Shown here: piece by piece, positions 1 through 64,000 of the stretch
How positions within the stretch are numbered: the first letter of the stretch is position 1
How the letters are laid out: every line of letters begins with the position of its first letter
Origin: Syntrophorhabdaceae bacterium
GTDB lineage: Bacteria; Desulfobacterota; Syntrophorhabdia; Syntrophorhabdales; Syntrophorhabdaceae
Length of the DNA: 64,000 nucleotides
NCBI GenBank assembly: GCA_036504895.1
Contig: DASXUJ010000011.1
Span: 1-64,000, forward strand
Direction of reading: 5' to 3'
Position numbers and translations under genes: made by a program
Notes under the pieces: generated by a model
Told to the model about the DNA's origin: nothing
The model's input: only the letters and a program-made list of their open reading frames with translations
The model's database searches: none

Positions 1-932
1 TAAGGTTTCCCGTGAAGGGCGTTTACCACCTGCTCCGCGAGAATGACCGATACCGCCTTCTGCCCCTCTTTGGTGTTCGCCCCGATATGAGGCGTGGCGA
101 TCACATTTTCCAACTCGAGAAGCTTATTATTGACGGGCGGCTCTTTTTCAAACACATCGACCCCGGCAGCGGCTATTTTGCCTGATTGCAGCCCTTCATA
201 AAGGGCCCTTTCATTCACGATCCCGCCGCGGGCACAATTGATGAAAATCACGCCCTCTTTCATTACCCCTATTTCTTTTTCCGTAATCATATTTCGTGTC
301 AATGAGGTAAGAGGGGTATGGAAGGTTACTATATCCACTTCCTTGAGTACGGCGGTCAGGCTGTCGTAAAGCTGAACTCCCAGGGAATCGGCTTTGCTTT
401 TTTTAATGTAGGGATCATAGGAGATCACCCTCATGCCGAAGCTTTTTGCCCTTATGGCCACATTGCTCCCTATTCTGCCTAATCCCACAATGCCCAAGGT
501 CTTGTTGTAAAGCTCGATACCCATGAACTTCTTTCTGTCCCATTTGCCGGATTTCAATGATTGATTGGCAAGGGGAATTTTGCGCGCCGCCGAAAGCATG
601 ATGCCCATGGTGAGCTCCGTGGCGGCGAGGGTGTTGCCCGTAGGAGCGTTCATGACGATGATGCCTTTCTTGCTCGCTGCCTCGATATCTATATTGTCCA
701 CACCGACCCCCGCCCGGCCGATAATCCTCAATTTTCCCGGATTCTCGACAAGATCGGCAGTCACGGTGGTGCCGCTCCTCGTTACGATGGCGTCATAATT
801 TCCTATGATCTCTTTAAGCTCGTGATTCTTGATCCCGACCTTTACATCGACATCTATTTCGCCGTCCCGTTCCAGAATATTTATCCCTTCCTGGGCAATG
901 TTATCCGTAACGAGTACTTTAAACTGTTTCAT
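1..932 (-). CDS. serA: D-3-phosphoglycerate dehydrogenase, 3' end cut by window edge
   Basis: Oxidises 3-phosphoglycerate with NAD+ as the first step of serine synthesis in the cytoplasm. The minus-strand frame starts with MKQFKVLVTDNIAQEG and runs off the window after about 310 codons. It shows the D-isomer 2-hydroxyacid dehydrogenase pattern: a substrate-domain motif RAGVGVDNID, the Rossmann fingerprint GLGRIGSNVA, the NCARGGIVNE substrate/catalytic loop, and FEKEPP followed by TPHIGANTKEG carrying the catalytic His. The start is ATG at 932 with GAGGAAAAG just upstream. Long SerA forms carry an ASB and an ACT domain after the catalytic part; those would lie outside the window. A possible promoter (TTGATT-N18-TATCCT) lies on the minus strand around 1009-1038. 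Other D-2-hydroxyacid dehydrogenases are possible, but the N-terminal and catalytic sequence favour SerA. Confidence 0.9.
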   Translation of the reverse strand, partial: MKQFKVLVTDNIAQEGINILERDGEIDVDVKVGIKNHELKEIIGNYDAIVTRSGTTVTADLVENPGKLRIIGRAGVGVDNIDIEAASKKGIIVMNAPTGNTLAATELTMGIMLSAARKIPLANQSLKSGKWDRKKFMGIELYNKTLGIVGLGRIGSNVAIRAKSFGMRVISYDPYIKKSKADSLGVQLYDSLTAVLKEVDIVTFHTPLTSLTRNMITEKEIGVMKEGVIFINCARGGIVNERALYEGLQSGKIAAAGVDVFEKEPPVNNKLLELENVIATPHIGANTKEGQKAVSVILAEQVVNALHGKP

Positions 933-1137
933 CACTTTTCCTCTTTTCGTTCATCTGAAATAATTGCAATCGAATGGGCATTACTTTTTGTCAGAATATA
1001 CGTGAAGAAGGATACCACGCAGGATCGCGAAAAATCAACAATATCCTTTGCCCCGGCACCGCGGCCCGCGCCGGATTCGGACTCTGTCCCCTTTCACGCT
1101 CCCTGAGGGGCCGGCCCTTCTCCGCCCCTTTTTCCCC

Positions 1138-1167
1138 TTGACAGATATGTAATCCTGCCTCTATAGT
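1138..1167 (+). promoter_or_regulatory. sigma-70-type promoter upstream of the GT39 gene
   Basis: TTGACA at 1138-1143 and TATAGT at 1162-1167 are separated by 18 nt. Transcription would begin near 1174, only a few bases before the ATG at 1178, so the message would have almost no leader unless translation starts further downstream. Confidence 0.6.
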
Positions 1168-1177
1168 TTTCCTTCAG

Positions 1178-2890
1178 ATGAAGCCGCAAAACCCGGATAT
1201 CCTTTTCGCCCATCCCCGCCGCTGGACTTCCCGCGATCTGCTCCTCCTTCTTCTCCTTGGCGTCATAAGTGCCGGCCTGCTCTTTGCGGGACTCTCCGCA
1301 AGGTCGCTGTGGGGCTCGGAGGGCCGATGGGCAGTGGTGGCAAAGGAGATGATCGCATCGGGAAACTACTTCATGCCCACCATAAACGGAGAGGTCTATT
1401 TCGACAAACCACTCCTGAGCTACTGGACAATAATCCCCTTTGCGAAACTATGGGGGATGAGTGAAGCGGCGGCCCGCCTACCGAGCACCTGCGCGGGGGT
1501 GGGCGCGGTGCTTCTCCTTTTTTCCATGGGAAGAAGGCTTTTCGGAATAAGGGCGGGATTGGCGGCCGCGGGGCTCCTCCTTACCTCCACCATGTTCGTG
1601 CTCTGGACCCGTACCGCATCGGCGGAGCTTTTGAACCTCCTCTCCATATGGCTCATGCTGTGGGCTTTTATGGCGGGCGGTGTGAGCGGGCGTTTGAAGC
1701 ACCTTATGCTGCTCTATTGCATTGGAGCGGTTTCGGCGTTTTTGAAAGGGCCCGTGGCTCCTGCCGTGGCCTTCTCGGCCATAGGTTTTTACAGTCTGGT
1801 CCGGTTCGTGACTGCCGCACGGACGGGGCGTTTCACTCGTGAGAAGGCGCAGACCGCCTTTTTTCTCCATTTCAATTGGATCGCTTCTCTCCGGGGCGGC
1901 CTCGCCGTGCTTGCGGCGGCTGCTCTATTCGCATTTCTTTTTCTCCTGCCGGTCCTTGTGACGGGGTCGTGGGACTCGGCGGAGCTCATGTGGAGGGAGA
2001 ACGTGGAGCGTTTCTTTAAGCCCTTCGACCACGTGGAGCCGCCTTATGTGTATGTAAAGTATATCCCCCTCTTCTTTCTTCCCTGGACCTTATTGCTCGT
2101 GGCGGCCCTGTGGCGCTCGAAGGAATGGACGCCGAACTGGCAGGTCCGCTGGATGTGGCTGACCGCCTTCGCCATTTTTGTCTTCTTTACCGCTTCCGGG
2201 TCCCGGAGGAGCTACTATATTCTGCCCCTCGTGCCTGCCCTCGCGCTGATTACAGGCAAATCAATCTCGGACTGGCTTACGGGGACGGCGCCGAAGGAAG
2301 ATATTGTTTTTAAGTCGGCGGCCCTTGCCACCTCGGCTTTCCCGGTATTGGCGGGTATTGCCCTGATTGTTGCATATTTTACCAGTGATCTGCCTCACCA
2401 TGCGGTTCAGGTGGCAGTGGCTATTCTCGCGGTGACCGGAGGTGGCGCTGCTCTCGCCCTCTTCTTGAAGAACAAGAAAATCAATGGAGCGGTTCTCCTC
2501 TTTATCATTGTCTACTCGCTCCATATATGGGGTTTTACCGGCGGCATGGCCTCAATGGAGCAGATGCGTACCTTCCGCCCTTTCTGCCGGGAAGCGGCAG
2601 CGGGACTGCAGGGAATAGAGGACGGAAAAATCGCGCTTTATCCCGGGGGGGATTCGTCGCTCATATTTTATCTGAACAGGGGGCCCCTGAAAACACTTAA
2701 AAATCCTGAAGAAATCAGGCAATTTTTCACGCAGCACCCGGACGGCGTCGTGGTGAGCGAGCTTCACCATGGGGAGATGCTTAAAAACATACCCGGTCTC
2801 GAAGGGGTCCGGGCTTTTCTCGTGCAGGAAAAGGGGGCCCGGGAAAAGAAAAATGAACGCCTCGTCCTCCTCCGGCTCGGCCATGGATAA
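1178..2890 (+). CDS. GT39/ArnT-like membrane glycosyltransferase
   Basis: A 570-residue polytopic inner-membrane protein of the PMT/ArnT superfamily, which transfers sugars from polyprenyl-phosphate donors to lipids or proteins at the periplasmic face. After a first membrane segment (about residues 20-40) comes the family loop SLWGSEGRWAVVAKEM (43-58) with its acidic residue (E48 in SEGRW), then a FDKPLLSYW motif and roughly ten further hydrophobic helices. The C-terminal 120 residues form a soluble periplasmic domain. The acceptor cannot be read from the sequence: lipid A, O-antigen and protein substrates are all possible. The gene stands alone between divergent serA and the housekeeping operon, with its own near-consensus promoter directly upstream. 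No clear ribosome-binding site precedes the ATG. Confidence 0.8.
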   Translation: MKPQNPDILFAHPRRWTSRDLLLLLLLGVISAGLLFAGLSARSLWGSEGRWAVVAKEMIASGNYFMPTINGEVYFDKPLLSYWTIIPFAKLWGMSEAAARLPSTCAGVGAVLLLFSMGRRLFGIRAGLAAAGLLLTSTMFVLWTRTASAELLNLLSIWLMLWAFMAGGVSGRLKHLMLLYCIGAVSAFLKGPVAPAVAFSAIGFYSLVRFVTAARTGRFTREKAQTAFFLHFNWIASLRGGLAVLAAAALFAFLFLLPVLVTGSWDSAELMWRENVERFFKPFDHVEPPYVYVKYIPLFFLPWTLLLVAALWRSKEWTPNWQVRWMWLTAFAIFVFFTASGSRRSYYILPLVPALALITGKSISDWLTGTAPKEDIVFKSAALATSAFPVLAGIALIVAYFTSDLPHHAVQVAVAILAVTGGGAALALFLKNKKINGAVLLFIIVYSLHIWGFTGGMASMEQMRTFRPFCREAAAGLQGIEDGKIALYPGGDSSLIFYLNRGPLKTLKNPEEIRQFFTQHPDGVVVSELHHGEMLKNIPGLEGVRAFLVQEKGAREKKNERLVLLRLGHG

Positions 2891-3079
2891 GAACTGTTCC
2901 TCCGGCTTTCCAGTCGACCCGGGAGCGTAGAATAAGCATCCCCTTTCGATACAAATCCCTTTCCTCTCGAGCGCGTGCATTACCTTCCGGCGCAAGCTCC
3001 GACATCCTTATCTTAACGATTTTACTTGATTTTTATGCCCATATTCATTTAACTATCCATTATGGAAGACAGGAAGATC

Positions 3080-3274
3080 ATGACCGCCACACTGGCAGAT
3101 ATTTATCTCGAGCAGGGGTGCCTCGAAAAGGCGGTGGAGATCTATGAAAAACTCGCAAAAAAGGAGCCGGAGAACACCTTTTATAAGCAGCGGCTCTCTT
3201 CTCTAAAGAAGGAACTGAAAGAAAAACAGAAAGGGCCCGCCTTCAAGAGAATACTCAAGAAAAAACTTTGGTAG
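3080..3274 (+). CDS. small TPR-like protein
   Basis: A 64-residue cytoplasmic protein made of one tetratricopeptide-like helical pair (ATLADIYLEQGCLEKAVEIYEKL), then a second helix pair and a very basic tail ending KRILKKKLW. It sits 4 nt before the pepP start and is probably co-transcribed with it. The ATG at 3080 is chosen because AGGA lies 5 nt upstream; an in-frame ATG at 3062 has no such site and would add six residues. Such single-TPR proteins are usually adaptors; no specific role can be assigned. Confidence 0.6.
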   Translation: MTATLADIYLEQGCLEKAVEIYEKLAKKEPENTFYKQRLSSLKKELKEKQKGPAFKRILKKKLW

Positions 3275-3278
3275 GATT

Positions 3279-4352
3279 ATGAGGGAAAACAGGATCAGCC
3301 GCGTCGTCGACATACTCGGTGAGATGGATATGGATGCCTGCGTCTTGAGGGGCATGGACAATATTTTTTACCTCTCCGGTTTCAGGGGCTCCGAAGGCGC
3401 CCTTGTGGTGACCCGGGGCGACGTCCTGCTCCTTACCGACTTCCGGTACATCACCCATGCCGCCGAGGTGACGAAAAATGTCACCATCCTTGAAATCAAG
3501 CCGAAAATAGATATCCTCGCCGATATATGCAGGAAATATGACATCCGCAAATTGGGCTTCGACAGCCTCCATACCACCTACGACACCTATTTTCGATGGA
3601 AAGAGAGCCTCAAGGAGACGGAGCTCATCCCCCTCGCACAACGGGTGGAAAATATCAGGGCAATTAAAGAGCCGGTAGAGATCGAGGCGATCAGGAAGGC
3701 AATCGGGATAGGGACCGCAGCTTTTACCGAAACCTTCGAAGCGATACGTCCCGGTAAGACAGAGAAACAGGTCGCCGCCGAACTGGAGCACGCGATGCGG
3801 AGGCATGGGGCAGATTGTCCCTCTTTCAGCACGATTGTCGCCTCGGGACCGAGGGCTGCCCTTCCCCATGCGGAGCCCACGGACCGGGAGCTCCGGGAGG
3901 GAGAATCGGTCATTATCGACTTCGGGGTACAGGTGGACGGCTACTGCAGCGACGAGACCTGCTCATTCGTCATCGGCGAGACAAACGGCAAGATTCAGGA
4001 GATTTTTTCCATAGTGAGAGATGCAAAGGACCTGGGCCTGGCAAGCGTCCGAAAGGGAATGCCGGTCAGGGACCTCGATATGATCGTGAGGGGTTATATA
4101 GAGGAGAAGGGCTACGGCGAATTCTTCCGTCACGGCACGGGACACGGGGTGGGCGTAGCCGTCCACGAAGCCCCCGCCGTCAGCACCCAATCCGAGGGCC
4201 TGATCGAGCCTCATATGGTCTTTACCATCGAGCCGGGTATCTATATACCTCATTTAGGTGGCGTCCGGCTCGAGGATATGGTACTTATAGAAGAGGACAG
4301 GACAACCGTCCTTACCAAAATTCGAAAAGATATGCTTAAAATAGGCGGCTGA
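3279..4352 (+). CDS. pepP: M24B family Xaa-Pro aminopeptidase
   Basis: A cytoplasmic metallopeptidase that removes N-terminal residues preceding proline. The 357-residue protein has the creatinase-like N-terminal domain (1-130) and the pita-bread catalytic domain (about 135-350). All five dinuclear metal ligands are visible: D214 in IDFG, D225 in CSDET, H289 in HGTGHGVG, E318 in TIEPG and E332 in RLED. Length fits short bacterial Xaa-Pro peptidases (YqhT/PepQ type). It is followed after 74 nt by efp, an arrangement frequent in bacteria; the pairing fits handling of proline-rich proteins, since EF-P rescues ribosomes stalled at polyproline. Substrate class (aminopeptidase versus prolidase) is inferred from family only. 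Confidence 0.9.
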   Translation: MRENRISRVVDILGEMDMDACVLRGMDNIFYLSGFRGSEGALVVTRGDVLLLTDFRYITHAAEVTKNVTILEIKPKIDILADICRKYDIRKLGFDSLHTTYDTYFRWKESLKETELIPLAQRVENIRAIKEPVEIEAIRKAIGIGTAAFTETFEAIRPGKTEKQVAAELEHAMRRHGADCPSFSTIVASGPRAALPHAEPTDRELREGESVIIDFGVQVDGYCSDETCSFVIGETNGKIQEIFSIVRDAKDLGLASVRKGMPVRDLDMIVRGYIEEKGYGEFFRHGTGHGVGVAVHEAPAVSTQSEGLIEPHMVFTIEPGIYIPHLGGVRLEDMVLIEEDRTTVLTKIRKDMLKIGG

Positions 4353-4426
4353 AGGGACGAAAGAGCGGAGTCTTCCCTGACCGCAGGACATGGCATATAT
4401 GATTTTGAATATATGAGGAGGAAGTG

Positions 4427-4990
4427 ATGGTAGTTTTTACAAACGAATTCAGAAAAGGTTTAAGAATCCTTGTCGATAACGAGCCTTTCGTAATTGTCGA
4501 ATTTCAGCACGTCAAACCCGGGAAGGGCGGCGCCTTTGTGCGTACCCGCCTTAAAAGCCTCGTAACGGGGAATGTCCTGGAAAGGACGTACAAGTCGGGA
4601 GATAAAGCCGACGTGCCGGAGCTCGAAGAGAGGGAGATGCAATTCCTCTACAAAGAAGGGACCAATTATTATTTTATGGACCAGAATACCTACGATCAGC
4701 TTTTTATCGTGGAGGAGCAGCTGGGAGATGCAAAGAATTACCTCAAAGAGGGTTTCGTGATACAGGTGCTTATCTATCAGGGTAAGACCATAGGGGCGGA
4801 AATAGCCAATTTTGTCAATCTCGTCATTGCCCAGACCGAACCCGGGATCAGGGGAGATACCGCGCAGAATGCGACCAAACCCGCCGTGCTCGAGACGGGA
4901 TATACGATTCAGGTCCCCCTCTTCGTGGAACAGGGTGAAACCGTAAGGATCGATACAAGGACGGGGCAGTATCTTGAAAGGGTAAAGTAG
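4427..4990 (+). CDS. efp: translation elongation factor P
   Basis: EF-P enters the ribosomal E site and promotes peptide bonds at polyproline stretches. The 187-residue protein has the KOW-like domain I with the modification loop HVKPGKGGAF, followed by two OB domains ending in VRIDTRTGQYLERVK. The loop residue is lysine (K33), the type modified by beta-lysylation or left bare, not the arginine rhamnosylated in Pseudomonas. No epmA or epmB lies in the window. ATG at 4427 is preferred because GAGGAGGA ends about 4 nt before it; an adjoining GTG at 4424 would only add one residue. Confidence 0.95.
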   Translation: MVVFTNEFRKGLRILVDNEPFVIVEFQHVKPGKGGAFVRTRLKSLVTGNVLERTYKSGDKADVPELEEREMQFLYKEGTNYYFMDQNTYDQLFIVEEQLGDAKNYLKEGFVIQVLIYQGKTIGAEIANFVNLVIAQTEPGIRGDTAQNATKPAVLETGYTIQVPLFVEQGETVRIDTRTGQYLERVK

Positions 4991-4997
4991 GCGCCCC

Positions 4998-5618
4998 ATG
5001 CTGATCACCTTTGAAGGCATCGAGGGGAGCGGTAAATCGACGCAGATAGCTCTTTTAAATGAATATCTCATCGCAAAAGGATATTCGGTAATACAGACAA
5101 GGGAGCCCGGAGGGACGACTTTCGGCGAGGCCCTTCGCAAGGTAGTGCTCCAGACGGACATGCAGATCTTTCCCCTCTCGGAGCTCCTCCTGCTCATGGC
5201 CATGAGGGCCGAGCACATGGAGCGGGTAATCATGCCGGCCCTTCAGGACGGCAAGATCGTCTTGTGCGACCGGTTCGTCGATGCCACCTATGCATATCAG
5301 GGCTATGGCAGGAATATAGATCTCGGGATCATCGAGACCCTGAACAGGCTTGTCACCAAAGGCGTGCGGCCTAATCTGACTTTCCTTCTCGACGTGTCCG
5401 TGGAGACCGGTCTCAGGCGGAAAGCCGAGGACGCCCCTATGGATCGCTTCGAGAAAGAGGCGCTCTCCTTTCATAAACTCATACGGGATGCCTATGTGAA
5501 GCTCTCGGAAGAAGACCCCAAACGGTTTTTTGTAATCGACGGTAACCAGGCGATGGAAAAAGTCCGGGACATTCTCCGGCAGCAGACGGAAATACTTCTC
5601 AAAAACCATGGGATTTAG
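4998..5618 (+). CDS. tmk: thymidylate kinase
   Basis: Phosphorylates dTMP to dTDP with ATP in the cytoplasm. The 206-residue protein starts MLITFEGIEGSGKST with the P-loop at 7-15, followed by the REPGG motif, a CDRFVDATYAYQG DR(F/Y) motif and a LID region RRKAEDAPMDRFE. Size is normal for bacterial TMK. It begins 7 nt after the efp stop and its last 11 nt overlap holB, a common tmk-holB arrangement that implies translational coupling. Confidence 0.95.
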   Translation: MLITFEGIEGSGKSTQIALLNEYLIAKGYSVIQTREPGGTTFGEALRKVVLQTDMQIFPLSELLLLMAMRAEHMERVIMPALQDGKIVLCDRFVDATYAYQGYGRNIDLGIIETLNRLVTKGVRPNLTFLLDVSVETGLRRKAEDAPMDRFEKEALSFHKLIRDAYVKLSEEDPKRFFVIDGNQAMEKVRDILRQQTEILLKNHGI

Positions 5619-6564
5619 CAGCATCATCGGCCATGACCGGCAAAAAGAATTTCTTCTCTCCCTCCACAAAAGGGAGCGTCTGCCTCACGCGTTCCTTTTT
5701 TCGGGCCAGGAAGGAGTGGGCAAGCGCAAGCTCGCCCTCGAATTCATAAAGCATATTCTCTGCGATGAAGGCACAGGCTGCGACAGGTGCAGACCATGCC
5801 TCAAACTCGCCCACGGGACCCATCCCGACCTGCTGATTGTAGAAGGAACGGAATCTATCGGCATTGCCCAGGCAAGGATGATAAGCAGGGAGGTGTGCGA
5901 ACATCCCTATGAAGGAAGAAAACGGGCCGTCATCATAGACCGGGCGGAGACCATGACCCGGGAAGCGGCGAATGCCCTCCTTAAAACCCTCGAAGAGCCT
6001 CCCCCTTTCAATATTTTTTTCCTCATCACGTCATCCGAGAGGGAGATCCCTTTCACGGTCCGGTCCCGCGCGGCCCGGGTCACTTTCGGCCCCCTCACAC
6101 ACAAGGACGTGGAGGATTATTTAGTGAAGATTCTCAAGATGGAACAGGGGAAAGCTCAGCTCCTTTCCTCCCAGTCCTACGGAAGCATCGGATGCGCCCT
6201 TTTTTGGGCCGAAAAGGAGAATCTCCTCCTGAGGCGCACTCTCGGAGAGCTCGTCATGGGGAAAACAAAAGGATATGTCACCTCTACCATCCTCTCCGAA
6301 AGAATCTCGAAGACTGAAAGGAGCCTGGGCCTCTATCTCTCCTTCCTGCTCTCTTTCTTTTGCGACCTCTACAAGGTGCGGTACGGCAAGGTCTTTTCTC
6401 CCCTGGTAAACAAGGATCTGAAGGACCTCATCGAATGGGGACCCGCAGACCTTCGATGGATCGAAGGCTCACTGCAGAAGATACAGGAAACCATTCTCAA
6501 TATGAGGTATAATATAAATAAATGGCTGCTGTTTGAAAACATGCTGCTCCACATCATGAGGTAG
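5608..6564 (+). CDS. holB: DNA polymerase III delta-prime subunit
   Basis: Clamp-loader AAA+ subunit for chromosome replication. The 318-residue protein shows GQEGVGKRK (33-41) in the P-loop position and a zinc module with C52, C58, C61 and C64 directly after it, as in the delta-prime/gamma family. AEAMTREAANALLKTLEEPP-type Walker B/sensor sequence and a TSSEREIPFTVRSRA stretch (SRC-like region) follow. The C-terminal collar domain is divergent. Its start overlaps tmk by 11 nt and a 2-nt gap leads to the PSP1 gene. Confidence 0.88.
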   Translation: MGFSSIIGHDRQKEFLLSLHKRERLPHAFLFSGQEGVGKRKLALEFIKHILCDEGTGCDRCRPCLKLAHGTHPDLLIVEGTESIGIAQARMISREVCEHPYEGRKRAVIIDRAETMTREAANALLKTLEEPPPFNIFFLITSSEREIPFTVRSRAARVTFGPLTHKDVEDYLVKILKMEQGKAQLLSSQSYGSIGCALFWAEKENLLLRRTLGELVMGKTKGYVTSTILSERISKTERSLGLYLSFLLSFFCDLYKVRYGKVFSPLVNKDLKDLIEWGPADLRWIEGSLQKIQETILNMRYNINKWLLFENMLLHIMR

Positions 6565-6566
6565 TT

Positions 6567-7385
6567 ATGAAAAGTTGTTACGTAAAGATAGACAAACTGA
6601 CGGGCGTGGTGGAACTTGAAGCGCCCGAGGACATGAAGGTAGGAGATCAGGTCATCGCGGAAATGGAGAAAGGCCTCTGCCTTGGGGTTGTGACTACCGA
6701 GCCCGCCGATTCTACCAAAGATAATCTGAGGAAGATCGTAGCAAGGGCGAGCGAAGGGGAAGTAACCCAGTACACGGCGCTCAAGGAGAAAGAAGGCTAC
6801 GCATTTATCCTCTGCAGGGACAAAATCAGGGAGATGAACCTCCCCATGAAACTTTTGTGGGCCGAGTATCTCTTCGGTGGGACCAAACTCCTTTTTTATT
6901 TCGTCTCGGAAAACCGGGTCGATTTCAGGGAGCTGGTAAAAGAGCTCGCAAAAGAATTCAAGGTGAGGATCGAGCTGAGGCAGGTAGGAGTAAGAGACGA
7001 GGCGAAGATCATAGGGGGCCTCGGCAACTGCGGAAATGTCTGTTGCTGCAGAAGGTTTCTTACCAATTTTTCGATAGTTTCCATAAAGATGGTAAAGGAG
7101 CAGGGTCTCGCCCTGAACCCGAATAAGATTTCCGGTATCTGCGGAAGGCTCATGTGCTGCCTTTCCTATGAATACGAGATGTACGCGGCACTGAAAAAGA
7201 ATTTCCCCAAATTGGGAAAGAGGGTAAAGCTGACCATGGGTGAAGGCAAGGTGGTCAAGCACAATACCCTCAACTCCACCTTCACCGTGGAGCTCGACGA
7301 CGGAAAGGAAATCAGCGCCACAGTAAAAGACATAGCGCCGCCCGAACGCCCCGCGCCGCCCGTGGATAAAGGGCCAAGTGCGTAG
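6567..7385 (+). CDS. PSP1-domain protein (YaaT/RicT-like)
   Basis: A 272-residue cytoplasmic protein of the PSP1/YaaT family, which in Bacillus joins RicA and RicF in an Fe-S-containing complex affecting RNA processing. The conserved cysteines are all present: C155 in GLGNCG, C159-C161, C192 in GICGRL and C197-C198 in MCCLSYE. The usual neighbourhood tmk-holB-PSP1-metG is conserved here. A short proline-rich tail (PPERPAPPVDKG) ends the protein. No RicA or RicF homologue is in the window, so the role in this organism is unknown. Confidence 0.85.
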   Translation: MKSCYVKIDKLTGVVELEAPEDMKVGDQVIAEMEKGLCLGVVTTEPADSTKDNLRKIVARASEGEVTQYTALKEKEGYAFILCRDKIREMNLPMKLLWAEYLFGGTKLLFYFVSENRVDFRELVKELAKEFKVRIELRQVGVRDEAKIIGGLGNCGNVCCCRRFLTNFSIVSIKMVKEQGLALNPNKISGICGRLMCCLSYEYEMYAALKKNFPKLGKRVKLTMGEGKVVKHNTLNSTFTVELDDGKEISATVKDIAPPERPAPPVDKGPSA

Positions 7386-7611
7386 TGCGTGTGATGCGTT
7401 AATGCGTGTGATGCGTCGTGTAAAACCTGTAAGGCGGTAAAGCGTGTGGCACGTCAAAAGCGTTTACCCGCGTGATATGAAAAGCCGAAACCGCAACACC
7501 TCCTTCGCGTTTAGCTCGCACCGCGAGCGAGAAGGGGAGGCTCAGTCGGCTTTGCCGACTGAGGGGGCGACGCGAGCCCCAATAGTTATTGAGCGACGTG
7601 AGCCCCAATAG
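7386..7611 (+). repeat. repeat- and palindrome-rich intergenic element
   Basis: The 275-nt gap between the PSP1 gene and metG is packed with small repeats. TGCGTGTGATGCGT occurs at 7386-7399 and again at 7403-7416. A hairpin GCTCGC/GCGAGC spans 7514-7528 with a 3-nt loop. A perfect 10-bp stem CTCAGTCGGC/GCCGACTGAG with loop TTT spans 7541-7563. Two 19-nt copies differing at one position, ending GAGCCCCAATAG, lie at 7567-7585 and 7593-7611. No U-tract follows the big hairpin, so it is not a standard terminator. It looks like a small mobile palindromic (REP-like) element; this is inference. Confidence 0.6.
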
Positions 7612-7660
7612 ATGAGCAAGTCCCTGTAATTGAAGCTGTATCAACGGAGATCGAGATATA

Positions 7661-9181
7661 ATGAACTACTACATTACCACACCCATATATTACATCAACG
7701 ACGTACCCCACATCGGCCATGCCTATACGACTATAGCGGCTGATATCATGGCCCGTTATAAGCGAATTTGCGGGTATAACGTCTATTTTCTTACGGGCAC
7801 CGACGAGCACGGGCAGAAGGTCGAAAAGGCGGCGGAGCAGCAGGGCATCCATCCCCGGGAGCTCGCAGACCGCATGGTCCACTCCTTCACCGATCTCTGG
7901 GATACCCTTCACATTACCCATACTAATCACATACGGACTACGGACGAGAGGCACCGGAAGGTGGTACAGCATATATTTCAGAAGGCGTATGATAAGGATG
8001 ACATATACCTTGGCGCCTACGAAGACTGGTATTGCGTGCCCTGCGAAAGCTATTTTACCGAGCTTCAGCTCAAGGAAGGGAAATGTCCCGATTGCGGAAG
8101 GCCACCGGAGAAACTGAAGGAAGAGAGCTACTTCTTCAGGCTCTCCCGGTATACCGATCGGCTCCTCTCCCTTCTCGAGTCCCGCAAGGATTTTGTTCTT
8201 CCCGAGGTACGCTACAATGAGGTTTTAAGCTTTGTGAAGGGAGGACTCAGGGATTTAAGCGTAAGCAGGACCAGCTTCCGCTGGGGCATCCCTACCCCGA
8301 TGAACGAGAATCACGTGGTCTATGTCTGGTTCGATGCCCTCGCGAATTACATCACGGGTATCGGCTATCTCGATAACCCGGAGCTTTTCGGGCAATTCTG
8401 GCCCTGTGACGCTCATCTCATGGGCAAGGATATCCTGCGTTTTCACGCCGTCTACTGGCCGAGCTTCCTTATGTCCCTCGGTCTCGAGCCGCCCAAGAAA
8501 GTTTTCGCCCACGGGTGGTGGACCATCGAAGGGCAGAAGATGTCGAAATCCCTCGGTAATGTGGTCGATCCGAATGAGATGGTGAAAAAGTACGGTGTGG
8601 ACGAATTCCGGTTCTTCCTCTTCAGGGAAGTGCCTTTCGGATTGGACGGTGATTTCTCGAAAAGCGCCATCGAGCACCGGATCAACGGCGACCTGGCGAA
8701 CGACATCGGCAATCTCACGAGCAGAAGCGTCACCATGATCGGTAAATTCCTGAAGGGTGCGATCGAGCGACCCGAGAAGAAGGGCGGCATGGATGAATAC
8801 GTGGAAGAGCAGGTGAGAAGGCTGAGAGTTGATTATCAGAGGGAGATGGAGGTTTTCGCCTATCACAAGGCCCTGGGCAGTGCCTTTGAGATCATCGCGA
8901 TCCTCAACAAGTACATCGATGCAGAGGCGCCCTGGAAGCTTGCAAAGGAAGGGGACGTGCGCATCAAGACAGTCCTTTACAATATATGGAACAGCTTGAG
9001 AATCACGGCCGTACTCCTCTACCCTTTTATGCCGGACAAATCGGATCTCATCAGAAAGGCCCTCGGGATAGGAAGTCCCATCGAGAAGGTCCGCTTCGAT
9101 GAGGAGATGGAATTCTACTTCCCTGAAGGGTTAAGCCCCATCGATAAGATCGCACCCCTCTTTCCGCGCCTTGAGATCTAA
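7661..9181 (+). CDS. metG: methionyl-tRNA synthetase
   Basis: Charges tRNA-Met in the cytoplasm. The 506-residue class I synthetase has HIGH at 17-20, a single zinc knuckle with C125/C128 and C142/C145, and KMSKS at 293-297, then the helical anticodon-binding domain. It lacks the C-terminal EMAP/Arc1p-like dimerisation domain, so it is the short form. The ATG has GGAGATCGAG upstream. Its stop overlaps the DciA-like gene. Confidence 0.95.
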   Translation: MNYYITTPIYYINDVPHIGHAYTTIAADIMARYKRICGYNVYFLTGTDEHGQKVEKAAEQQGIHPRELADRMVHSFTDLWDTLHITHTNHIRTTDERHRKVVQHIFQKAYDKDDIYLGAYEDWYCVPCESYFTELQLKEGKCPDCGRPPEKLKEESYFFRLSRYTDRLLSLLESRKDFVLPEVRYNEVLSFVKGGLRDLSVSRTSFRWGIPTPMNENHVVYVWFDALANYITGIGYLDNPELFGQFWPCDAHLMGKDILRFHAVYWPSFLMSLGLEPPKKVFAHGWWTIEGQKMSKSLGNVVDPNEMVKKYGVDEFRFFLFREVPFGLDGDFSKSAIEHRINGDLANDIGNLTSRSVTMIGKFLKGAIERPEKKGGMDEYVEEQVRRLRVDYQREMEVFAYHKALGSAFEIIAILNKYIDAEAPWKLAKEGDVRIKTVLYNIWNSLRITAVLLYPFMPDKSDLIRKALGIGSPIEKVRFDEEMEFYFPEGLSPIDKIAPLFPRLEI

Positions 9182-9482
9182 AAACGCGGGTTTTTCCACG
9201 GTCCGGGGCGTCATTGAGAAGGTTCTCAAGAAATACCGGTTAAACGGCGACCTGGATGCATACAGGGTCTTTTCTTTATGGGAAGAGCTCGTGGGCAACC
9301 GGATCGCCCGTCATGCAAGGCCCGTGAGAATAGACGGAAGAGCCCTTCTCGTGGAAGTGGACGACCCTCTCTGGCTCACCCAGCTCAAATATATGAAACA
9401 CGATATCCTGGGTAAGATTGATATAACCATCAGGAAAGGCGTTCTTACAGAAATGAGGTTCTACCTGAAGAGCGAAAATTAA
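9171..9482 (+). CDS. DUF721/DciA-like protein
   Basis: A 103-residue protein of the DUF721 family (DciA in many bacteria, a loader of the replicative helicase DnaB). The core shows LWEELVGNRIARHARPVRIDGRALLVEV followed by WLTQLKYMKHDILGKI, the family signature. Translation probably begins at TTG 9171, inside the end of metG (overlap 11 nt); no ATG exists in this frame until well into the domain. Helicase loading is inferred from family only, and short DUF721 proteins may differ in function. Confidence 0.75.
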   Translation: MRSKNAGFSTVRGVIEKVLKKYRLNGDLDAYRVFSLWEELVGNRIARHARPVRIDGRALLVEVDDPLWLTQLKYMKHDILGKIDITIRKGVLTEMRFYLKSEN

Positions 9483-9534
9483 GCGGCTTAAGCGGCCGAT
9501 CCTTTATCTCTAAAACCATTCCCTTTCAACGTTA

Positions 9535-10116
9535 CTATTTCTTTTTCTTTTTCGCGGCGCCTTTCGCAGGGCCTATACCCTGCAGGGCATAGGCATGAGA
9601 CCTGTGACCCAGCCAGTTATCGAGGTAGAGGCCCGCGAAGTCTTTCGACCTGACGATCAGCATGTTTCCGGCAGTCTTCCCGCCGGCTGTGGAAAGCCTG
9701 AAGGCGCCGGTAATCACAGTCGTCTTGTCGATGATAATGACCTCATCGAGGGCAGTCGCATGGGAGCCGTTGATGAGGACCGGTATTTTCGCGCTCATAA
9801 GCGAACGGAGAACCCCGCTCTTATCGGACTGCCTCGTATTATCCACCATCACCTCCACGCTTACCGCCCTCTTTGTCGCCTCACGAAGAGCGGTCGCAAC
9901 CCGGGCCGAATCGAAGGAACGGGATTGCACGAGGACCTCCAGGGTGGCATTCTCCACCTCCCGGACCACGGCCTCGACCTGCTTTTCTCCGGGAGAGAAG
10001 ATTACTTGCACGGGAACATTCTGAAGGGTCACCTCCGATGCCCGCGCCATAAAAGGGAATAAAAAAGCGCCGATCATTATTAAAGCGAATAAGGCACAGT
10101 GAGAAATCTTGATCAT
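9535..10116 (-). CDS. exported phospholipase-D-fold protein, catalytic residues lost
   Basis: A 193-residue protein with a signal peptide (residues 1-27, ending FMARAS) and one phospholipase-D-like domain related to the Nuc endonuclease: VPVQVIFSPGEKQVEAVVRE near the start and IIIDKTTVITGAF in the core. In active members the core reads HxK(x)4D; here the aligned residues are L123-D-E125 with D130 kept, so both the nucleophilic His and the Lys are missing. A tail of lysines ends the protein. ATG at 10116 is preceded by AAGGAG at good spacing; an upstream in-frame extension to 10170 lacks a signal-peptide logic. It is probably a periplasmic binding or scaffold pseudoenzyme; the ligand is unknown. 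Confidence 0.75.
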   Translation of the reverse strand: MIKISHCALFALIMIGAFLFPFMARASEVTLQNVPVQVIFSPGEKQVEAVVREVENATLEVLVQSRSFDSARVATALREATKRAVSVEVMVDNTRQSDKSGVLRSLMSAKIPVLINGSHATALDEVIIIDKTTVITGAFRLSTAGGKTAGNMLIVRSKDFAGLYLDNWLGHRSHAYALQGIGPAKGAAKKKKK

Positions 10117-10229
10117 GACAAAGCTCCTTAAAGATATGTTATCAATTATAGCAAACGGGGCCCGCCCCATTCGAGTCTATTCAAACGGCGCGGGCGCCAG
10201 CGGGAGACGGATGAAAGGGTGCATAAATC

Positions 10230-10787
10230 TCAGGCCATATCATGTTTGAAGCAGTCCGCCACGTGATCGTTCACCATGCCCACTGCCTGCATAAAGGCAT
10301 AGCAGATCGTGGTTCCCACGAATTTGAATCCCCTTCTGCCGAGATCTTTGCTCATCGAATCCGATTCGGGCGAATGGGAAGGAATCTCCGCGAGGGTGCG
10401 CCACGCATTGCGGATAGGCTTCCCTCCCACAAATGACCATATGTACGTATCGAAGCTTCCGAACTCCTTCCGGACCGCGAGCAATGCGCGGGCGTTCGTG
10501 ATCGCCGAAAGGATCTTGAGCCTGTTCCGGATTATTCCCGGGTTCGCAAGGAGCGTAGCGACCTCTTTTTCCGAGTACGCGGCGACCTTCACGGGATCGA
10601 ACCCGTCGAAGGCGCTCCGGTAGTTGTCCCTTTTTTTGAGAACCGTGCTCCAGCTCAATCCTGCCTGAGCCCCCTCGAGGACGAGAAATTCAAAAAGGAT
10701 CCGGTCATCGTGCACCTCGACGCCCCATTCATTATCGTGATACGTCCGTTCCGGATCGCCCCTCTCCGCCCATGCGCAACGCTTCAT
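10230..10787 (-). CDS. tag: DNA-3-methyladenine glycosylase I
   Basis: Base-excision repair enzyme removing 3-methyladenine. The 185-residue protein starts MKRCAWAERGDPERTYHDNEWG, giving the first zinc ligand (C4) and the E/Y/W pocket residues, and ends with HVADCFKH, which supplies the other zinc ligands. LLANPGIIRNRLKI is the helix-hairpin-helix DNA contact. ATG 10787 has GGAGG 4 nt upstream; the longer frame to 10898 is not needed. It stands divergent from the HTH gene. Confidence 0.93.
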   Translation of the reverse strand: MKRCAWAERGDPERTYHDNEWGVEVHDDRILFEFLVLEGAQAGLSWSTVLKKRDNYRSAFDGFDPVKVAAYSEKEVATLLANPGIIRNRLKILSAITNARALLAVRKEFGSFDTYIWSFVGGKPIRNAWRTLAEIPSHSPESDSMSKDLGRRGFKFVGTTICYAFMQAVGMVNDHVADCFKHDMA

Positions 10788-11034
10788 ATGACCTCCACGA
10801 TCGTTCCGAGGCGGGCCTTCTTCGTCCCGCCCCCAAGTATATACCACGGCCGCGTATATTAGAGATACCCCTTTTTCCTCCTTTGTGACCAAGATCATTG
10901 AGTCTTTCTTCCGGCAGTGTTATCACAATAGAGCTAGCCTGGATACTCCGGAAGCGGTTCCGGAGACGGCAAAATGGCCGGTCACTCCTGAAACCGTCCG
11001 GTCCGGACAGAGAGGAGGACAGGGAAAGGGTAAA

Positions 11035-11547
11035 ATGGAAAAGATATGCATCGTGAAACGCCGGAGGAGAGACCTTTTTCCTGTCCCCGACCGGATGGAG
11101 GAGAGGGGCGAGAGGATCTTCGGTTTAGTCCCGCCCTCGGACGCCCCTATGGAGAAGGAATCTCGGGAATCGGGAAGGGTGATCTCTATGGAGCTGACAC
11201 CGGAGCAGTCCGAAGCCATAGGGTCACGAATCGACCTTGCCCACGGAAAGGCATTCGTCCTTAATCTCGAGAGGGCGGAGCCGGAAAGGGGACATATGGT
11301 GTTCAGTTTCCGGCTGTCCCCCTTCTATGGGGGCAGGATGCTGAGTCCGGGCGAGGTATGCGCCATGCTTCGGATCAGTAGGAGCTCTCTCGCGAAACTC
11401 GTAAAAAACCGGAAGATAGACAGCTACAGGATAGGGAGGCTCAGACGGTTCCTTTTTGAGGATGTCCTTCATTATCTTGGACATAGCAGGGAATTTCAGG
11501 GGGATGGAACACGCACAGGGCCCATGACGGACGGCCAATTTAAATAA
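11035..11547 (+). CDS. excisionase/MerR-type helix-turn-helix protein
   Basis: A 170-residue cytoplasmic protein. The N-terminal 100 residues are basic and unrecognised; residues about 104-150 form a DNA-binding helix-turn-helix of the HTH_17/excisionase type (LSPGEVCAMLRISRSSLAKLVKNRKIDSYRIGRLRRF, read in two parts). ATG 11035 is chosen because AGGGAAAGGG lies just upstream; the frame is open back to 10885. It is 13 nt before the ExeA-like gene, so it probably regulates or accompanies that operon. Confidence 0.6.
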   Translation: MEKICIVKRRRRDLFPVPDRMEERGERIFGLVPPSDAPMEKESRESGRVISMELTPEQSEAIGSRIDLAHGKAFVLNLERAEPERGHMVFSFRLSPFYGGRMLSPGEVCAMLRISRSSLAKLVKNRKIDSYRIGRLRRFLFEDVLHYLGHSREFQGDGTRTGPMTDGQFK

Positions 11548-11560
11548 GGAGTGTAGAACC

Positions 11561-12913
11561 ATGTACTATGAATACTGGGGTCTCAAGAAACCGCCTTTTG
11601 ACAATGTTCCTGATCCTTCCATGTATGTGGACGCTCATGAATCGGTCGAGAATACGATCGCGGAAAGCCTCTTTGCCATTGAGGAAGGAAACGAATGCAT
11701 CGCGGTGATCGTGGGGGACGTGGGTCTCGGCAAGACCCTGTCGCTCCGGCTCATCCTCGATTCCCTTTCCCCCGATAGGTATAGAATTGCCTATATTACA
11801 AATCCCGATATGTCATTTATCCAGTTGCTCCGGGAGATTGTGGGCCAGCTTACAGGAACGCAATGCGAGATAAAGGGGAAGATGGCACTCCTCGAGACCT
11901 TTAACAGATTGCTTTTCGACACGCCTGACGAGGGGAAAAAGGTGCTCATCCTCATTGATGAGGCCAATGCCCTTGCCCCTGCCAATCTCGAAAGCCTGCG
12001 GCTTCTCACCAATATGCAGGATGATAACCGTAATCTCTTCACCTTGCTCCTCGCGGGGCAGATGGAATTTGCACGCAGGCTCGAACATCCGAAGAGGGCT
12101 AACCTCTTTCAGCGCGTCGGCACCTACAACAGGATCGAGAAAATAAAATCGGAGAGCCTCGTGAAGGTCTATGTGGAAACGCGACTCCATCTCGCCGGGG
12201 CGGAGCGTCCCTTATTTACGGACGATGCTTTTCCTGCCCTTTGGGAATATTCGGAACAGGGGGTCCCGCGCCTGATCAACAAGATATGCAAATTGAGTCT
12301 CAAAGCGGGAGAAACAAACAGCTTGGCTACAATAGATAAAGAGGTGGTGCAACAGATAGGAGACCGGTTCGGGAAAATGGCACCCTCGGCCGCGCCCAGG
12401 AGAAAAAGGAGGCACGAACAGCCGGACCCGGAGGTAGAGAAGAGCGAGCAATCTCACCTGAAGGCCGCACCCGAGCCCACTCCGCCCCTTCCCCCGATAC
12501 CCGAGCGTCTGCTCTCGATACCCGAGCGTCTGCTCTCCATGCCTGAGCCTCTTCTCTCGATGCCTGAGCCTCTTCTCCCAATACCCGAGCCTGAGCGACC
12601 TGCCTCCGATAGCATGAGGGATGATGATGGTGAAAATGGCTGCCGCGACAAACCAACCTCGGAACCGGATGGGGCGCACGAAATCGATGTCAACGGCGCC
12701 CGGATTATCGTGGTCATACCAGCCGAAATCATTGAAGAAGCCTTCCGGTCATCTCAGGAGCACCGGGACAGGCTGGCCGGGATGCTGGCAGCGCGGGCCT
12801 TAGAGGAAAACCCCCGGCTCAGTTCCCCCCTTTCAAAGGACCCCGTGGCCGCGTGGGGCGCCATCCGGGATTTCATCCTCCTCAGGTTTCAGGAGCGGAA
12901 AGAGGCTTGCTGA
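11561..12913 (+). CDS. ExeA/GspA-like AAA ATPase with repeat-bearing tail
   Basis: A 450-residue P-loop ATPase of the ExeA/GspA (AAA_22) type, which in type II secretion helps insert the secretin through peptidoglycan. It begins MYYEYWGLKKPPFDNVPDP, the family opening, then GDVGLGKTLS (Walker A, near residue 50) and VLILIDEAN (Walker B, near 130). No transmembrane helix or peptidoglycan-binding domain follows, unlike classic ExeA. Instead a charged linker leads to about five seven-residue repeats (IPERLLS, MPEPLLS) at residues 313-347 and a C-terminal domain of unknown type. AAGGAG precedes the ATG. It lies between an HTH gene and a TPR gene. The absence of a membrane anchor suggests a different use of the ATPase; this is inference. 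Confidence 0.8.
   Translation: MYYEYWGLKKPPFDNVPDPSMYVDAHESVENTIAESLFAIEEGNECIAVIVGDVGLGKTLSLRLILDSLSPDRYRIAYITNPDMSFIQLLREIVGQLTGTQCEIKGKMALLETFNRLLFDTPDEGKKVLILIDEANALAPANLESLRLLTNMQDDNRNLFTLLLAGQMEFARRLEHPKRANLFQRVGTYNRIEKIKSESLVKVYVETRLHLAGAERPLFTDDAFPALWEYSEQGVPRLINKICKLSLKAGETNSLATIDKEVVQQIGDRFGKMAPSAAPRRKRRHEQPDPEVEKSEQSHLKAAPEPTPPLPPIPERLLSIPERLLSMPEPLLSMPEPLLPIPEPERPASDSMRDDDGENGCRDKPTSEPDGAHEIDVNGARIIVVIPAEIIEEAFRSSQEHRDRLAGMLAARALEENPRLSSPLSKDPVAAWGAIRDFILLRFQERKEAC
12497..12601 (+). repeat. 21-bp tandem repeat inside the ExeA-like gene
   Basis: About five head-to-tail 21-bp units encode the heptads IPERLLS, IPERLLS, MPEPLLS, MPEPLLP and a partial IPEPERP. The first two units are nearly identical at DNA level, and so are the third and fourth, suggesting stepwise duplication. 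Confidence 0.85.
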
Positions 12914-12928
12914 CAGGCCGGGGGTGAT

Positions 12929-13834
12929 GTGAAAAAGAGCGCGCAGGAATGGTTTCGCGAAGGATACAGGTACGATCTCGTGGAGCCGGACTTCGAGCGG
13001 GCGGTCAAAGCTTATAAAAAGGCGATCCTCGCAGACAAGAGCTCTTCGGCCGCCCTTTTGAACCTCGGCTCCCTCTATTTGAGACACTCGAAATACGAGA
13101 AGAGCCTCAGGTGCTTCTTCGCCATAGCCGCCCATAAACCCGAAGACCCTGATTCATATAATAACCTCGGTTATGTGTACGAGCGGATGGGCCGATACGG
13201 AAGCGCGAAAGGGATGTATGAAAAGGCCCTGGAAATAAGTCCTGCCGACATAGAGGCTTACGCCAACATAGGAAAAGTGGCGGAGAGGCAAGGGGATTAT
13301 CACGGAGCGGAGGACTGCTACAGAAAGGCCCTCGAAATCGACCCGGGGGGTGTCAATGCCCGTTTCTGCCTCGCATCCCTGTATGACCGGTATGACATGT
13401 TCGATGAGGCGGCCGAAGAGTACCTGCGGATCCTCTCCCTCGATCCCTGCCACCGCAAAACACTCTTTAACCTGGGGAATCTTTATGCCCACCAAGGGCT
13501 CCACGAGCAGGCAGCGGAGTGTCTCGATAAAACGGTCCTTCTGGACCCCGAGAATTGTGAAGCATGGAATAATCTCGGCTCTCTTCTGGAAGAGACGGGC
13601 GACCATGAGCGCGCCCTCGCCGCGTACCAAAAATGCCTGTCCCTGAACCCTCTCCAGGAGAAGGCTCATTTCAACCTTGCCCGCATGTGCGTGAGCGGGG
13701 AAAACCCGCCGCCGGGAGACAAGTGCAGGGTAGAGGCCGCCATGCGGCTCCGGCTCGTTCTCTCTCTCAATCCACGTAACGAGAAGGCGTTAAGACTCCT
13801 CAATGAGATCGAAAAAAAGTCGCCCCGCGCCTGA
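12929..13834 (+). CDS. tetratricopeptide repeat protein
   Basis: A 301-residue protein made of about eight TPR units, for instance AYKKAILADKSSSAALLNLG, YNNLGYVYERMGRYGSAKGM and YAHQGLHEQAAECLDKTV. No signal peptide or membrane helix is visible, so it should be cytoplasmic. The start is GTG 12929 behind GGGGGTGA, 15 nt after the ExeA-like gene, so the three genes form an operon. It is probably a protein-protein scaffold for the ATPase. Confidence 0.85.
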   Translation: MKKSAQEWFREGYRYDLVEPDFERAVKAYKKAILADKSSSAALLNLGSLYLRHSKYEKSLRCFFAIAAHKPEDPDSYNNLGYVYERMGRYGSAKGMYEKALEISPADIEAYANIGKVAERQGDYHGAEDCYRKALEIDPGGVNARFCLASLYDRYDMFDEAAEEYLRILSLDPCHRKTLFNLGNLYAHQGLHEQAAECLDKTVLLDPENCEAWNNLGSLLEETGDHERALAAYQKCLSLNPLQEKAHFNLARMCVSGENPPPGDKCRVEAAMRLRLVLSLNPRNEKALRLLNEIEKKSPRA

Positions 13835-13931
13835 GGAGGTTTCCTTACAATGCCTCCTGAGTCGTCATTACCCTCCGATGAAAACCCCATACGCGCCCTC
13901 CCCGCCGGGACTCTAAATGCAACTCTGCCCG

Positions 13932-13961
13932 TTGACAGGATTTTGAATGTCTGTATATAAG
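13932..13961 (+). promoter_or_regulatory. strong sigma-70-type promoter before a decayed transposase
   Basis: TTGACA at 13932-13937 is followed 16 nt later by TATATA (13954-13959), or 18 nt later by TATAAG. GGAGGAG at 13971-13977 then sits 5 nt before the ATG at 13983. It is one of the best-matching promoter/ribosome-site pairs in the window. Confidence 0.65.
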
Positions 13962-13982
13962 GTGTAGGCAGGAGGAGAGCCG

Positions 13983-15245
13983 ATGTTTGTGAGGATCAAG
14001 AAGGCGGGCAGGTACGAATACCTGCAGGTCGTGGAAAACCATCGGGTGAAAGGGAAATCCGTGCAGAGGGTGATCGCCACCCTCGGGCGCATGGATCAAC
14101 TCAAGGCCAGAGGGGAGATTGAAAGCGTGGTTCGATCCCTTTCCCGTTTTACCGACAAGCCCATCCTGCTTCTCTCCGAGCGGAGCGAAGGGATAAGGAC
14201 GGACGTCCGCAAGGCAGGTCCATCCCTCGTGTTCGAGCGGTTATGGGAGGATATGGGCATAGCCGCCATATTTCATCAGGTCAATTCAGAAAACAACACG
14301 CCTTTTCGTCAGGAGACCGAAGTGTTCCGGAGCGTGTTGCACTGTATCCTGGGAAGTGAATACGGCTCGCTCCAATCGAATAAATCCGGCCCTCCTTTTT
14401 CAGGCCGGCCCTGTGATGGTCCTGTAGTTTTTGATGCCTTATGCGGCTTTTTAGGCAGCGGCGGAAGAGATAATATCGATTGTATCGGCATTTCCGCAAG
14501 CTCTCTCAGGGACCGGGTAGAGCACGGGCTTTTCTCCCGGCGCAGCGATCCGGTGGCAGGAAAGGGAACTCCGTCACTCTATGGGGTACCTCTCTGTTTT
14601 CCCGCCGGTCCCGGAAAGGTCCCGGGAAAACAGGGCTCCGAAGAGGGCACTCTTCAGGGGATTGCCGCCATGATACTCGACGGAGATGGATACCCCCTCT
14701 GTTCCCAGTTTTTTAACGGCCGCCAATTAGATACCAAGAATCTCACGCGCTTTTTGGAACGTTCGATGCGCCGCTTCACAATCGATATGCCGTCCGTGGT
14801 TTTGGATGAGGCTGCTGTTGGTGGTAAAGGCGCCGCCTGCCCGGAAAAAAAGGGGCGTACATCCCATATTGCCGTCCCCTCTGGAAGAAATGAGCCGAAT
14901 GGGGGGCCGGCGGAGTTTCATGAAGTCCGCGAGGTTCTTCTGAACGGTCTTTCCCCTCTCGAGGAGGCCGGCATATCTCCTCCCTCCGACGATATCGCCG
15001 TCGGCCTCGTAGTAGTGGGCTTCATGGCGCTTGTACTCCGGAAAGAGCTGGAACGAAGGCTCTGCGACGGAGGCTTCCCCTTGGATTGGCGCGGTATCCG
15101 GCAAGGCCTCGATACTCTTATGGAGATCACTATAGAAGAGAACGGAAAAAGGATCTCCTTCCCCACTGAGCCTTCCGAGGATTGCAGCAAAATACTTGAA
15201 ATTCTTGACATAGACATTACTCGCCTTTCTCCCGTGATAGACTGA
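13983..15245 (+). pseudogene. IS1634-type transposase, internally decayed but open frame
   Basis: The 420-residue frame starts with the typical IS1634/IS4-group N-terminus (FVRIKKAGRYEYLQVVENHR, then VIATLGRMDQL). A middle block keeps GDGYPLCSQFFNGRQLDTKNL and a later VVLDEAAV, matching the second catalytic Asp region. The C-terminal block (VGFMALVLRKELERRL) resembles the end of these transposases. The stretch that should hold the first Asp is unrecognisable, and the Y-R-E-K block with the catalytic Glu is absent. Family members are usually well over 500 residues, so about 100 or more residues are lost. No terminal inverted repeats or target duplications were found. Either a fossil that happens to stay open or a domesticated DNA-binding derivative. 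Confidence 0.65.
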
Positions 15246-15633
15246 AATAGGGGTTCAGGGAGCGCTCACCCGTGGTGCCACAACCAGCATCTGCCTCCTT
15301 CCGGAGTGTCAAATGACGCGCTTCCTCGCCTGCCGATGTCAGGAAAGACCGCGAATAGAAGCCTCACGTGCGGCCCCCTGTTATTGGAGCCGTAATATCA
15401 ACCATTTACCTACGTCATAAAGAAATCTTTTCCCCTACAGCGACAGGACATCCCCTTTCCCTTCCCCTACTCCCCTCCTTTCCTCTCTTTTGCAGGGCCC
15501 CTGACCTCCGCCAGTAAATATGTATTCTATTTTGTACAACAATAAGAGACTAACAAGCGGTATTTGCTTGTTTTTTAGGCCTTAACATCAAACCTGCCTC
15601 CGCGACTTTCTCAAAGAACGAGCATCTTATTTG
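15246..15633. other. non-coding stretch with pyrimidine tract
   Basis: No convincing gene. Contains a 41-nt pyrimidine run at 15451-15491 broken by a single A, a TTGTACAA palindrome near 15533-15540, and a small terminator at 15552-15576. It may hold the 3' remnant of the insertion sequence to its left. Confidence 0.5.
15552..15576 (+). terminator. intrinsic terminator
   Basis: AACAAGC (15552-15558) and GCTTGTT (15566-15572) form a 7-bp stem with a 7-nt loop, followed by further T residues to 15576. It probably ends transcription coming from the transposase side and insulates the ATPase promoter. Confidence 0.6.
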
Positions 15634-15662
15634 TTGACAGGCATTATTATTTGGGGTACTAT
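15634..15662 (+). promoter_or_regulatory. sigma-70-type promoter of the Ca2+-ATPase leader
   Basis: TTGACA at 15634-15639 and TACTAT at 15657-15662 are separated by exactly 17 nt. The predicted transcription start near 15669 leaves a 5' leader of about 255 nt before the ATPase ATG. Confidence 0.7.
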
Positions 15663-15668
15663 TTTCTC

Positions 15669-15892
15669 ACCGAGGGGCTACCGGTAATCTTGAATGCCGG
15701 TAAAAACAGGGAAGGTATAGCGGTGGCAATTTCATAGATTATGAGTGCAAAAAACTTTCACTACAACAGGCGGCAGATCGACGGCACCAATGGCTGGATC
15801 GTCCTTTTTCCAGTACAGAGTGGCGGTGGCGCGGTCAGGACTGTATGACCAGCAGACCTTTACCGAGCATCTTCGGTGAAGGTCTTTTTTTT
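15669..15892 (+). promoter_or_regulatory. structured 5' leader with attenuator, candidate riboswitch
   Basis: The leader begins with CACCG (15668-15672), which can pair with CGGTG (15721-15725) and enclose a hairpin ACCGG/CCGGT (15680-15684 with 15697-15701). It later forms GGTCA/TGACC and ends in an intrinsic terminator 33 nt before the gene. The CGGTG at 15721 could alternatively pair with the ACCG in the terminator's left arm, which would give a terminator/antiterminator switch. I do not recognise it as M-box, yybP-ykoY, fluoride, NiCo or cyclic-di-GMP class. A separate ~220-nt small RNA is the alternative. The switching model is inference. Confidence 0.5.
15854..15892 (+). terminator. intrinsic terminator within the ATPase leader
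   Basis: Thirteen paired positions (15854-15866 with 15873-15885, one T-G wobble) close a 6-nt loop and are followed by eight T residues at 15885-15892. It is the strongest terminator in the window and lies between promoter and gene, so full transcription must read through it. Confidence 0.85.
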
Positions 15893-15924
15893 GATGTTCA
15901 ATTCTTTTCAGGAGGAGATAATCC

Positions 15925-18747
15925 ATGAGTAACGGCGTGAGTTACGCACAATCTGTCGAAGAAGTCTTAAAGGCTTTCGAAACAGACCTCGATAAGGGTT
16001 TAAGCGATGCCGAGGTCAAGGCCCGTATCGCCAAGTACGGCAAGAACGAGCTCCAGGAGAAAGAGAAGCCGAGCTTCTTCACCCTCCTTATGCGGCAGTT
16101 CGCCAACTTCCTTGTTATCATCCTCATCATCGCCGCGGTCGTCTCCCTGGCGCTGGGAGAATGGATCGACGCGGTCGCCATCCTCGTCATCGTCATCTTA
16201 AATGCGGTGGTGGGCGTGGTCCAGGAATCGAAAGCAGAGGAAGCACTGGCCGCCCTCAAGAAGATGTCGGCCCCCAATGCCCAGGTCATACGAAACGGCC
16301 ACCAGGTATCGATCCCCTCGGCAGAGCTCGTCCCGGGCGATATCATCATGCTGGAGGCAGGCAACTACGTACCCGCCGACATGCGCCTCGTGGAGACAGT
16401 GAACCTGAAGGTAGAGGAAGCCTCTTTGACCGGAGAGTCGGTGCCGGTAGAGAAGGAGGCTCGCGCGCTTCTGGTAGAAGATATCCCCTTAGGAGACAGG
16501 ACCAACTCCGCCTTCATGAGTACCCTCATCTCCTACGGGAGGGGCAAAGGCATCGTCACGGGCACGGGCATGAATACGGAGATCGGAAGAATCGCCGAGA
16601 TGCTCCAGTCCTATGAGGAAGAGGCAACCCCCTTGCAGATCAAGCTCGATGAGCTCGCCAAGTGGCTGGGCATCATCTGCCTCGTCATCTGCGGCTTCAT
16701 CTTCGTCTATGGACTGGTCCGCTTCACCACCTTGTCCGATATCTTCAGTAAAGGCTTCATGGCCTACCTCATCGCGGAGAAGGCAACGATCGTCGAGCTC
16801 TTCATGTCGGCCGTCAGCCTCGCCATCGCCGCCGTGCCCGAGGGGCTCCCCGCGGTCGTCACCATATGCCTCGCCATCGGCATGCAGAGGATGATCCGTA
16901 GACACGCATTGATAAGAAAGCTCCCCGCGGTAGAGACCTTGGGATGCGCCACCGTCATCTGTACGGATAAGACGGGAACCTTAACCCAGAATGAGATGAC
17001 CGTGGTCCAGGGTTGGGCCGACGGCAAGCTTTTCCACCTGTCCGGCCAGGGATATAACCCCTCCGGCGACTTCTCCTTAAATGGAGGAGCCCTCAAGGCA
17101 GAAGCGGACGTCTCGATCTGCGCCCTCCTCTATGGGGGACTGCTCTGCTCGGACGCGAAGCTCGAGCAGTTCAACGAAGACGGCGCCCAGGGCTGGCGTA
17201 TAGTCGGTGACCCCACGGAAGGCGCATTAGTAGTCGCCGCAGCCAAGGCGGGCCTCTGGAGAGAGGCGACCGAGAAGGCAATGCCCCGGGTCATGGAGAT
17301 ACCCTTCGACTCCGACAGGAAGAGAATGACCACCGTCCACGAATGGAAGAACGGCGCGGGCAAGAGCCCCGTCTTCGGCGACAATAACATATTAGCCTTC
17401 GTGAAGGGCGCGCCCGACATCATCCTGAACCTCTCCGACACGATCGTCTCCGGGGGTGAGGCAGTGCCTCTCACGGAGGAGATGAAAAAGAATATCCTCT
17501 CCGCCAACCATGATATGGCGACCCAGGCCCTCCGGGTCCTGGCAATCGCCTGCAGGTCGATGCCTGAGGTCCCCCAGGGGCAGGGCTTCGAGACGGTGGA
17601 GACGGGACTCACCTTCGTGGGCCTCATGGCCATGATCGACCCTGCGAGGCCCGAGGCCCAGGCAGCGGTCGCCGTGGCGCGTAAGGCCGGACTGCGCACC
17701 GTCATGGTCACAGGAGACCATAAGGATACGGCAGTCGCCATTGCGGGAAAGATCGGGCTCCTCACCCCGGACGGCATCGTCCTGACCGGAGAAGAGCTCG
17801 ACCGGATGAGCGACGAGGAGCTTACCTCCAAGATCGACCGGTTAAACGCCTGTTGCAGGGTCTCGCCCCAGCATAAGACCCGGATCGTCGATGCCTTCAA
17901 GGCCAAGGGCCATGTGGCGGCCATGACCGGCGACGGGGTGAACGATGCCCCTGCATTGAAAAGGGCAAACATCGGCGTGGCCATGGGCATCACCGGTACG
18001 GACGTCTCCAAGCAGACTGCCGACATGGTGCTCACCGACGACAACTTCGCCTCCATCGTCTCCGCCATCGCGGAAGGCCGGGTGATCTACTCCAATATCA
18101 GAAAGTTCGTCTTTTACCTTATCTCCTGTAACATCGGCGAGATCCTCATCATCTTCCTCGCCATGCTCTTCGGGATGCCCATGCCCCTAAAGCCGGTCCA
18201 GCTCCTTATCCTGAACTTAGTCACCGACGGGGCCCCTGCCCTTGCCTTGGGGCTCGAGAAGGGAGAGCCGGACCTGATGGACCAGCCGCCGCGCTCTACC
18301 AAAGAGCCGGTCATAAACGGGGAGATGGCATTCTCCGCGGGCGTGCAGGCAGTGGTCATGACCGCCCTCGTCTTAGGCGTCTTCGCCATCGCCCTGGGCA
18401 GATACCCCGGCAACTCCGCCTACGCAGAGACAATCGCCTTCACGACCCTCTGTATGTCGGAGCTCGTCAGGGCCTTTACCGCCCGCTCCCAGTACCACTC
18501 GGTCTTCTCCATCGGCGTCTTCTCCAACAAGTCGATGAACTGGGCGACCATGGGATCGGCGGTGCTCGTGCTCTTTATCGTCTATGTGCCTTTCCTCCAG
18601 CCTATTTTCGACACCGTCTCACTGGGCGTCAACGACTGGCTCCTCATGATCCCCTTCATCTTCGGCAACGCCATCGCAGCGGAGCTTACGAAGATCTACC
18701 TGCGTCACAGGATGGCGAAAAGAAAGGTAGTACTGGCCGCAAACTGA
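15925..18747 (+). CDS. P2A (SERCA-like) Ca2+-transporting P-type ATPase
   Basis: A 940-residue inner-membrane pump that would export Ca2+ using ATP. Domains in order: N-terminal cation-ATPase domain (1-75), two helices, actuator with TGES (about 175), M3-M4, phosphorylation site D348 in CTDKTGTLT, nucleotide domain, hinge TGDGVNDAP, and six C-terminal helices. The Ca2+ ligands known from SERCA are conserved: E306 in VPEGLP (M4), N736 and E739 in SCNIGE (M5), N764, T767 and D768 in NLVTDG (M6). This argues for Ca2+ rather than Na+, H+ or Mg2+; the M8 ligand cannot be placed with confidence. AGGAGGAG sits 7 nt before the ATG. The gene is monocistronic, preceded by a leader with an internal terminator and followed by a terminator. 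Confidence 0.9.
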
Positions 18748-18766
18748 CCCTTTCACCAGCTTACAT

Positions 18767-18798
18767 AAAAAAGGCGCCGGCTTCCCCGGCGCCTTTTT
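18767..18798. terminator. bidirectional intrinsic terminator after the ATPase
   Basis: An A-run (18767-18772), GGCGCCGG (18773-18780), a 5-nt loop, CCGGCGCC (18786-18793) and a T-run make an 8-bp GC stem flanked by A and T tracts, so it can work in both directions. Confidence 0.9.
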
Positions 18799-18838
18799 CT
18801 TTCCCTCAATCGGGAATAAGTTGAATTTAAAGGGCCGG

Positions 18839-18866
18839 TTGACATATCGTTTCCAGTGTATAGATT
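18839..18866 (+). promoter_or_regulatory. promoter directly before msrB
   Basis: TTGACA at 18839-18844 and TAGATT at 18861-18866 are 16 nt apart (an overlapping TATAGA is 14 nt away). The predicted start lies within a few bases of the ATG at 18873, giving an essentially leaderless message. Confidence 0.5.
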
Positions 18867-18872
18867 TTAGGT

Positions 18873-19496
18873 ATGAAAATTTATCGCCAATCGGCGGCAA
18901 AGATAATGGGGGTGGTCTTTTGCATTCTCATTCCCCTGTTCCTGTGCCTAATTCCCTTTGCATGGAGCGCGGGAAAAGACGCACCCTCGGGGTCCACACC
19001 GACAGTACATGAGGGAGGCAATATGCAGACCCGTGGCCACACCGATTGGAGGCATTTCAAAAAGCCTGACGACGCCGCCCTCAAGAAAATGCTTACGCCG
19101 ATGCAATACAAGGTTACTCAAAAGAAGGGGACCGAGCCTCCTTTTAAAAACGAATATGACGGTAACCACAGGGAAGGCATATATGTCGATGTAGTCTCAG
19201 GGGAGCCCCTATACAGCTCTCTCGACAAATTCGACTCGGGCACCGGCTGGCCGAGCTTCACAAGGCCCCTTGAACCCGGAAATATCGTGGAGAAAGAGGA
19301 TAGGAGTTTTTTCACGAAACGGACCGAAGTCAGGAGCGCCCATGGCGATTCGCATCTCGGCCATGTTTTTCCGGATGGACCGCCCCCGACGGGTCTCAGG
19401 TATTGCATGAATTCGGCTGCATTGCGCTTCGTTCCCAGGGAGGACCTTGAGAAAGAAGGGTACGGAGAGTACGTCCGGCTTTTCCGCACGAAATAG
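18873..19496 (+). CDS. msrB: exported peptide methionine (R)-S-oxide reductase
   Basis: Reduces methionine-R-sulfoxide in proteins, here outside the cytoplasm because residues 1-33 form a signal peptide (hydrophobic core 12-30, ending AWSAG). The 207-residue protein carries the MsrB domain at about 60-200: [25 protein letters not shown] and the catalytic C178 in RYCMNS. The structural zinc CxxC pairs are absent, and the common recycling Cys before GWPSF is replaced by Thr (T124), so it should be a one-Cys form needing an external thiol donor. No clear ribosome-binding site precedes the ATG. It converges with the DUF362 gene, ending 1 nt away. Confidence 0.9.
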
Positions 19497-19497
19497 A

Positions 19498-20565
19498 CTA
19501 TTTTAAAGTGATCGCCTTCTCGGGGCAGACTTCCTGGCAACAAAAGCAGGCGATGCAGGCATTCCCGTCCACGACCGGAACAGACTCCACCATCGAAAGG
19601 GCGGATACAGGGCACTGGTTCACACAGGCGCCGCAGCCCGTACACCATTCAGGGTCGGCCGAAGGCTTGAGAACGGTCTTGCTGAGGAGCACCTCCATCA
19701 TGCCTTCATTGTCGAGTATCGCCTCCCCGCCCAAAGGGGGCAGCTTGAAACCGGGAATCCGGCGGAGGCGACCTATAATTTCAATTGTGTTCAAATCATA
19801 GTCCCCGAGACCCTCCTCCTTTGCTTTTTGAAGAAATCTCAGGCGACCTGGATCGCATCCCATCATGAAGGCTACCACTCCATCCATCGCCACGGCGTTA
19901 TCGGAGGCCAGCAGGAGGCCTATGTCGCGGAGATCGGGCGAGGCAGGGCCACTGCCCTCCATACCCACTATGGCGTCCATAATGAAAAGGTCCGGCACCC
20001 GGATACGGAAGACGTCCACTATCATTTCATGGAAGCGGACCGCTGAACCCGCCTCCTTGTGGAGCCTTGCTTTCTGTGCGCCCGGCAGAAACCCGTAGCT
20101 GTTCTTGATCGCCCCCGTCATTACAGTCAAACCGTGGGTCTTGAATTTGGGCAGGCTGATGATGATGTCAGCTTCCTTCACAATGAGCGAGACGCTTACT
20201 TCGGGTAGAAAATCGGGGTTGAATGCCATTTTCTCGGACTCATTGCCGATATTCATATAGTGACCCTTCGCGGCCTCTAAAAGTCCGGTCCGGGCAAAAC
20301 TATCCTCGTTGGCCCCATAACAGAAAATGCCCGGATTGTCTCCCACGATTAACATTTTGGGGGACATCGCCTCCACCCTCTCCACCACTGCGCGCAGCAC
20401 CGCCGGGTGGGTGGTGATGCCTTCGTCGGGGGTCGAGCCGCGAAGCACGTTCGGTTTGAGAAGCACCTTCTTGCCCGTGCAGACGAGAGGGAAAAGGCTG
20501 AAGACTCTATCTATCGCCTCTCTCACCATTTCATAGCTGGTCTCCTCAATCATTACCTTCGCCAT
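19498..20565 (-). CDS. DUF362 protein with C-terminal 2[4Fe-4S] ferredoxin domain
   Basis: A 355-residue cytoplasmic iron-sulfur protein. The N-terminal 280 residues are the DUF362 domain (KVLLKPNVLRGSTPDEGITTHP, later MDAIVGMEGSGP), and the last 60 carry two complete cluster motifs, CTGCGACVNQCP and CIACFCCQEVCP. Such proteins are common in anaerobic bacteria and archaea, but the reaction is not known. No redox partner is adjacent; the next gene on the strand is an O-methyltransferase 40 nt upstream, and the two may be co-transcribed. Confidence 0.85.
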   Translation of the reverse strand: MAKVMIEETSYEMVREAIDRVFSLFPLVCTGKKVLLKPNVLRGSTPDEGITTHPAVLRAVVERVEAMSPKMLIVGDNPGIFCYGANEDSFARTGLLEAAKGHYMNIGNESEKMAFNPDFLPEVSVSLIVKEADIIISLPKFKTHGLTVMTGAIKNSYGFLPGAQKARLHKEAGSAVRFHEMIVDVFRIRVPDLFIMDAIVGMEGSGPASPDLRDIGLLLASDNAVAMDGVVAFMMGCDPGRLRFLQKAKEEGLGDYDLNTIEIIGRLRRIPGFKLPPLGGEAILDNEGMMEVLLSKTVLKPSADPEWCTGCGACVNQCPVSALSMVESVPVVDGNACIACFCCQEVCPEKAITLK

Positions 20566-20605
20566 AGGGACCCCCCAACAATTACCGTTTTGCAGACGGC
20601 GCAGC

Positions 20606-21589
20606 TCATGCAGGTCTGCGCGCCTCTACAAGGCAGTCCATCCTGTCGCCCGATCTCACGATTTTTACCTGGCCGAAGCCCGCTTTTTCAAGAGTCGTCT
20701 TTACTTCATCGAAAGTGTAGGTGTCGCCTTCCGGGGTATTGACGAGCATATTAAGCGCGAACAGGGCCCCTGAAGCCGGCGTGGTCCTGGTTTCATCCAT
20801 GATGTGGTCCCTTATGAGGAGGACTCCTCCGGGAATGAGGGCGCTATGGACATTCCTGTAAAGGCGGACGTTCTCTTCCTGACTGTTCTGGTGGATGATC
20901 GCCGAGAGAAGGGCCAGGTCAAAACCTTTCGGCAGATCATCCTGCAGGTAATCACCCGTTTCGAATGAGACACGCTCATGGAACCCCTCCGCCGCCATCC
21001 TTTCCCGGGCCAGCGGAATAACCGGCGCAAGATCGAAAATCGTCGCTTTCATTCCGGGGTTCTTCCTTAAGAACGCGGCAGTATAAGTTCCCGAAGCGCC
21101 GCCCACGTCGAGAAGCATCTTGTAAGGCGCAAGATCATAGCTGTCCGCTATCTCCGTGGAAAGGTCCCTTCCGATTACATGCATGGCGCCTATGAAAGCC
21201 GCCCTGCTTTGTTCGTCCATCTTCTCCTGCTCCCTTTTCACCGGACTTCCTTCCCGTACCGTATCCGTGAGGCGGCTCCAGCTCTGCCACAACCTCACCA
21301 GGTGAAGGATCATGGGCAGGATGGTCTCCTCATGGCGGGAGGAGAGATAGGCGCCGGTATCGGTGAGCCGGTATCGATCCTCTTCCCTGGAGAGGAGGCC
21401 AAGGGCCGCGAGATAATCGAGGGTCCTCGTGAGGGCCCTCTGATCAAGGGTTAAGCTGCGGGCCAGCTCGATTGCGGTTGAAGGCTGCCTGTCGAGGCAC
21501 GTAAAGAGATCGAGCTCTGCCGCGGTGAGGATTACACGGCTTTTCATGAAATGGAAGGCTTCGGCAGTAAGGGTCTCATATCTTTCCAT
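20606..21589 (-). CDS. SAM-dependent O-methyltransferase (family 2)
   Basis: A 327-residue methyltransferase with an N-terminal winged-helix dimerisation domain (LTAAELDLFTCLDRQPSTA; TLDYLAALGLLSREEDRYRL) and a Rossmann SAM domain whose motif I is LLDVGGASGTYTAAF. It resembles acetylserotonin/hydroxyindole O-methyltransferase-like proteins and bacterial secondary-metabolite methyltransferases. The catalytic His is plausibly in LLSAIIHQNSQEENV. The substrate cannot be inferred. GGAGAC precedes the ATG at short spacing. Confidence 0.8.
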   Translation of the reverse strand: MERYETLTAEAFHFMKSRVILTAAELDLFTCLDRQPSTAIELARSLTLDQRALTRTLDYLAALGLLSREEDRYRLTDTGAYLSSRHEETILPMILHLVRLWQSWSRLTDTVREGSPVKREQEKMDEQSRAAFIGAMHVIGRDLSTEIADSYDLAPYKMLLDVGGASGTYTAAFLRKNPGMKATIFDLAPVIPLARERMAAEGFHERVSFETGDYLQDDLPKGFDLALLSAIIHQNSQEENVRLYRNVHSALIPGGVLLIRDHIMDETRTTPASGALFALNMLVNTPEGDTYTFDEVKTTLEKAGFGQVKIVRSGDRMDCLVEARRPA

Positions 21590-21621
21590 TTTTGTCTCCT
21601 TGATTGTCTATTTGCCCGCTT

Positions 21622-23178
21622 TCAAAGGAACTGCTTCAGGGCTTTGATAATATCGTGAAGCTTCTCTTCCGTGTTGAGCCGCAGCATTCTGTAATAGGGG
21701 AGCTCCACGGGCTCTTCCATATCCCGCATCTGCTGCTCGAGAATCCCTGCATGGGCATCGGACGCGTCTTTTCCCTCTTCCATCCTCCTTGCGATCCTGT
21801 CCCTGAGTATCGCTTCTTTCGCAAAACAGTGAACGAAGAACGGATTAAAGCCCTCCGCCATGCACATCTCATAGAAGTTTCTCCGCTGGTTCTTTTTAAG
21901 AAAGGTGGCATCCACCACCACCTTCCTTCCCGCCTGCACGTGACGACCTGTTTCCTCCAGCAACGCGCAGTACACATCCCTCGTAAGGGTCTCCGAATAT
22001 ATACCCTCTCCATACCCGGTGTATCGGTGCTCTTCCGGGCCCAAACCTTCCATGCCTTTCCTTATCTCGTCCGATCTCAGTATAATCCGGTCGTTCGAAA
22101 AATCGCGGGCGATAGCCGATTTCCCGGCTCCTGAAAGGCCCATGAAGATTACGGGGTTAAAGGGCCTCTTATCAAAATTCAAATAATATTCAGCGAGATG
22201 GAAATATTCCCCGGCGTCCCTGAGGCTCTTCTCTTTCTCCCCTCCATCAGTCAGCCCGCGGGCCCTGAACCCCTCCACTTTCCCCCTCACTACAGCTCTA
22301 TAGATTTTGTAAAATCGCAAAAGCTCATCATCCATCGACTCCCGGTTATCGGTAAAATAGGTCTTATAAAAGGCGGATGAAAGGTCGAACCTGGCCCGGT
22401 ACTCCATATCCATGAAAAGAAAGGCAATATCCTCCAGGACATCGATAATTCTGAAAGATTCATTAAATTCGATACAATCGAAAATGATGGGTGGATCGGA
22501 GAGGCAGATGTGCTGGGTGTGGAGGTCGCCATGGCCTTCTCTTACGTATCCTTGACTCCTTCTCGTTTCAAGGTACTCTTTCTTTTCCGCGAGAAACCCC
22601 CTGGTGTAAGAGATGAGCTGTTCGAACAACCGGTCTTCAATGGTCTCTCCGCGATATGAATCGATTTGAGCAAAATTCTCTTCCGCCGCCTTCCGGATAG
22701 CCTCGAGGCCGCCGTATCTCACCCCCTTATATACCCGCGCCCCCCGGTGGAAACCGGCAAGGGTGCGGCCCACGGGACCAAGCCTGCCGAAGAGCGGCCT
22801 GCCTTGCTCTATAAGGCTGTAAAGGAGGCACTCCATCGGGATTTTCCTCATCTTCACGGCATACTCGGCAATGCGGCCCCCTGCAGGTTCCGAGAAAGAA
22901 TATTCCTCTCCCTTTTGATAAATAGGGACTACGCCGAGATAGGTGTCGCCTGCAAGGCGCGAATTGAGCTTGACCTCCTGACGGCAGAAGAAATGGCGTT
23001 TCGAGAGGGAGGTGAAATCGAGAAAACCGAAAGCAACGGGTTTCTTGATCTTATAGACGAAGTGGTCGCACAGAAAAACGTGGGATATGTGGGTCTCGAG
23101 ATGGGTGATTTGAAAAGAAGGATCCGGGTAATGTGCCGGATCGAGCATGAATCGAAGTAATCCTGAGTCGGTTTCCAT
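21622..23178 (-). CDS. aminoglycoside-phosphotransferase-like kinase fused to P-loop kinase
   Basis: A 518-residue cytoplasmic fusion. The first 320 residues follow the APH/choline kinase fold (FVYKIKKPVAFGF for the ATP lysine; GHGDLHTQHICL for the catalytic loop; IFDCIEF for the metal Asp). The last 180 residues are an AAA_33/gluconate-kinase-like P-loop domain with GLSGAGKSAIA and the RSDEIRKGM motif, plus a lid ERRMEEGKDASDA. This fusion family is widespread in Proteobacteria without an established substrate. AAGGAG precedes the ATG. Confidence 0.8.
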   Translation of the reverse strand: METDSGLLRFMLDPAHYPDPSFQITHLETHISHVFLCDHFVYKIKKPVAFGFLDFTSLSKRHFFCRQEVKLNSRLAGDTYLGVVPIYQKGEEYSFSEPAGGRIAEYAVKMRKIPMECLLYSLIEQGRPLFGRLGPVGRTLAGFHRGARVYKGVRYGGLEAIRKAAEENFAQIDSYRGETIEDRLFEQLISYTRGFLAEKKEYLETRRSQGYVREGHGDLHTQHICLSDPPIIFDCIEFNESFRIIDVLEDIAFLFMDMEYRARFDLSSAFYKTYFTDNRESMDDELLRFYKIYRAVVRGKVEGFRARGLTDGGEKEKSLRDAGEYFHLAEYYLNFDKRPFNPVIFMGLSGAGKSAIARDFSNDRIILRSDEIRKGMEGLGPEEHRYTGYGEGIYSETLTRDVYCALLEETGRHVQAGRKVVVDATFLKKNQRRNFYEMCMAEGFNPFFVHCFAKEAILRDRIARRMEEGKDASDAHAGILEQQMRDMEEPVELPYYRMLRLNTEEKLHDIIKALKQFL

Positions 23179-23274
23179 GCCTCTCCTTAAAAGAGAATAT
23201 AATCCTGAAATCGGTGGGTCGCAAGAAATGCGCGATTCATTGTCTCTTTCCTTGAGAGGCGGTGATATGAAAGA

Positions 23275-23484
23275 TTAACGGCTCTTCTTGGGTTGCCTCT
23301 CTATGTCCCAGACTCCTTCCGCGGTTAATTCATCCTCCATCTGCCTGCGTCGCTGCAGGATTTCCTCCTGGCTGTAATCTATTTCGATATTTCTCTTGAA
23401 AAACGAACAGTGGATGTGCCGGGCCCTGTATACCCCGCACTCCACACATTTTTCCCCTGAAACGGGACACGTCACTTTTCCCAT
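23275..23484 (-). CDS. small cysteine-rich protein
   Basis: A 69-residue protein whose first 27 residues hold C6, C13, C16 and C27 (CPVSGEKCVECG, then HIHC), suggesting a metal or Fe-S site, followed by a charged helical tail. The ATG has a GTGA-type weak site only. It lies 96 nt upstream of the APH-fusion gene on the same strand. Function not recognised. Confidence 0.55.
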   Translation of the reverse strand: MGKVTCPVSGEKCVECGVYRARHIHCSFFKRNIEIDYSQEEILQRRRQMEDELTAEGVWDIERQPKKSR

Positions 23485-23781
23485 GGTTCACCTCATTCCT
23501 TCTTTAAAACCGTGCCGGTTTTATTTTCGTGCTATCATGTACCTGGTTCAGCAGAGCCCATTCAGCGCCTGCAATCACCGGGGCGCGTTGATAATCCTTA
23601 CACCCGGTCAAATAATAGCATATTTTGCTCCGGGGTCAAAGTGATCTCTCCTTGTGGCGAGAAGCTTTGCGGTAAAGACGGAGGGACCCTTTCTCCTGAA
23701 GCACGTCACAATCCGTGCTCTATTCATCCGTCGCCTCCGTTAACGATGAATTGCTTGTAATCTTCATGAGTCTGTAATAAA
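23485..23781. other. intergenic region before the Cache-channel gene
   Basis: No gene or strong hairpin seen in this divergent gap. A TAATAA box ends about 3 nt before the ATG at 23782, so if it is a -10 element the true start may be the in-frame ATG at 23803. Confidence 0.4.
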
Positions 23782-25965
23782 ATGAGTGGCTTAAAATATT
23801 TTATGGGAATTCACGAGAAGACAAAAATCAAAAAGAGGAGCCGGGTTGAACGCATTCTCGGCTGGTCTCTCTCCCTTGTCGCCGCCGCCAGTCTCTTCGG
23901 GACCCTTCTTCTCCTCCATGACCACCTTGCCTATACCTCGCATATCACGGCCCTTACAAAAGGGCGTGCCGTCGACAATACGGACAAAGCGGCCCGGAAA
24001 ATAGACGACACATTTAAGAAGTATATGCGCGTCGCCCATCTCCTCGCTACGGAATTAAACGATATGGGGAAATATGACGACCATGAGATCCTGGGTAAGA
24101 TAAAAACGATTGTCGAGGGGGACCCCCATATTCACGGCCTCGGCGTTGCATATGCGCCCTATGCGTATAAAAAAGAGGTCAGGCTCCATGCGCCCTATTA
24201 TTCGAGGAGAGAAACCGCTCCCGAGCTCAGCCGGATTGAGTCCTATTACGATTACACCTTACCTGAACATGAGTGGTTCTCTCTTCCCATGAATCAGGGC
24301 GCCTTGTGGATCGAACCCTATTTCGGCACCGCCGGCGCCACCCTCATGACCACCTATTCAGTGCCTTTTTCAAAAACAGACCCGGTGACGAAAAAACAGG
24401 TATTCGGAGGCGTGGTCGCCCTCGACATCTCACTCACTCAAATAAAGAAGATAGTCGAATCGATTGATCTCGGCTCCGGTGGATATAGTGCGATCATGTC
24501 TAAACAGGGTGTGTACCTGTACCATCCCAACTACGAATTCGTAAGGAATAGAAAAACAGTCTGGGATGTAAGCAAGACCTTTCACGACAGGGACAGGTTC
24601 ATCGCCGCGGAGAGGACAGTGAGAGGAGAATCGGGGATTATGGATCATAAGAGCACGACGACAGGACAGCTCTCGTGGCTCCTTTACAGGCCCATCCCTT
24701 CGGCGAGCTGGTCTATCCATACTACCTTCATCAAGGATGATATACCAATCGACCTCGACGTGCTCAGGCATAAGTTGATACGTATCGTAACCCTCTCCAT
24801 CGTATTCCTTCTCACTCTTCTCTGCCTTGTTTGCGGCGTCCAGAAAGGTATCGAGGGTAAGCTATGGGTGGCCTGTTTCGTCTCATCCCTGATTTTTGTG
24901 GCAGGGATAGGATGCCTGTGGCACCTTGCCCTCTCCTATGATACGGACCTCAAGTCTCAGGGGCCGAAGATAGTGAGCCGTGCCAGCCTCCTCAACTTCA
25001 CCAACTCCTACGATCTAAACTCACGGGAAACCAGGGCGAATAGGCCTCTTTACGTGCCGACAGGCATGTTTATCCATTCCATGGAGTTCTCCGGTGCGAA
25101 TAAGCTGGCGGTAAACGGCTATATCTGGCAAAAATATCCGTCCAATCTCGACAGGGAGTACGCCATGGGCTTTGTCCTTCCTGATGCAGTCGACGAAGTG
25201 AGGGTGAAGGAGATATACTCCCGTAAATTGGATGATATGAATGTCTTAGGATGGCACTTTTCCGGAACCCTTTACCAGCATTTCGATTATTCGAAATATC
25301 CTGTTGACCACGAGGTTATCCGGATACGGCTCGCCCCGAAGGAGATCGGCAGGAATACGGTGCTCGTGCCCGATCTCGACTCTTATAAACTCATGAACCC
25401 GGGTTTCCGTCCGGGGCTGGAAAAGACTTTCGATTTACCGGACTGGAAGATCGAACGGACCTTTTTCGAGCTGGTGTCGAAAGATTACGATACCAATTTC
25501 GGAATCAAAAATTACCTGGGCAGGGATATGATCCCGGAGCTCTATTTCAATGTCGCCATCGTGCGAAATCTGATGGATGCCTTCATACGTAACATGACGC
25601 CCCTCATCATCGTGGCGCTCCTCCTCTTTGCCGTCATGTTCATCTCGACGGAAGAGAGGATGTCGAGGAAATTCTCCATGGACATCGGTGAAAATCTGGT
25701 ATTTGTGGGCTCCATGTTTTTCGTCCTCATCTTTGCCCATATCAGCACCAGGGGAAGGATTCCGACCCAGGAGATCTTCTACCTTGAATATTTTTACCTC
25801 ACCATGTATGTCGCCCTCCTATGGGTGCCCATAAGCTCCATTCTTTTCGTTACGGGAAGCACAAAATTTCACGTCCAGTACAAAGAGAATCTGATATCGA
25901 AGCTCCTTTACTGGCCGGTGATTCTCGGCGCCCTCTACGTCCTGACCGTGGCCACCTTTTTTTAA
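23782..25965 (+). CDS. dCache sensor fused to pentameric ligand-gated channel-like module
   Basis: A 727-residue inner-membrane protein. Residues 27-46 form a membrane helix, 47-325 a periplasmic double-Cache sensor (WIEPYFGTAGATLMTTYSVPF, GGVVALDISL, GVYLYHPN), 332-352 and 361-383 two more helices, and 384-595 a beta-rich periplasmic domain. The last 130 residues hold exactly four helices (about 597-622, 637-655, 666-690, 707-725) with almost no C-terminal tail. The beta domain contains KYPVDHEVIRIRL (505-517), matching the Pro-loop (FPxDxQ) of Cys-loop/Pro-loop receptors. The sequence before helix one (PELYFNVAIVRNLMDAF) and the short M2-M3 link fit the channel family. No kinase, cyclase or HAMP domain is present. 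The channel reading is inference from motif and topology; a ligand and ion cannot be named. Confidence 0.65.
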   Translation: MSGLKYFMGIHEKTKIKKRSRVERILGWSLSLVAAASLFGTLLLLHDHLAYTSHITALTKGRAVDNTDKAARKIDDTFKKYMRVAHLLATELNDMGKYDDHEILGKIKTIVEGDPHIHGLGVAYAPYAYKKEVRLHAPYYSRRETAPELSRIESYYDYTLPEHEWFSLPMNQGALWIEPYFGTAGATLMTTYSVPFSKTDPVTKKQVFGGVVALDISLTQIKKIVESIDLGSGGYSAIMSKQGVYLYHPNYEFVRNRKTVWDVSKTFHDRDRFIAAERTVRGESGIMDHKSTTTGQLSWLLYRPIPSASWSIHTTFIKDDIPIDLDVLRHKLIRIVTLSIVFLLTLLCLVCGVQKGIEGKLWVACFVSSLIFVAGIGCLWHLALSYDTDLKSQGPKIVSRASLLNFTNSYDLNSRETRANRPLYVPTGMFIHSMEFSGANKLAVNGYIWQKYPSNLDREYAMGFVLPDAVDEVRVKEIYSRKLDDMNVLGWHFSGTLYQHFDYSKYPVDHEVIRIRLAPKEIGRNTVLVPDLDSYKLMNPGFRPGLEKTFDLPDWKIERTFFELVSKDYDTNFGIKNYLGRDMIPELYFNVAIVRNLMDAFIRNMTPLIIVALLLFAVMFISTEERMSRKFSMDIGENLVFVGSMFFVLIFAHISTRGRIPTQEIFYLEYFYLTMYVALLWVPISSILFVTGSTKFHVQYKENLISKLLYWPVILGALYVLTVATFF

Positions 25966-26011
25966 CCGACGGCCGAGACTTTCCCCACCCCTTTTCCCCT
26001 TCCCGAAGCGC

Positions 26012-27013
26012 CTACTGTCTCTCCCCTATGCCCGGCGCCCACAGGTAATAAAACCCCGATCGGAGGGAAGGGATGAATTCGGAAAGGCTCATCTCCGCCA
26101 GGGAAAGGACCTCACCGGTCCCGCTGGAAGAGGAGGTATTATAGACATTGTCATTGGGATATTTTGCCCGGCGGTAGGCGATGATTTTCGCGTCCTGAGG
26201 AAGGCCCGCCAGCCCCCGTGCCTCGGCGATGCCATTTTTCACATACCCTATCCGGTCGATGAGCCTTAGCCGTAGCGCGTCTTCTGCGAGATAGATCCGT
26301 GCCCCCGCGATTTCGGCCCGGACCGCAGGGTCGATGTTCCGTCTCGCGACGGTCAGGTCGACGAACCTGGCCCCTAGGCTGTCCGTAAGGCTCTGCAAGA
26401 TCTTTGTCTCCTCAAGGGTGGCGGGACGAAAAGGGGAGGCCATATCTTTCTCTTTTCCCGATTTACTGACGTCGACGGTTACCCCGAGCTTACCCATAAG
26501 TCCTTCCACCTTGGGAGAGATGAATACCACTCCCACCGATCCTGTAATGGTAGTGGGATGGGCGACGATCCTGTCCGCGGCCAGTGCGATATAATAGCCG
26601 CCGGAGGCAGCGACGTCCATAAGCACCGCCACCACCGCTGATTTCGTACGCTCTTTGTAGTCCGTGATCTCCCGGTACAAGATGTCGCTCGCCGTCACCG
26701 ATCCGCCCGGCGAGTCGATTTCGAGTACCAGCGCCTTTATTCTTTCATCCTTTTCGGCAAGCCTAAGCTGGGCCACCACTTCCTCCACCACGCTTTGCCG
26801 GTCATGGAGAAGACCTTTTTTCGGGGCGTCGGATAAGAACCCCCGTATGGGAACCACAAGGACCTTGTCGCCTTCCTTCCCCTGGAGCACATATTCCTTC
26901 AGGGGCTCTTTCTTCGATTCGGCGCCTATATTGACATGAAGGCCCCCGCAGCCGCAGGCGGCAAAGGCAAACAGGGTAATCGCGAACAGGGCGATGGGGC
27001 TCTCTTTTTTCAT
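26012..27013 (-). CDS. sppA: signal peptide peptidase SppA, lipoprotein form
   Basis: A serine-lysine protease that degrades cleaved signal peptides at the inner membrane. The 333-residue protein starts with a signal ending LFAFAAC, so C20 could be lipidated, and has a ClpP-fold S49 domain. The catalytic Ser is S137 in DVAASGGYY, and the Lys is probably K189 in the SGKEKD motif. The short form (one repeat) like Bacillus SppA. It follows putA by 68 nt on the same strand. Confidence 0.9.
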   Translation of the reverse strand: MKKESPIALFAITLFAFAACGCGGLHVNIGAESKKEPLKEYVLQGKEGDKVLVVPIRGFLSDAPKKGLLHDRQSVVEEVVAQLRLAEKDERIKALVLEIDSPGGSVTASDILYREITDYKERTKSAVVAVLMDVAASGGYYIALAADRIVAHPTTITGSVGVVFISPKVEGLMGKLGVTVDVSKSGKEKDMASPFRPATLEETKILQSLTDSLGARFVDLTVARRNIDPAVRAEIAGARIYLAEDALRLRLIDRIGYVKNGIAEARGLAGLPQDAKIIAYRRAKYPNDNVYNTSSSSGTGEVLSLAEMSLSEFIPSLRSGFYYLWAPGIGERQ

Positions 27014-27081
27014 ATGATTCTTCTCTCCTTATCACTAGGTTCGGCCAATATGCCGGGTATAGAGGGGACTTCATCGCCGCC

Positions 27082-30081
27082 TTAAGAAATATCCGGGGAG
27101 AAGCCGCGGCGAGCCGTGTTTTCCGTTACCACCCTGGGATCCATAAAATGGAGGAGGTAATCCGGCCCTCCTGCCTTGGTCCCAAGCCCCGAAAGCTTCA
27201 GGCCTCCAAAAGGCTGGCGTTCCACAAGTGCGCCCGTAATAGAGCGATTCAGATAGAGGTTCCCTACCTTGAAACGTAGCCGCGCCTCTTCCAGGTGCGC
27301 GGGGTCACGGCTGAATACGCCCCCCGTAAGGGCGAACCTGGCCGAGTTTGCCCATTCGAGGGCCTTCTCGAAGGTTTTTACCTTCATGAGGGCAAGGACG
27401 GGTCCGAATATCTCCTCCTGGGCAATGGTGTGTCCGGGATGTATATCTCCTACGATCGTAAGAGGCACATAATTGCCTCCCGCCGGGACCCTCCCGGAAT
27501 AGAGTATGGTTCCTTCCTTCTCCGCAATTTTTATATAATCCATAATTCTCGCGCAGCTCAATTCGTCGGCAACGGGTCCCATGAAACAAGCCGGATTCTC
27601 GGCAGGGCCTATCCTCAAAGAGCGGGCCGCGCCAATGAGCCGCTCCACAAGTGTGTCATACACGGAGGCGAGGGCTATTACCCGGGAGCAGGATGAGCAT
27701 TTCTGTCCCTGAAAACCGAAGGCGGAATGAATGATTGCAGGGACGGCCTCATCGAGGTCCGCATCCTCATCGATAATTATCCCGTTTTTACCCCCCATTT
27801 CGCAAATGACTTTCTTCACGCCCTCCTGACCGGGACGCAGGATCGCCGCTCTTTCTATTATGCCGAGCCCTGTATTTGTGGAACCCGTGAAAGCAATGGT
27901 ACGTACTGCGGGATGATCGGTAAGGCACGAGGCAATCACTTCCGCACGGCCCGGGATAAAATTGAATACACCCGGAGGAAGTCCCGCTTCCTGGAATGCC
28001 TCCACGAGAAGGCGCCCGGTCACGGGGGTGAGAGGAGACGGTTTGTATACTACCGTATTGCCTGTGACCACCGCCGCGGAGACCATGCCGCAGCTGATGG
28101 CGAGAGGAAAATTCCATGGGGCGATGACCACCGCCACACCTCTCGGCTCATAGAAGGAATGGTTCAGCTCTCCCGGAGGCGATGGAAGCCGGCGGGGCGC
28201 GCCGAAGCGTATCATCTCCCGGGCATAGTACTCCATGAAATCTATGGCCTCGCTCACGTCCCCGTATGCCTGATCCCATTGTTTGCCGATCTCGAGGACC
28301 TGCCATGCGGCAAGTTCGAACTTTCGGGTCCGAAAAGAGGAGGCGGCCCTCAGGAGAAACGCTGCCCTCTCCTCGTACGGCATGTCCCGCCAGCCGCCGA
28401 AAGCAGCTACAGCAGCCCCGATTGCTTCTTCAGCCTCCTCATTTCCGCCTTGGCATACATGGGCGATCACTTCCCGGGAATCGGCCGGATTGAGACTGGG
28501 AAGGGTATCGGGGGTGATCCGATCTTTTCCATTGATATAAAGGGGACAGGCAGCTCCCAATTTATTCCTTACCGATACAAGAGCCCGGGCGAAAAGCTCG
28601 CGGTCCTTTTGAGAGGCAAACTCGGTTGACGGCTCGTTCCTGAAAGGCGCGGCAACAGGGCTTTCCCCGTCATGCGGCCTTTCGCTCTCCATCGCATCGG
28701 ATGCTTCTTTGCGACCTTTACTCCCAATGGAGCGGGGATCCCTGAGAAGCTCCCCCACTTCAGCCTTCTCGCCGAACATGAGACGGAGAAAACTCTGGTT
28801 TGCCGTATTCTCCAGAAGGCGCCGTACCAGATATGCCACGCCGGGAACAATTTCTCCTGACGGACAATAGAGACGGACCCGTCCCGCAGTCTTAAGAAGG
28901 GCCTCCCGCACCGGTTCCGCCATCCCGTAGAGGACCTGAAATTCGTACCGGTCCCGGGGCACGCCCAATCGATCCGCCGTCTCCATCGCTGCCGCGATAG
29001 AGCGGATATTGTGGGAGGCACACCCGAGATAGGCAATCTCATGGTTCTGAAGTATCGTACGTGCGTGGCGCTCGAAAGCCGCGTCGGTTTCGGCCTTTCC
29101 TGTATACACGGGAATGTCCCATCCGTTTTGCTTCGCCCTCATGACCTCATGGTCCCAGTATGCCCCTTTCACCAGCCGCACGGCTATGGGGAGCCCGAGA
29201 CTTTTACTCCATTCGAGGAGGCTCTCCAGGTCTCGTTCCGTCTCCTTGAGATATGCCTGCAGTACTATGGACAGATAGGGATAGGAGGCATAATCCCGAC
29301 GCAATCTCCTGAAAACCTCTATCGTCATATCCTTGAGCCTATAAGACTCCATGTCGATCGTCAGGAAAGCTCCTGCCTCTATTACTTTTTCGTAAAAAGG
29401 CTTCAGCCGGCGGAGAATGGCCTCGACGGAACCGTCAAAATCCTGGGGCTTCGCTTGAGAGTAAAGGGCGCTCGGTTTGATGGAGAGGGCGATCTTCGGC
29501 GCATATCCCCAGTCGAGGGAGGTCCCTTGCCCTTCGATAGGTTTCCACGAGGCTTCCGCCCGCCTCAGGGTGGTGAGGAGGTCTTGATACCGGTTTTCAT
29601 AGAGGACCGCCTCGTGCTCCGAAAGGACCGCCTCCCCGAGGATATCTACCGAAAAGGCGCATCCGGAGCGCCTTACCGCCGCAAGCCCCCTGAGGGTGCG
29701 CGCAATCGTGTCGCCCACAATAAACTGTCTGCCCATCTTTTGAATGCCGATTCGGACAATTGCACTCAAAATGGCGGCGCTGAACCGGCCCCCATGGGAA
29801 GCGGCCCGCACGGAGATGCGAAGGGGTGCAGGCATGGAGCTGACGTCTTTGCCGAAATACCCTTTCACATGCTCCGCGAGGAGCCGGGGAGTGACAAGGG
29901 AGGGGAAGACATCCACGAAGCGGAGCATCCCGGTCCGAATATCGCCGTGCCTGAAGGACCATGCCATCATCATTCCGACCCAACGGCTTTCGTCAAAGAG
30001 CGAAGGCTTTCGCCCCTCCATGATCCGGAACAACTCTTTTCCCCGGGCGACAATCTTCCGGTCCGTCTCTTTTTCGTCCAT
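27082..30081 (-). CDS. putA: bifunctional proline dehydrogenase / glutamate-semialdehyde dehydrogenase
   Basis: Oxidises proline to glutamate in two steps, FAD-dependent then NAD-dependent, feeding electrons to the quinone pool. The 999-residue protein is the short type without the RHH DNA-binding domain. PRODH motifs (FLTIDMESYRLKD, RLVKGAYWDHE, YEFQVLYGM) lie in the first half. The ALDH half has PWNFPLAIS, FTGSTNTG, an EMGGKNG motif with the catalytic Glu, and C795 in GQKCSSCS. The ATG is preceded by GAGGGT at long spacing. It is divergent from the GalT-like gene and upstream of sppA. Confidence 0.95.
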   Translation of the reverse strand: MDEKETDRKIVARGKELFRIMEGRKPSLFDESRWVGMMMAWSFRHGDIRTGMLRFVDVFPSLVTPRLLAEHVKGYFGKDVSSMPAPLRISVRAASHGGRFSAAILSAIVRIGIQKMGRQFIVGDTIARTLRGLAAVRRSGCAFSVDILGEAVLSEHEAVLYENRYQDLLTTLRRAEASWKPIEGQGTSLDWGYAPKIALSIKPSALYSQAKPQDFDGSVEAILRRLKPFYEKVIEAGAFLTIDMESYRLKDMTIEVFRRLRRDYASYPYLSIVLQAYLKETERDLESLLEWSKSLGLPIAVRLVKGAYWDHEVMRAKQNGWDIPVYTGKAETDAAFERHARTILQNHEIAYLGCASHNIRSIAAAMETADRLGVPRDRYEFQVLYGMAEPVREALLKTAGRVRLYCPSGEIVPGVAYLVRRLLENTANQSFLRLMFGEKAEVGELLRDPRSIGSKGRKEASDAMESERPHDGESPVAAPFRNEPSTEFASQKDRELFARALVSVRNKLGAACPLYINGKDRITPDTLPSLNPADSREVIAHVCQGGNEEAEEAIGAAVAAFGGWRDMPYEERAAFLLRAASSFRTRKFELAAWQVLEIGKQWDQAYGDVSEAIDFMEYYAREMIRFGAPRRLPSPPGELNHSFYEPRGVAVVIAPWNFPLAISCGMVSAAVVTGNTVVYKPSPLTPVTGRLLVEAFQEAGLPPGVFNFIPGRAEVIASCLTDHPAVRTIAFTGSTNTGLGIIERAAILRPGQEGVKKVICEMGGKNGIIIDEDADLDEAVPAIIHSAFGFQGQKCSSCSRVIALASVYDTLVERLIGAARSLRIGPAENPACFMGPVADELSCARIMDYIKIAEKEGTILYSGRVPAGGNYVPLTIVGDIHPGHTIAQEEIFGPVLALMKVKTFEKALEWANSARFALTGGVFSRDPAHLEEARLRFKVGNLYLNRSITGALVERQPFGGLKLSGLGTKAGGPDYLLHFMDPRVVTENTARRGFSPDIS

Positions 30082-30197
30082 TGTATTCTTTACCCTCGAT
30101 TGTCTTTATTCATAAGTATAAATCAGGGAGCTCTCATAATCCATAAAACAAAGATGGAGGGGCGGGCTGTTAAAATGGTGAAGAGTTGCAAAAAGTC

Positions 30198-30206
30198 TGT
30201 TATAGT
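30198..30206 (+). promoter_or_regulatory. extended -10 promoter element for the GalT-like gene
   Basis: TGTTATAGT gives an extended -10 (TG-N-TATAGT) with no good -35. It lies 39 nt before the ATG at 30245. Confidence 0.45.
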
Positions 30207-30244
30207 GTTGGCGTTTCAAAAATAAGATGAGGGAGGGATGGACA

Positions 30245-31282
30245 ATGCCGTCTTCCATACAGTTCGAGAGAAAGGAATACGAAAGCACTTTTCTCGATCC
30301 GAGAAAAGGCTTCGCACCTACCCGCGCGCCCTTTGAGGTGCGTCTCGATCCACTCACCGGAAGGACGGGTCATATTTCCCATTTCGGCGCCGTAACTCCG
30401 CCCCGGCTCCCCCTCGACGCGTACAGAACGGCCCAGGTGAAGGGGTTCTGCCCCTTTTGCCCTGAAAACAGGCAGAAATATACCCCCCAATTTCCGGAAG
30501 GGGTCCTCCGAGAGAGAAGACCCGGTAAAAACGAAGCCCTCCTCATCCCGAATCTCTTTCCCTACGACATTTATAACGGAGTGGTCATAATGGCGGACGA
30601 CCATGTGGTGCCACTCGGAGATTTGACCTCTTCCCGGCTTGAGGACGCCTTTTCGACCGGTCTCGATTTTCTTCGCACCATCGCGTCACGAGAGCCGTCC
30701 CTGCCTTATCACGTCATGACATGGAACTATATGCCTCCCTCCGGGGGAGGTCTGGTACACCCCCACCAGCAGTATTTTGCATCAGCCCACCCGGGAAACC
30801 AATACATGGACGAGTTGAACGCCTCGAAGCTCTTCCTGGACAGCAAAGGGTTAAATTATTGGCATGAGCTGGGGAGAGAGGAAGAGAGACTGCAAAGCCG
30901 GTATATAGGGAGAGCCGGAGATTCCATCTGGATCACCCCCTTTGTGTCTCACGGGCTTCTCGGTGAAGTTCTCGCTCTATTCCCGGAAGTGTATTCAATA
31001 GATGATTTTACCGGGAAGGATCTCGGCGCTCTCGTGGAAGGGCTGCTCAGGGTATTCCGCTATTTCATGCATAAAGGGATAGACAGCTTCAACGCCTCTC
31101 TCTTCTTCGGGCCGTCGAATCAGGGCTTTTTCTCTTCCCATTTCCGGATCGTGCCGCGAACCTTTCTCAACCTCCGCGACTACGCGTCGGACCTCAATTT
31201 TTTCCAGGCCCTCCTCGGAGAGCCGGTAAGCGTCGTGGTCCCGGAAGAAATGTGTCCCCAGGTAAGAGAGTTTTTCCTCTGA
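30245..31282 (+). CDS. galactose-1-phosphate uridylyltransferase-like protein (HIT fold)
   Basis: A 345-residue cytoplasmic enzyme of the GalT branch of the HIT superfamily. It has CPFC (a zinc or structural site as in GalT), and GGGLVHPHQQYFASA, the HPHxQ nucleotidyl-transfer motif with the catalytic His. The organisation is otherwise divergent from E. coli GalT, so the true sugar phosphate (or an ADP/AMP transfer as in related phosphorylases) is open. ATG 30245 is taken because GGGAGGG is 9 nt upstream; an ATG at 30227 lies before that site. No galactose genes are near. Confidence 0.75.
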   Translation: MPSSIQFERKEYESTFLDPRKGFAPTRAPFEVRLDPLTGRTGHISHFGAVTPPRLPLDAYRTAQVKGFCPFCPENRQKYTPQFPEGVLRERRPGKNEALLIPNLFPYDIYNGVVIMADDHVVPLGDLTSSRLEDAFSTGLDFLRTIASREPSLPYHVMTWNYMPPSGGGLVHPHQQYFASAHPGNQYMDELNASKLFLDSKGLNYWHELGREEERLQSRYIGRAGDSIWITPFVSHGLLGEVLALFPEVYSIDDFTGKDLGALVEGLLRVFRYFMHKGIDSFNASLFFGPSNQGFFSSHFRIVPRTFLNLRDYASDLNFFQALLGEPVSVVVPEEMCPQVREFFL

Positions 31283-31317
31283 TGCACCCATGGACTCAAT
31301 AGTATCCCATGAAGAGA

Positions 31318-31354
31318 AGGCCCTGGACCGGATGGGCTTCCGGCTTCAGGGCCT
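31318..31354. repeat. inverted repeat between convergent genes
   Basis: AGGCCCTG at 31318-31325 is repeated inverted as CAGGGCCT at 31347-31354. No T-tract follows, so its use as a terminator is uncertain. Confidence 0.4.
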
Positions 31355-31390
31355 CGTGAGCTCCGATATCGTGCGAATCCAATAACCGCC

Positions 31391-32071
31391 CTATCCCGTG
31401 AAGAGATAATGGCCCATGCTCCCCGTGATTCCCCCGGTTTGGGCAAGCTGTTTATACTGTGTCATGGCCTGCTCCATAAGGGCTCTCGTTTGGGAGGCCG
31501 CGCCTATCACCGCGTTCTGCTGGGCCGCCAGAGGATTGGTGGCGCTGCTTTTCATGGACGAAGTCGGAATAGAACCGGTAGCGGACGAGGCAGCCGCGGT
31601 CTGTCCGCCCGAGACCCCGCCGGACCGAAGCGCCGAGCCCAGGTTTTGAAATTCATCCCGTGTGATTACCCCGTCTCCATCGGCATCGATATTGCCGAAG
31701 AGCCGGTCGGAAGAGAGAGCGTCGTCCTGCGCTGCCGTCCCCGATGCCCCGGTGGTCGCCTGGTTGGCCCCCTGGAGCATGCTTACAAACGATGCCGTAG
31801 AGCCTGTTTTCAGGCTCGAGAGGGCCTGTGCGACCTCTTTGTCGGTGGTCGACTTGACCTGGTCGAACTCCTCCTTGCTTACGACCCCATCCCCATTTGT
31901 GTCTATCTTGCCGAAAACCTGACCCAAAGGGAGCTCGCGAGTCTTTGACGCGTATTGCGCCTTTGTTGTGTTGACGAGACTCGAGCCTCCGGTTGTCTGA
32001 AGGTTCATCGCCGCCTGCCGTATCTGTGCCAGGTACATGGAACCCCCTGCTCCATTAATCCCGCTTACCAC
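31391..32071 (-). CDS. EF-hand domain protein
   Basis: A 226-residue protein with two canonical calcium-binding loops, DTNGDGVVSKEE and DADGDGVITRDE, each carrying the D-x-D-x-D and final Glu. The rest is Ala/Ser/Gly/Gln-rich and low in complexity; no signal peptide is seen. It starts at GTG 32071 with AAGGAGG 6 nt upstream, rather than at an upstream ATG that lacks a site. Such proteins may buffer or sense Ca2+; whether it relates to the Ca2+-ATPase 13 kb away is unknown. Confidence 0.75.
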   Translation of the reverse strand: MVSGINGAGGSMYLAQIRQAAMNLQTTGGSSLVNTTKAQYASKTRELPLGQVFGKIDTNGDGVVSKEEFDQVKSTTDKEVAQALSSLKTGSTASFVSMLQGANQATTGASGTAAQDDALSSDRLFGNIDADGDGVITRDEFQNLGSALRSGGVSGGQTAAASSATGSIPTSSMKSSATNPLAAQQNAVIGAASQTRALMEQAMTQYKQLAQTGGITGSMGHYLFTG

Positions 32072-32336
32072 TTGTTGCCTCCTTTCTTTCAACACCGGAC
32101 CTCGAGAACGAAAAAAGAAGCTTCCCAACGTCCTTCGTGAACCCGCGCTGAGGGGTTATTGCACCCAGAAAATGCAATAGCCATGCCGTTTCCATTCCCG
32201 CGGAAGAGGATCGTGCCGGATCCGTTACCGGCCTCTGTTTTGCGGCCGCCGATTCCCTGACGATCTTTGATGGAGGTAGGAAAATATTTCCCATAGGGGA
32301 AATTTATGCAGCCTTGGGTCCATAGAGCACAAATCT

Positions 32337-32534
32337 CTATTCTTCTTCAAATTTGAAGCCGCATGCCCTGCATTCCCTCGCGTCTCCGTTCTCTTCTAAA
32401 ATGGCACGGCAACTGGGGCAATGGGTAAGAAGGTCGACGCCGCACGCCGGGCAGCTTTTTTCATCTTTGTCCTCCGGTGTAGTCTTGCAATAGGGACATA
32501 ATCGAATTTTTTCACGCTTCGTCTTTTCCGCCAT
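32337..32534 (-). CDS. double zinc ribbon protein
   Basis: A 65-residue cytoplasmic protein with four CxxC pairs (CPYC, CPAC, CPSC, CRAC), giving two zinc ribbons, and an acidic tail. GGAGG lies 7 nt before ATG 32534. Function not recognised; such ribbons often serve as protein or nucleic-acid adaptors. Confidence 0.7.
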   Translation of the reverse strand: MAEKTKREKIRLCPYCKTTPEDKDEKSCPACGVDLLTHCPSCRAILEENGDARECRACGFKFEEE

Positions 32535-32707
32535 TCTTAGCCTCCCCACAGGTTACCGGCGTCTCTCCCGGCCGGATGATATGTGAAATGTTCGACCTTC
32601 CGAGGGGTTTGTCAAGGATCGTCCGGTCGATCAGACTGGACTCCATGACGCTTCTTGATGCAAATCTCTATTCAGAGAAAATACTGATAATATAGTAAGG
32701 AATCATC

Positions 32708-32803
32708 ATGGCAAATAATGAGACATCCGCTCCATGGAGCCCCTATTATCCATTCGCGCGACGCGCTGAATCCTTGCGGCGGGTCACGAGGAGGACGAGG
32801 TGA
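32708..32803 (+). CDS. small upstream reading frame coupled to the CAP gene
   Basis: A 31-residue frame (MANNETSAPWSPYY...) ends in TGA overlapping the GTG start of the CAP gene, a translational-coupling arrangement. AAGGA sits 7 nt before its ATG and TGATAATAT (extended -10 like) lies just upstream. It has a basic C-terminus and no recognised domain. It could be a leader peptide or simply chance. Confidence 0.35.
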   Translation: MANNETSAPWSPYYPFARRAESLRRVTRRTR

Positions 32804-34002
32804 CGCCGGGGCCCGGGTCCGTCGGCACACAGGCCCGTCCTGCCTCTGAGGAAGGGTCGGGGTGGTATTACCGGATACGAGAGGACGGACTTGACCTCGT
32901 GAAGGGACCTCATTCAAAAGAGGAGATGAGAAGACTCCTCGCGCGAGGCCGCATCCCGGAAAACGCATTGGTCAGGCAGGGATTGCAGGACAACTGGCAG
33001 CCTGCGTCTGCAGTTTTTCCACCTTCGGCAAAGAAGATCGGCCGCGCCTGGGGTCATTTAATTCTACCCCTCCTCTTCCTGGCCCTTCTGGTAATCGCCC
33101 TGATGAGAGACAATCCCACGGTCCTCAATTTCCTTCCCTTTCCTTCCGTGATGGGTAAAACGGTCAAAGGGGCGTCCCCCACAGCCTATCGTCCTGAGAC
33201 TCTCCCTGCACTCGTGGCATCCTTTCCCTCACCCGAGGCTCCGGAGCCGGTGCTCACCCGTCAAAGGATCATACTTTGGACCAATGAGGCCAGGGTCCAG
33301 CAGATGCTCCTGCCCCTGACCGAGAACCGCCGGCTCGATATAATCGCCGCCGAACGGGTCAATGATATGCTCCAAAAACAGTACTTTGCCCACGTCTCGC
33401 CGTCCCGTGAGGGTGTGGCGGAGACCGCCAAAACAATAGGGTACCGATACCGGGTTCTCGCGGAAAATATCGCGAAAGGCGCTTTCGGTGACGACGAAAG
33501 AGTGGTCCGGGGATGGCTCCAGAGTCCGGGGCACCGTAAAAACATCCTTTCAAGGGATATTGAAGAGATCGGGGCCGCCGTGGGAAAAGGCAGGCTCAAC
33601 GGCGAAATTGTGTGGGTGGCGGTCCAGGTGTTTGGAAAACCGGCCCCCCAGACCCGGGACGGGCTTGTTCGTTCATTGCCTGCGGACAGGGGCTCTTTGC
33701 CCTGTCTCAAGCCGAACGGCTTTCTCGATTCTCGCGCAGAAGCCCTCCGAACGGAGATAGCCGCCGGCAGGGATCAGCTCAAGTCCTTGAAGACCGACAT
33801 CGAAAACCGAAGGAAACTGCTTCTCTCCCAGGCAAGGAAAGAGGAGACCATGGTTGCGAGGACAACCGGAGATTATCGCGAGAGGATCACCGGGTACAAC
33901 CTGCTTATGGAAGAGGTCGGGCGAAAAGAGCAGTTGGCAGGGGACATGGGGGCGCAGTATAATTTAGAAATGGAGGTCTATAATGGATGCATTAAAAACT
34001 GA
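32800..34002 (+). CDS. GYF_2-like domain, membrane helix and CAP (SCP) domain protein
   Basis: A 400-residue protein with three parts: a GYF_2-like N-terminal domain (about 22-70; GWYYRIREDGLDLVKGPHSKEEM read in parts), one membrane helix (about 85-103, LILPLLFLALLVIALM) and an extracytoplasmic CAP/SCP domain (about 150-285), then a coiled-coil tail of about 80 residues. The CAP core has HVSPSREGVAETAKTIGY, the ENIAKG motif and WLQSPGHRKNIL with the conserved His/Glu. CAP domains bind lipids or act as peptidase-like folds. The GTG start has GAGGAGG 5 nt upstream. The domain order suggests an inner-membrane protein with a cytoplasmic adaptor and a periplasmic effector; this is inference. Confidence 0.75.
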   Translation: MTPGPGSVGTQARPASEEGSGWYYRIREDGLDLVKGPHSKEEMRRLLARGRIPENALVRQGLQDNWQPASAVFPPSAKKIGRAWGHLILPLLFLALLVIALMRDNPTVLNFLPFPSVMGKTVKGASPTAYRPETLPALVASFPSPEAPEPVLTRQRIILWTNEARVQQMLLPLTENRRLDIIAAERVNDMLQKQYFAHVSPSREGVAETAKTIGYRYRVLAENIAKGAFGDDERVVRGWLQSPGHRKNILSRDIEEIGAAVGKGRLNGEIVWVAVQVFGKPAPQTRDGLVRSLPADRGSLPCLKPNGFLDSRAEALRTEIAAGRDQLKSLKTDIENRRKLLLSQARKEETMVARTTGDYRERITGYNLLMEEVGRKEQLAGDMGAQYNLEMEVYNGCIKN

Positions 34003-34051
34003 AAGGCTTTGCCGGAGCCGAGGGGCAATGATAAGGCCGGAGAGGTGAAAT

Positions 34052-34342
34052 ATGGCTCGAAAATTTGTGTGGGGGGTCTCGCTGGCCCTCATCGGATTGG
34101 TCTCTCTCGCGGGAAGTGGAGCAGCAGACTGGGGACCGACGGAGATCCAGGTTTTCTGCTATGCAGGTGAAAGGGCTGATAATCAGTACCTGGGCACGGT
34201 AGACATCTATGACGCGAGAAGGGCGGCCTCCTATTGTAATATGCTCTATGGCGATTGCCATGGGAATTGTACGGCCTGTTATGATGACGAGGACTCGAGA
34301 GAGATATGTATCGACAGCTCCGGAAGAGGCGGGTATTATTGA
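34052..34342 (+). CDS. small secreted cysteine-rich protein
   Basis: A 96-residue protein with a signal peptide (residues 1-24, ending GSGAA) and a mature part of about 70 residues with six cysteines (FCYAG, SYCN, DCHGNCTACYDD, EICID), likely disulfide-bonded or metal-binding in the periplasm. GGAGAGG precedes the ATG. No family recognised. It overlaps tail-to-tail by 7 nt with the next gene on the opposite strand. Confidence 0.6.
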   Translation: MARKFVWGVSLALIGLVSLAGSGAADWGPTEIQVFCYAGERADNQYLGTVDIYDARRAASYCNMLYGDCHGNCTACYDDEDSREICIDSSGRGGYY

Positions 34343-34707
34343 TCTGAGCCGCGCCTGTCGTGCCTGCGGTCCAGGATCTCCGCCAGTACGGGCAGAAAAA
34401 CCATCCCGAAAGGAAGGAGGAAGACGGCCATGACAGGCACATACACGGCAAATCGCCTGAGGCAGCGTTTCATAAGAGCTTTCTCCTCTTTGGTCCATCT
34501 TTCCCCGCTATTTCTCTGCTTCATAAGGACTTCCATGAACCCCTGGGCGTGGCAGGTCTCCCTCTTGATCATCTCCATATTCTTTTGGATTTGGGACTTG
34601 AAAATGCGCGCGGTCGCGACCCCGGCAGTTTTTAGAGGATGCGACCCCTGTGCCTCGGTATGATTCCCGTAATAAATCCAGTTTCTCATCGGTTTGACGA
34701 TTTCCAC
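34336..34707 (-). CDS. small membrane protein, unknown
   Basis: About 123 residues with a charged N-terminal half, then WTKEEKALMKRCLRRF and one long hydrophobic stretch rich in proline (VPVMAVFLLPFGMVFLPVLAE) followed by a basic tail DRRHDRR. The shape resembles a membrane-anchored regulator seen in Deltaproteobacteria; I cannot name it. The start is uncertain: GTG 34707 lacks a good site and internal ATGs exist. Confidence 0.5.
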   Translation of the reverse strand: MEIVKPMRNWIYYGNHTEAQGSHPLKTAGVATARIFKSQIQKNMEMIKRETCHAQGFMEVLMKQRNSGERWTKEEKALMKRCLRRFAVYVPVMAVFLLPFGMVFLPVLAEILDRRHDRRGSDQ

Positions 34708-34874
34708 CCTTCTCGAATTGTTATCGGCAAAAAAGAGCGAAGCTAAAATAATTCCATAATTCCTTTAATCCAATGGAGAACCCGGGCACGGTGGATATGG
34801 GATGTCTTGCGCGACCTCGCGTCGGTGATTATTTTTTTTTAACACGCAGCAAAATCTTCAGGAAAGAGTGAAAA

Positions 34875-37829
34875 TTGAAAGTATCCCGCCGTCAGTTCCT
34901 AAAAACAGCGGGGCTTACGGGTATCACCGCCATGGTATCCGGGTGCTCCGATGCAAACCGCACACTCATTCCATACGTTGCCGCGCCCGAAGACATCGTA
35001 CCGGGAGAGGCATCCTGGTATGCCACGACCTGCCGTGAATGCCCGGCAGGCTGCGGTATGGTCGCGAAGAACAGGGACGGCAGGGTTATCAAGGTGGAAG
35101 GCAACCCTCTCCATCCCGTAAATAGCGGGAGACTCTGTGCAAGAGGCCAGGCATCGGTTCAGGGCGTCTACAACCCCGACCGCTTCACAGGACCGGCGAG
35201 ACGACTCTCCGACGGCACCCAGGTCCCGGTGTCGTGGGAGGAAGGGCAGAAAATGGTCCTCGCCGCACTCGCGCCGTCATCGCTTCCCGGACCCCGGGGA
35301 GAAATCCTTTTCCTGAGCGATCTCACCACGGGCTCCGAGCTCCGGATGGTCAACCGATTCCTTGCATCCATGGGACCATCGAACCATCTCATGTATGAAC
35401 CTCTGGCGTACGAGCCCCTGAGACGTGCATCGGCTGAAATCTTCGGCACAGGCGCCATCCCTTCCTATCGGATCGACAAGGCCGATTTCCTTCTCTCCTT
35501 TGGAGCCGATTTCCTCGAGACGTGGGTTTCGAATGTGCGCTTCGCCCGTCAGTTCTCCAAATTTCGGGAGCCGGGGGAGCACGGCAAACACCCCTTCTAT
35601 TACGTCGGTCCGAGAATCAACATTACCGCCGCGAATGCCGACCATTGGATACCTGCCGGACCGGGCAGCCAGTGGGTGGTCGCCTTTGCCGTCGTCCATT
35701 CCCTTTTGGAACTGGACTATGCACCGGCTCTGAGCAGAGACGATGCGGCCCGGCTTAAAAATCTCGTGGCCCCCTTTACCCCTGCCTATGTGCAAAAGAA
35801 GTCGGGGGTGAAGAAGGAGGTTATCGACTCCATCTGCGCATCATTCATGAAAGCTGAAAGACCCCTCATAATTGCGGAAGGTACGGGATACCAGGACGGA
35901 CTGGCCCTGGAGACAGCCCGGGCAGCACACCTCCTTTCCAGCCTCGTCGCGGGAAGCGCCGAGACGATCGATTTTTCTCGTGCTCAAGCCCTTTCCGCCA
36001 CGGCAGCCGCAGGGGAAATAAAAGCCCGGATAGGGGCCATGAGGGAGGGAAAGGTCCGCCTCCTCTTCATTCTCAGGGCAAACCCTTCGTTTCACCTTCC
36101 CCGGGATTGGGGATTCGAAGAATCGGTCAAGAAGGTCCCTTTCGTAGTGACCATGGGGAGCTTCCCCGACGAGACAAGCCGATTGGCCCATCTCATTCTG
36201 CCCACCCATACCTTTCTCGAGTCCTGGGGCGATTGGGAGCCGGAGCGCGGCATCCGCGGCCTCATTCAGCCCGTGACCGGTCCCGTGTTCGACACGAAGA
36301 CCCCGGGGGATATCCTCCTTTCCCTGGGAAAAGCTTTCAGGGGAACGACGGCGTTTCCGGAGAAAGATTTTTATGAGGTCCTCCGAAACTCATGGGATTC
36401 CAGGGACGGCGAAAAGGAAGGCAATGAGAGGCAGAAGGCCTGGGAGACGGCCCTGCGACAGGGCGGCTCATGGGATGAACACGAAGGACCGGCGAAAAAG
36501 CCTGCTTCCCGCCCCTCTTTTACAAATCTTAAACTCCCGATCCCGGGTCCGGATCAGGTCCCGGCAGGGAATGGACTTTCCTTTTTCTCTTATCCCATGG
36601 TTCAGTTTTTCGACGGCCGCTCGGCCAACAGGCCCGTACTGCAGGAACTACCCGATCCCATTACGGCAATAACCTGGGGTGGGTGGGTTGAGATCAACCC
36701 TCACACGGCAAAGAGGCTCCATATCTCGCAGGGAGAGGTGCTCACCATAAGTTCGGGCGGGACGTCGGTGAGGGCGCCGGCATACCTGTTTCCCGGAATC
36801 ATGCCCGACGTGCTTGCCATGCCCTTGGGGCACGGCCATACACGGTTCGGCAGATACGCCACGGGAGGGACTCTGAATCCGGCCCTTCTCCTCGGAAACC
36901 GTCTCGATAGCGCCGGAGGGATAATAAGACCTTTGCTTTCGGCGGCCGTGGCCCGGTCGGGTGAAAGGGAGGTATTCGCTCATATGGACGGGAGCTCCGA
37001 CCAGCACGGCAGGGCCATTGCCCGGTCTTTGGATTGGGATCATTATGTTGAAAAGGGGTCGAGCCCGCCTGAGGTCATACTCCCACTCGAGAAAGGATAT
37101 AAGGGGTCGCGTGATTTATACGCCCCCCACCTCCACGACACGTATCGCTGGGCCATGGCCGTGGACCTCGACCGGTGCATCGGCTGCGGCGCATGTGTTG
37201 CAGCCTGCTACATGGAGAACAACGTGGGGATCGTGGGCAGGGACCAGGTGATAAAAGGCCGCATCATGGCCTGGCTTCATATCCAGCGCTATTTCGAGGA
37301 AGAAGAGCCCCGCATCCGCTTCCTCCCCATGTTATGCCAGCACTGCGATGAGGCGCCCTGCGAGGCCGTATGCCCGGTCTTTGCGCCGCATCACAGCAGG
37401 GAAGGCATAAACAACCAGGTATACAACCGCTGCATCGGCACTCGTTTCTGCAATCAAAACTGTCCTTACAAGGCACGCCGGTTCAACTGGTTCACCTGGA
37501 AACGGGAGGCGCCCCTCGAATGGCAATTGAACCCGGATGTGACGGTAAGGACCAAAGGGGTGATGGAAAAATGCTCCTTCTGCATCCAGCGGATTAATGA
37601 TGCGAGGATAAAGGCCAGATCGGAAGGCAGGCTCATCGCGGACGGGGAATTCGCCCCCGCCTGTGCCCAGACCTGCCCTGCCGATGCGTTGATTTTCGGA
37701 AATCTGAAGGATCCTGCAAGCCGGGTGGCAAGGCTTACGGACGCGGGCAGGGCGTATCAGGTCTTGGGAGAGCTGAATACGAAGCCGGGGGTGATCTATC
37801 TTCAGAAGATTACCCAATGTCGTATGTAA
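34875..37829 (+). CDS. actB: alternative complex III iron-sulfur/molybdopterin-like subunit ActB
   Basis: Peripheral periplasmic subunit of alternative complex III, a quinol:cytochrome c oxidoreductase. The 984-residue protein has a Tat signal (RRQFLK) with C24 as a possible lipid site, an Mo-bisPGD-oxidoreductase-like body with an N-terminal cluster motif (C53, C56, C60, C88), and a C-terminal ferredoxin-like part with four cluster motifs (CIGCGACVAACY, CQHCDEAPCEAVCP, FCNQNCPYKAR, CSFCIQRI with CAQTCP). In ActB the catalytic-subunit fold has usually lost the cofactor. The start is TTG 34875: an in-frame stop lies two codons upstream and GGAAAGAG is 6 nt away. First gene of the respiratory operon. 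Confidence 0.9.
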   Translation: MKVSRRQFLKTAGLTGITAMVSGCSDANRTLIPYVAAPEDIVPGEASWYATTCRECPAGCGMVAKNRDGRVIKVEGNPLHPVNSGRLCARGQASVQGVYNPDRFTGPARRLSDGTQVPVSWEEGQKMVLAALAPSSLPGPRGEILFLSDLTTGSELRMVNRFLASMGPSNHLMYEPLAYEPLRRASAEIFGTGAIPSYRIDKADFLLSFGADFLETWVSNVRFARQFSKFREPGEHGKHPFYYVGPRINITAANADHWIPAGPGSQWVVAFAVVHSLLELDYAPALSRDDAARLKNLVAPFTPAYVQKKSGVKKEVIDSICASFMKAERPLIIAEGTGYQDGLALETARAAHLLSSLVAGSAETIDFSRAQALSATAAAGEIKARIGAMREGKVRLLFILRANPSFHLPRDWGFEESVKKVPFVVTMGSFPDETSRLAHLILPTHTFLESWGDWEPERGIRGLIQPVTGPVFDTKTPGDILLSLGKAFRGTTAFPEKDFYEVLRNSWDSRDGEKEGNERQKAWETALRQGGSWDEHEGPAKKPASRPSFTNLKLPIPGPDQVPAGNGLSFFSYPMVQFFDGRSANRPVLQELPDPITAITWGGWVEINPHTAKRLHISQGEVLTISSGGTSVRAPAYLFPGIMPDVLAMPLGHGHTRFGRYATGGTLNPALLLGNRLDSAGGIIRPLLSAAVARSGEREVFAHMDGSSDQHGRAIARSLDWDHYVEKGSSPPEVILPLEKGYKGSRDLYAPHLHDTYRWAMAVDLDRCIGCGACVAACYMENNVGIVGRDQVIKGRIMAWLHIQRYFEEEEPRIRFLPMLCQHCDEAPCEAVCPVFAPHHSREGINNQVYNRCIGTRFCNQNCPYKARRFNWFTWKREAPLEWQLNPDVTVRTKGVMEKCSFCIQRINDARIKARSEGRLIADGEFAPACAQTCPADALIFGNLKDPASRVARLTDAGRAYQVLGELNTKPGVIYLQKITQCRM

Positions 37830-37847
37830 AGAGCAATCGGGAGCGGA

Positions 37848-39182
37848 ATGGAAGAACTGAGGTTTAGTGACGTAGACCGTGAAGTGCTGAGGACCCTCTC
37901 GCCTCCGGGGCGGCTCTGGCTTATTGCGGTGGCCTTCCTTTTTCTCGGCGTCGTCTACGGCTATCTGATTGTCTGGCCCTATCAGATATTGACGGGAATG
38001 GGCTCCGCCGGTTACAGGCCCCCTGTAATGTGGGGTGCATATCTCGTCAATTTCGTCTTTTGGGTCGGGATTGCCCATTCCGGCACCCTCATATCGGCCA
38101 TACTTTTTCTCTTCCGCGCCGAATGGAGGACAAGCATCTCCCGGAGCGCCGAGGCAATGACGATCTTCGCCGTCTTCATCGCCTCCCTCTTCCCCATTAT
38201 CCATCTCGGAAGACCGTGGGTTTTTTACTGGATCATCCCCTATCCCAACCAGCGGACCCTCTGGCCCGATTTTCAATCTCCCCTCATCTTTGATTTTCTG
38301 GCGGTATCCACTTATATGACGGCCAGCTTTCTCTTCTGGTATACGGGCCTCGTACCCGATTTGGCAACCGTAAGAGAAAATGCGGGGGGAATACGAAAAA
38401 AGATATACGGCCTTCTTTCCCTGGGCTGGTCCGGGTCACACGGGCAGTGGCGTCACTACGGCATGTCCTATCTCCTCCTCGCCGGTTTGTGCACCCCCCT
38501 GGTAATCTCAGTCCACAGCGTGGTCTCGTGGGATTTTGCCCTCGCCATCATACCGGGCTACCACAGCACCATCTTCCCCCCTTATTTCGTCGCGGGGGCA
38601 ATTCATTCCGGCCTTGCCATGGTACTCACCCTTCTCGTGCCGTTGAGGAAAATTTTGCACTTTGAAAATATCATTACCGTGGAAACATTGGAGAAGATCG
38701 CGAAAACTTCCATTCTGATGGCCCTCATCGTAGCCTACGCATATGTGGTCGAGCCCTTCATCGCCTGGTATGGGGGCAATATTTTCGAGAGGCAGACATT
38801 CCTCTTCAGGGCCACAGGGTACTACTCGCCCCTCTTTTGGATCATGTGCTTCTGCAATGCAGTGGCGCCCCTGTTCTTTTTCCTAAGAAGAATACGGAGG
38901 AACCCCGTGTGGCTCTTTATTATCGCAATTCTCATCAATATCGGCATGTGGCTCGAGCGGTTCGTCATCATCGTGGGCTCTATGGCACGGGATTATATCC
39001 CCTACTCCTGGGGAAACTATTGGCCCAATTGGGTAGATTGGTCCATCACCTTCGGCTCTTTCTGTCTCTTTTTCTTTCTTTTTCTGCTCTTTGTCAAATT
39101 TCTGCCTTCGATTTCCATGTTCGATGTCAAAGCAGAGGTGAAACCGCCGAATCGTCCCGAGGAGAGCTCTCATGCCGCATAG
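37848..39182 (+). CDS. actC: alternative complex III membrane subunit ActC (NrfD/PsrC family)
   Basis: A 444-residue integral protein with about ten helices that carries the quinol site of alternative complex III. NrfD-like features include MWGAYLVNFVFWVGIAHSGT, HLGRPWVFYW and WLERFVIIVGSMARDY. It starts 18 nt after actB, and its end overlaps actD by 11 nt. Confidence 0.9.
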   Translation: MEELRFSDVDREVLRTLSPPGRLWLIAVAFLFLGVVYGYLIVWPYQILTGMGSAGYRPPVMWGAYLVNFVFWVGIAHSGTLISAILFLFRAEWRTSISRSAEAMTIFAVFIASLFPIIHLGRPWVFYWIIPYPNQRTLWPDFQSPLIFDFLAVSTYMTASFLFWYTGLVPDLATVRENAGGIRKKIYGLLSLGWSGSHGQWRHYGMSYLLLAGLCTPLVISVHSVVSWDFALAIIPGYHSTIFPPYFVAGAIHSGLAMVLTLLVPLRKILHFENIITVETLEKIAKTSILMALIVAYAYVVEPFIAWYGGNIFERQTFLFRATGYYSPLFWIMCFCNAVAPLFFFLRRIRRNPVWLFIIAILINIGMWLERFVIIVGSMARDYIPYSWGNYWPNWVDWSITFGSFCLFFFLFLLFVKFLPSISMFDVKAEVKPPNRPEESSHAA

Positions 39183-39684
39183 AGAAGGACTTCTCGTCCT
39201 CTTCGTCTATTTGAATGACTTCATTGCGGCCCTTAAAGGACTCAAGGGGGAAAAGTACCGGATAGAAAAGGTATATACCCCTATCAGGCTCCCGGAGGTG
39301 GAGGAGATCATGGCAGCAGGTCCGAGCCCGGCAAGGCTCGTCACCCTCCTCGGCGGCATTCTGGGAGGCCTGGCCACCCTCGGGCTCGCAGTCTACTCGC
39401 ACCTTTCCTTTAATCTCATTACTGGTGGAAAGCCGGTCCTTCCGTGGATACCGTGGGTTATAGTCTTTTTCGAGGGAACGGTCCTCGGAGCGGTCTTCGC
39501 CGCCGTAGCCTCATGGATCCTCATGGCCCGCCTGCCCCGCCTTCGTCCGGACCCGGGGTATGATCCGCGATTCTCGGGAGATCGGTTCGGAATCCTGGTG
39601 AGCTTCGAATCCGGGGAAGAAGGTAAAATCAAGGTACTTCTCTCCGAAGCGGGAGCCGAGGAGGTGCGCCATCTTACCTGGTAG
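39172..39684 (+). CDS. actD: alternative complex III subunit ActD (DUF3341)
   Basis: A 170-residue protein of the DUF3341 family with a cytoplasmic N-terminal domain (VYTPIRLPEVEEIMAAG) and two membrane helices (about 53-72 and 88-112), as in ActD. Overlaps actC by 11 nt; the actF reading frame begins inside its last 14 nt. Confidence 0.88.
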   Translation: MPHREGLLVLFVYLNDFIAALKGLKGEKYRIEKVYTPIRLPEVEEIMAAGPSPARLVTLLGGILGGLATLGLAVYSHLSFNLITGGKPVLPWIPWVIVFFEGTVLGAVFAAVASWILMARLPRLRPDPGYDPRFSGDRFGILVSFESGEEGKIKVLLSEAGAEEVRHLTW

Positions 39685-40906
39685 GCCGGCCGCCCCTTTT
39701 GGATTTCCTCTTTCCGTCGGGTCAACCCTCCTTTTCATCGCCTTTATTGTCATTGGAGCGGCCGCGTTCATCGCGGGGGTGTCCGGGTCCGAGCCTCTTC
39801 GCGCCTGGCAAGCCTATCTGGTCAATTTTCTTTTCTGGACAGGCCTCTCCTTCGGGGCCATCCTCTTTGTCGCGGTCCTCAACCTCACCGGAGCAAAATG
39901 GGGACGCCCGCTGAAGAGGCCGGCAGAGGCCCTTGGCGCGTTCCTCCCCTGCGCGTTCCTTCTTTTTTGGCTCCTCTATTTCGGCAGAGTGGAGCTCTTT
40001 CCGTGGATCACGACACCGGCGGAGGGCAAAGAAGCATGGTTGAGCGCCCCCTTTCTTTTCATCCGTAACGGCGCAGGTCTTCTGTTTCTTACTATCATCT
40101 CCCTCGCTATGGTGAGATGCTCCCTGAGAGCCGATCTTTTATGGAAAAAAGAACATCACGGGGAAGGGGAGCCGGAAGATGCCAACCTTCCGGACAGTCC
40201 TTATTGGAGGAAACAGCAGGTCCTTTCGACGGTCTTCGCAATCGCCTATGCCTTCATAATGAGCTTCGTAGGGTTCGATCTCGTCATGTCCCTCGATCCC
40301 CACTGGTATTCCACCCTTTTCGGGGCGTATTTTCTGGTGGCCTCCTTCTATACGGGTCTCGTGGCGCTCTTCCTCCTCACGCTCCTCCTTGCAGGCTCCA
40401 CCGGCTTCCGCGATTTTCTCCTGCCCCGCCATTTTCACGATATGGGCAAAATGGTCTTCGCCTTCTGTCTCTTTACGGGATATCTCTTCTATGCCCAGTT
40501 CTTGACGATATGGTATGGCAACCTCCCTGAAGAGACCCGTTACGTGATCCTCCGGGTGAAGCTGACCCCCTGGGAACCCCTGGCGTGGGTGGTGCTTTTC
40601 ATGATCTTCCTCGTACCTTTCTTCATTCTTCTCAGCAGGAAAGTGAAAACCATGCGCCTCCCCATGATATTGCTCTCCATTGTGATAATCCTCGGCATGT
40701 GGCTCGAAAGGCTCATCCTTGTCGCACCTTCGCTTTGGAAAGGGAAAGCCATCCCCCTTGGAGTCCCGGAAATTCTCATCACTATAGGCTTTTTTGGGGT
40801 TATGGCCATCTGTGTCACCCTCTTTCTAAGGAAGGTCCCCCTCATGCCGGTCTCGGATCCCCTTTTCAGACGGTGGCTTACGGAAGAGAAGAGGCTGGAG
40901 CCATGA
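39671..40906 (+). CDS. actF: alternative complex III membrane subunit ActF, apparent AUC start
   Basis: A polytopic subunit paralogous to ActC. The open frame has no ATG, GTG or TTG before GTG 39779, yet the codons upstream encode PGRPAAPFGFPLSVG and a hydrophobic helix STLLFIAFIVIGAAAFIAG, as expected for ActF N-termini. An ATC at 39671 lies 5 nt after AGGAGGT (39659-39665), inside the end of actD, giving 411 residues. Starting at 39779 would drop the first helix and lacks a good ribosome site. The remaining sequence has about nine helices, a GLSFGAILFV stretch and MSFVGFDLVMSLDPHW. Overlaps the cytochrome gene by ATGA. Confidence 0.8.
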   Translation: MLPGRPAAPFGFPLSVGSTLLFIAFIVIGAAAFIAGVSGSEPLRAWQAYLVNFLFWTGLSFGAILFVAVLNLTGAKWGRPLKRPAEALGAFLPCAFLLFWLLYFGRVELFPWITTPAEGKEAWLSAPFLFIRNGAGLLFLTIISLAMVRCSLRADLLWKKEHHGEGEPEDANLPDSPYWRKQQVLSTVFAIAYAFIMSFVGFDLVMSLDPHWYSTLFGAYFLVASFYTGLVALFLLTLLLAGSTGFRDFLLPRHFHDMGKMVFAFCLFTGYLFYAQFLTIWYGNLPEETRYVILRVKLTPWEPLAWVVLFMIFLVPFFILLSRKVKTMRLPMILLSIVIILGMWLERLILVAPSLWKGKAIPLGVPEILITIGFFGVMAICVTLFLRKVPLMPVSDPLFRRWLTEEKRLEP

Positions 40907-41460
40907 TCGGGGAAGAAAGGCAGAATGAAGATGGACGGGCGAAGGGAAAAAAATGGAAGGCACGGGCCTCGTTATGGCTTGGCCTCGCGGGTCTCCTGGT
41001 AGCGGCCATGTTCTTCTTCTATTTTTATCCCGCCCTCGACATCGGCCCGGCGCAGCCCATCTCCTTCAGCCACAGGGTTCACGCGGGGGTGAAAAAGATA
41101 AACTGCCGCTTCTGCCATCCCAACGTGGAGCGGTCGGCCAACGCGGGGCTCCCGACAATGGAAAAATGTTTTTACTGCCATACCTACGTAATACCGGGAC
41201 ATAGCGAGATCAAGCGGGAGGAGCAATACCTCCGCACCAATTCGCCCGTCCCGTGGAAGCGCATATTCTATATCCCGGATTTCGTATTTTTTACCCACGT
41301 GCCTCATCTGAAATGGGCAAAGCTCGACTGCGTAAACTGTCACGGCGATGTGCAAACCTTCGACCGTCTTCGAAAGGTCGATTTTCAGATGAGCTTCTGT
41401 ATCGAGTGCCACAGGAGAAAAGGCGCACAGCTCGATTGCTGGCTCGCGTGCCATAGGTAA
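40903..41460 (+). CDS. multihaem cytochrome c, ActA-like
   Basis: A 185-residue membrane-anchored periplasmic cytochrome with one N-terminal helix (about 22-43). Four canonical CxxCH sites lie at 68-72, 89-93, 143-147 and 166-170; a fifth, C179-W-L-A-C183-H184, has three residues between the cysteines. ActA of alternative complex III is pentahaem, so the fifth site is probably used with a longer spacing. Axial His candidates occur in FSHRVHAG and THVPHLKW. The usual ActA comes first in the operon; here it follows actF. Confidence 0.78.
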   Translation: MIGEERQNEDGRAKGKKWKARASLWLGLAGLLVAAMFFFYFYPALDIGPAQPISFSHRVHAGVKKINCRFCHPNVERSANAGLPTMEKCFYCHTYVIPGHSEIKREEQYLRTNSPVPWKRIFYIPDFVFFTHVPHLKWAKLDCVNCHGDVQTFDRLRKVDFQMSFCIECHRRKGAQLDCWLACHR

Positions 41461-41508
41461 TGACTCTATTTACACGCCGGTCGACGGGTCCGGCAAAGGT
41501 TGGAGGAG

Positions 41509-42882
41509 ATGGTAAGAACGGTTGAAGAAGGGCATCGCCCGGTGGCGGGATTTTTTCTCTCCTCCCTCGCCTGGTTTTTTGTCGCTGCCCTGGGCGGCCT
41601 TATACTCGCTTTTGCCATGGTAGCCCCTGATCTGCCGCTCTACCGGAATGTGCCGTGGCTCATGTTCGGACGAGTCCGGCCCATGCACACAAATATGATG
41701 ATCTTCGGTTTTGTCGGGTCCGCGCTTCTCGGCGCCATGTACTATATAGTCCCCCGCCTGGTGAGGGCGCCCCTCTTCAGTCCCGAAGCGGGCCGAATCG
41801 CGGTGTGGGCGTGGAATATCACCGTCGCTTCGGGCACCGTTCTTCTCGGATTCGGGTACAGTCAAAGCCGCGAATATGCCGAATGGGTTTGGCCCGTAGA
41901 CATCCTTCTTCTCTTCGTCCTGGCGATCACCTTTTACAACCTGTTGAGAACAGTGGTATCGGGACGGGAAAAACTGCTCTATGTATCTGTCTGGTACGCC
42001 TTCGGCGCCCTTGTCTTTACTTTTTTTATTTACTTCTTCGGGAATGCCGTCTGGAACCCTTCCACGGGGGCCATCACCGGCATGGCCGACGGAATCCTCG
42101 CGTGGTTTTACGGGCACGGCATAGTGGGACTCTTTCTCACCCCCCTGGCAATAGGCATTTCCTACTATGTAATGCCCATAGTCTGCCGGGGACCGCTATT
42201 CAGCCATACCCTCTCACTCGTGGGTTTCTGGACCATACTCATGTTTTACCCCCATATCGGGACCCATCACCTGCTGCAGACCCCGGCCCCTACATGGCTC
42301 AAGGTGGTCGCAATCACGGGAAGCATGGGCATGCTCATTCCCGTAGCCACGGTCCTCGTCAATATCTGGCTCAGCATCAAGGGCCGGCTGGGCTATATCC
42401 ATGACGATCTGGGAGGCAAGTTCGTCTTTGCAGGTCTTGTCTGGTATCTCGTTGTCTGCCTCCAGGGCCCTTTTCAATCCCTCCCTTCGGTCCAGCGGAT
42501 CACCCACCTCACTAATTGGGTGGTCGCCCATTCCCATATCGCCGTCCTTGGCTTTTCGGGGTTCATAGCCCTGGGGGCCGTCTATTTCCTCCTCCCCAGA
42601 ATCACAGGGCGACCGCTTTACAGCCGCAAACTGGTAGATATTCAGTACTGGCTTCTTTTGACCGGGCTCACGGGGTTTTTCATCGTTCTCACCATGGCGG
42701 GCCTGATCCAGGGAAGCGGGTGGCGCTGGGGGAGAGTGGTATACAATATTCTCCCCGAATTGCACGTCTACTGGATCTATAGATTGGGCTTCGGCGTCAT
42801 GATCGCCGCGGGAGCAGCCATCGGTCTTTATAATGTCGCAATGAGCCTTCGGCAGGCAAGAGAGGAGGAGCAAGGGCTATGA
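41509..42882 (+). CDS. ccoN: cbb3-type cytochrome oxidase catalytic subunit
   Basis: Catalytic subunit of a haem-copper oxygen reductase reducing O2 to water with proton pumping. The 457-residue, 12-helix protein has the low-spin haem His in RPMHTNMMIFG, WFYGHGIVGLF with the CuB His and the family Tyr in ISYYVMP, YPHIGTHHLL with the two further CuB His, and VVAHSHIAVLG for the two haem ligands. All are conserved. Start 41509 (ATG) is taken; TTG 41500 is in frame but nearer to the AAGG site. Overlaps the next gene by ATGA. Confidence 0.88.
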   Translation: MVRTVEEGHRPVAGFFLSSLAWFFVAALGGLILAFAMVAPDLPLYRNVPWLMFGRVRPMHTNMMIFGFVGSALLGAMYYIVPRLVRAPLFSPEAGRIAVWAWNITVASGTVLLGFGYSQSREYAEWVWPVDILLLFVLAITFYNLLRTVVSGREKLLYVSVWYAFGALVFTFFIYFFGNAVWNPSTGAITGMADGILAWFYGHGIVGLFLTPLAIGISYYVMPIVCRGPLFSHTLSLVGFWTILMFYPHIGTHHLLQTPAPTWLKVVAITGSMGMLIPVATVLVNIWLSIKGRLGYIHDDLGGKFVFAGLVWYLVVCLQGPFQSLPSVQRITHLTNWVVAHSHIAVLGFSGFIALGAVYFLLPRITGRPLYSRKLVDIQYWLLLTGLTGFFIVLTMAGLIQGSGWRWGRVVYNILPELHVYWIYRLGFGVMIAAGAAIGLYNVAMSLRQAREEEQGL

Positions 42883-43826
42883 GGATGACCCTGAGACTCC
42901 TCTTATTCGGCGGCCTTATCATCTTCGCCTCCATTCTGTTCATTGCGGTCATTCTTCCATGGCTCACGATCAGTGAAAAACCGTCCGATATATTCCGTCC
43001 CCGGACAAAAGCCGAAGACCTCGGGAGAAGCCTCTATGTGGCAAACGGCTGCACCTTCTGCCACACCCAGTTTATAAGGCAGATCGACTGGGATATCGGC
43101 GCCGAGCGAATCGCGCGTTCGGGAGATTACGTGGCGGATCAGCCCCATCTCCTCGGAAGCGAGCGGACAGGACCCGACCTCTCCCAGGAAGGAGGAGAAC
43201 ACCCGGACGATTGGCATGTCGCCCATTATACGAACCCTCGGTTCGTGCGGCCTGAATCGGTCATGCCTTCCTTCGCATTCCTGGGAATGGGAAATATCTC
43301 GGCCCTTATCGCTTACAAACAGGCTTTGGGTTTCAAAGACGCAGACGCCCGGGTGGAGCGACAACACACCTGGAAGAAAAAGGCAATCGACGCGTACGCG
43401 GCAGGCCCGGAAGAGAACGTGCGATGGCTCCACTCGATGGTGCCCGAACCATGGCGAAGGCTCCCCAACCCTTACCCCACGACCCGGGCGAGCCTCAGCC
43501 GCGGACATCGCCTCTTTCAAAGCTACTGCATAGGGTGCCACGGACCCGTGGGGGACGGCATGGGCCCGGCCCAACCTTACCTCTATCCGCCGCCCCTCAA
43601 TTTCACCATCTTGAGGGGCAAGGATATCACGGGCGGCATACTTTATTATCAGATAATGAACGGCATTACAGGAACGGCGATGCCCTATTTTAAGAAAGAG
43701 CTTGAATCCGAAAAAATATGGGACGTGGGCGATTACGTGGCGCGCATGTTTGTGGGGCAAAGCGATGCCCACGGAGTGCCCAGAGGCATCGACGCATCCT
43801 ATATCACGCCTCCGAAGGGAGAATGA
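42879..43826 (+). CDS. CcoO-like subunit fused to a second cytochrome c domain
   Basis: A 315-residue protein with one N-terminal helix (5-29). Residues about 45-165 follow CcoO: GRSLYVANGCTFCHTQFIR (haem C58-C61-H62) and GSERTGPDLS. A second class-I cytochrome domain with CIGCH at 217-221 follows. The fusion supplies two haem groups and probably takes the role of CcoO plus one CcoP cytochrome domain. The TGA overlaps the next ORF's possible ATG. Confidence 0.85.
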   Translation: MRMTLRLLLFGGLIIFASILFIAVILPWLTISEKPSDIFRPRTKAEDLGRSLYVANGCTFCHTQFIRQIDWDIGAERIARSGDYVADQPHLLGSERTGPDLSQEGGEHPDDWHVAHYTNPRFVRPESVMPSFAFLGMGNISALIAYKQALGFKDADARVERQHTWKKKAIDAYAAGPEENVRWLHSMVPEPWRRLPNPYPTTRASLSRGHRLFQSYCIGCHGPVGDGMGPAQPYLYPPPLNFTILRGKDITGGILYYQIMNGITGTAMPYFKKELESEKIWDVGDYVARMFVGQSDAHGVPRGIDASYITPPKGE

Positions 43827-43828
43827 CC

Positions 43829-44098
43829 ATGGGACTTACGTATATTTTTTGGGTGGCGCTGATCGGGGTAAGTCTCTGGACAAGCATCGGGGTATTCCTG
43901 TGGGCCCATCGGAACGGCCAGTTCCGGGACCAGGAGCGTGCCCGCTATCTTCCTCTGCGGGGAGAGGCAGGTCCTCTACACGCCCAGGGCCGGGGTTCGA
44001 GCCGTGAAGCGCTGGTGACGGCGGCTATTCTCTTCATGGGCGTGGGATCCATTATCACCGCGACGATTATCGCCTTCATGACCTTGGGGGTGCGTTGA
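43829..44098 (+). CDS. small membrane protein, CcoS-like
   Basis: An 89-residue protein with two helices (about 5-24 and 62-86) and the motif FLWAHRNGQFRDQERAR, which recalls the CcoS assembly factor and NosY-like GQF sequences. An in-frame ATG at 43823 overlaps the ccoO stop, but AAGGGAG is better spaced to 43829. Confidence 0.6.
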   Translation: MGLTYIFWVALIGVSLWTSIGVFLWAHRNGQFRDQERARYLPLRGEAGPLHAQGRGSSREALVTAAILFMGVGSIITATIIAFMTLGVR

Positions 44099-44382
44099 TG
44101 AGACTCTTTACCCTTCTTGACTACCATCATCTCGTGCTTGCCTTTTTCTTGGGCGCTCTCTCCGTGCTGGTGCTCTACCTCGCATTCCGGAGAGGGGCGT
44201 TGAAAATACGGGAACATAAACACGGCGCCCTCGGACAGGCTGAAGGGCTCGAGGAATTTCCCGATGGATTTAAGATCGAATATAATCCCGTGCCCCTTGT
44301 CCTTATATTTCTCTACATGGGATTTATCGTCTGGTTTGTCTTTTACGTGATTTTCTTCGGGTTTTTGGGGGGTCCGTTCTAA
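44098..44382 (+). CDS. small membrane subunit resembling the CcoP N-terminus
   Basis: A 94-residue protein with two helices (about 9-30 and 65-88) and the stretch DGFKIEYNPVPLVLIF, similar to the DGI-x-E-x-NPLP motif before the CcoP membrane anchor. It has no haem site, so the cytochrome domains appear to have been moved to the CcoO fusion. The ATG overlaps the previous stop (TTGATG). Confidence 0.6.
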   Translation: MRLFTLLDYHHLVLAFFLGALSVLVLYLAFRRGALKIREHKHGALGQAEGLEEFPDGFKIEYNPVPLVLIFLYMGFIVWFVFYVIFFGFLGGPF

Positions 44383-44409
44383 GAGCGCGGTCAGGGAGAG
44401 ACTGATTTA

Positions 44410-44724
44410 ATGGATTTGACGAAGGAGAAAGAAATGATCCCGGAAAAACCGGGGAGCGCCGAATTAAGGCGGCCGATGTGGAAGGGCTGGGCCCTGGTCT
44501 GCGGCCTCGCCCTGGCGTTTTTCCTCTATGGCTTATTCATGTTCTTTACGGTCGGCGACAAGGGTCCCCCCGATTGGGATTTTCATGCGATTGAGGATTT
44601 GCCGGGAAAATCGGTATATTCGACCTACCCGGAGCCGGGCGCGGGTCCATCCATTCCGGACCCCCAGCATGTGTCGGAAAAACCGGCCCTCGCGACCGGC
44701 CCCACGGGAGGGAAGGGAAAATGA
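44410..44724 (+). CDS. single-span membrane protein of the oxidase operon
   Basis: A 104-residue protein: a charged N-terminus, one helix (about 26-47, ALVCGLALAFFLYGLFMFF) and a proline-rich periplasmic tail. Probably a minor subunit of the oxidase; no named family. Its stop overlaps the ATG of the next cytochrome. Confidence 0.5.
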   Translation: MDLTKEKEMIPEKPGSAELRRPMWKGWALVCGLALAFFLYGLFMFFTVGDKGPPDWDFHAIEDLPGKSVYSTYPEPGAGPSIPDPQHVSEKPALATGPTGGKGK

Positions 44725-45221
44725 GAAGAAGGGAGTCTATTTTGAGCTTGAAAGCGGCCTGCCTCCTGGTTGCCCTCCTTACCCTCGGCTCCTGTGACTA
44801 CGGCAGGATGAGGGATCAGGATTCGGTGAGGACCTATGAGCGCAAGATACCGGCCATGGATGCACGGACCATGCCTCGCGGGGATAGCTTTTTCGTCCTC
44901 TCCCGTTCCGATCCGAAGGAGCTGAAAAGTCCGTTGACCCCATCTCCGGAAGCGGTCGAGCGAGGACGGGTCACCTATGCCTATTTTTGTGCCCAGTGCC
45001 ATGGGCCCAAACTGGACGGCAGGGGTACTGTGGGCCAGAGCTTTACCCCCCTGCCTACGGATCTTTCTTCCAAAGAAATCGATTCCCGCGGAGACGGCGA
45101 GCTCTACGCCCGCATTCGGCTCGGGTTCAGGCGGCACCCCGCCCTTTTTTCCACTGTTCCGGCTGAGGATGCGTGGGCGGTGGTCATCTATATAAGATCT
45201 CTCCATAAGGGCGGCTCATGA
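44721..45221 (+). CDS. monohaem cytochrome c lipoprotein, ActE-like
   Basis: A 166-residue periplasmic lipoprotein with lipobox ALLTLGSC (C25) and one class-I cytochrome domain with CAQCH (C90-H94). The N-terminal segment YGRMRDQDSVRTYERKIP resembles ActE of alternative complex III. Its place after the oxidase genes rather than inside the act block makes it the likely electron carrier linking ActA to the CcoO fusion; this is inference. Confidence 0.8.
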   Translation: MRRRESILSLKAACLLVALLTLGSCDYGRMRDQDSVRTYERKIPAMDARTMPRGDSFFVLSRSDPKELKSPLTPSPEAVERGRVTYAYFCAQCHGPKLDGRGTVGQSFTPLPTDLSSKEIDSRGDGELYARIRLGFRRHPALFSTVPAEDAWAVVIYIRSLHKGGS

Positions 45222-45913
45222 ACATGGATTTCATTTGGGCGTTTATTACCGGCCTGACGGGAAGCCTCCACTGTCTCGGTATGTGCGGCCCCTTGATGAT
45301 CGCCTATTCATTACAATTGCGCGGGATAGACCAGGGTTCGGGCGTTGCATCAGTGATGCCTGGGATCACCCATCACCTCACCTATCACCTCGGCCGCATC
45401 GTCACTTACGGGATTCTCGGGGCTCTCGGAGCCGGTTTTTTGGGTCTCGGCATAGCGGGCGGATCGCTTGCGACTGCCCGCAATATGGCGGCATTCGTTG
45501 CGGGTCTGGTCATGATAATTTGTGGAGTCATACTTCTCAAAGTCTTTCGCCTGCCTTTCACTTTCCCCGCCTCTCCCATGCCCCGGGGTTCCGTCGTCTC
45601 CCGTTTTATGGGCGCTCACCTCACGTCCGCCCATCGCCGGCCCGGGTGGGTGCTCGGACTTGCGGCGGGATTGTTGCCATGCATGCTTTCGTGGGCCATG
45701 GTCGTGAAGGCCGCCAGCACCCAAAACCCTATCCAGGGGTTCCTGATTATGGTCTGCTTTGGAGCAGGAACAATTCCCGCGCTCCTCCTCGTCGGATTTT
45801 CCGCATCTTTCTTTTCTCTGCGTATGCGTCTTTTGGGGGAGCGGGCGGCCGCTCTTTCAATTATCGCCATGGGGCTCGTGCTCACATGGAAAGGAATGGC
45901 CCCTTTTGTCTGA
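45218..45913 (+). CDS. SafE/TauE-like membrane protein, oxidase-linked
   Basis: A 231-residue protein with six helices of the sulfite-exporter TauE/SafE (UreH-like) family, starting with GLTGSLHCLGMCGPLM, whose Cys/His could bind copper. Homologues near cbb3 oxidases are linked to copper handling. It overlaps actE by ATGA and precedes ccoI. Confidence 0.75.
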   Translation: MNMDFIWAFITGLTGSLHCLGMCGPLMIAYSLQLRGIDQGSGVASVMPGITHHLTYHLGRIVTYGILGALGAGFLGLGIAGGSLATARNMAAFVAGLVMIICGVILLKVFRLPFTFPASPMPRGSVVSRFMGAHLTSAHRRPGWVLGLAAGLLPCMLSWAMVVKAASTQNPIQGFLIMVCFGAGTIPALLLVGFSASFFSLRMRLLGERAAALSIIAMGLVLTWKGMAPFV

Positions 45914-45947
45914 TCCTACCTCGGCAGTCTCTGTTGATTATGGCGGT

Positions 45948-48380
45948 ATGCCTTCCCCTGCGGAAACATGTTACCTGTGCGGCCTGCCTCCGGGCCCCCT
46001 GTCATCCATGCACATTATCGATGACTCCCGCCGCTGTTTCTGCTGCCCCGGATGCTTTCAGGTCTTTCTCATCCTCGCGGCATCTCAGGGAGAAGGTGCC
46101 ACTGATTTCCGAGATACCGTCCTCTTTCGCGCCTGTGTAAAGGCAGGCATCATTCCGGGAGGAAATTCTTCTCCGGCTGCCGGAGTTGCTTTACCACCGG
46201 ATCAGGAGGCACCGGCCCTCGAACTTACCTTCCGCGCCGAGGGGATGTGGTGCCCCTCCTGCAGCTGGCTGATTGAAGAGGTGCTTAAAAAAACGGCGGG
46301 GGTCATGGAGCCGGGGGCATCCTTTTTTACCGATACGGTTCGCCTCAGATATCTGCCCCATATCATATCCCCGGAGGAGGTCAAGTCCCGGATAAGAGAC
46401 CTCGGCTACCGGGTACCTCCCGTCGATGCAGGGGGGAAAGGCGATGAGATCAAGCAGGACCTTCTTATCCGTCTTGGCATATCGGCGATACTCACCATGA
46501 ATGTGATGATGCTCTCCGCAGCCCTCTACTCCGGTTTTATAAGAGACCTTACGCCGGCCGTAAAGGCCTTTTTTTCCTATCCCGCTCTCCTAATGTCCGT
46601 CCCGGTAATCTTCTACGGCGGCATGCCCACTCTCAAAAGGGCGTGGTCGGCTCTTCGGTTCGCAGCTTTTTCTATGGATAGCCTGATCGCCCTCGGCGCC
46701 CTCTCCGCCTTCGGTTATAGCCTTGTTCAGCTATTCCGGGGCAGCTTGCACCTCTATTTCGATACGGCTTGCATGCTCGTGACCGTGCTTCTCCTGGGGA
46801 GATATATGGAGCTCCATGCCCGGGAACGGGTCTTTGTGCCAATCGCATCAAATCTCGAAGAGCTCATTCCCACGAAGGTAAGGCTGACGGACGGGTTGCG
46901 TGAAACGTGGACGGCCACGGGGGCAGTACGCACCGGAGACCGTTTCCTGGTGAAAGGGGGGGAGCGCCTCGCCCTTGACGGACGAGTCCGCCTCGGCTAT
47001 GCTTTCCTCGATCAGTCCGTAATCACGGGTGAGCCTGCCCCCGTCCGGGTCGCACAGGGTGACGAGGTATTTGCAGGAGCTCTGGTAACGGACGGAGAGC
47101 TGGAAATAACTACATCGGGGACTACAGAGGAAAGCTCCCTCGCTCGAATATCCCGGCTCATGCGTAATGCCCTCGAGGGAAAAGACAAATCGGAGCGCCG
47201 CGCCGATTCCATAGGCCGCCTTTTCGTCCCGGGAATAATATGTCTGGCACTGTCGACAGGGATTCTTCTCGCTTTTCTCGGCTTTTCCCTTGACGAGATC
47301 ATCCTCCGGTGCCTCACCGTTCTGGTGATCTCCTGTCCGTGCGCTATCGGCATTGCAGCGCCCCTTGCAAAGGTGGCGGTCATAGGTCTCGGACGGCGCA
47401 AAGGGGTACTTATAAAAAATCCCGAAGCCCTTGAGCGCACCCTCTCCCTCGATACGATGGTCTTTGATAAAACGGGCACCCTGACAGAAGGCCGTTTAAC
47501 CCTTCTTCATGTGGTCTCCATCACGGAGGGCGAGGAGGAAATATTCGCCATGATCGCTCCCCTGGAGGCAAAATCGGCCCATTTCCTGGGGCGGGAGATA
47601 CTCCTACGCTCGGAGAAGCTCGGTCTTTCTTTCAATGGGGCCGTCGGAGCGGATGAGAAACCCGGCCTCGGGGTGACAGGATCGGTCGGCGGCCGGAAGG
47701 CTTTCGCGGGAAACAGGGAACTGGCCTCCCTTTGCGAAGCCCCTCCCTCCGGACACCTGGAAAAGAGGGCGCAGGAATGGGAAAAAGCCTCCATGACCGT
47801 TGTCTTCTTCGGGTGGGATGGCAAGACGGAGGGGTTCTTCGTATTCGGTGACGCCCTAAGAAAGGAAGCGAGGGAAGTCATCGACTCGTTCGCTCAAAAA
47901 GGCATAAGATCGATCCTTCTTTCCGGCGACAGCGACGAGACCGTGGGAGCAGTCGCCCGAAACCTCGGTATCACGGATTACAGCGGCAGAAAGACGCCGT
48001 CCGAAAAAGCTGAAATCATCGAGGAGCTCAGACATAGGGGCCATAAGGTGGGTATGGCCGGAGACGGGCTCAATGACGCGGTCGCCCTTGCCGCCGCGGA
48101 CGTCGGTTTCTCCGTCGGTGCAAGGAGCGATATCCTCAAGAACGCGTCAGACCTGATCATTCCCGGTTCCGATCTTAGGGCAATAGTTAGATCCTTCGGC
48201 CTCGGCTCACGATACAGGCGCACTGTCAGGTTGAATCTCATTTTTGCCTTTATCTATAACGTGACCGTCATACCGATCGCCGCGGCCGGGTTTTTGAACC
48301 CTATGGTCGCAGTGGGGGCAATGTTTCTGAGCAGTCTCACCGTCACGGGAAATGCACTAAGGGTATCAAGAAAGGGATGA
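45948..48380 (+). CDS. ccoI: copper-transporting P1B-type ATPase (CcoI/FixI-like)
   Basis: Exports Cu+ from the cytoplasm to load haem-copper oxidases. The 810-residue protein has an N-terminal cysteine cluster (C8, C11, C30, C32, C33, C36) typical of CcoI/FixI, a heavy-metal-associated domain with CPSC (102-105), two extra helices, TGEPAPV in the actuator, the CPC metal motif (C463-P-C465), D507 in DKTGTLT and GDGLNDAVAL near the hinge. The ATG at 45948 is used; the frame is open further upstream. Last gene of the respiratory operon. Confidence 0.9.
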   Translation: MPSPAETCYLCGLPPGPLSSMHIIDDSRRCFCCPGCFQVFLILAASQGEGATDFRDTVLFRACVKAGIIPGGNSSPAAGVALPPDQEAPALELTFRAEGMWCPSCSWLIEEVLKKTAGVMEPGASFFTDTVRLRYLPHIISPEEVKSRIRDLGYRVPPVDAGGKGDEIKQDLLIRLGISAILTMNVMMLSAALYSGFIRDLTPAVKAFFSYPALLMSVPVIFYGGMPTLKRAWSALRFAAFSMDSLIALGALSAFGYSLVQLFRGSLHLYFDTACMLVTVLLLGRYMELHARERVFVPIASNLEELIPTKVRLTDGLRETWTATGAVRTGDRFLVKGGERLALDGRVRLGYAFLDQSVITGEPAPVRVAQGDEVFAGALVTDGELEITTSGTTEESSLARISRLMRNALEGKDKSERRADSIGRLFVPGIICLALSTGILLAFLGFSLDEIILRCLTVLVISCPCAIGIAAPLAKVAVIGLGRRKGVLIKNPEALERTLSLDTMVFDKTGTLTEGRLTLLHVVSITEGEEEIFAMIAPLEAKSAHFLGREILLRSEKLGLSFNGAVGADEKPGLGVTGSVGGRKAFAGNRELASLCEAPPSGHLEKRAQEWEKASMTVVFFGWDGKTEGFFVFGDALRKEAREVIDSFAQKGIRSILLSGDSDETVGAVARNLGITDYSGRKTPSEKAEIIEELRHRGHKVGMAGDGLNDAVALAAADVGFSVGARSDILKNASDLIIPGSDLRAIVRSFGLGSRYRRTVRLNLIFAFIYNVTVIPIAAAGFLNPMVAVGAMFLSSLTVTGNALRVSRKG

Positions 48381-48550
48381 TGCCGGGCGAACCGATGATT
48401 CCAATAAAGGACCACCATTGCCGTCTGTTCATGGAAGAGAAAATTACGAAATGGTAAAAGTATAGAAGTGCCCCTTGGGCTCCGTCTCAAAAAAGAGGAC
48501 CGACCCCTGTTCACTACTGCCTGGGCGGGCGTTCTCCCTATTGGAGATCC

Positions 48551-48829
48551 TTACGGCAGGTGCTCGAATCCCGGTCGCGGCACTGAAAGAGGAGGCTTTT
48601 CGAATCCATCGGGACCGTAGTGATTGTACTGCCGTACCCACTGATGGACGGCCCCGGTTGTGGTGCCTACATATTCGGCCACGATTTTTGCCGGAAGCCC
48701 TTTGCTCGCGAGATAGACGCAGTGCCAGCACTGAAAGTGCTCGTGATCCTTCGCTGCCTTCATACGCCGCTTCAGTTCGTTTTCGCTCAAATGCTTCGCC
48801 AATTCGATCGACTGCATGATTCTCACCAT
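48551..48829 (-). pseudogene. IS630-type helix-turn-helix transposase fragment
   Basis: A 92-residue frame gives the N-terminal helix-turn-helix of IS630-type transposases (LSENELKRRMKAAKDHEHF, then AEYVGTTTGAVHQWVRQYNHYGPDGFEKPP). It breaks off at SVPRPGFEHLP; the downstream DNA does not encode the DDE domain in any frame that I recognise. No terminal repeats were found. Remnant of an insertion. Confidence 0.6.
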
Positions 48830-48859
48830 CCTTTTTATTGAGACGGTTAAAGGGTCATC

Positions 48860-48873
48860 CCCGCAGCTGCGGG
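48860..48873. repeat. 14-bp perfect palindrome resembling a lone type I-E CRISPR repeat
   Basis: CCCGCAGCTGCGGG is perfectly palindromic; with its flanks (TCATCC before, GAAAAACC after) it looks like the stem and ends of a type I-E CRISPR repeat. No second copy is nearby and no cas gene is in the window, so it is not an array. Confidence 0.3.
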
Positions 48874-49026
48874 AAAAACCCCTTACAAGAAATTCTTACG
48901 CAAATAGGTTCCGTTGTCAAGGATTAATAAGAGATTGTTTACATGTACACGCCCCGCTTCCTGGGGGCTGAAAAACAAAGATTGAGAGATTGTGAGCCGG
49001 TTTGGCGGAAGGCATGTGTCCGACTG

Positions 49027-49233
49027 TCAGGTTGAAGAATCGGGACCTCGCCTCCGGCCTAAAAGGTTGAATAGCAAAAGTATCATGGATAGAGACAGGA
49101 GAAGCATTTCACGGAAGCTCTTTTCCGCCGATCTAATGAGACCGTCTTTTCTTTTTCCCCGAATCTTCTCTTCCGACGACGATACCCTTTGATTCTCCTC
49201 TGATGCCCCGACCGGAACCCATGGACATTTCAT
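49027..49233 (-). CDS. possible small membrane protein
   Basis: A 68-residue frame with a basic middle and one hydrophobic stretch MLLLSLSMILLLFNLL followed by RRRGPD. AGGAAG lies close (2 nt) to the ATG. No relatives recognised; it may be chance. Confidence 0.3.
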   Translation of the reverse strand: MKCPWVPVGASEENQRVSSSEEKIRGKRKDGLIRSAEKSFREMLLLSLSMILLLFNLLGRRRGPDSST

Positions 49234-49400
49234 GGCTTCCTACCCCCTTCAAGAGAAGCTTGCTTTTTTCTTTCGCAGCTTCTTTACGTTCTTATTATCG
49301 GCAAAATAGGCCAAAAATTAAGATTAAGTCATGGATTTCCCGTTCCGAATATGCCCTTCGCAAGATCGGTATTTAACGCCACCGGGAGACGATTGGCTCC

Positions 49401-49445
49401 AAAAAAAAACAACCCTTGCAGCCGGGAAATTCCGGTTTCTGCAAG
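49401..49445 (-). terminator. intrinsic terminator after the kor operon
   Basis: On the minus strand CTTGCAG (49445-49439) pairs with CTGCAAG (49421-49415), with a CCGG/CCGG inner pairing, followed by a run of nine T residues (complement of 49401-49409). It lies about 95 nt downstream of the korB stop. Confidence 0.65.
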
Positions 49446-49537
49446 AGCCGTCAAGCCGGTAATTACCGTCTGGTCGGATGGCTTTTATGTTATTTGTATG
49501 ATTGAAATACGATAAAATCACAAGTACCCGTTTCATA

Positions 49538-50389
49538 TTAGAAAAATTCTTCCATTAACTCCTTCAAAACGGGCGGGGCCGAAACCTGCTTCACGAGTGG
49601 CATGGCTTCTATAGCCGGGACCCTGTCTTCATAGCAAGGCCGCTCCGACTTGTAGAGCACACCCAGGGGTATGCGTTCGCCGTATTCAAGGGCACGCTCA
49701 AATGCCTTTATGCGGTTATGGGAATCATATTCCGGCTCGAGGTAATAACACCGCTCTTTATACCAGTCATAGGTATTGACCTTATTGAAGGTGACGCAGG
49801 GCTGAAGGATATCCACCAGAGAAAAACCCTGATGGTTCACCGCTTTCTTTATCAGCTCCTTGAGATGGTCCCCGTCTCCCGCGTATCCCCTCGCTACAAA
49901 GCTGCAGTCCAGGGCAGTCGCGTAGGCCACAGGGTTAAACGACTCGGAGATGAGTCCCATGGGCTGAATTTTCGAGACCGTCCCCTCCATGCTCGTGGGA
50001 GAGGGCTGCCCCTTGGTGAGCCCGTAGATCTGGTTATCGTGGACAAAGAGCTTCACATTTATATTCCTTCTGATCGCGTGGGTCAGGTGGTTTCCCCCTT
50101 CTCCGTAACAGTCTCCGTCCCCCGCGAAGGCAAAGACGGGCATTCGGTGATTGGCGAGCCTCAGGCCCGTGGCAACCGGCAGCGAACGTCCGTGGAGGCC
50201 GTTAAAGGTATTGCACCTTACATAGTGGGGAAACTTGCCTGATTGACCGATACCGGAGACGATGGTGAACTGGTGTGGTTCGAGCTCCAATTCCACCATG
50301 GCCTGTTTGAAAGACTTCAGAATGCCGAAATTACCGCATCCCGGGCACCATGCAGAGGTACGACCTTCAAAATCTTCGAATTTTGCCAT
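49538..50389 (-). CDS. korB: 2-oxoacid:ferredoxin oxidoreductase beta subunit
   Basis: TPP-binding subunit of a 2-oxoacid:ferredoxin oxidoreductase, most like the 2-oxoglutarate (Kor) type, making succinyl-CoA with reduced ferredoxin or the reverse. The 283-residue protein has WCPGCGNFG at 14-22, the TPP/Mg motif FAGDGDCYGEGGNH and DNQIYGLTKGQPSPT. It overlaps korA by one base (TAATG). Two-subunit enzymes of this type are found in Kor and in branched-chain forms, so the substrate remains a family-based guess. Confidence 0.9.
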   Translation of the reverse strand: MAKFEDFEGRTSAWCPGCGNFGILKSFKQAMVELELEPHQFTIVSGIGQSGKFPHYVRCNTFNGLHGRSLPVATGLRLANHRMPVFAFAGDGDCYGEGGNHLTHAIRRNINVKLFVHDNQIYGLTKGQPSPTSMEGTVSKIQPMGLISESFNPVAYATALDCSFVARGYAGDGDHLKELIKKAVNHQGFSLVDILQPCVTFNKVNTYDWYKERCYYLEPEYDSHNRIKAFERALEYGERIPLGVLYKSERPCYEDRVPAIEAMPLVKQVSAPPVLKELMEEFF

Positions 50390-52119
50390 TAATTCTCTCC
50401 CCTCTTCGTGCCTTTCCCGGCATCCATTACATTTTTCAATTCCGCGAGGAGGCTCTCCACGGTAAAAGGCCTGCCATCATAACGGTTTATCCTGTCACGG
50501 AATAGAAATCCCGTCTCCCTCCTCATAAGCGATGCAAATTGGCCCGTGGCATTGTTCTCCACGCAGACGGCCCGTGTCGCTTTCTCCAGGAGAGTCAGGT
50601 AGTCTAATTTTTTCACCGAAGGGAAGGGATATATCTCGCTGAAATGGAGGAGGGCTATTTTATGGGACCCTGCGAGGATGTCTACCGCCTCTTTCATCAC
50701 TCCGTAAGTGGAGCCCCAGCCGACTATCACCGTTTCGGCCTCTCCCTCTCCATACATGAGGGGCGGCGAAATCTCTTCCGCTAAAAGAGGCAGTTTTCTG
50801 AAGAGTCTCTTCTCTACCATCCTGACCCTGGTAAGGGCGTCTTCCACGAGATGACCTTCCTCGTCGTGCTCGTCGCTGTCCGTGACCACAAGGTGTGTCC
50901 CGTCTCCCGGCGTGCCTTGGGGCGTGACCCCCGATTCCGTGTAGGCGTGCCTTTTGTATTCTCCGAGGCCCTGAAATGCTTCCCCCCTTACCCTGTAATC
51001 GTTGAAGACGATCCTGTCCTGATCGAAGGAATCATAGGTCCAGGCGCTGTCGGCGAGGTATTGGTCGGTGAGAATAAAGGCGGGTATCTGGTATTTCTCT
51101 GCCATGTCAAAGGCCTTGTTCGTAAGATATAGACACTGCTCGGGACTTCCAGGGGCGAAAATTACCCGTGGAAACTCCCCATGGCCCGCATGGAGCGCGA
51201 AAAGGAGATCGGCCTGCTCCGTTCTGGTGGGAAGTCCCGTCGCGGGCGCCGGCCTTTGGGCGAGGGCGATCACTACCGGGGTCTCGGTCATGGCAGCAAG
51301 GGAGAGACCCTCCACCATGAGGGCAAATCCGCCCCCCGAGCTTCCCGTCATGGCCCGTACTCCTCCAAACGAGGCGCCCAGGGCCATATTGATCGCCCCG
51401 ATCTCGTCCTCAGCCTGTTCCACCACGATTGAGTGGCTGAGCTCCTTGCCGGCCATGTAATTGAGTATTCCCGTGGCGGGGGTCATGGGGTAAGCCGTAT
51501 AAAATTTGCAGCCCGAAACTACTGCCCCCACACCGATTGCATCGTTGCCCGAGATAAGTATTTTTCCGGGTCCTCCGGGCGCAGCGATAAAGGCGCATTT
51601 CAAACACTCCCTTACAGCATATTCATGTCCCGCGCGGGCGGAATCCATATTTGCGGTCACCGTTGCCTCGCCTTTCTTAGCAAGGGTCTGTCTGATGATC
51701 GCGAAGAGGAGCTGCAGGTCAATTCCGAGCATGCCCAGCACCGCCCCGGTTGCCACAATATTGGCCATGATCCTGTTCTTGCCGTGCTCTAATGCGAGAT
51801 CGACGAATGGAATGCTGAGGAATTGTGCGCCCTCATGGGATTCCTTGGTAGCCCGCCCGTCATATATAGCCATACCCCCGGGAGCAAGCTCGGCCGCATG
51901 AACCGGTATACTCGCCCTGTCCATGGCAACCAGTATATCGATAGGCGCTCTCGAAGCACAAACCGGCGCATCGGAAAGCCGCATCTGGAAAAAGTTATGG
52001 CCCCCTCTGACCCGGGATTCATATTCCTGGTGAGTAAATACGTGATACCCGGCCCTTGAGAACAACTGGGCCAGCACGGAGCCCATGGTATCGATGCCCT
52101 GCCCCCCTTCTCCACCCAA
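50389..52119 (-). CDS. korA: 2-oxoacid:ferredoxin oxidoreductase alpha subunit (gamma-alpha fusion)
   Basis: A 576-residue protein: an N-terminal gamma domain (about 1-180; GGEGGQGIDTMG) joined to the pyrimidine-binding alpha domain (YPMTPATGILNYM, EQAEDEIGAINMALGAS, TGSSGGGFALM) and a C-terminal part with NNATGQFASLMRRETG. TTG 52119 is the only ordinary start, but the six codons before it (LDYSIK) continue the first strand of the family and an in-frame CTG at 52137 follows AAGGGGGT by 5 nt; the real protein may begin there. Confidence 0.88.
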   Translation of the reverse strand: MGGEGGQGIDTMGSVLAQLFSRAGYHVFTHQEYESRVRGGHNFFQMRLSDAPVCASRAPIDILVAMDRASIPVHAAELAPGGMAIYDGRATKESHEGAQFLSIPFVDLALEHGKNRIMANIVATGAVLGMLGIDLQLLFAIIRQTLAKKGEATVTANMDSARAGHEYAVRECLKCAFIAAPGGPGKILISGNDAIGVGAVVSGCKFYTAYPMTPATGILNYMAGKELSHSIVVEQAEDEIGAINMALGASFGGVRAMTGSSGGGFALMVEGLSLAAMTETPVVIALAQRPAPATGLPTRTEQADLLFALHAGHGEFPRVIFAPGSPEQCLYLTNKAFDMAEKYQIPAFILTDQYLADSAWTYDSFDQDRIVFNDYRVRGEAFQGLGEYKRHAYTESGVTPQGTPGDGTHLVVTDSDEHDEEGHLVEDALTRVRMVEKRLFRKLPLLAEEISPPLMYGEGEAETVIVGWGSTYGVMKEAVDILAGSHKIALLHFSEIYPFPSVKKLDYLTLLEKATRAVCVENNATGQFASLMRRETGFLFRDRINRYDGRPFTVESLLAELKNVMDAGKGTKRGEN

Positions 52120-52274
52120 TTTTATTGAATAATCCAGAAAAACCCCCTTATGCGGCGAGATTAGTGTATTAATAAAAGATAAGGCTCGGGACGCCGGGTT
52201 TCAAGACTCCCGCCTGACGGATAAAGGCGGCCCATACCCGTCCGTTCCCGAATCCTTGTATTTCCGATAATCTA

Positions 52275-52303
52275 TTGACTTGACTATCCAACCAATATAG
52301 ATT
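52275..52303 (+). promoter_or_regulatory. promoter directly before queD
   Basis: TTGACT (52275-52280) and TAGATT (52298-52303) are 17 nt apart, only 6 nt before the GTG start at 52310. The message would be leaderless or nearly so. Confidence 0.5.
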
Positions 52304-52309
52304 ATCAAT

Positions 52310-52678
52310 GTGTTTACCCTCTGCGTCAAAGATGCATTCGCGGCAGCCCACAGGATCGAAGATTATCATGGGAAATGTGAGGAGCTGCATGGACATAACT
52401 TCCAGGTAGACGCCCTGTTTACAGGAAAAGAGCCGGGGCCGGACGGAATGGTCATCGATTTCAAGATCCTCAAGGGTTTCCTGAAGGAGATCCTCGATAT
52501 CCTCGATCACAAATATCTCAATGAATTACCTTTTTTCAAAGAAAGGGCCAGTTCCTCCGAGTATATCGCGATGTTCATCTTCGGCGAGCTCCGCATACGG
52601 ACCGAAGGGAGCGGTGTCACCGTCAAAGAGGTGAGGGTCTGGGAATCTGATAAGGCGTGCGCGGCATATTATGAGTAA
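52310..52678 (+). CDS. queD: 6-carboxy-5,6,7,8-tetrahydropterin synthase (QueD)
   Basis: Second step of queuosine and deazapurine synthesis, converting dihydroneopterin triphosphate. The 122-residue protein has the zinc His in AAHRI and HGHNF, a catalytic Cys in GKCEEL, DHKYLN and a C-terminal VRVWES Glu. The start is GTG 52310; no ribosome-binding site is visible. It overlaps folE2 by 8 nt, so the substrate (from GTP) and product steps are coupled. Confidence 0.88.
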   Translation: MFTLCVKDAFAAAHRIEDYHGKCEELHGHNFQVDALFTGKEPGPDGMVIDFKILKGFLKEILDILDHKYLNELPFFKERASSSEYIAMFIFGELRIRTEGSGVTVKEVRVWESDKACAAYYE

Positions 52679-53486
52679 GAAAATACGGGCCGAGATGGTG
52701 GATGTGCAGAATATGCACGATCCCAGAAATATTGAGATCGACAAGGTTGGGGTGAAGGGGGTAAAGTACCCCATAGTGGTCCTCGATAAAGCGAATGGAT
52801 TTCAACACACCGTCGCCACCATCGATATGTACGTCAACCTTCCCCACAATTACAAAGGCACCCACATGAGCCGCTTCGTGGAGATCCTTCACGAGAACCA
52901 GAGCATGATCAACATGAAGAACCTTCCGAGCATCTTGAGGCAGATGAAAGAGAGGCTCAATGCCGAGTCGACCCACCTTGAGGTGCGGTTCCCCTATTTT
53001 TTGAAGAAGGAAGCGCCTGTAAGCAAGACCCAGAGTTACATGGAATACCGGTGCGGCTTTTTCGGGTCCATGGACGATTCCGGCACGATGACTGAATTCA
53101 CCGTGACCGTGCTGGTCCCCATCAATACGCTTTGTCCATGCTCCAAAGAGATCAGCGAGCATGGGGCCCATAATCAGAGAGGGGTCGCGAAGGTGGACGT
53201 GAGGTTCAGGCGGTTTTTCTGGATAGAGGACCTTATCTCGACCATAGAGGACTGTGCCAGCAGCGGGATATATTCCATCCTGAAACGGGAGGATGAGAAA
53301 TTCGTCACGGAGCAGGCTTTCGATAATCCTAAATTCGTCGAAGACGTGGTCCGTGACATTGCCAAAGCGCTTTCAAAAGATCAGAACATTACCTGGTTTG
53401 CCATTGAAGCGGAGAACTTCGAAAGCATCCACAACCACAGTGCCTATGCATATCTTGAGAGAAAAAAAGAAGGAGGAGACCTATGA
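52671..53486 (+). CDS. folE2: GTP cyclohydrolase FolE2 (type IB)
   Basis: Converts GTP to dihydroneopterin triphosphate, supplying both folate and queuosine pathways. The 271-residue protein carries FQHTVATIDMYVNLP, LCPCSKEISEHGAHNQRG with the metal-binding Cys/His and a C-terminal FAIEAENFESIHNHSAYA. FolE2 works with several metals and is used when zinc is short. Overlaps the next gene by ATGA. Confidence 0.93.
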   Translation: MSKKIRAEMVDVQNMHDPRNIEIDKVGVKGVKYPIVVLDKANGFQHTVATIDMYVNLPHNYKGTHMSRFVEILHENQSMINMKNLPSILRQMKERLNAESTHLEVRFPYFLKKEAPVSKTQSYMEYRCGFFGSMDDSGTMTEFTVTVLVPINTLCPCSKEISEHGAHNQRGVAKVDVRFRRFFWIEDLISTIEDCASSGIYSILKREDEKFVTEQAFDNPKFVEDVVRDIAKALSKDQNITWFAIEAENFESIHNHSAYAYLERKKEGGDL

Positions 53487-53962
53487 AAAAATATGTGCTG
53501 ATCTGCGTTGCCCTGCTTTTTGCCTTATCCGTCGTTTCGGGATGCTCGAGTTTCGGAACCTGGAGTAACGGCAAGGAAGAGAAGTCAAAGACGGACCTTC
53601 CAAACCAGGCATTTTATGGCTTTCCCGATATCCCGGTCCCCACCGAGCTTACCTACTCTCAGAATAAAAGCTTCATCTACGAGACCCAGACCATGAAAGT
53701 GGGGGTTCTCGTGCTTACGGGCAATGTAGACCTTCCGTCCCTCGAGGATTACTTCAAGGTGAACATGGTGAAAAACGGTTGGCGGTTCGTGAACAGCTTC
53801 AAGTTCAAAGGCGACATCGCTTCCAATTATGTGAAAGACGATAAGACCGCCAATATCAAGATGTCGAGAGAATCCTTTTCCTCCGAAGTCCAAATATGGG
53901 TCGGACCGGCCACCTCTTTAGACAAAGGGAGCCCGCAGAGAGGGAATGGACCCGCGCGTTGA
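53483..53962 (+). CDS. conserved lipoprotein, unknown
   Basis: A 159-residue protein with a lipobox VVSGC (signal 1-21) and a globular domain with VPTELTYSQNKSFIYET and YFKVNMVKNGWRFVNSFKFKGD, a pattern shared by small deltaproteobacterial lipoproteins. Role not known. Overlaps folE2 by ATGA and the next gene by 17 nt. Confidence 0.7.
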   Translation: MKKYVLICVALLFALSVVSGCSSFGTWSNGKEEKSKTDLPNQAFYGFPDIPVPTELTYSQNKSFIYETQTMKVGVLVLTGNVDLPSLEDYFKVNMVKNGWRFVNSFKFKGDIASNYVKDDKTANIKMSRESFSSEVQIWVGPATSLDKGSPQRGNGPAR

Positions 53963-54209
53963 TCCGGAAAAATGGGTGAGAATCCATACGATCGAGAGCG
54001 TCTTCGAGATGGACATGATCAGGGACGCTCTCGATAAAGAAGGTATCGAGTATTCGATCAAGGAATACAAAGACACCGCCTACGACGGCCTTTTCATCCT
54101 CCAGAAAGGCTATGCAAGTTTGTCCGTGGAACGAAAAAATGAGGAAATTGCGAAGAAGGTCGTGACGCGGATAAGGTCCCTTCCCTATGTGGCATTTTCA
54201 AAAGATTGA
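53946..54209 (+). CDS. DUF2007-like small protein
   Basis: An 87-residue protein matching the putative signal-transducing DUF2007 fold: WVRIHTIESVFEMDMIRDALDKEGIEY then LFILQKGYASLSVERKNEEIAKK. Both ends overlap neighbours (17 and 23 nt), so translation is coupled through this cluster. Confidence 0.65.
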   Translation: MDPRVDPEKWVRIHTIESVFEMDMIRDALDKEGIEYSIKEYKDTAYDGLFILQKGYASLSVERKNEEIAKKVVTRIRSLPYVAFSKD

Positions 54210-54903
54210 CCCCCTTCTGCTTCTTGCGGGCCGCAAATACATTTCGGTGGTGGGAGGGGGCGGCAAATCAACGATAATCGAATTTCTGGCCGGCAGGCAG
54301 GCCATGGCCGGAAAAAGCGTTGCCCTCACGACCACCACCAGGATTTACGCGAAAGAGCCTTTCATCCTTTTCTCCGATTTCGAATCATTCTCAAGGGGCC
54401 CGGCCACCCGCGTGGGGAAGACTCACGAGGATGGGAAGCTTACCGGACTCGCCTTTGAAGAAGTAAGGTCTTTGGGGGAATCGGCGGATACGGTACTTAT
54501 CGAGGCGGACGGAGCAAAGCACTTTCCCCTCAAATTCCCTGCTCCCCATGAACCGGTTGTCCCGCCCTTCTCCGACCGGATCTTTGTGGTGGGAGGCCTC
54601 GACGCCCTCCACTGCACGGTCGAAAAGGCGGTATTCCGATGGAAGCTCCTGCCCGACCCGGGAGAAATCGCCGGGGATACCGTTATCTCTGAAGAGATCT
54701 TCCTGAGCTTTTTTTCGGAGCGCGCCATGCTCAAGGACGTGGAAAGGAGAAAATGCACGATTATACTCAATAAATATGATCTGCTGAGAGATAGGGGCGA
54801 GGCGTTCCACCTCGCAAAAGCGCTTCTTGACCGTAAAAAATGCGCCGAGGTGGTCGTTTCAAGCGCTGCATTGGGATTTTTTTATAAGCTGGCGCACGCA
54901 TGA
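54187..54903 (+). CDS. yqeC: YqeC-like P-loop protein (selenium-dependent hydroxylase accessory)
   Basis: A 238-residue P-loop protein of the YqeC family, which occurs with selenium-dependent molybdenum hydroxylases. Walker A is SVVGGGGKST (19-28), then TTTTRIYAKEP, VLIEADGAKHFPLK and a NKYDLL motif typical for GTP binding. No hydroxylase, YqeB or MocA is in the window, so it is detached from its usual partners here. Confidence 0.8.
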   Translation: MWHFQKIDPLLLLAGRKYISVVGGGGKSTIIEFLAGRQAMAGKSVALTTTTRIYAKEPFILFSDFESFSRGPATRVGKTHEDGKLTGLAFEEVRSLGESADTVLIEADGAKHFPLKFPAPHEPVVPPFSDRIFVVGGLDALHCTVEKAVFRWKLLPDPGEIAGDTVISEEIFLSFFSERAMLKDVERRKCTIILNKYDLLRDRGEAFHLAKALLDRKKCAEVVVSSAALGFFYKLAHA

Positions 54904-55029
54904 GGGGCTCTTTCTCTTCATTTTATCCTGAGATCGCCGATAATATGGCGGAGACCGGGGGAACTCTCTCGGGGAGGGAACGTCTCCGGTCTGTTTCAGA
55001 ATTTTTATTATGACTCGGAGGTTCGTTGC

Positions 55030-55860
55030 ATGCGTCGCAATATAATTTTCATCATTTCACTCGCATCGATCATTACCATGCTTTTTTCCGCCATCTCGGC
55101 TTCCGCGCGTCCCGTGGCAGGAGCAAGCCCCTCGTCCCTGTCCCTCGAGCAGCACCAGGGAAGGTACTTCAGGTGGACGAGCCCTCCGGGTTGGCGCGTG
55201 AGTGAGACCAATGCCGGCCTTACCCTCACCTCTCCCGATGGTAGGTACTGCGCTTCGCTGGCCTCCCTCCTTCGTTCCCGGGGAACCACCACCCCCGACG
55301 CATTTCTGAAATGGATATTCAGCCACGTTCCAAGTTACCGGAACGCACGAGTCATGAACATGCGGAACTTGCCGAGCCAAAGGATGGGTTATCAGGTGTG
55401 GCATTTTATAGAGGCGAAAGTCTCCTTTACGGATAACGGTCTTCCTGTTACAGGTATCTATAAAGTGGGAGTGGCAAACTACGCGGGAATGAACGATGCC
55501 ATGATCGTGGGTTATCGGGCGGCAAATCCCGATTTTGCGGGCGCCCAATCGTTCCTGCCCCAGATTTCGAGAAGCATCGTTCTCACGAATGGAGCGGAAG
55601 CACACGGCAATAATTCCATTATACGGCCGAGAAACAACCCTCTCGATAACTCGGGCCTTATCCAATCCGGAAAAAACCGGGACCGGGTACGGGAGCATGC
55701 GAGCGAAGGATGGCGCGAGGGCATGATGGGCACAGAGCCTACCGTAGACCCCAAAACCGGAAAACAGCGCAATACTCCTCTCGGAGATTATAATGCTGCC
55801 CGGGGCGGATACGTGAACCCGGACCGACCCAATGAGCTGCTGGCGCCGAACCATAAATAA
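55030..55860 (+). CDS. secreted protein, PsbP-like N-terminal domain (tentative)
   Basis: A 276-residue protein with a signal peptide (1-26, SAISASA). Residues about 40-185 may adopt a PsbP/Mog1-like fold (FRWTSPPGWRVSETNAGLTL). The C-terminal 60 residues carry an Asn/Pro-rich motif DPKTGKQRNTPLGDYNAARG followed by GYVNPDRP, seen in several unnamed proteobacterial proteins. Possibly periplasmic or outer-membrane associated. Function not known. Confidence 0.6.
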   Translation: MRRNIIFIISLASIITMLFSAISASARPVAGASPSSLSLEQHQGRYFRWTSPPGWRVSETNAGLTLTSPDGRYCASLASLLRSRGTTTPDAFLKWIFSHVPSYRNARVMNMRNLPSQRMGYQVWHFIEAKVSFTDNGLPVTGIYKVGVANYAGMNDAMIVGYRAANPDFAGAQSFLPQISRSIVLTNGAEAHGNNSIIRPRNNPLDNSGLIQSGKNRDRVREHASEGWREGMMGTEPTVDPKTGKQRNTPLGDYNAARGGYVNPDRPNELLAPNHK

Positions 55861-56017
55861 GACTAATTCCGCGGGAAGAGTCGCAGCCGTCCTTTCCGCA
55901 ATTTTTCCAAAGCCGCCTGTTTCACCGAATTTTGTTCTTCCTGCCCCCTATTATACCCCGCCGCCCATGTCTTGTATCAAAAGGTAAACAAAGATCATTT
56001 AATTAAAACCTTATGCC

Positions 56018-56025
56018 GCCGATAA
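56018..56025 (+). promoter_or_regulatory. sigma-28-like -10 box before the chemosensory cluster
   Basis: GCCGATAA matches the FliA -10 exactly, but the -35 at the right distance is only TTAA or TAAT rather than TAAA. About two copies of an 8-mer are expected by chance on both strands of a window of this size, and a second copy lies at 54936-54943 without a -35. Confidence 0.3.
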
Positions 56026-56133
56026 TACATTTGAAGCGGGTAATATAGCCATATTACGAAGGGTCGCAGTCTCCGGGCGGGCGCCCCCCGCAAGCTCAGG
56101 CCCTTTTATGCCCGAGAACCGTATATTCTGCGG

Positions 56134-58053
56134 GTGGAGAAAATAAGCCCGAGTGACGGGTACGTAAGGATGAAACAGATGGTCCATGAAACACCTGATC
56201 CTTCAGCACATTTTTTCTCCCTTTCGGGACCGGCTAGTCCTTCATGGTCGGCTCAGCTCCAGGGGGTATCGAGCTCTCTGCACCGCCTTATCACGGGAAC
56301 AGAGGACGAGTTCCTGACAATCGGAAGAAGCATGACGGATTTCTACAGCCGCGCCCGGGAAATCACCCAGATGCTTTCATCTCTTCTGGGGGTCATGTCC
56401 GGAAATGAAATCACCCATACCATGGATGGCTTGCGCGAAATGCTCGGCTCCATCGGGACCGGCCTCGGCGGCACGGAAGATGAGTTCACCCACGGCGTCA
56501 GGACGCTCGAAGAAACGGTAAAGATAGTCGACACGGTGCGGACGCCTTTGGCGAGTTTCAAGAAAATAGTGAAGATACTGAAGATACTGAGTATTTCAAT
56601 AAAAATCGAGAGCGGGCAGCTCGGTCAGGAGCAAGCCGGTTTTTTTACCCTCGCCGACGACGTGGAGAAACTTTCCGCACTCATTGAGAAGAAAACGGCG
56701 AATATCGCATCAAAGGCCGCGGTACTCAACAGCATGATCCGGCAGAACATGGCAAATATCTCCACTCTCGAGACGAGGCAGAAGGTCGAAATTCATCGTA
56801 TTCTGGACAGCATCGGGGCGAGCCTCAATGCCCTCGCAGAAAAAAACGAGTCATCCCGAAAAGGCACGGATCTCATCGCAAAAGAATCGGAAGACATCTC
56901 CCGGCACATTGGCGATGTCGTCTCTGCCATGCAGTATCACGATATTACAAGACAGACGATAGAGCACGTGAAGGAAGCGCTCGACGGTCTGATAGAGAAA
57001 CTTAATGCCCAGTATCCCGGCGGCGCCGCGGAAATGAAGGGAGATGACTCGGATTCGGTCAGAGTCATATTCGAAACGGGTAAGATATGCGAGCTTCAAA
57101 AAGCACACCTCGATGATTCGAAAAAGCAGATTATGGGGGCAACTGCCCGCATCAACGATAACCTGCTCAGCATTAAAGATAACATAATGGAGCTTTCGCA
57201 AAAAACGGGGCATTTGGCGGGCACGACGGATGAATCCTCGTCGTCTTATCTCGCGAAAATAGAAAACGGGATAGCCCCTGCAATATCATCACTGCAAGCG
57301 AGCGCCAATGCCCGGTCGGACCTTTCGGCAGCCATGGACAGCTTTCTTGCGACCACCGCCGATATATCGGGGTCGGTAGACGACATTGAGGAGATAAGCG
57401 CTGAAATAGAGCTTATCGCCCTCAATGCGCGGATCAAGACAGCCCATACAGGGGAGAAAGGCGCCCCTCTGGGCGTGATCGCGGAAGCCATACAAAAATT
57501 ATCATTCGATGCGAATACACAGAAAGGGGCTATCTCGGAAACCCTCGGTAGGGTGATGGAGATCGCGGGAGACCTGCAGTCTCACACCCACGGCGGAATC
57601 GACAGCCGCTCTCTCGAGACGGATAAGATGATCGACGACCTCGGCCTCTTTGTCGCTACCTTGAGGAGCGCAAACAGCCGCATCGCTTCACTCTTGATCG
57701 GCATAGGCACCTCCGGCCGGCAGCTTGCCGCCGATATCGAGACGACGGTCCTTGGGGTGACCGTGCAGAACGTCTTTGCAGAAGTCATCGATAAGGCCGT
57801 CATAACCCTCCAGTCTATCTCAGCCGAATCGAAACAGATGGTGTGCCACTCGGATTGGGAGGGTATGGCCGATTACCTGAAGCATCTGGAGGCGAACTAC
57901 ACAATGCAGAGCGAGAGGACTATCCATGACTCGGTCCTGGGAAGCGGCCGGAAAAGCACACCGGCATCGCTCCAAGCCGACACTTTGGGCCGGGATATGC
58001 ACCCGACGCCTGAAATAAATGAGGAATTCGGAGATAATGTGGAGCTTTTCTAA
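56134..58053 (+). CDS. soluble MCP-like protein with CheZ-type phosphatase motif
   Basis: A 639-residue cytoplasmic coiled-coil protein. It has no membrane helix and no Cache, PAS or HAMP domain that I recognise. Residues 421-460 (ISAEIELIALNARIKTAHTGE...) are a diverged copy of the chemoreceptor signalling tip. At 267-274 QYHDITRQ fits the CheZ/CheX-type phosphatase core (D270, Q274 as D-x3-Q). A second region near 560 (VTVQNVFAEVID) may be a decayed repeat. It may combine receptor-like and phosphatase roles; this is inference. The GTG start 56134 is uncertain; in-frame ATGs at 56170 and 56179 are alternatives. First gene of the chemosensory cluster. Confidence 0.65.
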   Translation: MEKISPSDGYVRMKQMVHETPDPSAHFFSLSGPASPSWSAQLQGVSSSLHRLITGTEDEFLTIGRSMTDFYSRAREITQMLSSLLGVMSGNEITHTMDGLREMLGSIGTGLGGTEDEFTHGVRTLEETVKIVDTVRTPLASFKKIVKILKILSISIKIESGQLGQEQAGFFTLADDVEKLSALIEKKTANIASKAAVLNSMIRQNMANISTLETRQKVEIHRILDSIGASLNALAEKNESSRKGTDLIAKESEDISRHIGDVVSAMQYHDITRQTIEHVKEALDGLIEKLNAQYPGGAAEMKGDDSDSVRVIFETGKICELQKAHLDDSKKQIMGATARINDNLLSIKDNIMELSQKTGHLAGTTDESSSSYLAKIENGIAPAISSLQASANARSDLSAAMDSFLATTADISGSVDDIEEISAEIELIALNARIKTAHTGEKGAPLGVIAEAIQKLSFDANTQKGAISETLGRVMEIAGDLQSHTHGGIDSRSLETDKMIDDLGLFVATLRSANSRIASLLIGIGTSGRQLAADIETTVLGVTVQNVFAEVIDKAVITLQSISAESKQMVCHSDWEGMADYLKHLEANYTMQSERTIHDSVLGSGRKSTPASLQADTLGRDMHPTPEINEEFGDNVELF

Positions 58054-58081
58054 ACCATCGTTATAGAAAGAGGAGAGAAAT

Positions 58082-58432
58082 ATGATTGAGATCAAAGTGG
58101 AGAAATCCGGTGACGGCGCGACTGTGGTCATCGGCGGCGAGGCTACCATAATCCATGGCGAGGAAATGAAAAAGGCGCTCACCGGCACAATTGGCGAGTG
58201 TGCCACTATTACGGTTCATACCGGGGGCATACTGGAAACGGACCTCTCCTGTCTTCAGCTCCTCTGTTCGGCCCACCGGATGGCGCGTCGCATGAACAAG
58301 GAACTCATCTTCCAACGGCCCCCTTCCGTCATTCTGGAGCAGACAGCCGGGAACCTCGGTTATTCACGCCGCTCCGGGTGCGGCCTTGCCGGGGATGATC
58401 ACTGTCTCTTCACCGGAGGCCCACATGAGTAA
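58082..58432 (+). CDS. STAS-domain protein
   Basis: A 116-residue protein with the STAS fold: IKVEKSGDGATVVIGGEATI, ETDLSCLQLLCSAHRMARR and a final beta strand. Ser in DLSCLQLL sits at the usual phospho-site position. STAS proteins of this kind often occur with CheA/CheY modules. Ends 8 nt inside cheY. Confidence 0.75.
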   Translation: MIEIKVEKSGDGATVVIGGEATIIHGEEMKKALTGTIGECATITVHTGGILETDLSCLQLLCSAHRMARRMNKELIFQRPPSVILEQTAGNLGYSRRSGCGLAGDDHCLFTGGPHE

Positions 58433-58790
58433 GCGGATCATGACCGTAGACGACTCGGCGAGTGTCCGCCAGATGGTGAGCTTCACCTTGAAGGACGCAG
58501 GCTATGACGTGGTGGAGGCGGTGGACGGCAAGGACGCCTTAGGCAAGATCGACGGGGCTGCCGTCAACATGGTCATCACCGACCTCAATATGCCGAACCT
58601 CGACGGCATTGGCCTTATCAGAGAGCTAAGGGGCCAACCCCAGTTCAAGTTCATCCCCATTATCATGCTCACTACGGAGTCGCAGGATTCAAAAAAACAG
58701 GAAGGCAGGAGCGCGGGCGCCACGGGGTGGATCGTCAAGCCCTTTAAGGCGGACCAGCTCTTAGCGGTCGTAAGGAAGGTGCTGGGATGA
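58425..58790 (+). CDS. cheY: CheY-like response regulator
   Basis: A 121-residue single-domain receiver with D9-D10, phosphoacceptor D53 (ITDLNMPN), T83 and K105. Overlaps the STAS gene by 8 nt and cheA by ATGA. Output partner is not shown; flagellar switch binding is a guess. Confidence 0.9.
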   Translation: MSKRIMTVDDSASVRQMVSFTLKDAGYDVVEAVDGKDALGKIDGAAVNMVITDLNMPNLDGIGLIRELRGQPQFKFIPIIMLTTESQDSKKQEGRSAGATGWIVKPFKADQLLAVVRKVLG

Positions 58791-60835
58791 GTACCCCTGT
58801 CGAAACATTCAGAGTAGAAGCATACGAGAGACTTCAGGAGCTCGAATCCTCCCTATTGGAACTGGAAGAAGCTCCGGAGAACGAAGAGCTCATCGGCCAG
58901 ATATTCCGGGCCCTCCATACGATAAAGGGCTCGGGCGCCATGTTCGGCTTCGATGATATCGCCTCCTTCACCCACGAGGTGGAGACGGTCTTCGACATGG
59001 TCCGTAACGGCAAAATCGCGGTAGAGAAGGAGCTCATCGACCTTACCTTAAAGGCGGGAGACCTGATCCACGCCATGCTCGACGGCAAGGAGCCTCCCGA
59101 GAGAGACGCCCTTACCGCCTCCTTTCAGCACTACCTTCCGGGGGCAAAGGAAGAAAAGGCCTCCGGGAAGCCCCGGGAGATTGAAGAAGAACTCAAGACC
59201 TACCGTATCCGGTTCCGCCCAGAGCCGGATATTTTTGCTTCGGGTACCAACCCCATACCCCTCCTCAACGAGCTCCGTCAATTAGGAGACGCCACCGTGA
59301 TAGCGCAGCTCGACGCCATACCCTCCCTCGAGGATATGAACCCCGAGCTGTGCTATACATACTGGGACATCGTCCTCACCACCGATAAGGGGGTCAATGC
59401 CATAAAGGACGTCTTCATCTTCGTCGAAGACTTAGCGGAGATCACGATCGATACCGTGGAAGAGGATAAGCTCCTGGGCGAGATTATGCTCGAAAGGGGA
59501 GACGTAAAGAAAGAAGACCTCGAGCGAGTGCTCAAGGATAAGAAGCCCATAGGAGAGCTGTTAGTCGACGCAGGGCTCGTAACCAAGGATAAGGTCGTCT
59601 CGGCCTTAGCCGAGCAGAGCCGGATCAAGGAGGCGAAGGAGAAGGTCAGGAAAGAGGATGCTGCTTCCAGCATCAGGGTGGCCGCCGACAAGCTCGACAA
59701 GCTCGTCAACCTCGTAGGGGAGCTCGTGACCGTTCAGGCGAGGCTCACCCAGAAGAGCTCCACGGAGAAGGATCCGGAGCTCACCCTCATCGCCGAGGAA
59801 GTGGAGCGGCTGACCGAAGAATTACGGGACACCACGATGAGTATCAGGATGCTCCCTATAGGGACCACCTTCAGTAAGTTCAAACGTTTAGTCAGGGACC
59901 TCTCATCCGAGCTAGGAAAAGAGATCGATCTCACCACCGAAGGGGGAGAGACGGAGCTCGATAAGACGGTCATCGAAAAGTTAAACGATCCCCTCGTCCA
60001 CATCATCAGGAATTCCGTCGATCACGGGGTGGAATCTCCCGACATACGAGAGGCGGCAGGCAAGCCCCGGCAGGGGATGGTCCACCTCTCAGCGAAGCAT
60101 TCGGGGGCCTACGTGCTTGTGGAGATCACCGACGACGGGGCAGGCCTCAACCGGGAGCGGATCAGGGCCAAGGCGGTGGAGCGGGGGCTCCTTACCCCCG
60201 AGCAGGAGATCTCCGACAAGGACCTCTTCGGCCTCATCTTTGCCGCGGGCTTCTCTACCGCCGCCAATGTGACCAACGTCTCCGGCAGGGGCGTGGGCAT
60301 GGACGTGGTGAAAAAGACCATCGACTCCCTGCGGGGCTCCATTGAAGTCCAAAGTGAAGAAGGGGTGGGCACCACCATCAGCTTAAAGCTCCCCCTCACC
60401 TTAGCCATCATCGAGGGGCTCCTCGTGGAGATCGGGACGAACCACTTCGTCCTTCCCCTATCCGCGGTGGAGGAGTGCGTGGAGCTGACCCGGGAAGATG
60501 TGAAAAGGACCCACGGCAGGCATATGGCCAATGTACGGGGGAGCCTCATCCCCTACATGAGGCTCAGAGAAGAGTTCAATATCAAAGGAGAGGAGCCCGA
60601 GCTCGAGCAGATCGTCATTACCGAGATCGACAGAACGAGGATGGGCTTTGTGGTAGACCACGTGATCGGCCAGCACCAGACGGTGATAAAGACCCTGGGC
60701 AGGGCCTACCGCGATGTAGAGGGTATCTCAGGGGCCACGATCCTGGGCGACGGCACCGTGGCGCTCATCGTGGATGTGGCGAGGCTCCGGAAAATGGCGG
60801 AAGAAAAACCTTTAAGGGCAGTCGCTAGTCGATAG
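58787..60835 (+). CDS. cheA: chemotaxis histidine kinase CheA with MshEN-like insertion
   Basis: A 682-residue kinase. HPt domain with H44 in ALHTIKGSGAMFGF; a P2-like region; an insertion with LGEIMLERGDVKKEDLE and KPIGELLVDAGLVTKDKV, similar to MshEN/GspE-N repeats; then P3 dimerisation, P4 ATPase (LVHIIRNSVDHGVE N box, DDGAGLNRER) and a CheW-like P5 domain. No CheW, CheR, CheB or typical receptor lies in the window. It follows cheY with ATGA overlap. Confidence 0.92.
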   Translation: MSTPVETFRVEAYERLQELESSLLELEEAPENEELIGQIFRALHTIKGSGAMFGFDDIASFTHEVETVFDMVRNGKIAVEKELIDLTLKAGDLIHAMLDGKEPPERDALTASFQHYLPGAKEEKASGKPREIEEELKTYRIRFRPEPDIFASGTNPIPLLNELRQLGDATVIAQLDAIPSLEDMNPELCYTYWDIVLTTDKGVNAIKDVFIFVEDLAEITIDTVEEDKLLGEIMLERGDVKKEDLERVLKDKKPIGELLVDAGLVTKDKVVSALAEQSRIKEAKEKVRKEDAASSIRVAADKLDKLVNLVGELVTVQARLTQKSSTEKDPELTLIAEEVERLTEELRDTTMSIRMLPIGTTFSKFKRLVRDLSSELGKEIDLTTEGGETELDKTVIEKLNDPLVHIIRNSVDHGVESPDIREAAGKPRQGMVHLSAKHSGAYVLVEITDDGAGLNRERIRAKAVERGLLTPEQEISDKDLFGLIFAAGFSTAANVTNVSGRGVGMDVVKKTIDSLRGSIEVQSEEGVGTTISLKLPLTLAIIEGLLVEIGTNHFVLPLSAVEECVELTREDVKRTHGRHMANVRGSLIPYMRLREEFNIKGEEPELEQIVITEIDRTRMGFVVDHVIGQHQTVIKTLGRAYRDVEGISGATILGDGTVALIVDVARLRKMAEEKPLRAVASR

Positions 60836-60953
60836 TAGGATGGTATATAGTCGTTAGTGAAGCAAAGATATGCCTTTGGGGCAATAATGAAAAGGAAGAG
60901 ACAACCCTCAACCTGTCGATAGTACGGAGCGGGCCGCAATGGGTGAGATACCC

Positions 60954-63900
60954 TCACTTATCCAATACTTTACGGATTATTTTGGCAAATTCTCGCTTGT
61001 TCGCCGTCTTGCCGATGAACGCTTTGAGGCCTGACTGCCTCACTTTTTCCGCACTTATGGTCTCATTGAGGCCCGAGCACAGTATAATGGGAATCTCGGG
61101 CCTTATCGTGAGCATGGCTTCGGAGAGATCCATTCCGGTCATGCCGGGCATGGTATAGTCCGTAATAACGAGGTCGAAACGACCGGGCTCACGCTGGAAT
61201 ATTTCGAGCGCCTCGGCGCTGCTCGTGCATCCCACCACTTCGTATCCGAGCTTCGAGAGACGGCCTGAATTCATCTCCACGAGTATTTCCTCGTCGTCGA
61301 CAAAAAGGATGCTTTCCTTTCCCCCTTGCAGTTGCGAGGCCCTGCACGGCTCACCTGGTGAGACGCCCGCCTCTTTAGGCAAATACACATGGAACACCGA
61401 TCCCCTGCCCGGTTCACTGTACACCCCGACCTGGCCGCCATGGCTCTTTACGATACCGTGGACTACGGAAAGCCCGAGACCCGTCCCCTCACCCGGCGCT
61501 TTGGTCGTAAAGAAAGGATCGAAGATCTTGTCCCGGTTTTCCGGCGAGATCCCGCACCCCGAGTCCCTTACGGAAAGCCTGATGTAGGGGCCCGGCTTCA
61601 TTCCCGGATAAGGCGAGGGTTCATCCCCGGAAATATCGAGCTCCTCGATGCTCACTTCAAGCACCCCGCCTTTATCCCTCATCGCGTGTGCCCCATTGGT
61701 ACAGAGGTTCATGAATACCTGGTGAATCTGCACCGGGTCGGCGAATATCCGGTCCCCGCCGCTCATGAATCTCTTTTTGATCTCTATGGTAGAGGGGAAA
61801 GCGGGCCGCAGAAGTTTCAACGCTTCTTCCACAATATCCGACAGCTCCACCGACTTTCTCTCCTGCTCGGTCTGGCGGCTGAAGGCGAGGATTTGCCGCA
61901 CCAGATCGCGGCCCCTCATGGCGCTTCGCAACACGAGGCTTAATCTGCGATGCACAGGACTTGCGGAGGATGTGTCATCAATCGCCATCTCGGTAAAACC
62001 GATGATACCTGCGAGAATATTGTTGAAATCATGGGCGATGCCCCCAGCCAGTGTACCGATGGCCTCCATCTTCTGGGCCTGTCTCAGCCGGTCTTCCACG
62101 CCCTTGCGCTCCTCTATCTCAGCCCGCAAGGAATCATATGCACGCCTTAGCTCCGTGGTCCTCTCCTTCACCTGCTTTTCGAGATCGTCCCGTGCCCTTT
62201 TCATGGCTTCTTCCGCCTCTTTACGCCCGGTGATGTCAAGCACGGTGCCGAGGAAGCGAAGGGCATTCTCCTTGCCGTTTATGGACCCGAAATAGACCCT
62301 CCCCGCGGCCACGACCCAGCGCTCTTCCCCGTCCGGTCTTCTCAGGCGGTATTCAGTGCCAAAAGAACCATTCCCCGAGGGATTGAGGGCGCACCGCACT
62401 TCCTCGTCGACCCGGTCACGGTCGTCAGGGTGAAGAAGGTCGAGGAAGAGTTGATAATCAACACGAGAAGCCCCGGGCACCCCGAAAATAGCGTTGCACC
62501 GCTCCGATGACTTCATATCTCCTGTCAGGGGATCGAAATCCCAGGTTCCCAGCTCGGCTGATTCAACGGCAACGCGAAGCCGATCCTCGCTTTCCCTCAG
62601 CTCCTGCTGTGCTTTCCGTTTCGAGGTAACGTCATGAAAGACGATCACCGCTCCAATGATAGCGCCGCTCTCATCCTTTATCGGCGCCGCGCTATCCTCG
62701 ATAGGGATCACTCGCCCCTCCCGGCTCACAAGTGCCGTGTGATTGGCGAGGCTGATAATCTTTCCCTCCCGGAAGACTTCCTCCACAATATCCTCCGATG
62801 GATCGCCTGTTTTTTCGTGTATGATCCGGAATACCCCTTGTACCCCATGTCCGAATGCCTCACTAAGGCTCCAACCGGTCAGCTCTTCGGCAGCCGGGTT
62901 GATAAAAGTCACCTTGCCGGCCCTGTCCGCAGCGATGACCGCATCCCCTATACTCGTGAGGGTAACCCGCAGCCATTCCCGCTGGCGTGCCAGCTCCACC
63001 TCTGCTTCCCTGCGCTCCGTTACATCCCGGAACACCACTTGGACGCCCGGGCCTTCGACATCGAGGAAGGGACTTGCAGCGACTTCGACGCTCCTTATCG
63101 ACCCGTCGAGGCGGACGATCTTTCCATCTGTAAGGGGAATCATTTCGCCCTTCTGAAGGAGCCGGCCGAGCTCTCTCATTACATGATGATAGTCGGAATG
63201 GAACAGCTCGTAAGGCGACCTGCCGAGAATCTCCGCCGCCTGTGCGGCACCGAATGCCCTTACCGCTGCCTGGTTCACGAAAATTACCCGTTCATTGCGA
63301 TTCACGAATACCGCATCGGGCGAGAGTTCCACCAGTCCCCGATAGCGCTCCTCGCTCTTTTTTAAGGCTTCTTCACTCTGCTTCAGATTCCTGAAGAGCA
63401 GGTCGTAGGGGCGAGAAAGGCCTGTCTCGATAATGGCCTTATAAATAAGACAAAAAGCGAATATTTTGAGGAAATGGCCCACGAGGTTGGAGAGGCCGTA
63501 CACGCTCACGTAAAAGGTGAAGGCGAGCTCCGAAAGTATCGTGAGGCCCACGGACCAGACAACCCACCGGAACACCAGGGGGTGAAAACTCCGACGGTTC
63601 CTGTAGAGCATTATAATCGAGCCGACAAGAATTGCGGATATGACGTACTCACTCGCCTTCTTGAAAGGCGTGAGCCCCGAACCCGCAATGAAGCAATCCG
63701 GGAAGAGAGGGCGCCAGATAATGAATGCCAGAACAAGCGCAACAGCTGTCGCATAGGAGGCTACCACGGCGGGGGGCTTCAGTCTTCTCCTTATAAACAA
63801 AGGAGCGAGAAGGAGGGAGAGGGCCTGCATATAGCGGGCGGCGATCCAAAGCTGGGTGGCAGCATTCCCCTCATCCACGAAAAATATACCCATTCCCCGG

Positions 63901-64000
63901 TAGCAGAGGGAGTGGAAGAGGTCCAGAACTGCCACGAAAAGATAGGCGATGCCGAGGAAAAGAAGATAATTATTATCCATGAACCGCCTGGAGTTCCAGG
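60954..64000 (-). CDS. MASE3/PAS hybrid histidine kinase, 5' end cut by window edge
   Basis: A membrane sensor kinase of more than 1010 residues. The visible part begins inside a MASE3 domain (NNYLLFLGIAYLFVAVLDLFH, then YRGMGIF), with upstream codons WNSRRFM in frame, so the start lies beyond 64000. Several helices, then PAS domains (SPDAVFVNRNERVIFVNQAA; GDAVIAADRAGKVTFINPAA; and a PAC-like part), a coiled coil, a His-kinase with GIAHDFNN, an ATPase with GTGLGLSVV and a receiver with DLVITDYTMPG. Convergent with cheA. Confidence 0.9.
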   Translation of the reverse strand, partial: WNSRRFMDNNYLLFLGIAYLFVAVLDLFHSLCYRGMGIFFVDEGNAATQLWIAARYMQALSLLLAPLFIRRRLKPPAVVASYATAVALVLAFIIWRPLFPDCFIAGSGLTPFKKASEYVISAILVGSIIMLYRNRRSFHPLVFRWVVWSVGLTILSELAFTFYVSVYGLSNLVGHFLKIFAFCLIYKAIIETGLSRPYDLLFRNLKQSEEALKKSEERYRGLVELSPDAVFVNRNERVIFVNQAAVRAFGAAQAAEILGRSPYELFHSDYHHVMRELGRLLQKGEMIPLTDGKIVRLDGSIRSVEVAASPFLDVEGPGVQVVFRDVTERREAEVELARQREWLRVTLTSIGDAVIAADRAGKVTFINPAAEELTGWSLSEAFGHGVQGVFRIIHEKTGDPSEDIVEEVFREGKIISLANHTALVSREGRVIPIEDSAAPIKDESGAIIGAVIVFHDVTSKRKAQQELRESEDRLRVAVESAELGTWDFDPLTGDMKSSERCNAIFGVPGASRVDYQLFLDLLHPDDRDRVDEEVRCALNPSGNGSFGTEYRLRRPDGEERWVVAAGRVYFGSINGKENALRFLGTVLDITGRKEAEEAMKRARDDLEKQVKERTTELRRAYDSLRAEIEERKGVEDRLRQAQKMEAIGTLAGGIAHDFNNILAGIIGFTEMAIDDTSSASPVHRRLSLVLRSAMRGRDLVRQILAFSRQTEQERKSVELSDIVEEALKLLRPAFPSTIEIKKRFMSGGDRIFADPVQIHQVFMNLCTNGAHAMRDKGGVLEVSIEELDISGDEPSPYPGMKPGPYIRLSVRDSGCGISPENRDKIFDPFFTTKAPGEGTGLGLSVVHGIVKSHGGQVGVYSEPGRGSVFHVYLPKEAGVSPGEPCRASQLQGGKESILFVDDEEILVEMNSGRLSKLGYEVVGCTSSAEALEIFQREPGRFDLVITDYTMPGMTGMDLSEAMLTIRPEIPIILCSGLNETISAEKVRQSGLKAFIGKTANKREFAKIIRKVLDK

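Follow-up and report, generated by a model that had tools for sequence, protein, structure and literature searches.

A probable half-lost Mn2+ riboswitch upstream of a P-type ATPase gene in a Syntrophorhabdaceae genome

The ATPase locus and its leader

The window analysed here is a 64,000-nucleotide stretch from the genome of a Syntrophorhabdaceae bacterium (assembly GCA_036504895.1, contig DASXUJ010000011.1, positions 1 to 64,000). It holds a P-type ATPase gene preceded by a long leader (Table 1). The first-pass annotation had called the gene product a SERCA-like Ca2+-ATPase, and the SERCA/PMR1 type was borne out, with the ATG at 15925. Scores with the family models TIGR01522 (PMR1-type) and TIGR01116 (SERCA-type) were 724 and 685 bits, both below the equivalog cut-offs, and family model and ion-site motifs agree in placing the protein among the P2A Ca2+-ATPases. 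It would be expected to export Mn2+ and/or Ca2+. A little upstream of the leader, at 13983–15245, lies a 420-aa open frame without a Pfam match; its N-terminus seems to resemble an IS1634-type transposase, and the frame is perhaps a decayed gene of a mobile element.

Table 1. Features of the ATPase locus, in window coordinates
Feature	Positions	Strand	Basis or remark
Sigma70-type promoter-like site, TTGACA-17-TACTAT	15634..15662	+	Sequence scan, 10/12 matches
5' leader part with UACCGGUA/UGCCGGUA hairpin	15669..15797	+	No recognisable L1 or 5' P1.1 strand
35-codon open frame in leader	15741..15848	+	Chance-level, weak Shine-Dalgarno, no family match
L3 remnant AUCGUCC (canonical AUCGUCA)	15798..15804	+	Alignment with the C3 leader
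Aptamer 3' part: P3 3' strand and helix P4	15824..15853	+	Homology to the C3 leader
3' side of L1 and 3' switch strand, AGC-AGACCUUUACC	15851..15864	+	Base absent between AGC and AGACC
Intrinsic terminator, stem 15854–15885, eight T at 15885–15892	15854..15892	+	Scan, folding, homology to paralog
Ribosome-binding site AGGAGGAGAT	15910..15919	+	Strong; identical in the C3 paralog
P2A-type Ca2+/Mn2+ ATPase, 940 aa	15925..18747	+	Motifs PEGLP, NIGE, NLVTDG; family models

A consensus promoter had been noted ahead of the leader, and the site is indeed present. The scan picked up three promoter-like sites over 2.5 kb where shuffles gave 1.5 ± 1.6, a count that is not above chance; it is the position of the site and its perfect −35 element that make it a plausible promoter. 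Transcription is predicted to start near 15669. The earlier figure of ~255 nt for the leader holds for the distance from there to the ATG (~256 nt), but only ~224 nt separate the start from the end of the T-run.

The terminator with eight T was likewise recovered where it had been placed. Its stem has 14 pairs counting G-U, with a hairpin energy of −20.3 kcal/mol and pairing probabilities of 0.88–1.0, and it ranks strongest among eight terminator-like sites in the region, where 2.3 were expected. Among the relatives searched, it was seen only at the window ATPase and at its paralog. The switch proposed earlier, in which CACCG pairs with CGGTG, did not survive: it is a chance-level feature with a pairing probability of ~0.001, and 44 such perfect 5-bp complementary pairs occur in the leader (mean in shuffles, 22).

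Relation to a yybP-ykoY leader in the same genome

A DNA search with the leader through the window's own genome and 98 relatives gave a single convincing match, on contig C3 of the same genome (88% identity over 15824–15930, E 5e-28). The C3 leader stands before a paralogous ATPase with 88% amino-acid identity to the window ATPase. Its elements follow in the order AAAGGGGAGUAGC ... AUCGUCA ... GGUCA...UGAUC AGCAAGACCUUUACC and then a terminator, the pattern of the yybP-ykoY Mn2+ riboswitch, of which this leader is a complete copy. A covariance model, R1, was built from the leaders of 14 relatives with C3 left out; its helices covary, with 8 of 23 pairs changed on both sides, a level reached by none of 500 shuffles and also beyond that of slid controls. 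R1 scored the C3 leader at 70.4 bits (E 2e-14), whereas the Rfam model RF00080 gave it 16.3 bits, under the gathering score of 45. The window leader reached 7.9 bits with R1, which is background, unrelated neighbouring sequence scoring 9.2. The Rfam search that the first-pass annotation had recommended as a check gave no match to the window leader, RF00080 included.

The window and C3 leaders align locally between AUCGUC (15798) and the ATG, with no extension farther upstream. The 3' part of the window leader is that of a yybP-ykoY Mn2+ riboswitch, and the leader does not represent a new riboswitch class. No known riboswitch consensus had been recognised in the leader earlier, and no Rfam model matches it, but the origin of its 3' part is now known. 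A foreign 5' part could also have been joined to a riboswitch 3' part in assembly, and the source is a multi-contig assembly; the shared leader is, however, 12% divergent, its exact matches are too short to drive assembly chimeras, and no long identical stretch lies at the join; such an artefact has a very low probability.

In working switches of this class, P1.1 is stabilised when Mn2+ promotes docking; failing that, the 3' strand of P1.1 goes into the terminator (PMC11087558, PMC9190785). The window copy keeps helix P4 (GGUCA at 15833–15837 with UGACC at 15846–15850, pairing probability 0.92–0.93), and its P1.1 3' strand overlaps the terminator, as in the transcriptional type. In L3 the invariant, Mn2+-contacting A of UCRNCA has become C (UCGUCC for UCGUCA). 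The final A of AUCGUCA corresponds to A41 of L. lactis, which contacts Mn2+ (PMC6754395); A41U abolishes Mn2+ binding (PMC11087558), and across both studies A-to-U at this position costs the RNA either stable docking or the binding of Mn2+. The 3' L1/P1.1 strand, expected as AGCRAGACCUU, reads AGCAGACCUU and is one base short. Every complete aptamer listed carries both the UCRNCA A and a base separating AGC from AGACC; the window leader has neither.

On the 5' side, L1 (GGGGAGUAGC) had no match beyond chance in 15663–15797 (68% of shuffles were as good), and no 5' P1.1 strand beyond chance was found in the window leader. Possible L1 relics at GAGGGGCUACC and GGGAAGGUAUAGC were no better than shuffles. 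One-mismatch matches to L1 occurred in the window only at 15466 (minus strand) and 27095. We rejected an inverted or displaced 5' half, GGGGAGTAGG at 15466–15475 on the minus strand; it lies in a C/T-rich stretch and has a background R1 score. The 5' part resembles neither the C3 leader nor other ATPase leaders, and nothing similar to it occurs in the 98 relatives or elsewhere in the genome; such a lack of conservation is one of the outcomes that the first-pass annotation had named as refuting a conserved new class. A mobile repeat element was dismissed as its source, a second copy being absent from the genome. The window copy has had its 5' part (P1.1 5' strand, L1 and P3 5' strand) replaced or scrambled, and it retains P4, the 3' switch strand, the terminator and the ribosome-binding site.

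These elements bear on whether the leader might be a diverged but working Mn2+ riboswitch with non-canonical L1 and L3. Ancestry and the retained P4, switch strand and terminator speak for this, but L1 is absent, the Mn2+-contacting A and one base of the 3' L1 strand are lost, the model score is background and mutation of A41 is so damaging (PMC6754395, PMC11087558) that we consider it very unlikely. The ion-responsive element envisaged in the first-pass annotation stands as far as an ion-sensing ancestry goes; with the metal-binding elements missing, the leader is unlikely to respond to ions in the known way. Leader-peptide attenuation, in which a ribosome finishing the 35-codon frame would cover the 5' arm of the terminator and so allow read-through, draws on the position of the stop codon (15846–15848), 5 nt before the terminator stem. 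Against it are a Shine-Dalgarno energy of −5.1 kcal/mol, compared with −10.3 for the ATPase, the lack of a family match for the frame, and the placement of most of the frame in sequence absent from the paralog; we regard it as highly improbable.

The 3' part, P4 included, is better conserved than fourfold sites, with ~13 of 103 positions differing where 32 were expected (p 1e-5). This counts against a dead aptamer, which would not need P4. Some of the conservation can be put down to the terminator and ribosome-binding site, and the constraint could act on either of the two copies.

Selection on the pumps and predicted behaviour of the leader

A tree of 45 ATPases placed the window and C3 copies as sisters (100/100) with equal end branches (0.074 and 0.080), and their genes were 69% identical at fourfold sites versus 95% at second codon positions. 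Because the branches are equal and second codon positions are far better kept than fourfold sites, selection appears to maintain both pumps, and some expression of the window gene is to be expected. Their nearest relatives in the tree mostly lack an aptamer, and most orthologous ATPases of 64–68% identity have none in their leaders. The two copies share the aptamer 3' part, and for this reason the simplest reading is a common ancestor that carried the riboswitch, half of which then disappeared from the window copy.

We conclude that the window leader is probably a half-lost Mn2+ riboswitch that now serves as a leaky attenuator, independent of ligand, for an ATPase still under selection. The ancestor would have been a transcriptional yybP-ykoY Mn2+ riboswitch, of which the window copy lost the metal-sensing half. 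Because the window RNA keeps the 3' strand and terminator without the partner strand of P1.1, no antiterminator would form and termination would become the default. Most transcripts begun at the 15634 promoter would then end at ~15892, and a fixed fraction reading through would give basal, Mn2+-independent ATPase expression. Mn2+-induced expression would be provided by the C3 paralog. Termination would also yield an RNA of ~224 nt, which might instead be the product of interest as a stand-alone small RNA, much as the premature product of the Bordetella pertussis yybP-ykoY leader was once listed as a small RNA (PMC8546581); with an unconserved 5' part and no Rfam small-RNA match, there is scant likelihood of this.

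A gene that is selected although its terminator should stop most transcripts needs either some control or a leaky terminator. Control could come from a rewired switch, in which the new 5' part acts as another kind of sensor, for an ion, metabolite, protein or RNA, and drives the inherited terminator. Selection on the gene and the still well paired P4 fit this, as does one predicted nascent-RNA fold that pairs 15708–15715 (GGGAAGGU) with ACCUUUACC, placing it opposite the 3' strand at the P1.1 position. The 5' part is, however, without a homologue in the 98 relatives, and pairing between upstream leader sequence and the terminator arm, examined as an antiterminator, was at chance level, 74 of 500 shuffles being as good. 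Folding of the whole leader (z −1.70) was only slightly better than that of shuffles, 11 in 200 of which equalled it. We think such rewiring unlikely. A swap after the duplication, with the sensing half exchanged for unrelated 5' sequence that couples some other signal, Ca2+ for instance, to the inherited terminator, is quite unlikely; if true, it would be a case of a riboswitch changing its ligand by domain replacement.

The half-lost riboswitch that we favour can be set against characterised systems. Like yybP-ykoY leaders (RF00080), the window leader has P4, the 3' switch strand, an overlapping terminator and a P-type ATPase downstream; unlike them, it has no L1, 5' P1.1 strand or Mn2+-contacting A and is missing one 3' L1 base. 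It shares the transcriptional design of L. lactis yoaB, where the P1.1 3' strand doubles as the terminator 5' arm (PMC9190785, PMC11087558), but not the P1.1 partner strand. S. pneumoniae mgtA (formerly caxP) has a Mn2+ riboswitch before a Mn2+/Ca2+ ATPase, according to Martin et al. 2019 as cited in PMC11434433, and the window leader would likewise be of Mn2+ riboswitch ancestry before a Ca2+/Mn2+ P-type ATPase; the pneumococcal switch, as described in that source, is complete and responsive, whereas the window leader is minus its sensing half.

If our reading is right, this genome offers a natural pair, one Mn2+ riboswitch complete and the other half-lost, each ahead of one of two duplicated pumps under selection. 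The pair could be used to ask how expression changes once a metal sensor is lost.

Mn2+ aptamers elsewhere in the genome and its relatives

Pattern searches found many yybP-ykoY-type leaders in the family and phylum, standing before ATPases and in several cases before what we take, from their sequence, to be UPF0016-type exporters. An ATPase or such an exporter as the aptamer's neighbour recurs in the family. RF00080 of Rfam 15 was run on L061, L195–L202, L104 and L111, and none reached the gathering score; the best in relatives was 24.4 bits, against the required 45. The clade aptamers missed in this way carry the conserved core. The current RF00080 model thus misses a whole clade of Mn2+ aptamers, tandem ones among them.

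Tandem arrangements, two R1-positive Mn2+ aptamers before a P-type ATPase, occurred in six genomes of one related genus (L197 in G017, L198 in G035, L199 in G036, L200 in G028, L201 in G030 and L202 in G038). The first aptamer has a terminator. In most, the second aptamer folds its CCUUU 3' strand onto the Shine-Dalgarno sequence, and in most there is a promoter-like site between the two. A 2022 review of tandem riboswitches noted that tandem Mn2+ riboswitches were lacking and called this surprising (PMC9481103). The second aptamer in G036 (L199:1632-1728) has a decayed L1 (GGGGGACAGC), L3 (UCGUCG) and 3' strand, and is apparently another Mn2+ riboswitch losing function, parallel to the window leader. 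At L104:1550-1750 a second AGCGAGACC switch strand, which has a terminator of its own but no second 5' half, comes after a complete Mn2+ aptamer.

Mn2+ aptamers also occur elsewhere in the window's own genome. One, on contig C85 (L196:739-833; 38.9 bits), lies before an exporter gene, presumably UPF0016/MneA-like to judge from its sequence. Another, on contig C137 (L195:1810-1907), scored 86.7 bits with R1 and has a terminator; the operon behind it (L205:147-3233) encodes TolC, a CzcB-like adaptor and a 1028-aa RND-type pump, a TolC-MFP-RND set.

Follow-up and report, generated by a model that had tools for sequence, protein, structure and literature searches.

The window, that is, the whole 64,000-nucleotide stretch of contig DASXUJ010000011.1 that was analyzed, encodes, in one ATG frame, a 727-aa protein (Table 1), and a genome search found the gene to be single copy in its own genome. 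The start codon could be either residue 1 or residue 8; no clear ribosome-binding site was detected at the start of the ORF, and residues 1 to 15 are of low confidence in the structural model. Both flanking genes are oppositely oriented, the upstream one (minus strand) being kinase-like and the downstream one (minus strand) an SppA-type peptidase as read by eye, and no conserved operon was found around the gene. From N to C terminus the protein consists of TM1, a periplasmic double Cache (dCache) domain, TM2, a short cytoplasmic turn, TM3, a beta domain, and four helices. The full-length AlphaFold model, built from 57 sequences, has a mean pLDDT of 90.7 and a pTM of 0.85. In this model, a long helix (residues 21-94) comprises TM1 and a periplasmic helix, the two-lobed alpha/beta dCache domain runs to about residue 322, TM3 is followed by a helix at 400-416 and then by the beta domain up to residue 595, and the four C-terminal helices leave a tail of one residue. 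The initial annotation had described a complete periplasmic dCache domain framed by membrane helices and, behind it, a beta-rich domain with a KYPVDHEV Pro-loop, four helices, and a minimal tail. The AlphaFold layout, together with a dCache_1 match above the Pfam cutoff, bears out this description, except that M2, which had been placed at 637-655, is modeled at 635-659. Pfam, NCBIfam, and PDB searches of the 727-aa protein indicated no enzymatic output domain, as had also been proposed.

Table 1. Features of the probable dCache-channel fusion gene (positions in the window)
Feature	Position	Strand	Basis
dCache-pLGIC fusion gene, 727 aa	23782..25965	+	ORF; orthologs and relatives
TM1 (residues 21-50 of long helix 21-94)	23842..23931	+	AlphaFold helix; hydropathy in relatives
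Periplasmic double Cache domain (residues 57-322)	23950..24747	+	Pfam dCache_1 2.5e-13; PDB 3li8/3lib by sequence and fold
TM2 (residues 325-350)	24754..24831	+	AlphaFold; present in intact fused relatives
Short cytoplasmic turn TM2-TM3 (residues 351-357)	24832..24852	+	AlphaFold; topology from relatives
TM3, apparently the conserved M0 helix (residues 358-385; W362, W380)	24853..24936	+	AlphaFold; W380 conservation
pLGIC-type extracellular (periplasmic) domain (residues 386-596)	24937..25569	+	hhalign 98.3%; Foldseek GLIC/ELIC
GYIWQKY motif, counterpart of loop D Trp region	25117..25137	+	Conservation; hhalign alignment with YLxxxWxD
Pro-loop motif YPVD (residues 506-509)	25297..25308	+	Conservation in 57 relatives
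beta9 core Trp W555	25444..25446	+	W in 54/57; aligned with GLIC W of GWDIES
Pre-M1 Arg R595, partner of Pro-loop acid	25564..25566	+	56/57
M1 (residues 597-622), kink P607	25570..25647	+	AlphaFold; P607 in 49/57
M2, predicted pore helix (residues 635-659), R657	25684..25758	+	AlphaFold; HMM alignment; conservation
M3 (residues 667-690); conserved E669, Y676	25780..25851	+	AlphaFold; conservation
M4 (residues 704-726), C terminus outside	25891..25959	+	AlphaFold; SBP_bac_5 after M4 in relatives

The N-terminal half was identified in a profile search of the 727-aa protein as dCache_1 (50.6 bits, E 2.5e-13; Pfam cutoff 45). Its nearest solved relatives by both sequence and fold are PDB 3li8 and 3lib, and Foldseek with the full-length model retrieved 3lib at 3.5e-14 with a TM-score of 0.79-0.80 by target length. 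In the alignment with 3li8/3lib, the aromatic pair W165/F166 and D215 lie at positions shared by dCache_1AA and dCache_1AM. Position 163, compared by eye, is His where we take the amino-acid pocket motif to have Arg, and because that motif is not intact, no ligand is predicted. Among near relatives, the Cache domains most similar to that of the window protein (about 28-36% identity) belong to dCache-HAMP-PP2C (SpoIIE-type) phosphatases from the same bacterial family, and this sequence proximity suggests that the sensor of the window protein was recruited from Cache-HAMP-phosphatase-type receptors.

Assigning the C-terminal half to the pentameric ligand-gated ion channels (pLGICs) is complicated by the weakness of direct matches. 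No Pfam Neur_chan match was detected among 58 relatives scanned at E 0.01, NCBIfam LGIC_1 gave only E-values of 0.003-0.03, far under its cutoff, and neither the single sequence nor five close orthologs produced a significant pLGIC match against Pfam, NCBIfam, or PDB. The direct matches are weak because the family is divergent, and profile-profile and family-profile searches reach GLIC significantly; a match to the channel LBD and TM profiles, as envisaged in the initial annotation, was thus absent with the Pfam models and present with these searches. In a profile-profile comparison (hhalign) with a reference set of ten canonical bacterial pLGICs from the window's phylum, the C-terminal module aligned over 257 columns with a probability of 98.3% (P 1.8e-14), against 0.1-0.3% for column-shuffled, reversed, and Cache-half controls. 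Searched against PDB, a family profile of 56 sequences gave E 4.2e-7 for a GLIC-GABA-A chimera and 5e-6 to 1e-4 for GLIC chains, the aligned span extending from the Pro-loop to M4. The structural evidence points the same way: Foldseek with the full-length model recovered the GLIC fold at 4e-11, and with the C-terminal module alone, for which the AlphaFold model has a pLDDT of 87.3, 50 of the 50 best PDB matches listed were pLGICs (TM-score 0.64-0.78 by target length), giving the GLIC/ELIC-like form of the channel-like fold that had been anticipated. The number of C-terminal helices was likewise expected to be constant, and exactly four follow the pre-M1 region in 57 of 57 aligned relatives. 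The gene product is very probably one subunit of a bacterial relative of the nicotinic, GABA-A, and GLIC-type channels.

The most conserved pLGIC residues have been tabulated (PMC4795631, Table 1), the Pro of the beta6-beta7 [F/Y]PxD motif being absolutely conserved, and these signature residues are mostly present in the window protein. Within the Pro-loop (residues 505-512), the 57 relatives have Y or F at Y506 and P at P507 without exception, and at D509, which follows V508, they have D (49) or E (8). The position of W555, matching the beta9 core aromatic, is W in 54 of the 57 and otherwise Y or F, while the pre-M1 R595 is kept in 56 and the M1 P607 in 49; the corresponding frequencies across pLGICs are 71%, 94%, and 77% (PMC4795631). 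R595 and P607 are 12 residues apart, as are R192 and P204 of GLIC. Also common in pLGICs are a cationic residue at M2 0' (79%), a Pro between M2 and M3 (88%), and Leu/Phe at 9' (PMC4795631). At the M2-M3 Pro position the window protein has P661, yet only 10 of 57 relatives have P there; no conserved R/K was found near M2 0' among the 57, and F/L at 646-647 fits 9' in a register uncertain by one residue.

Other conserved positions are family-specific: GYIWQ, P530-D531, M2 653, M2 R657, and M3 E669. The G, Y, W, and Q of GYIWQKY are invariant in the 57 relatives, and hhalign aligns the motif with YLxxxWxD. Conserved polar positions in M2, which the initial annotation had suggested looking for, do exist, since position 653 is always H or Q (57/57) and R657 is invariant (57/57), the latter being aligned by the HMM with R19' in the GABA-A alpha1 portion of 5osa. 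The amphipathic pattern, or helical periodicity, of M2 is not significant, so no pore-lining claim is drawn from it. Cues to selectivity conflict, with a Glu at about -1' (cation-like) in the window clade and an Arg at about 19' in all members, in a register that is uncertain. The stretch from the M1 Pro to P661 is about 11 residues longer than in GLIC, reflecting a longer M1-M2 loop; this loop (residues 625-635, window 25654-25686) also exceeds that of many relatives by about ten residues and is modeled as a short cytoplasmic helix.

Fused members of the family share the order TM1-sensor-TM2-TM3-extracellular domain (ECD)-four TM helices, and the spacing of TM2, short turn, and TM3 is kept. 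Stand-alone members (16 in the tree, about 372-444 aa, from several phyla) have no Cache domain and keep the order M0-ECD-M1-M4. Two tryptophans, W362 and W380, are common to TM3 of the fused proteins and to the pre-ECD helix of the stand-alone ones, W380 being found in 15 of 16 stand-alone and 36 of 37 covered fused rows. Because these residues are shared and no signal-peptidase site is visible by eye, TM3 was treated as a fifth helix, M0, of the channel module, and to judge from the alignment it is apparently a conserved and uncleaved part of it. A cytosolic-type TPR domain precedes TM1 in the Spirulina member (L052), and three Anaerolineales proteins have a long extension past M4, which a scan of L062 identified as SBP_bac_5 and with which L067 and L086 align. 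Both additions fit an N-in/C-out topology with seven helices. The three Anaerolineales proteins (L062:4714-8655, L067:4669-8859, and L086:4684-8880) would have three potential ligand-binding modules per chain, with the solute-binding domain on the outside end of the channel. A cleavable signal peptide was also considered for M0 and ruled out, as no A-x-A-like site was seen by eye and Trp380 is conserved.

Species genomes from many phyla, isolates included, yielded at least 80 relatives that share the C-terminal module, and orthologs of the window protein share 54-57% identity with it. Among 58 scanned members, stand-alone ones counted in, 43 matched dCache_1. The fused state occurs in 40 of 56 tree members, from many phyla, and a quick tree requires only two changes between fused and stand-alone states, from which we infer that the fusion is old and has been largely kept. 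The module is rare in the window's phylum, detected by the family profile in 6 of 297 genomes (one of the six being a PBP-fused pLGIC), versus 10 of 297 detected by the Pfam LBD model. In L092, L098, and L099 the frame stops before the homologous match does, suggesting frameshifts in the TM region that may reflect pseudogenes or sequencing error.

Genes for solute-binding proteins occur no more than two genes away from several fused members. SBP_bac_5 genes adjoin L039 and L083, and Peripla_BP_5 genes adjoin L026, L037, and L040; Peripla_BP_4 genes are near L062 and L086, PBP_like_2 or SBP_bac_3 genes near L058 and L092, and SBP_bac_3 plus dicarboxylate symporter genes near L094. Tasneem et al. 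2004 (PMC549065) reported a neighborhood of this type for bacterial pLGICs. One Cache-pLGIC gene is followed, 15 bases downstream, by a canonical-type pLGIC gene (L046:7021-8115; Neur_chan_LBD 1.5e-6) whose product also starts with a hydrophobic helix, and a hetero-oligomer or paired channels are possible products of this pair. A canonical LBD search of the phylum of L046 gave three matches in two genomes, in frames of 319-372 codons, too short for a Cache fusion. Further neighbors include a two-TM potassium-channel-like gene (Ion_trans_2 + TrkA_N; L050:3874-4941) 42 bases upstream of the Cache-pLGIC of Thioploca, a 1395-residue TIR + WD40 repeat protein (L031:642-4826) encoded 22 bases upstream of that of Microcystis, and an eCIS_core-domain protein (L089:4559-5746) just upstream of a stand-alone channel member.

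The homology and fold of both halves, their helix number and topology, and their conservation across the family frame a model in which the protein probably forms a homopentameric channel of the cytoplasmic membrane whose gating is regulated by periplasmic ligands of the dCache domain. The pore would be lined by five copies of M2. Above it, the beta domain would serve as the orthosteric extracellular domain, with the Pro-loop acid D509, the pre-M1 R595, and the M2-M3 loop providing the coupling to the pore. TM1-dCache-TM2 would constitute a second, separate, membrane-bound ligand sensor, giving the channel two sensory inputs together with the pLGIC receptor domain. Binding of a Cache ligand would displace TM2, as it does in Cache kinases and chemoreceptors, and this movement would be relayed through the short cytoplasmic turn to TM3/M0 and the start of the channel ECD, tuning opening, so that the output would be an ion flux or a change in membrane potential rather than phosphorylation. 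Counted against this model are the lack of family-wide conservation of the M2 0' cationic residue and the M2-M3 Pro, the nonsignificant amphipathicity of M2, and a mismatch of symmetry, since the usual working form of Cache sensors is a dimer and the channel would contain five copies.

The main rival, which we regard as unlikely, is that the pLGIC fold acts here as a nonconducting receptor, with the beta domain and the four helices serving for sensing or as a scaffold and no ion-selective pore opening. Such a role would suit an M2 in which two features of most pLGICs, the basic residue at 0' and the M2-M3 Pro, are not conserved, and whose candidate pore face is mostly hydrophobic from about 9' to 16' and has no significant periodicity; however, the channel DeCLIC also has hydrophobic constrictions at 9' and 16' (PMC9897478), the residues that the family does conserve (YPxD, pre-M1 Arg, M1 Pro) are those of gating coupling, and the M2 Arg and H/Q are invariant. 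It is less probable again that a working pLGIC carries a dCache domain uncoupled from gating, there to anchor the protein, bind a partner, or modulate assembly. The Cache-less members of several phyla imply that the channel module works alone, and the link is a membrane-crossing hairpin, with the Cache domain not stacked on the receptor domain, but persistence of the fusion over most of the tree and the maintained TM2-turn-TM3 spacing speak for coupling.

We consider it very improbable that the pLGIC likeness of the C-terminal half is superficial and this half an unrelated membrane module with a beta domain and four helices: the silence of Pfam Neur_chan and of the single- and five-sequence PDB searches would be expected of such a module, but profile and fold evidence, which are independent, both indicate a pLGIC. 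We give least credence of all to an assembly artifact fusing a Cache receptor gene with a channel gene, for although the majority of members come from metagenome-assembled genomes (MAGs), the same helix order recurs in intact fusion ORFs of many independent assemblies, among them records not labeled as MAGs, from Pseudoalteromonas luteoviolacea MMG009, Brasilonema, and Microcystis.

Extending the homopentameric channel model to the family yields a broader picture that we offer tentatively, at somewhat below even chances: a widespread, unannotated pLGIC clade would have a five-helix core of uncleaved M0 and M1-M4, and in most of the members found, a membrane-framed dCache domain would gate the pore via the TM2-turn-M0 hairpin, rerouting a sensor-kinase-like transmembrane signal to a pentameric channel, with a mismatch in symmetry between Cache dimer and channel pentamer. 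If true, the conserved M0 helix, together with the membrane hairpin that links Cache to channel, would represent a coupling geometry without description in the literature examined. Pfam and NCBIfam leave this whole branch unlabeled as channels. A 2016 inventory, in which terminal regions were discarded, states that none of the pLGICs of unicellular organisms has a known biological role (PMC4795631). The clade links pLGICs to Cache sensors, for which ligand screens are feasible on isolated domains, and to neighboring solute-binding proteins, offering a direct route to the natural ligands and functions of such channels.

Several known systems share parts of this architecture. The dCache-HAMP-PP2C phosphatases frame their Cache domain with TM1 and TM2 in the same way, but their output, as read by eye, is a cytoplasmic phosphatase, whereas TM2 of the window protein returns through the membrane to the channel. 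A census of Cache domains names VWA_N and VGCC_alpha2 as the only channel-type partners. GLIC and ELIC have the fold of residues 386-727 and the signature of Pro-loop, W, R, and M1-Pro, but have neither a Cache domain nor an M0 helix. DeCLIC, the only pLGIC with a partly characterized extra N-terminal domain (PMC12664993), resembles the window protein in having a large periplasmic module at its N terminus, which in DeCLIC modulates gating (PMC9897478, PMC12664993); that module, however, consists of two jelly-roll lobes packed on the receptor domain rather than a Cache domain, and no added membrane helices are described. Another sensor-pLGIC fusion, Peripla_BP_6-pLGIC, is found in the window's own phylum (L116:205-2391; family profile E 1e-12, with the channel part missed by Pfam at 1e-4), and in it a periplasmic-binding-protein fold is joined directly, whereas in the window protein a Cache domain is joined with two helices.

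The closest precedents are the prokaryotic pLGICs with N-terminal MCP-N and Cache domains that Tasneem et al. predicted in 2004 (PMC549065) for Methanosarcina, Cytophaga, and Microbulbifer, MCP-N having later been counted as part of Cache (PMC4822843). As in the window protein, a Cache-type sensor precedes the pLGIC receptor domain and four-TM channel. None of the three genera is represented, by motif-based matches, among the at least 80 relatives. The LBDs of the 2004 fusions were found through profile searches from animal receptors, whereas the window family is missed by the Pfam LBD model. In the text of that paper, the additional domains sit between the signal peptide and the LBD, with mention of neither a TM2/TM3 pair nor M0. 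The novelty claimed in the initial annotation is accordingly narrowed, Cache-fused prokaryotic pLGICs having been in print since 2004, and what would appear new relative to that text are the two linking helices, the conserved helix before the receptor domain, and how far the clade extends. The window protein represents a pLGIC clade that is divergent and unannotated, marked by a conserved M0 helix and a Cache domain framed by membrane helices.
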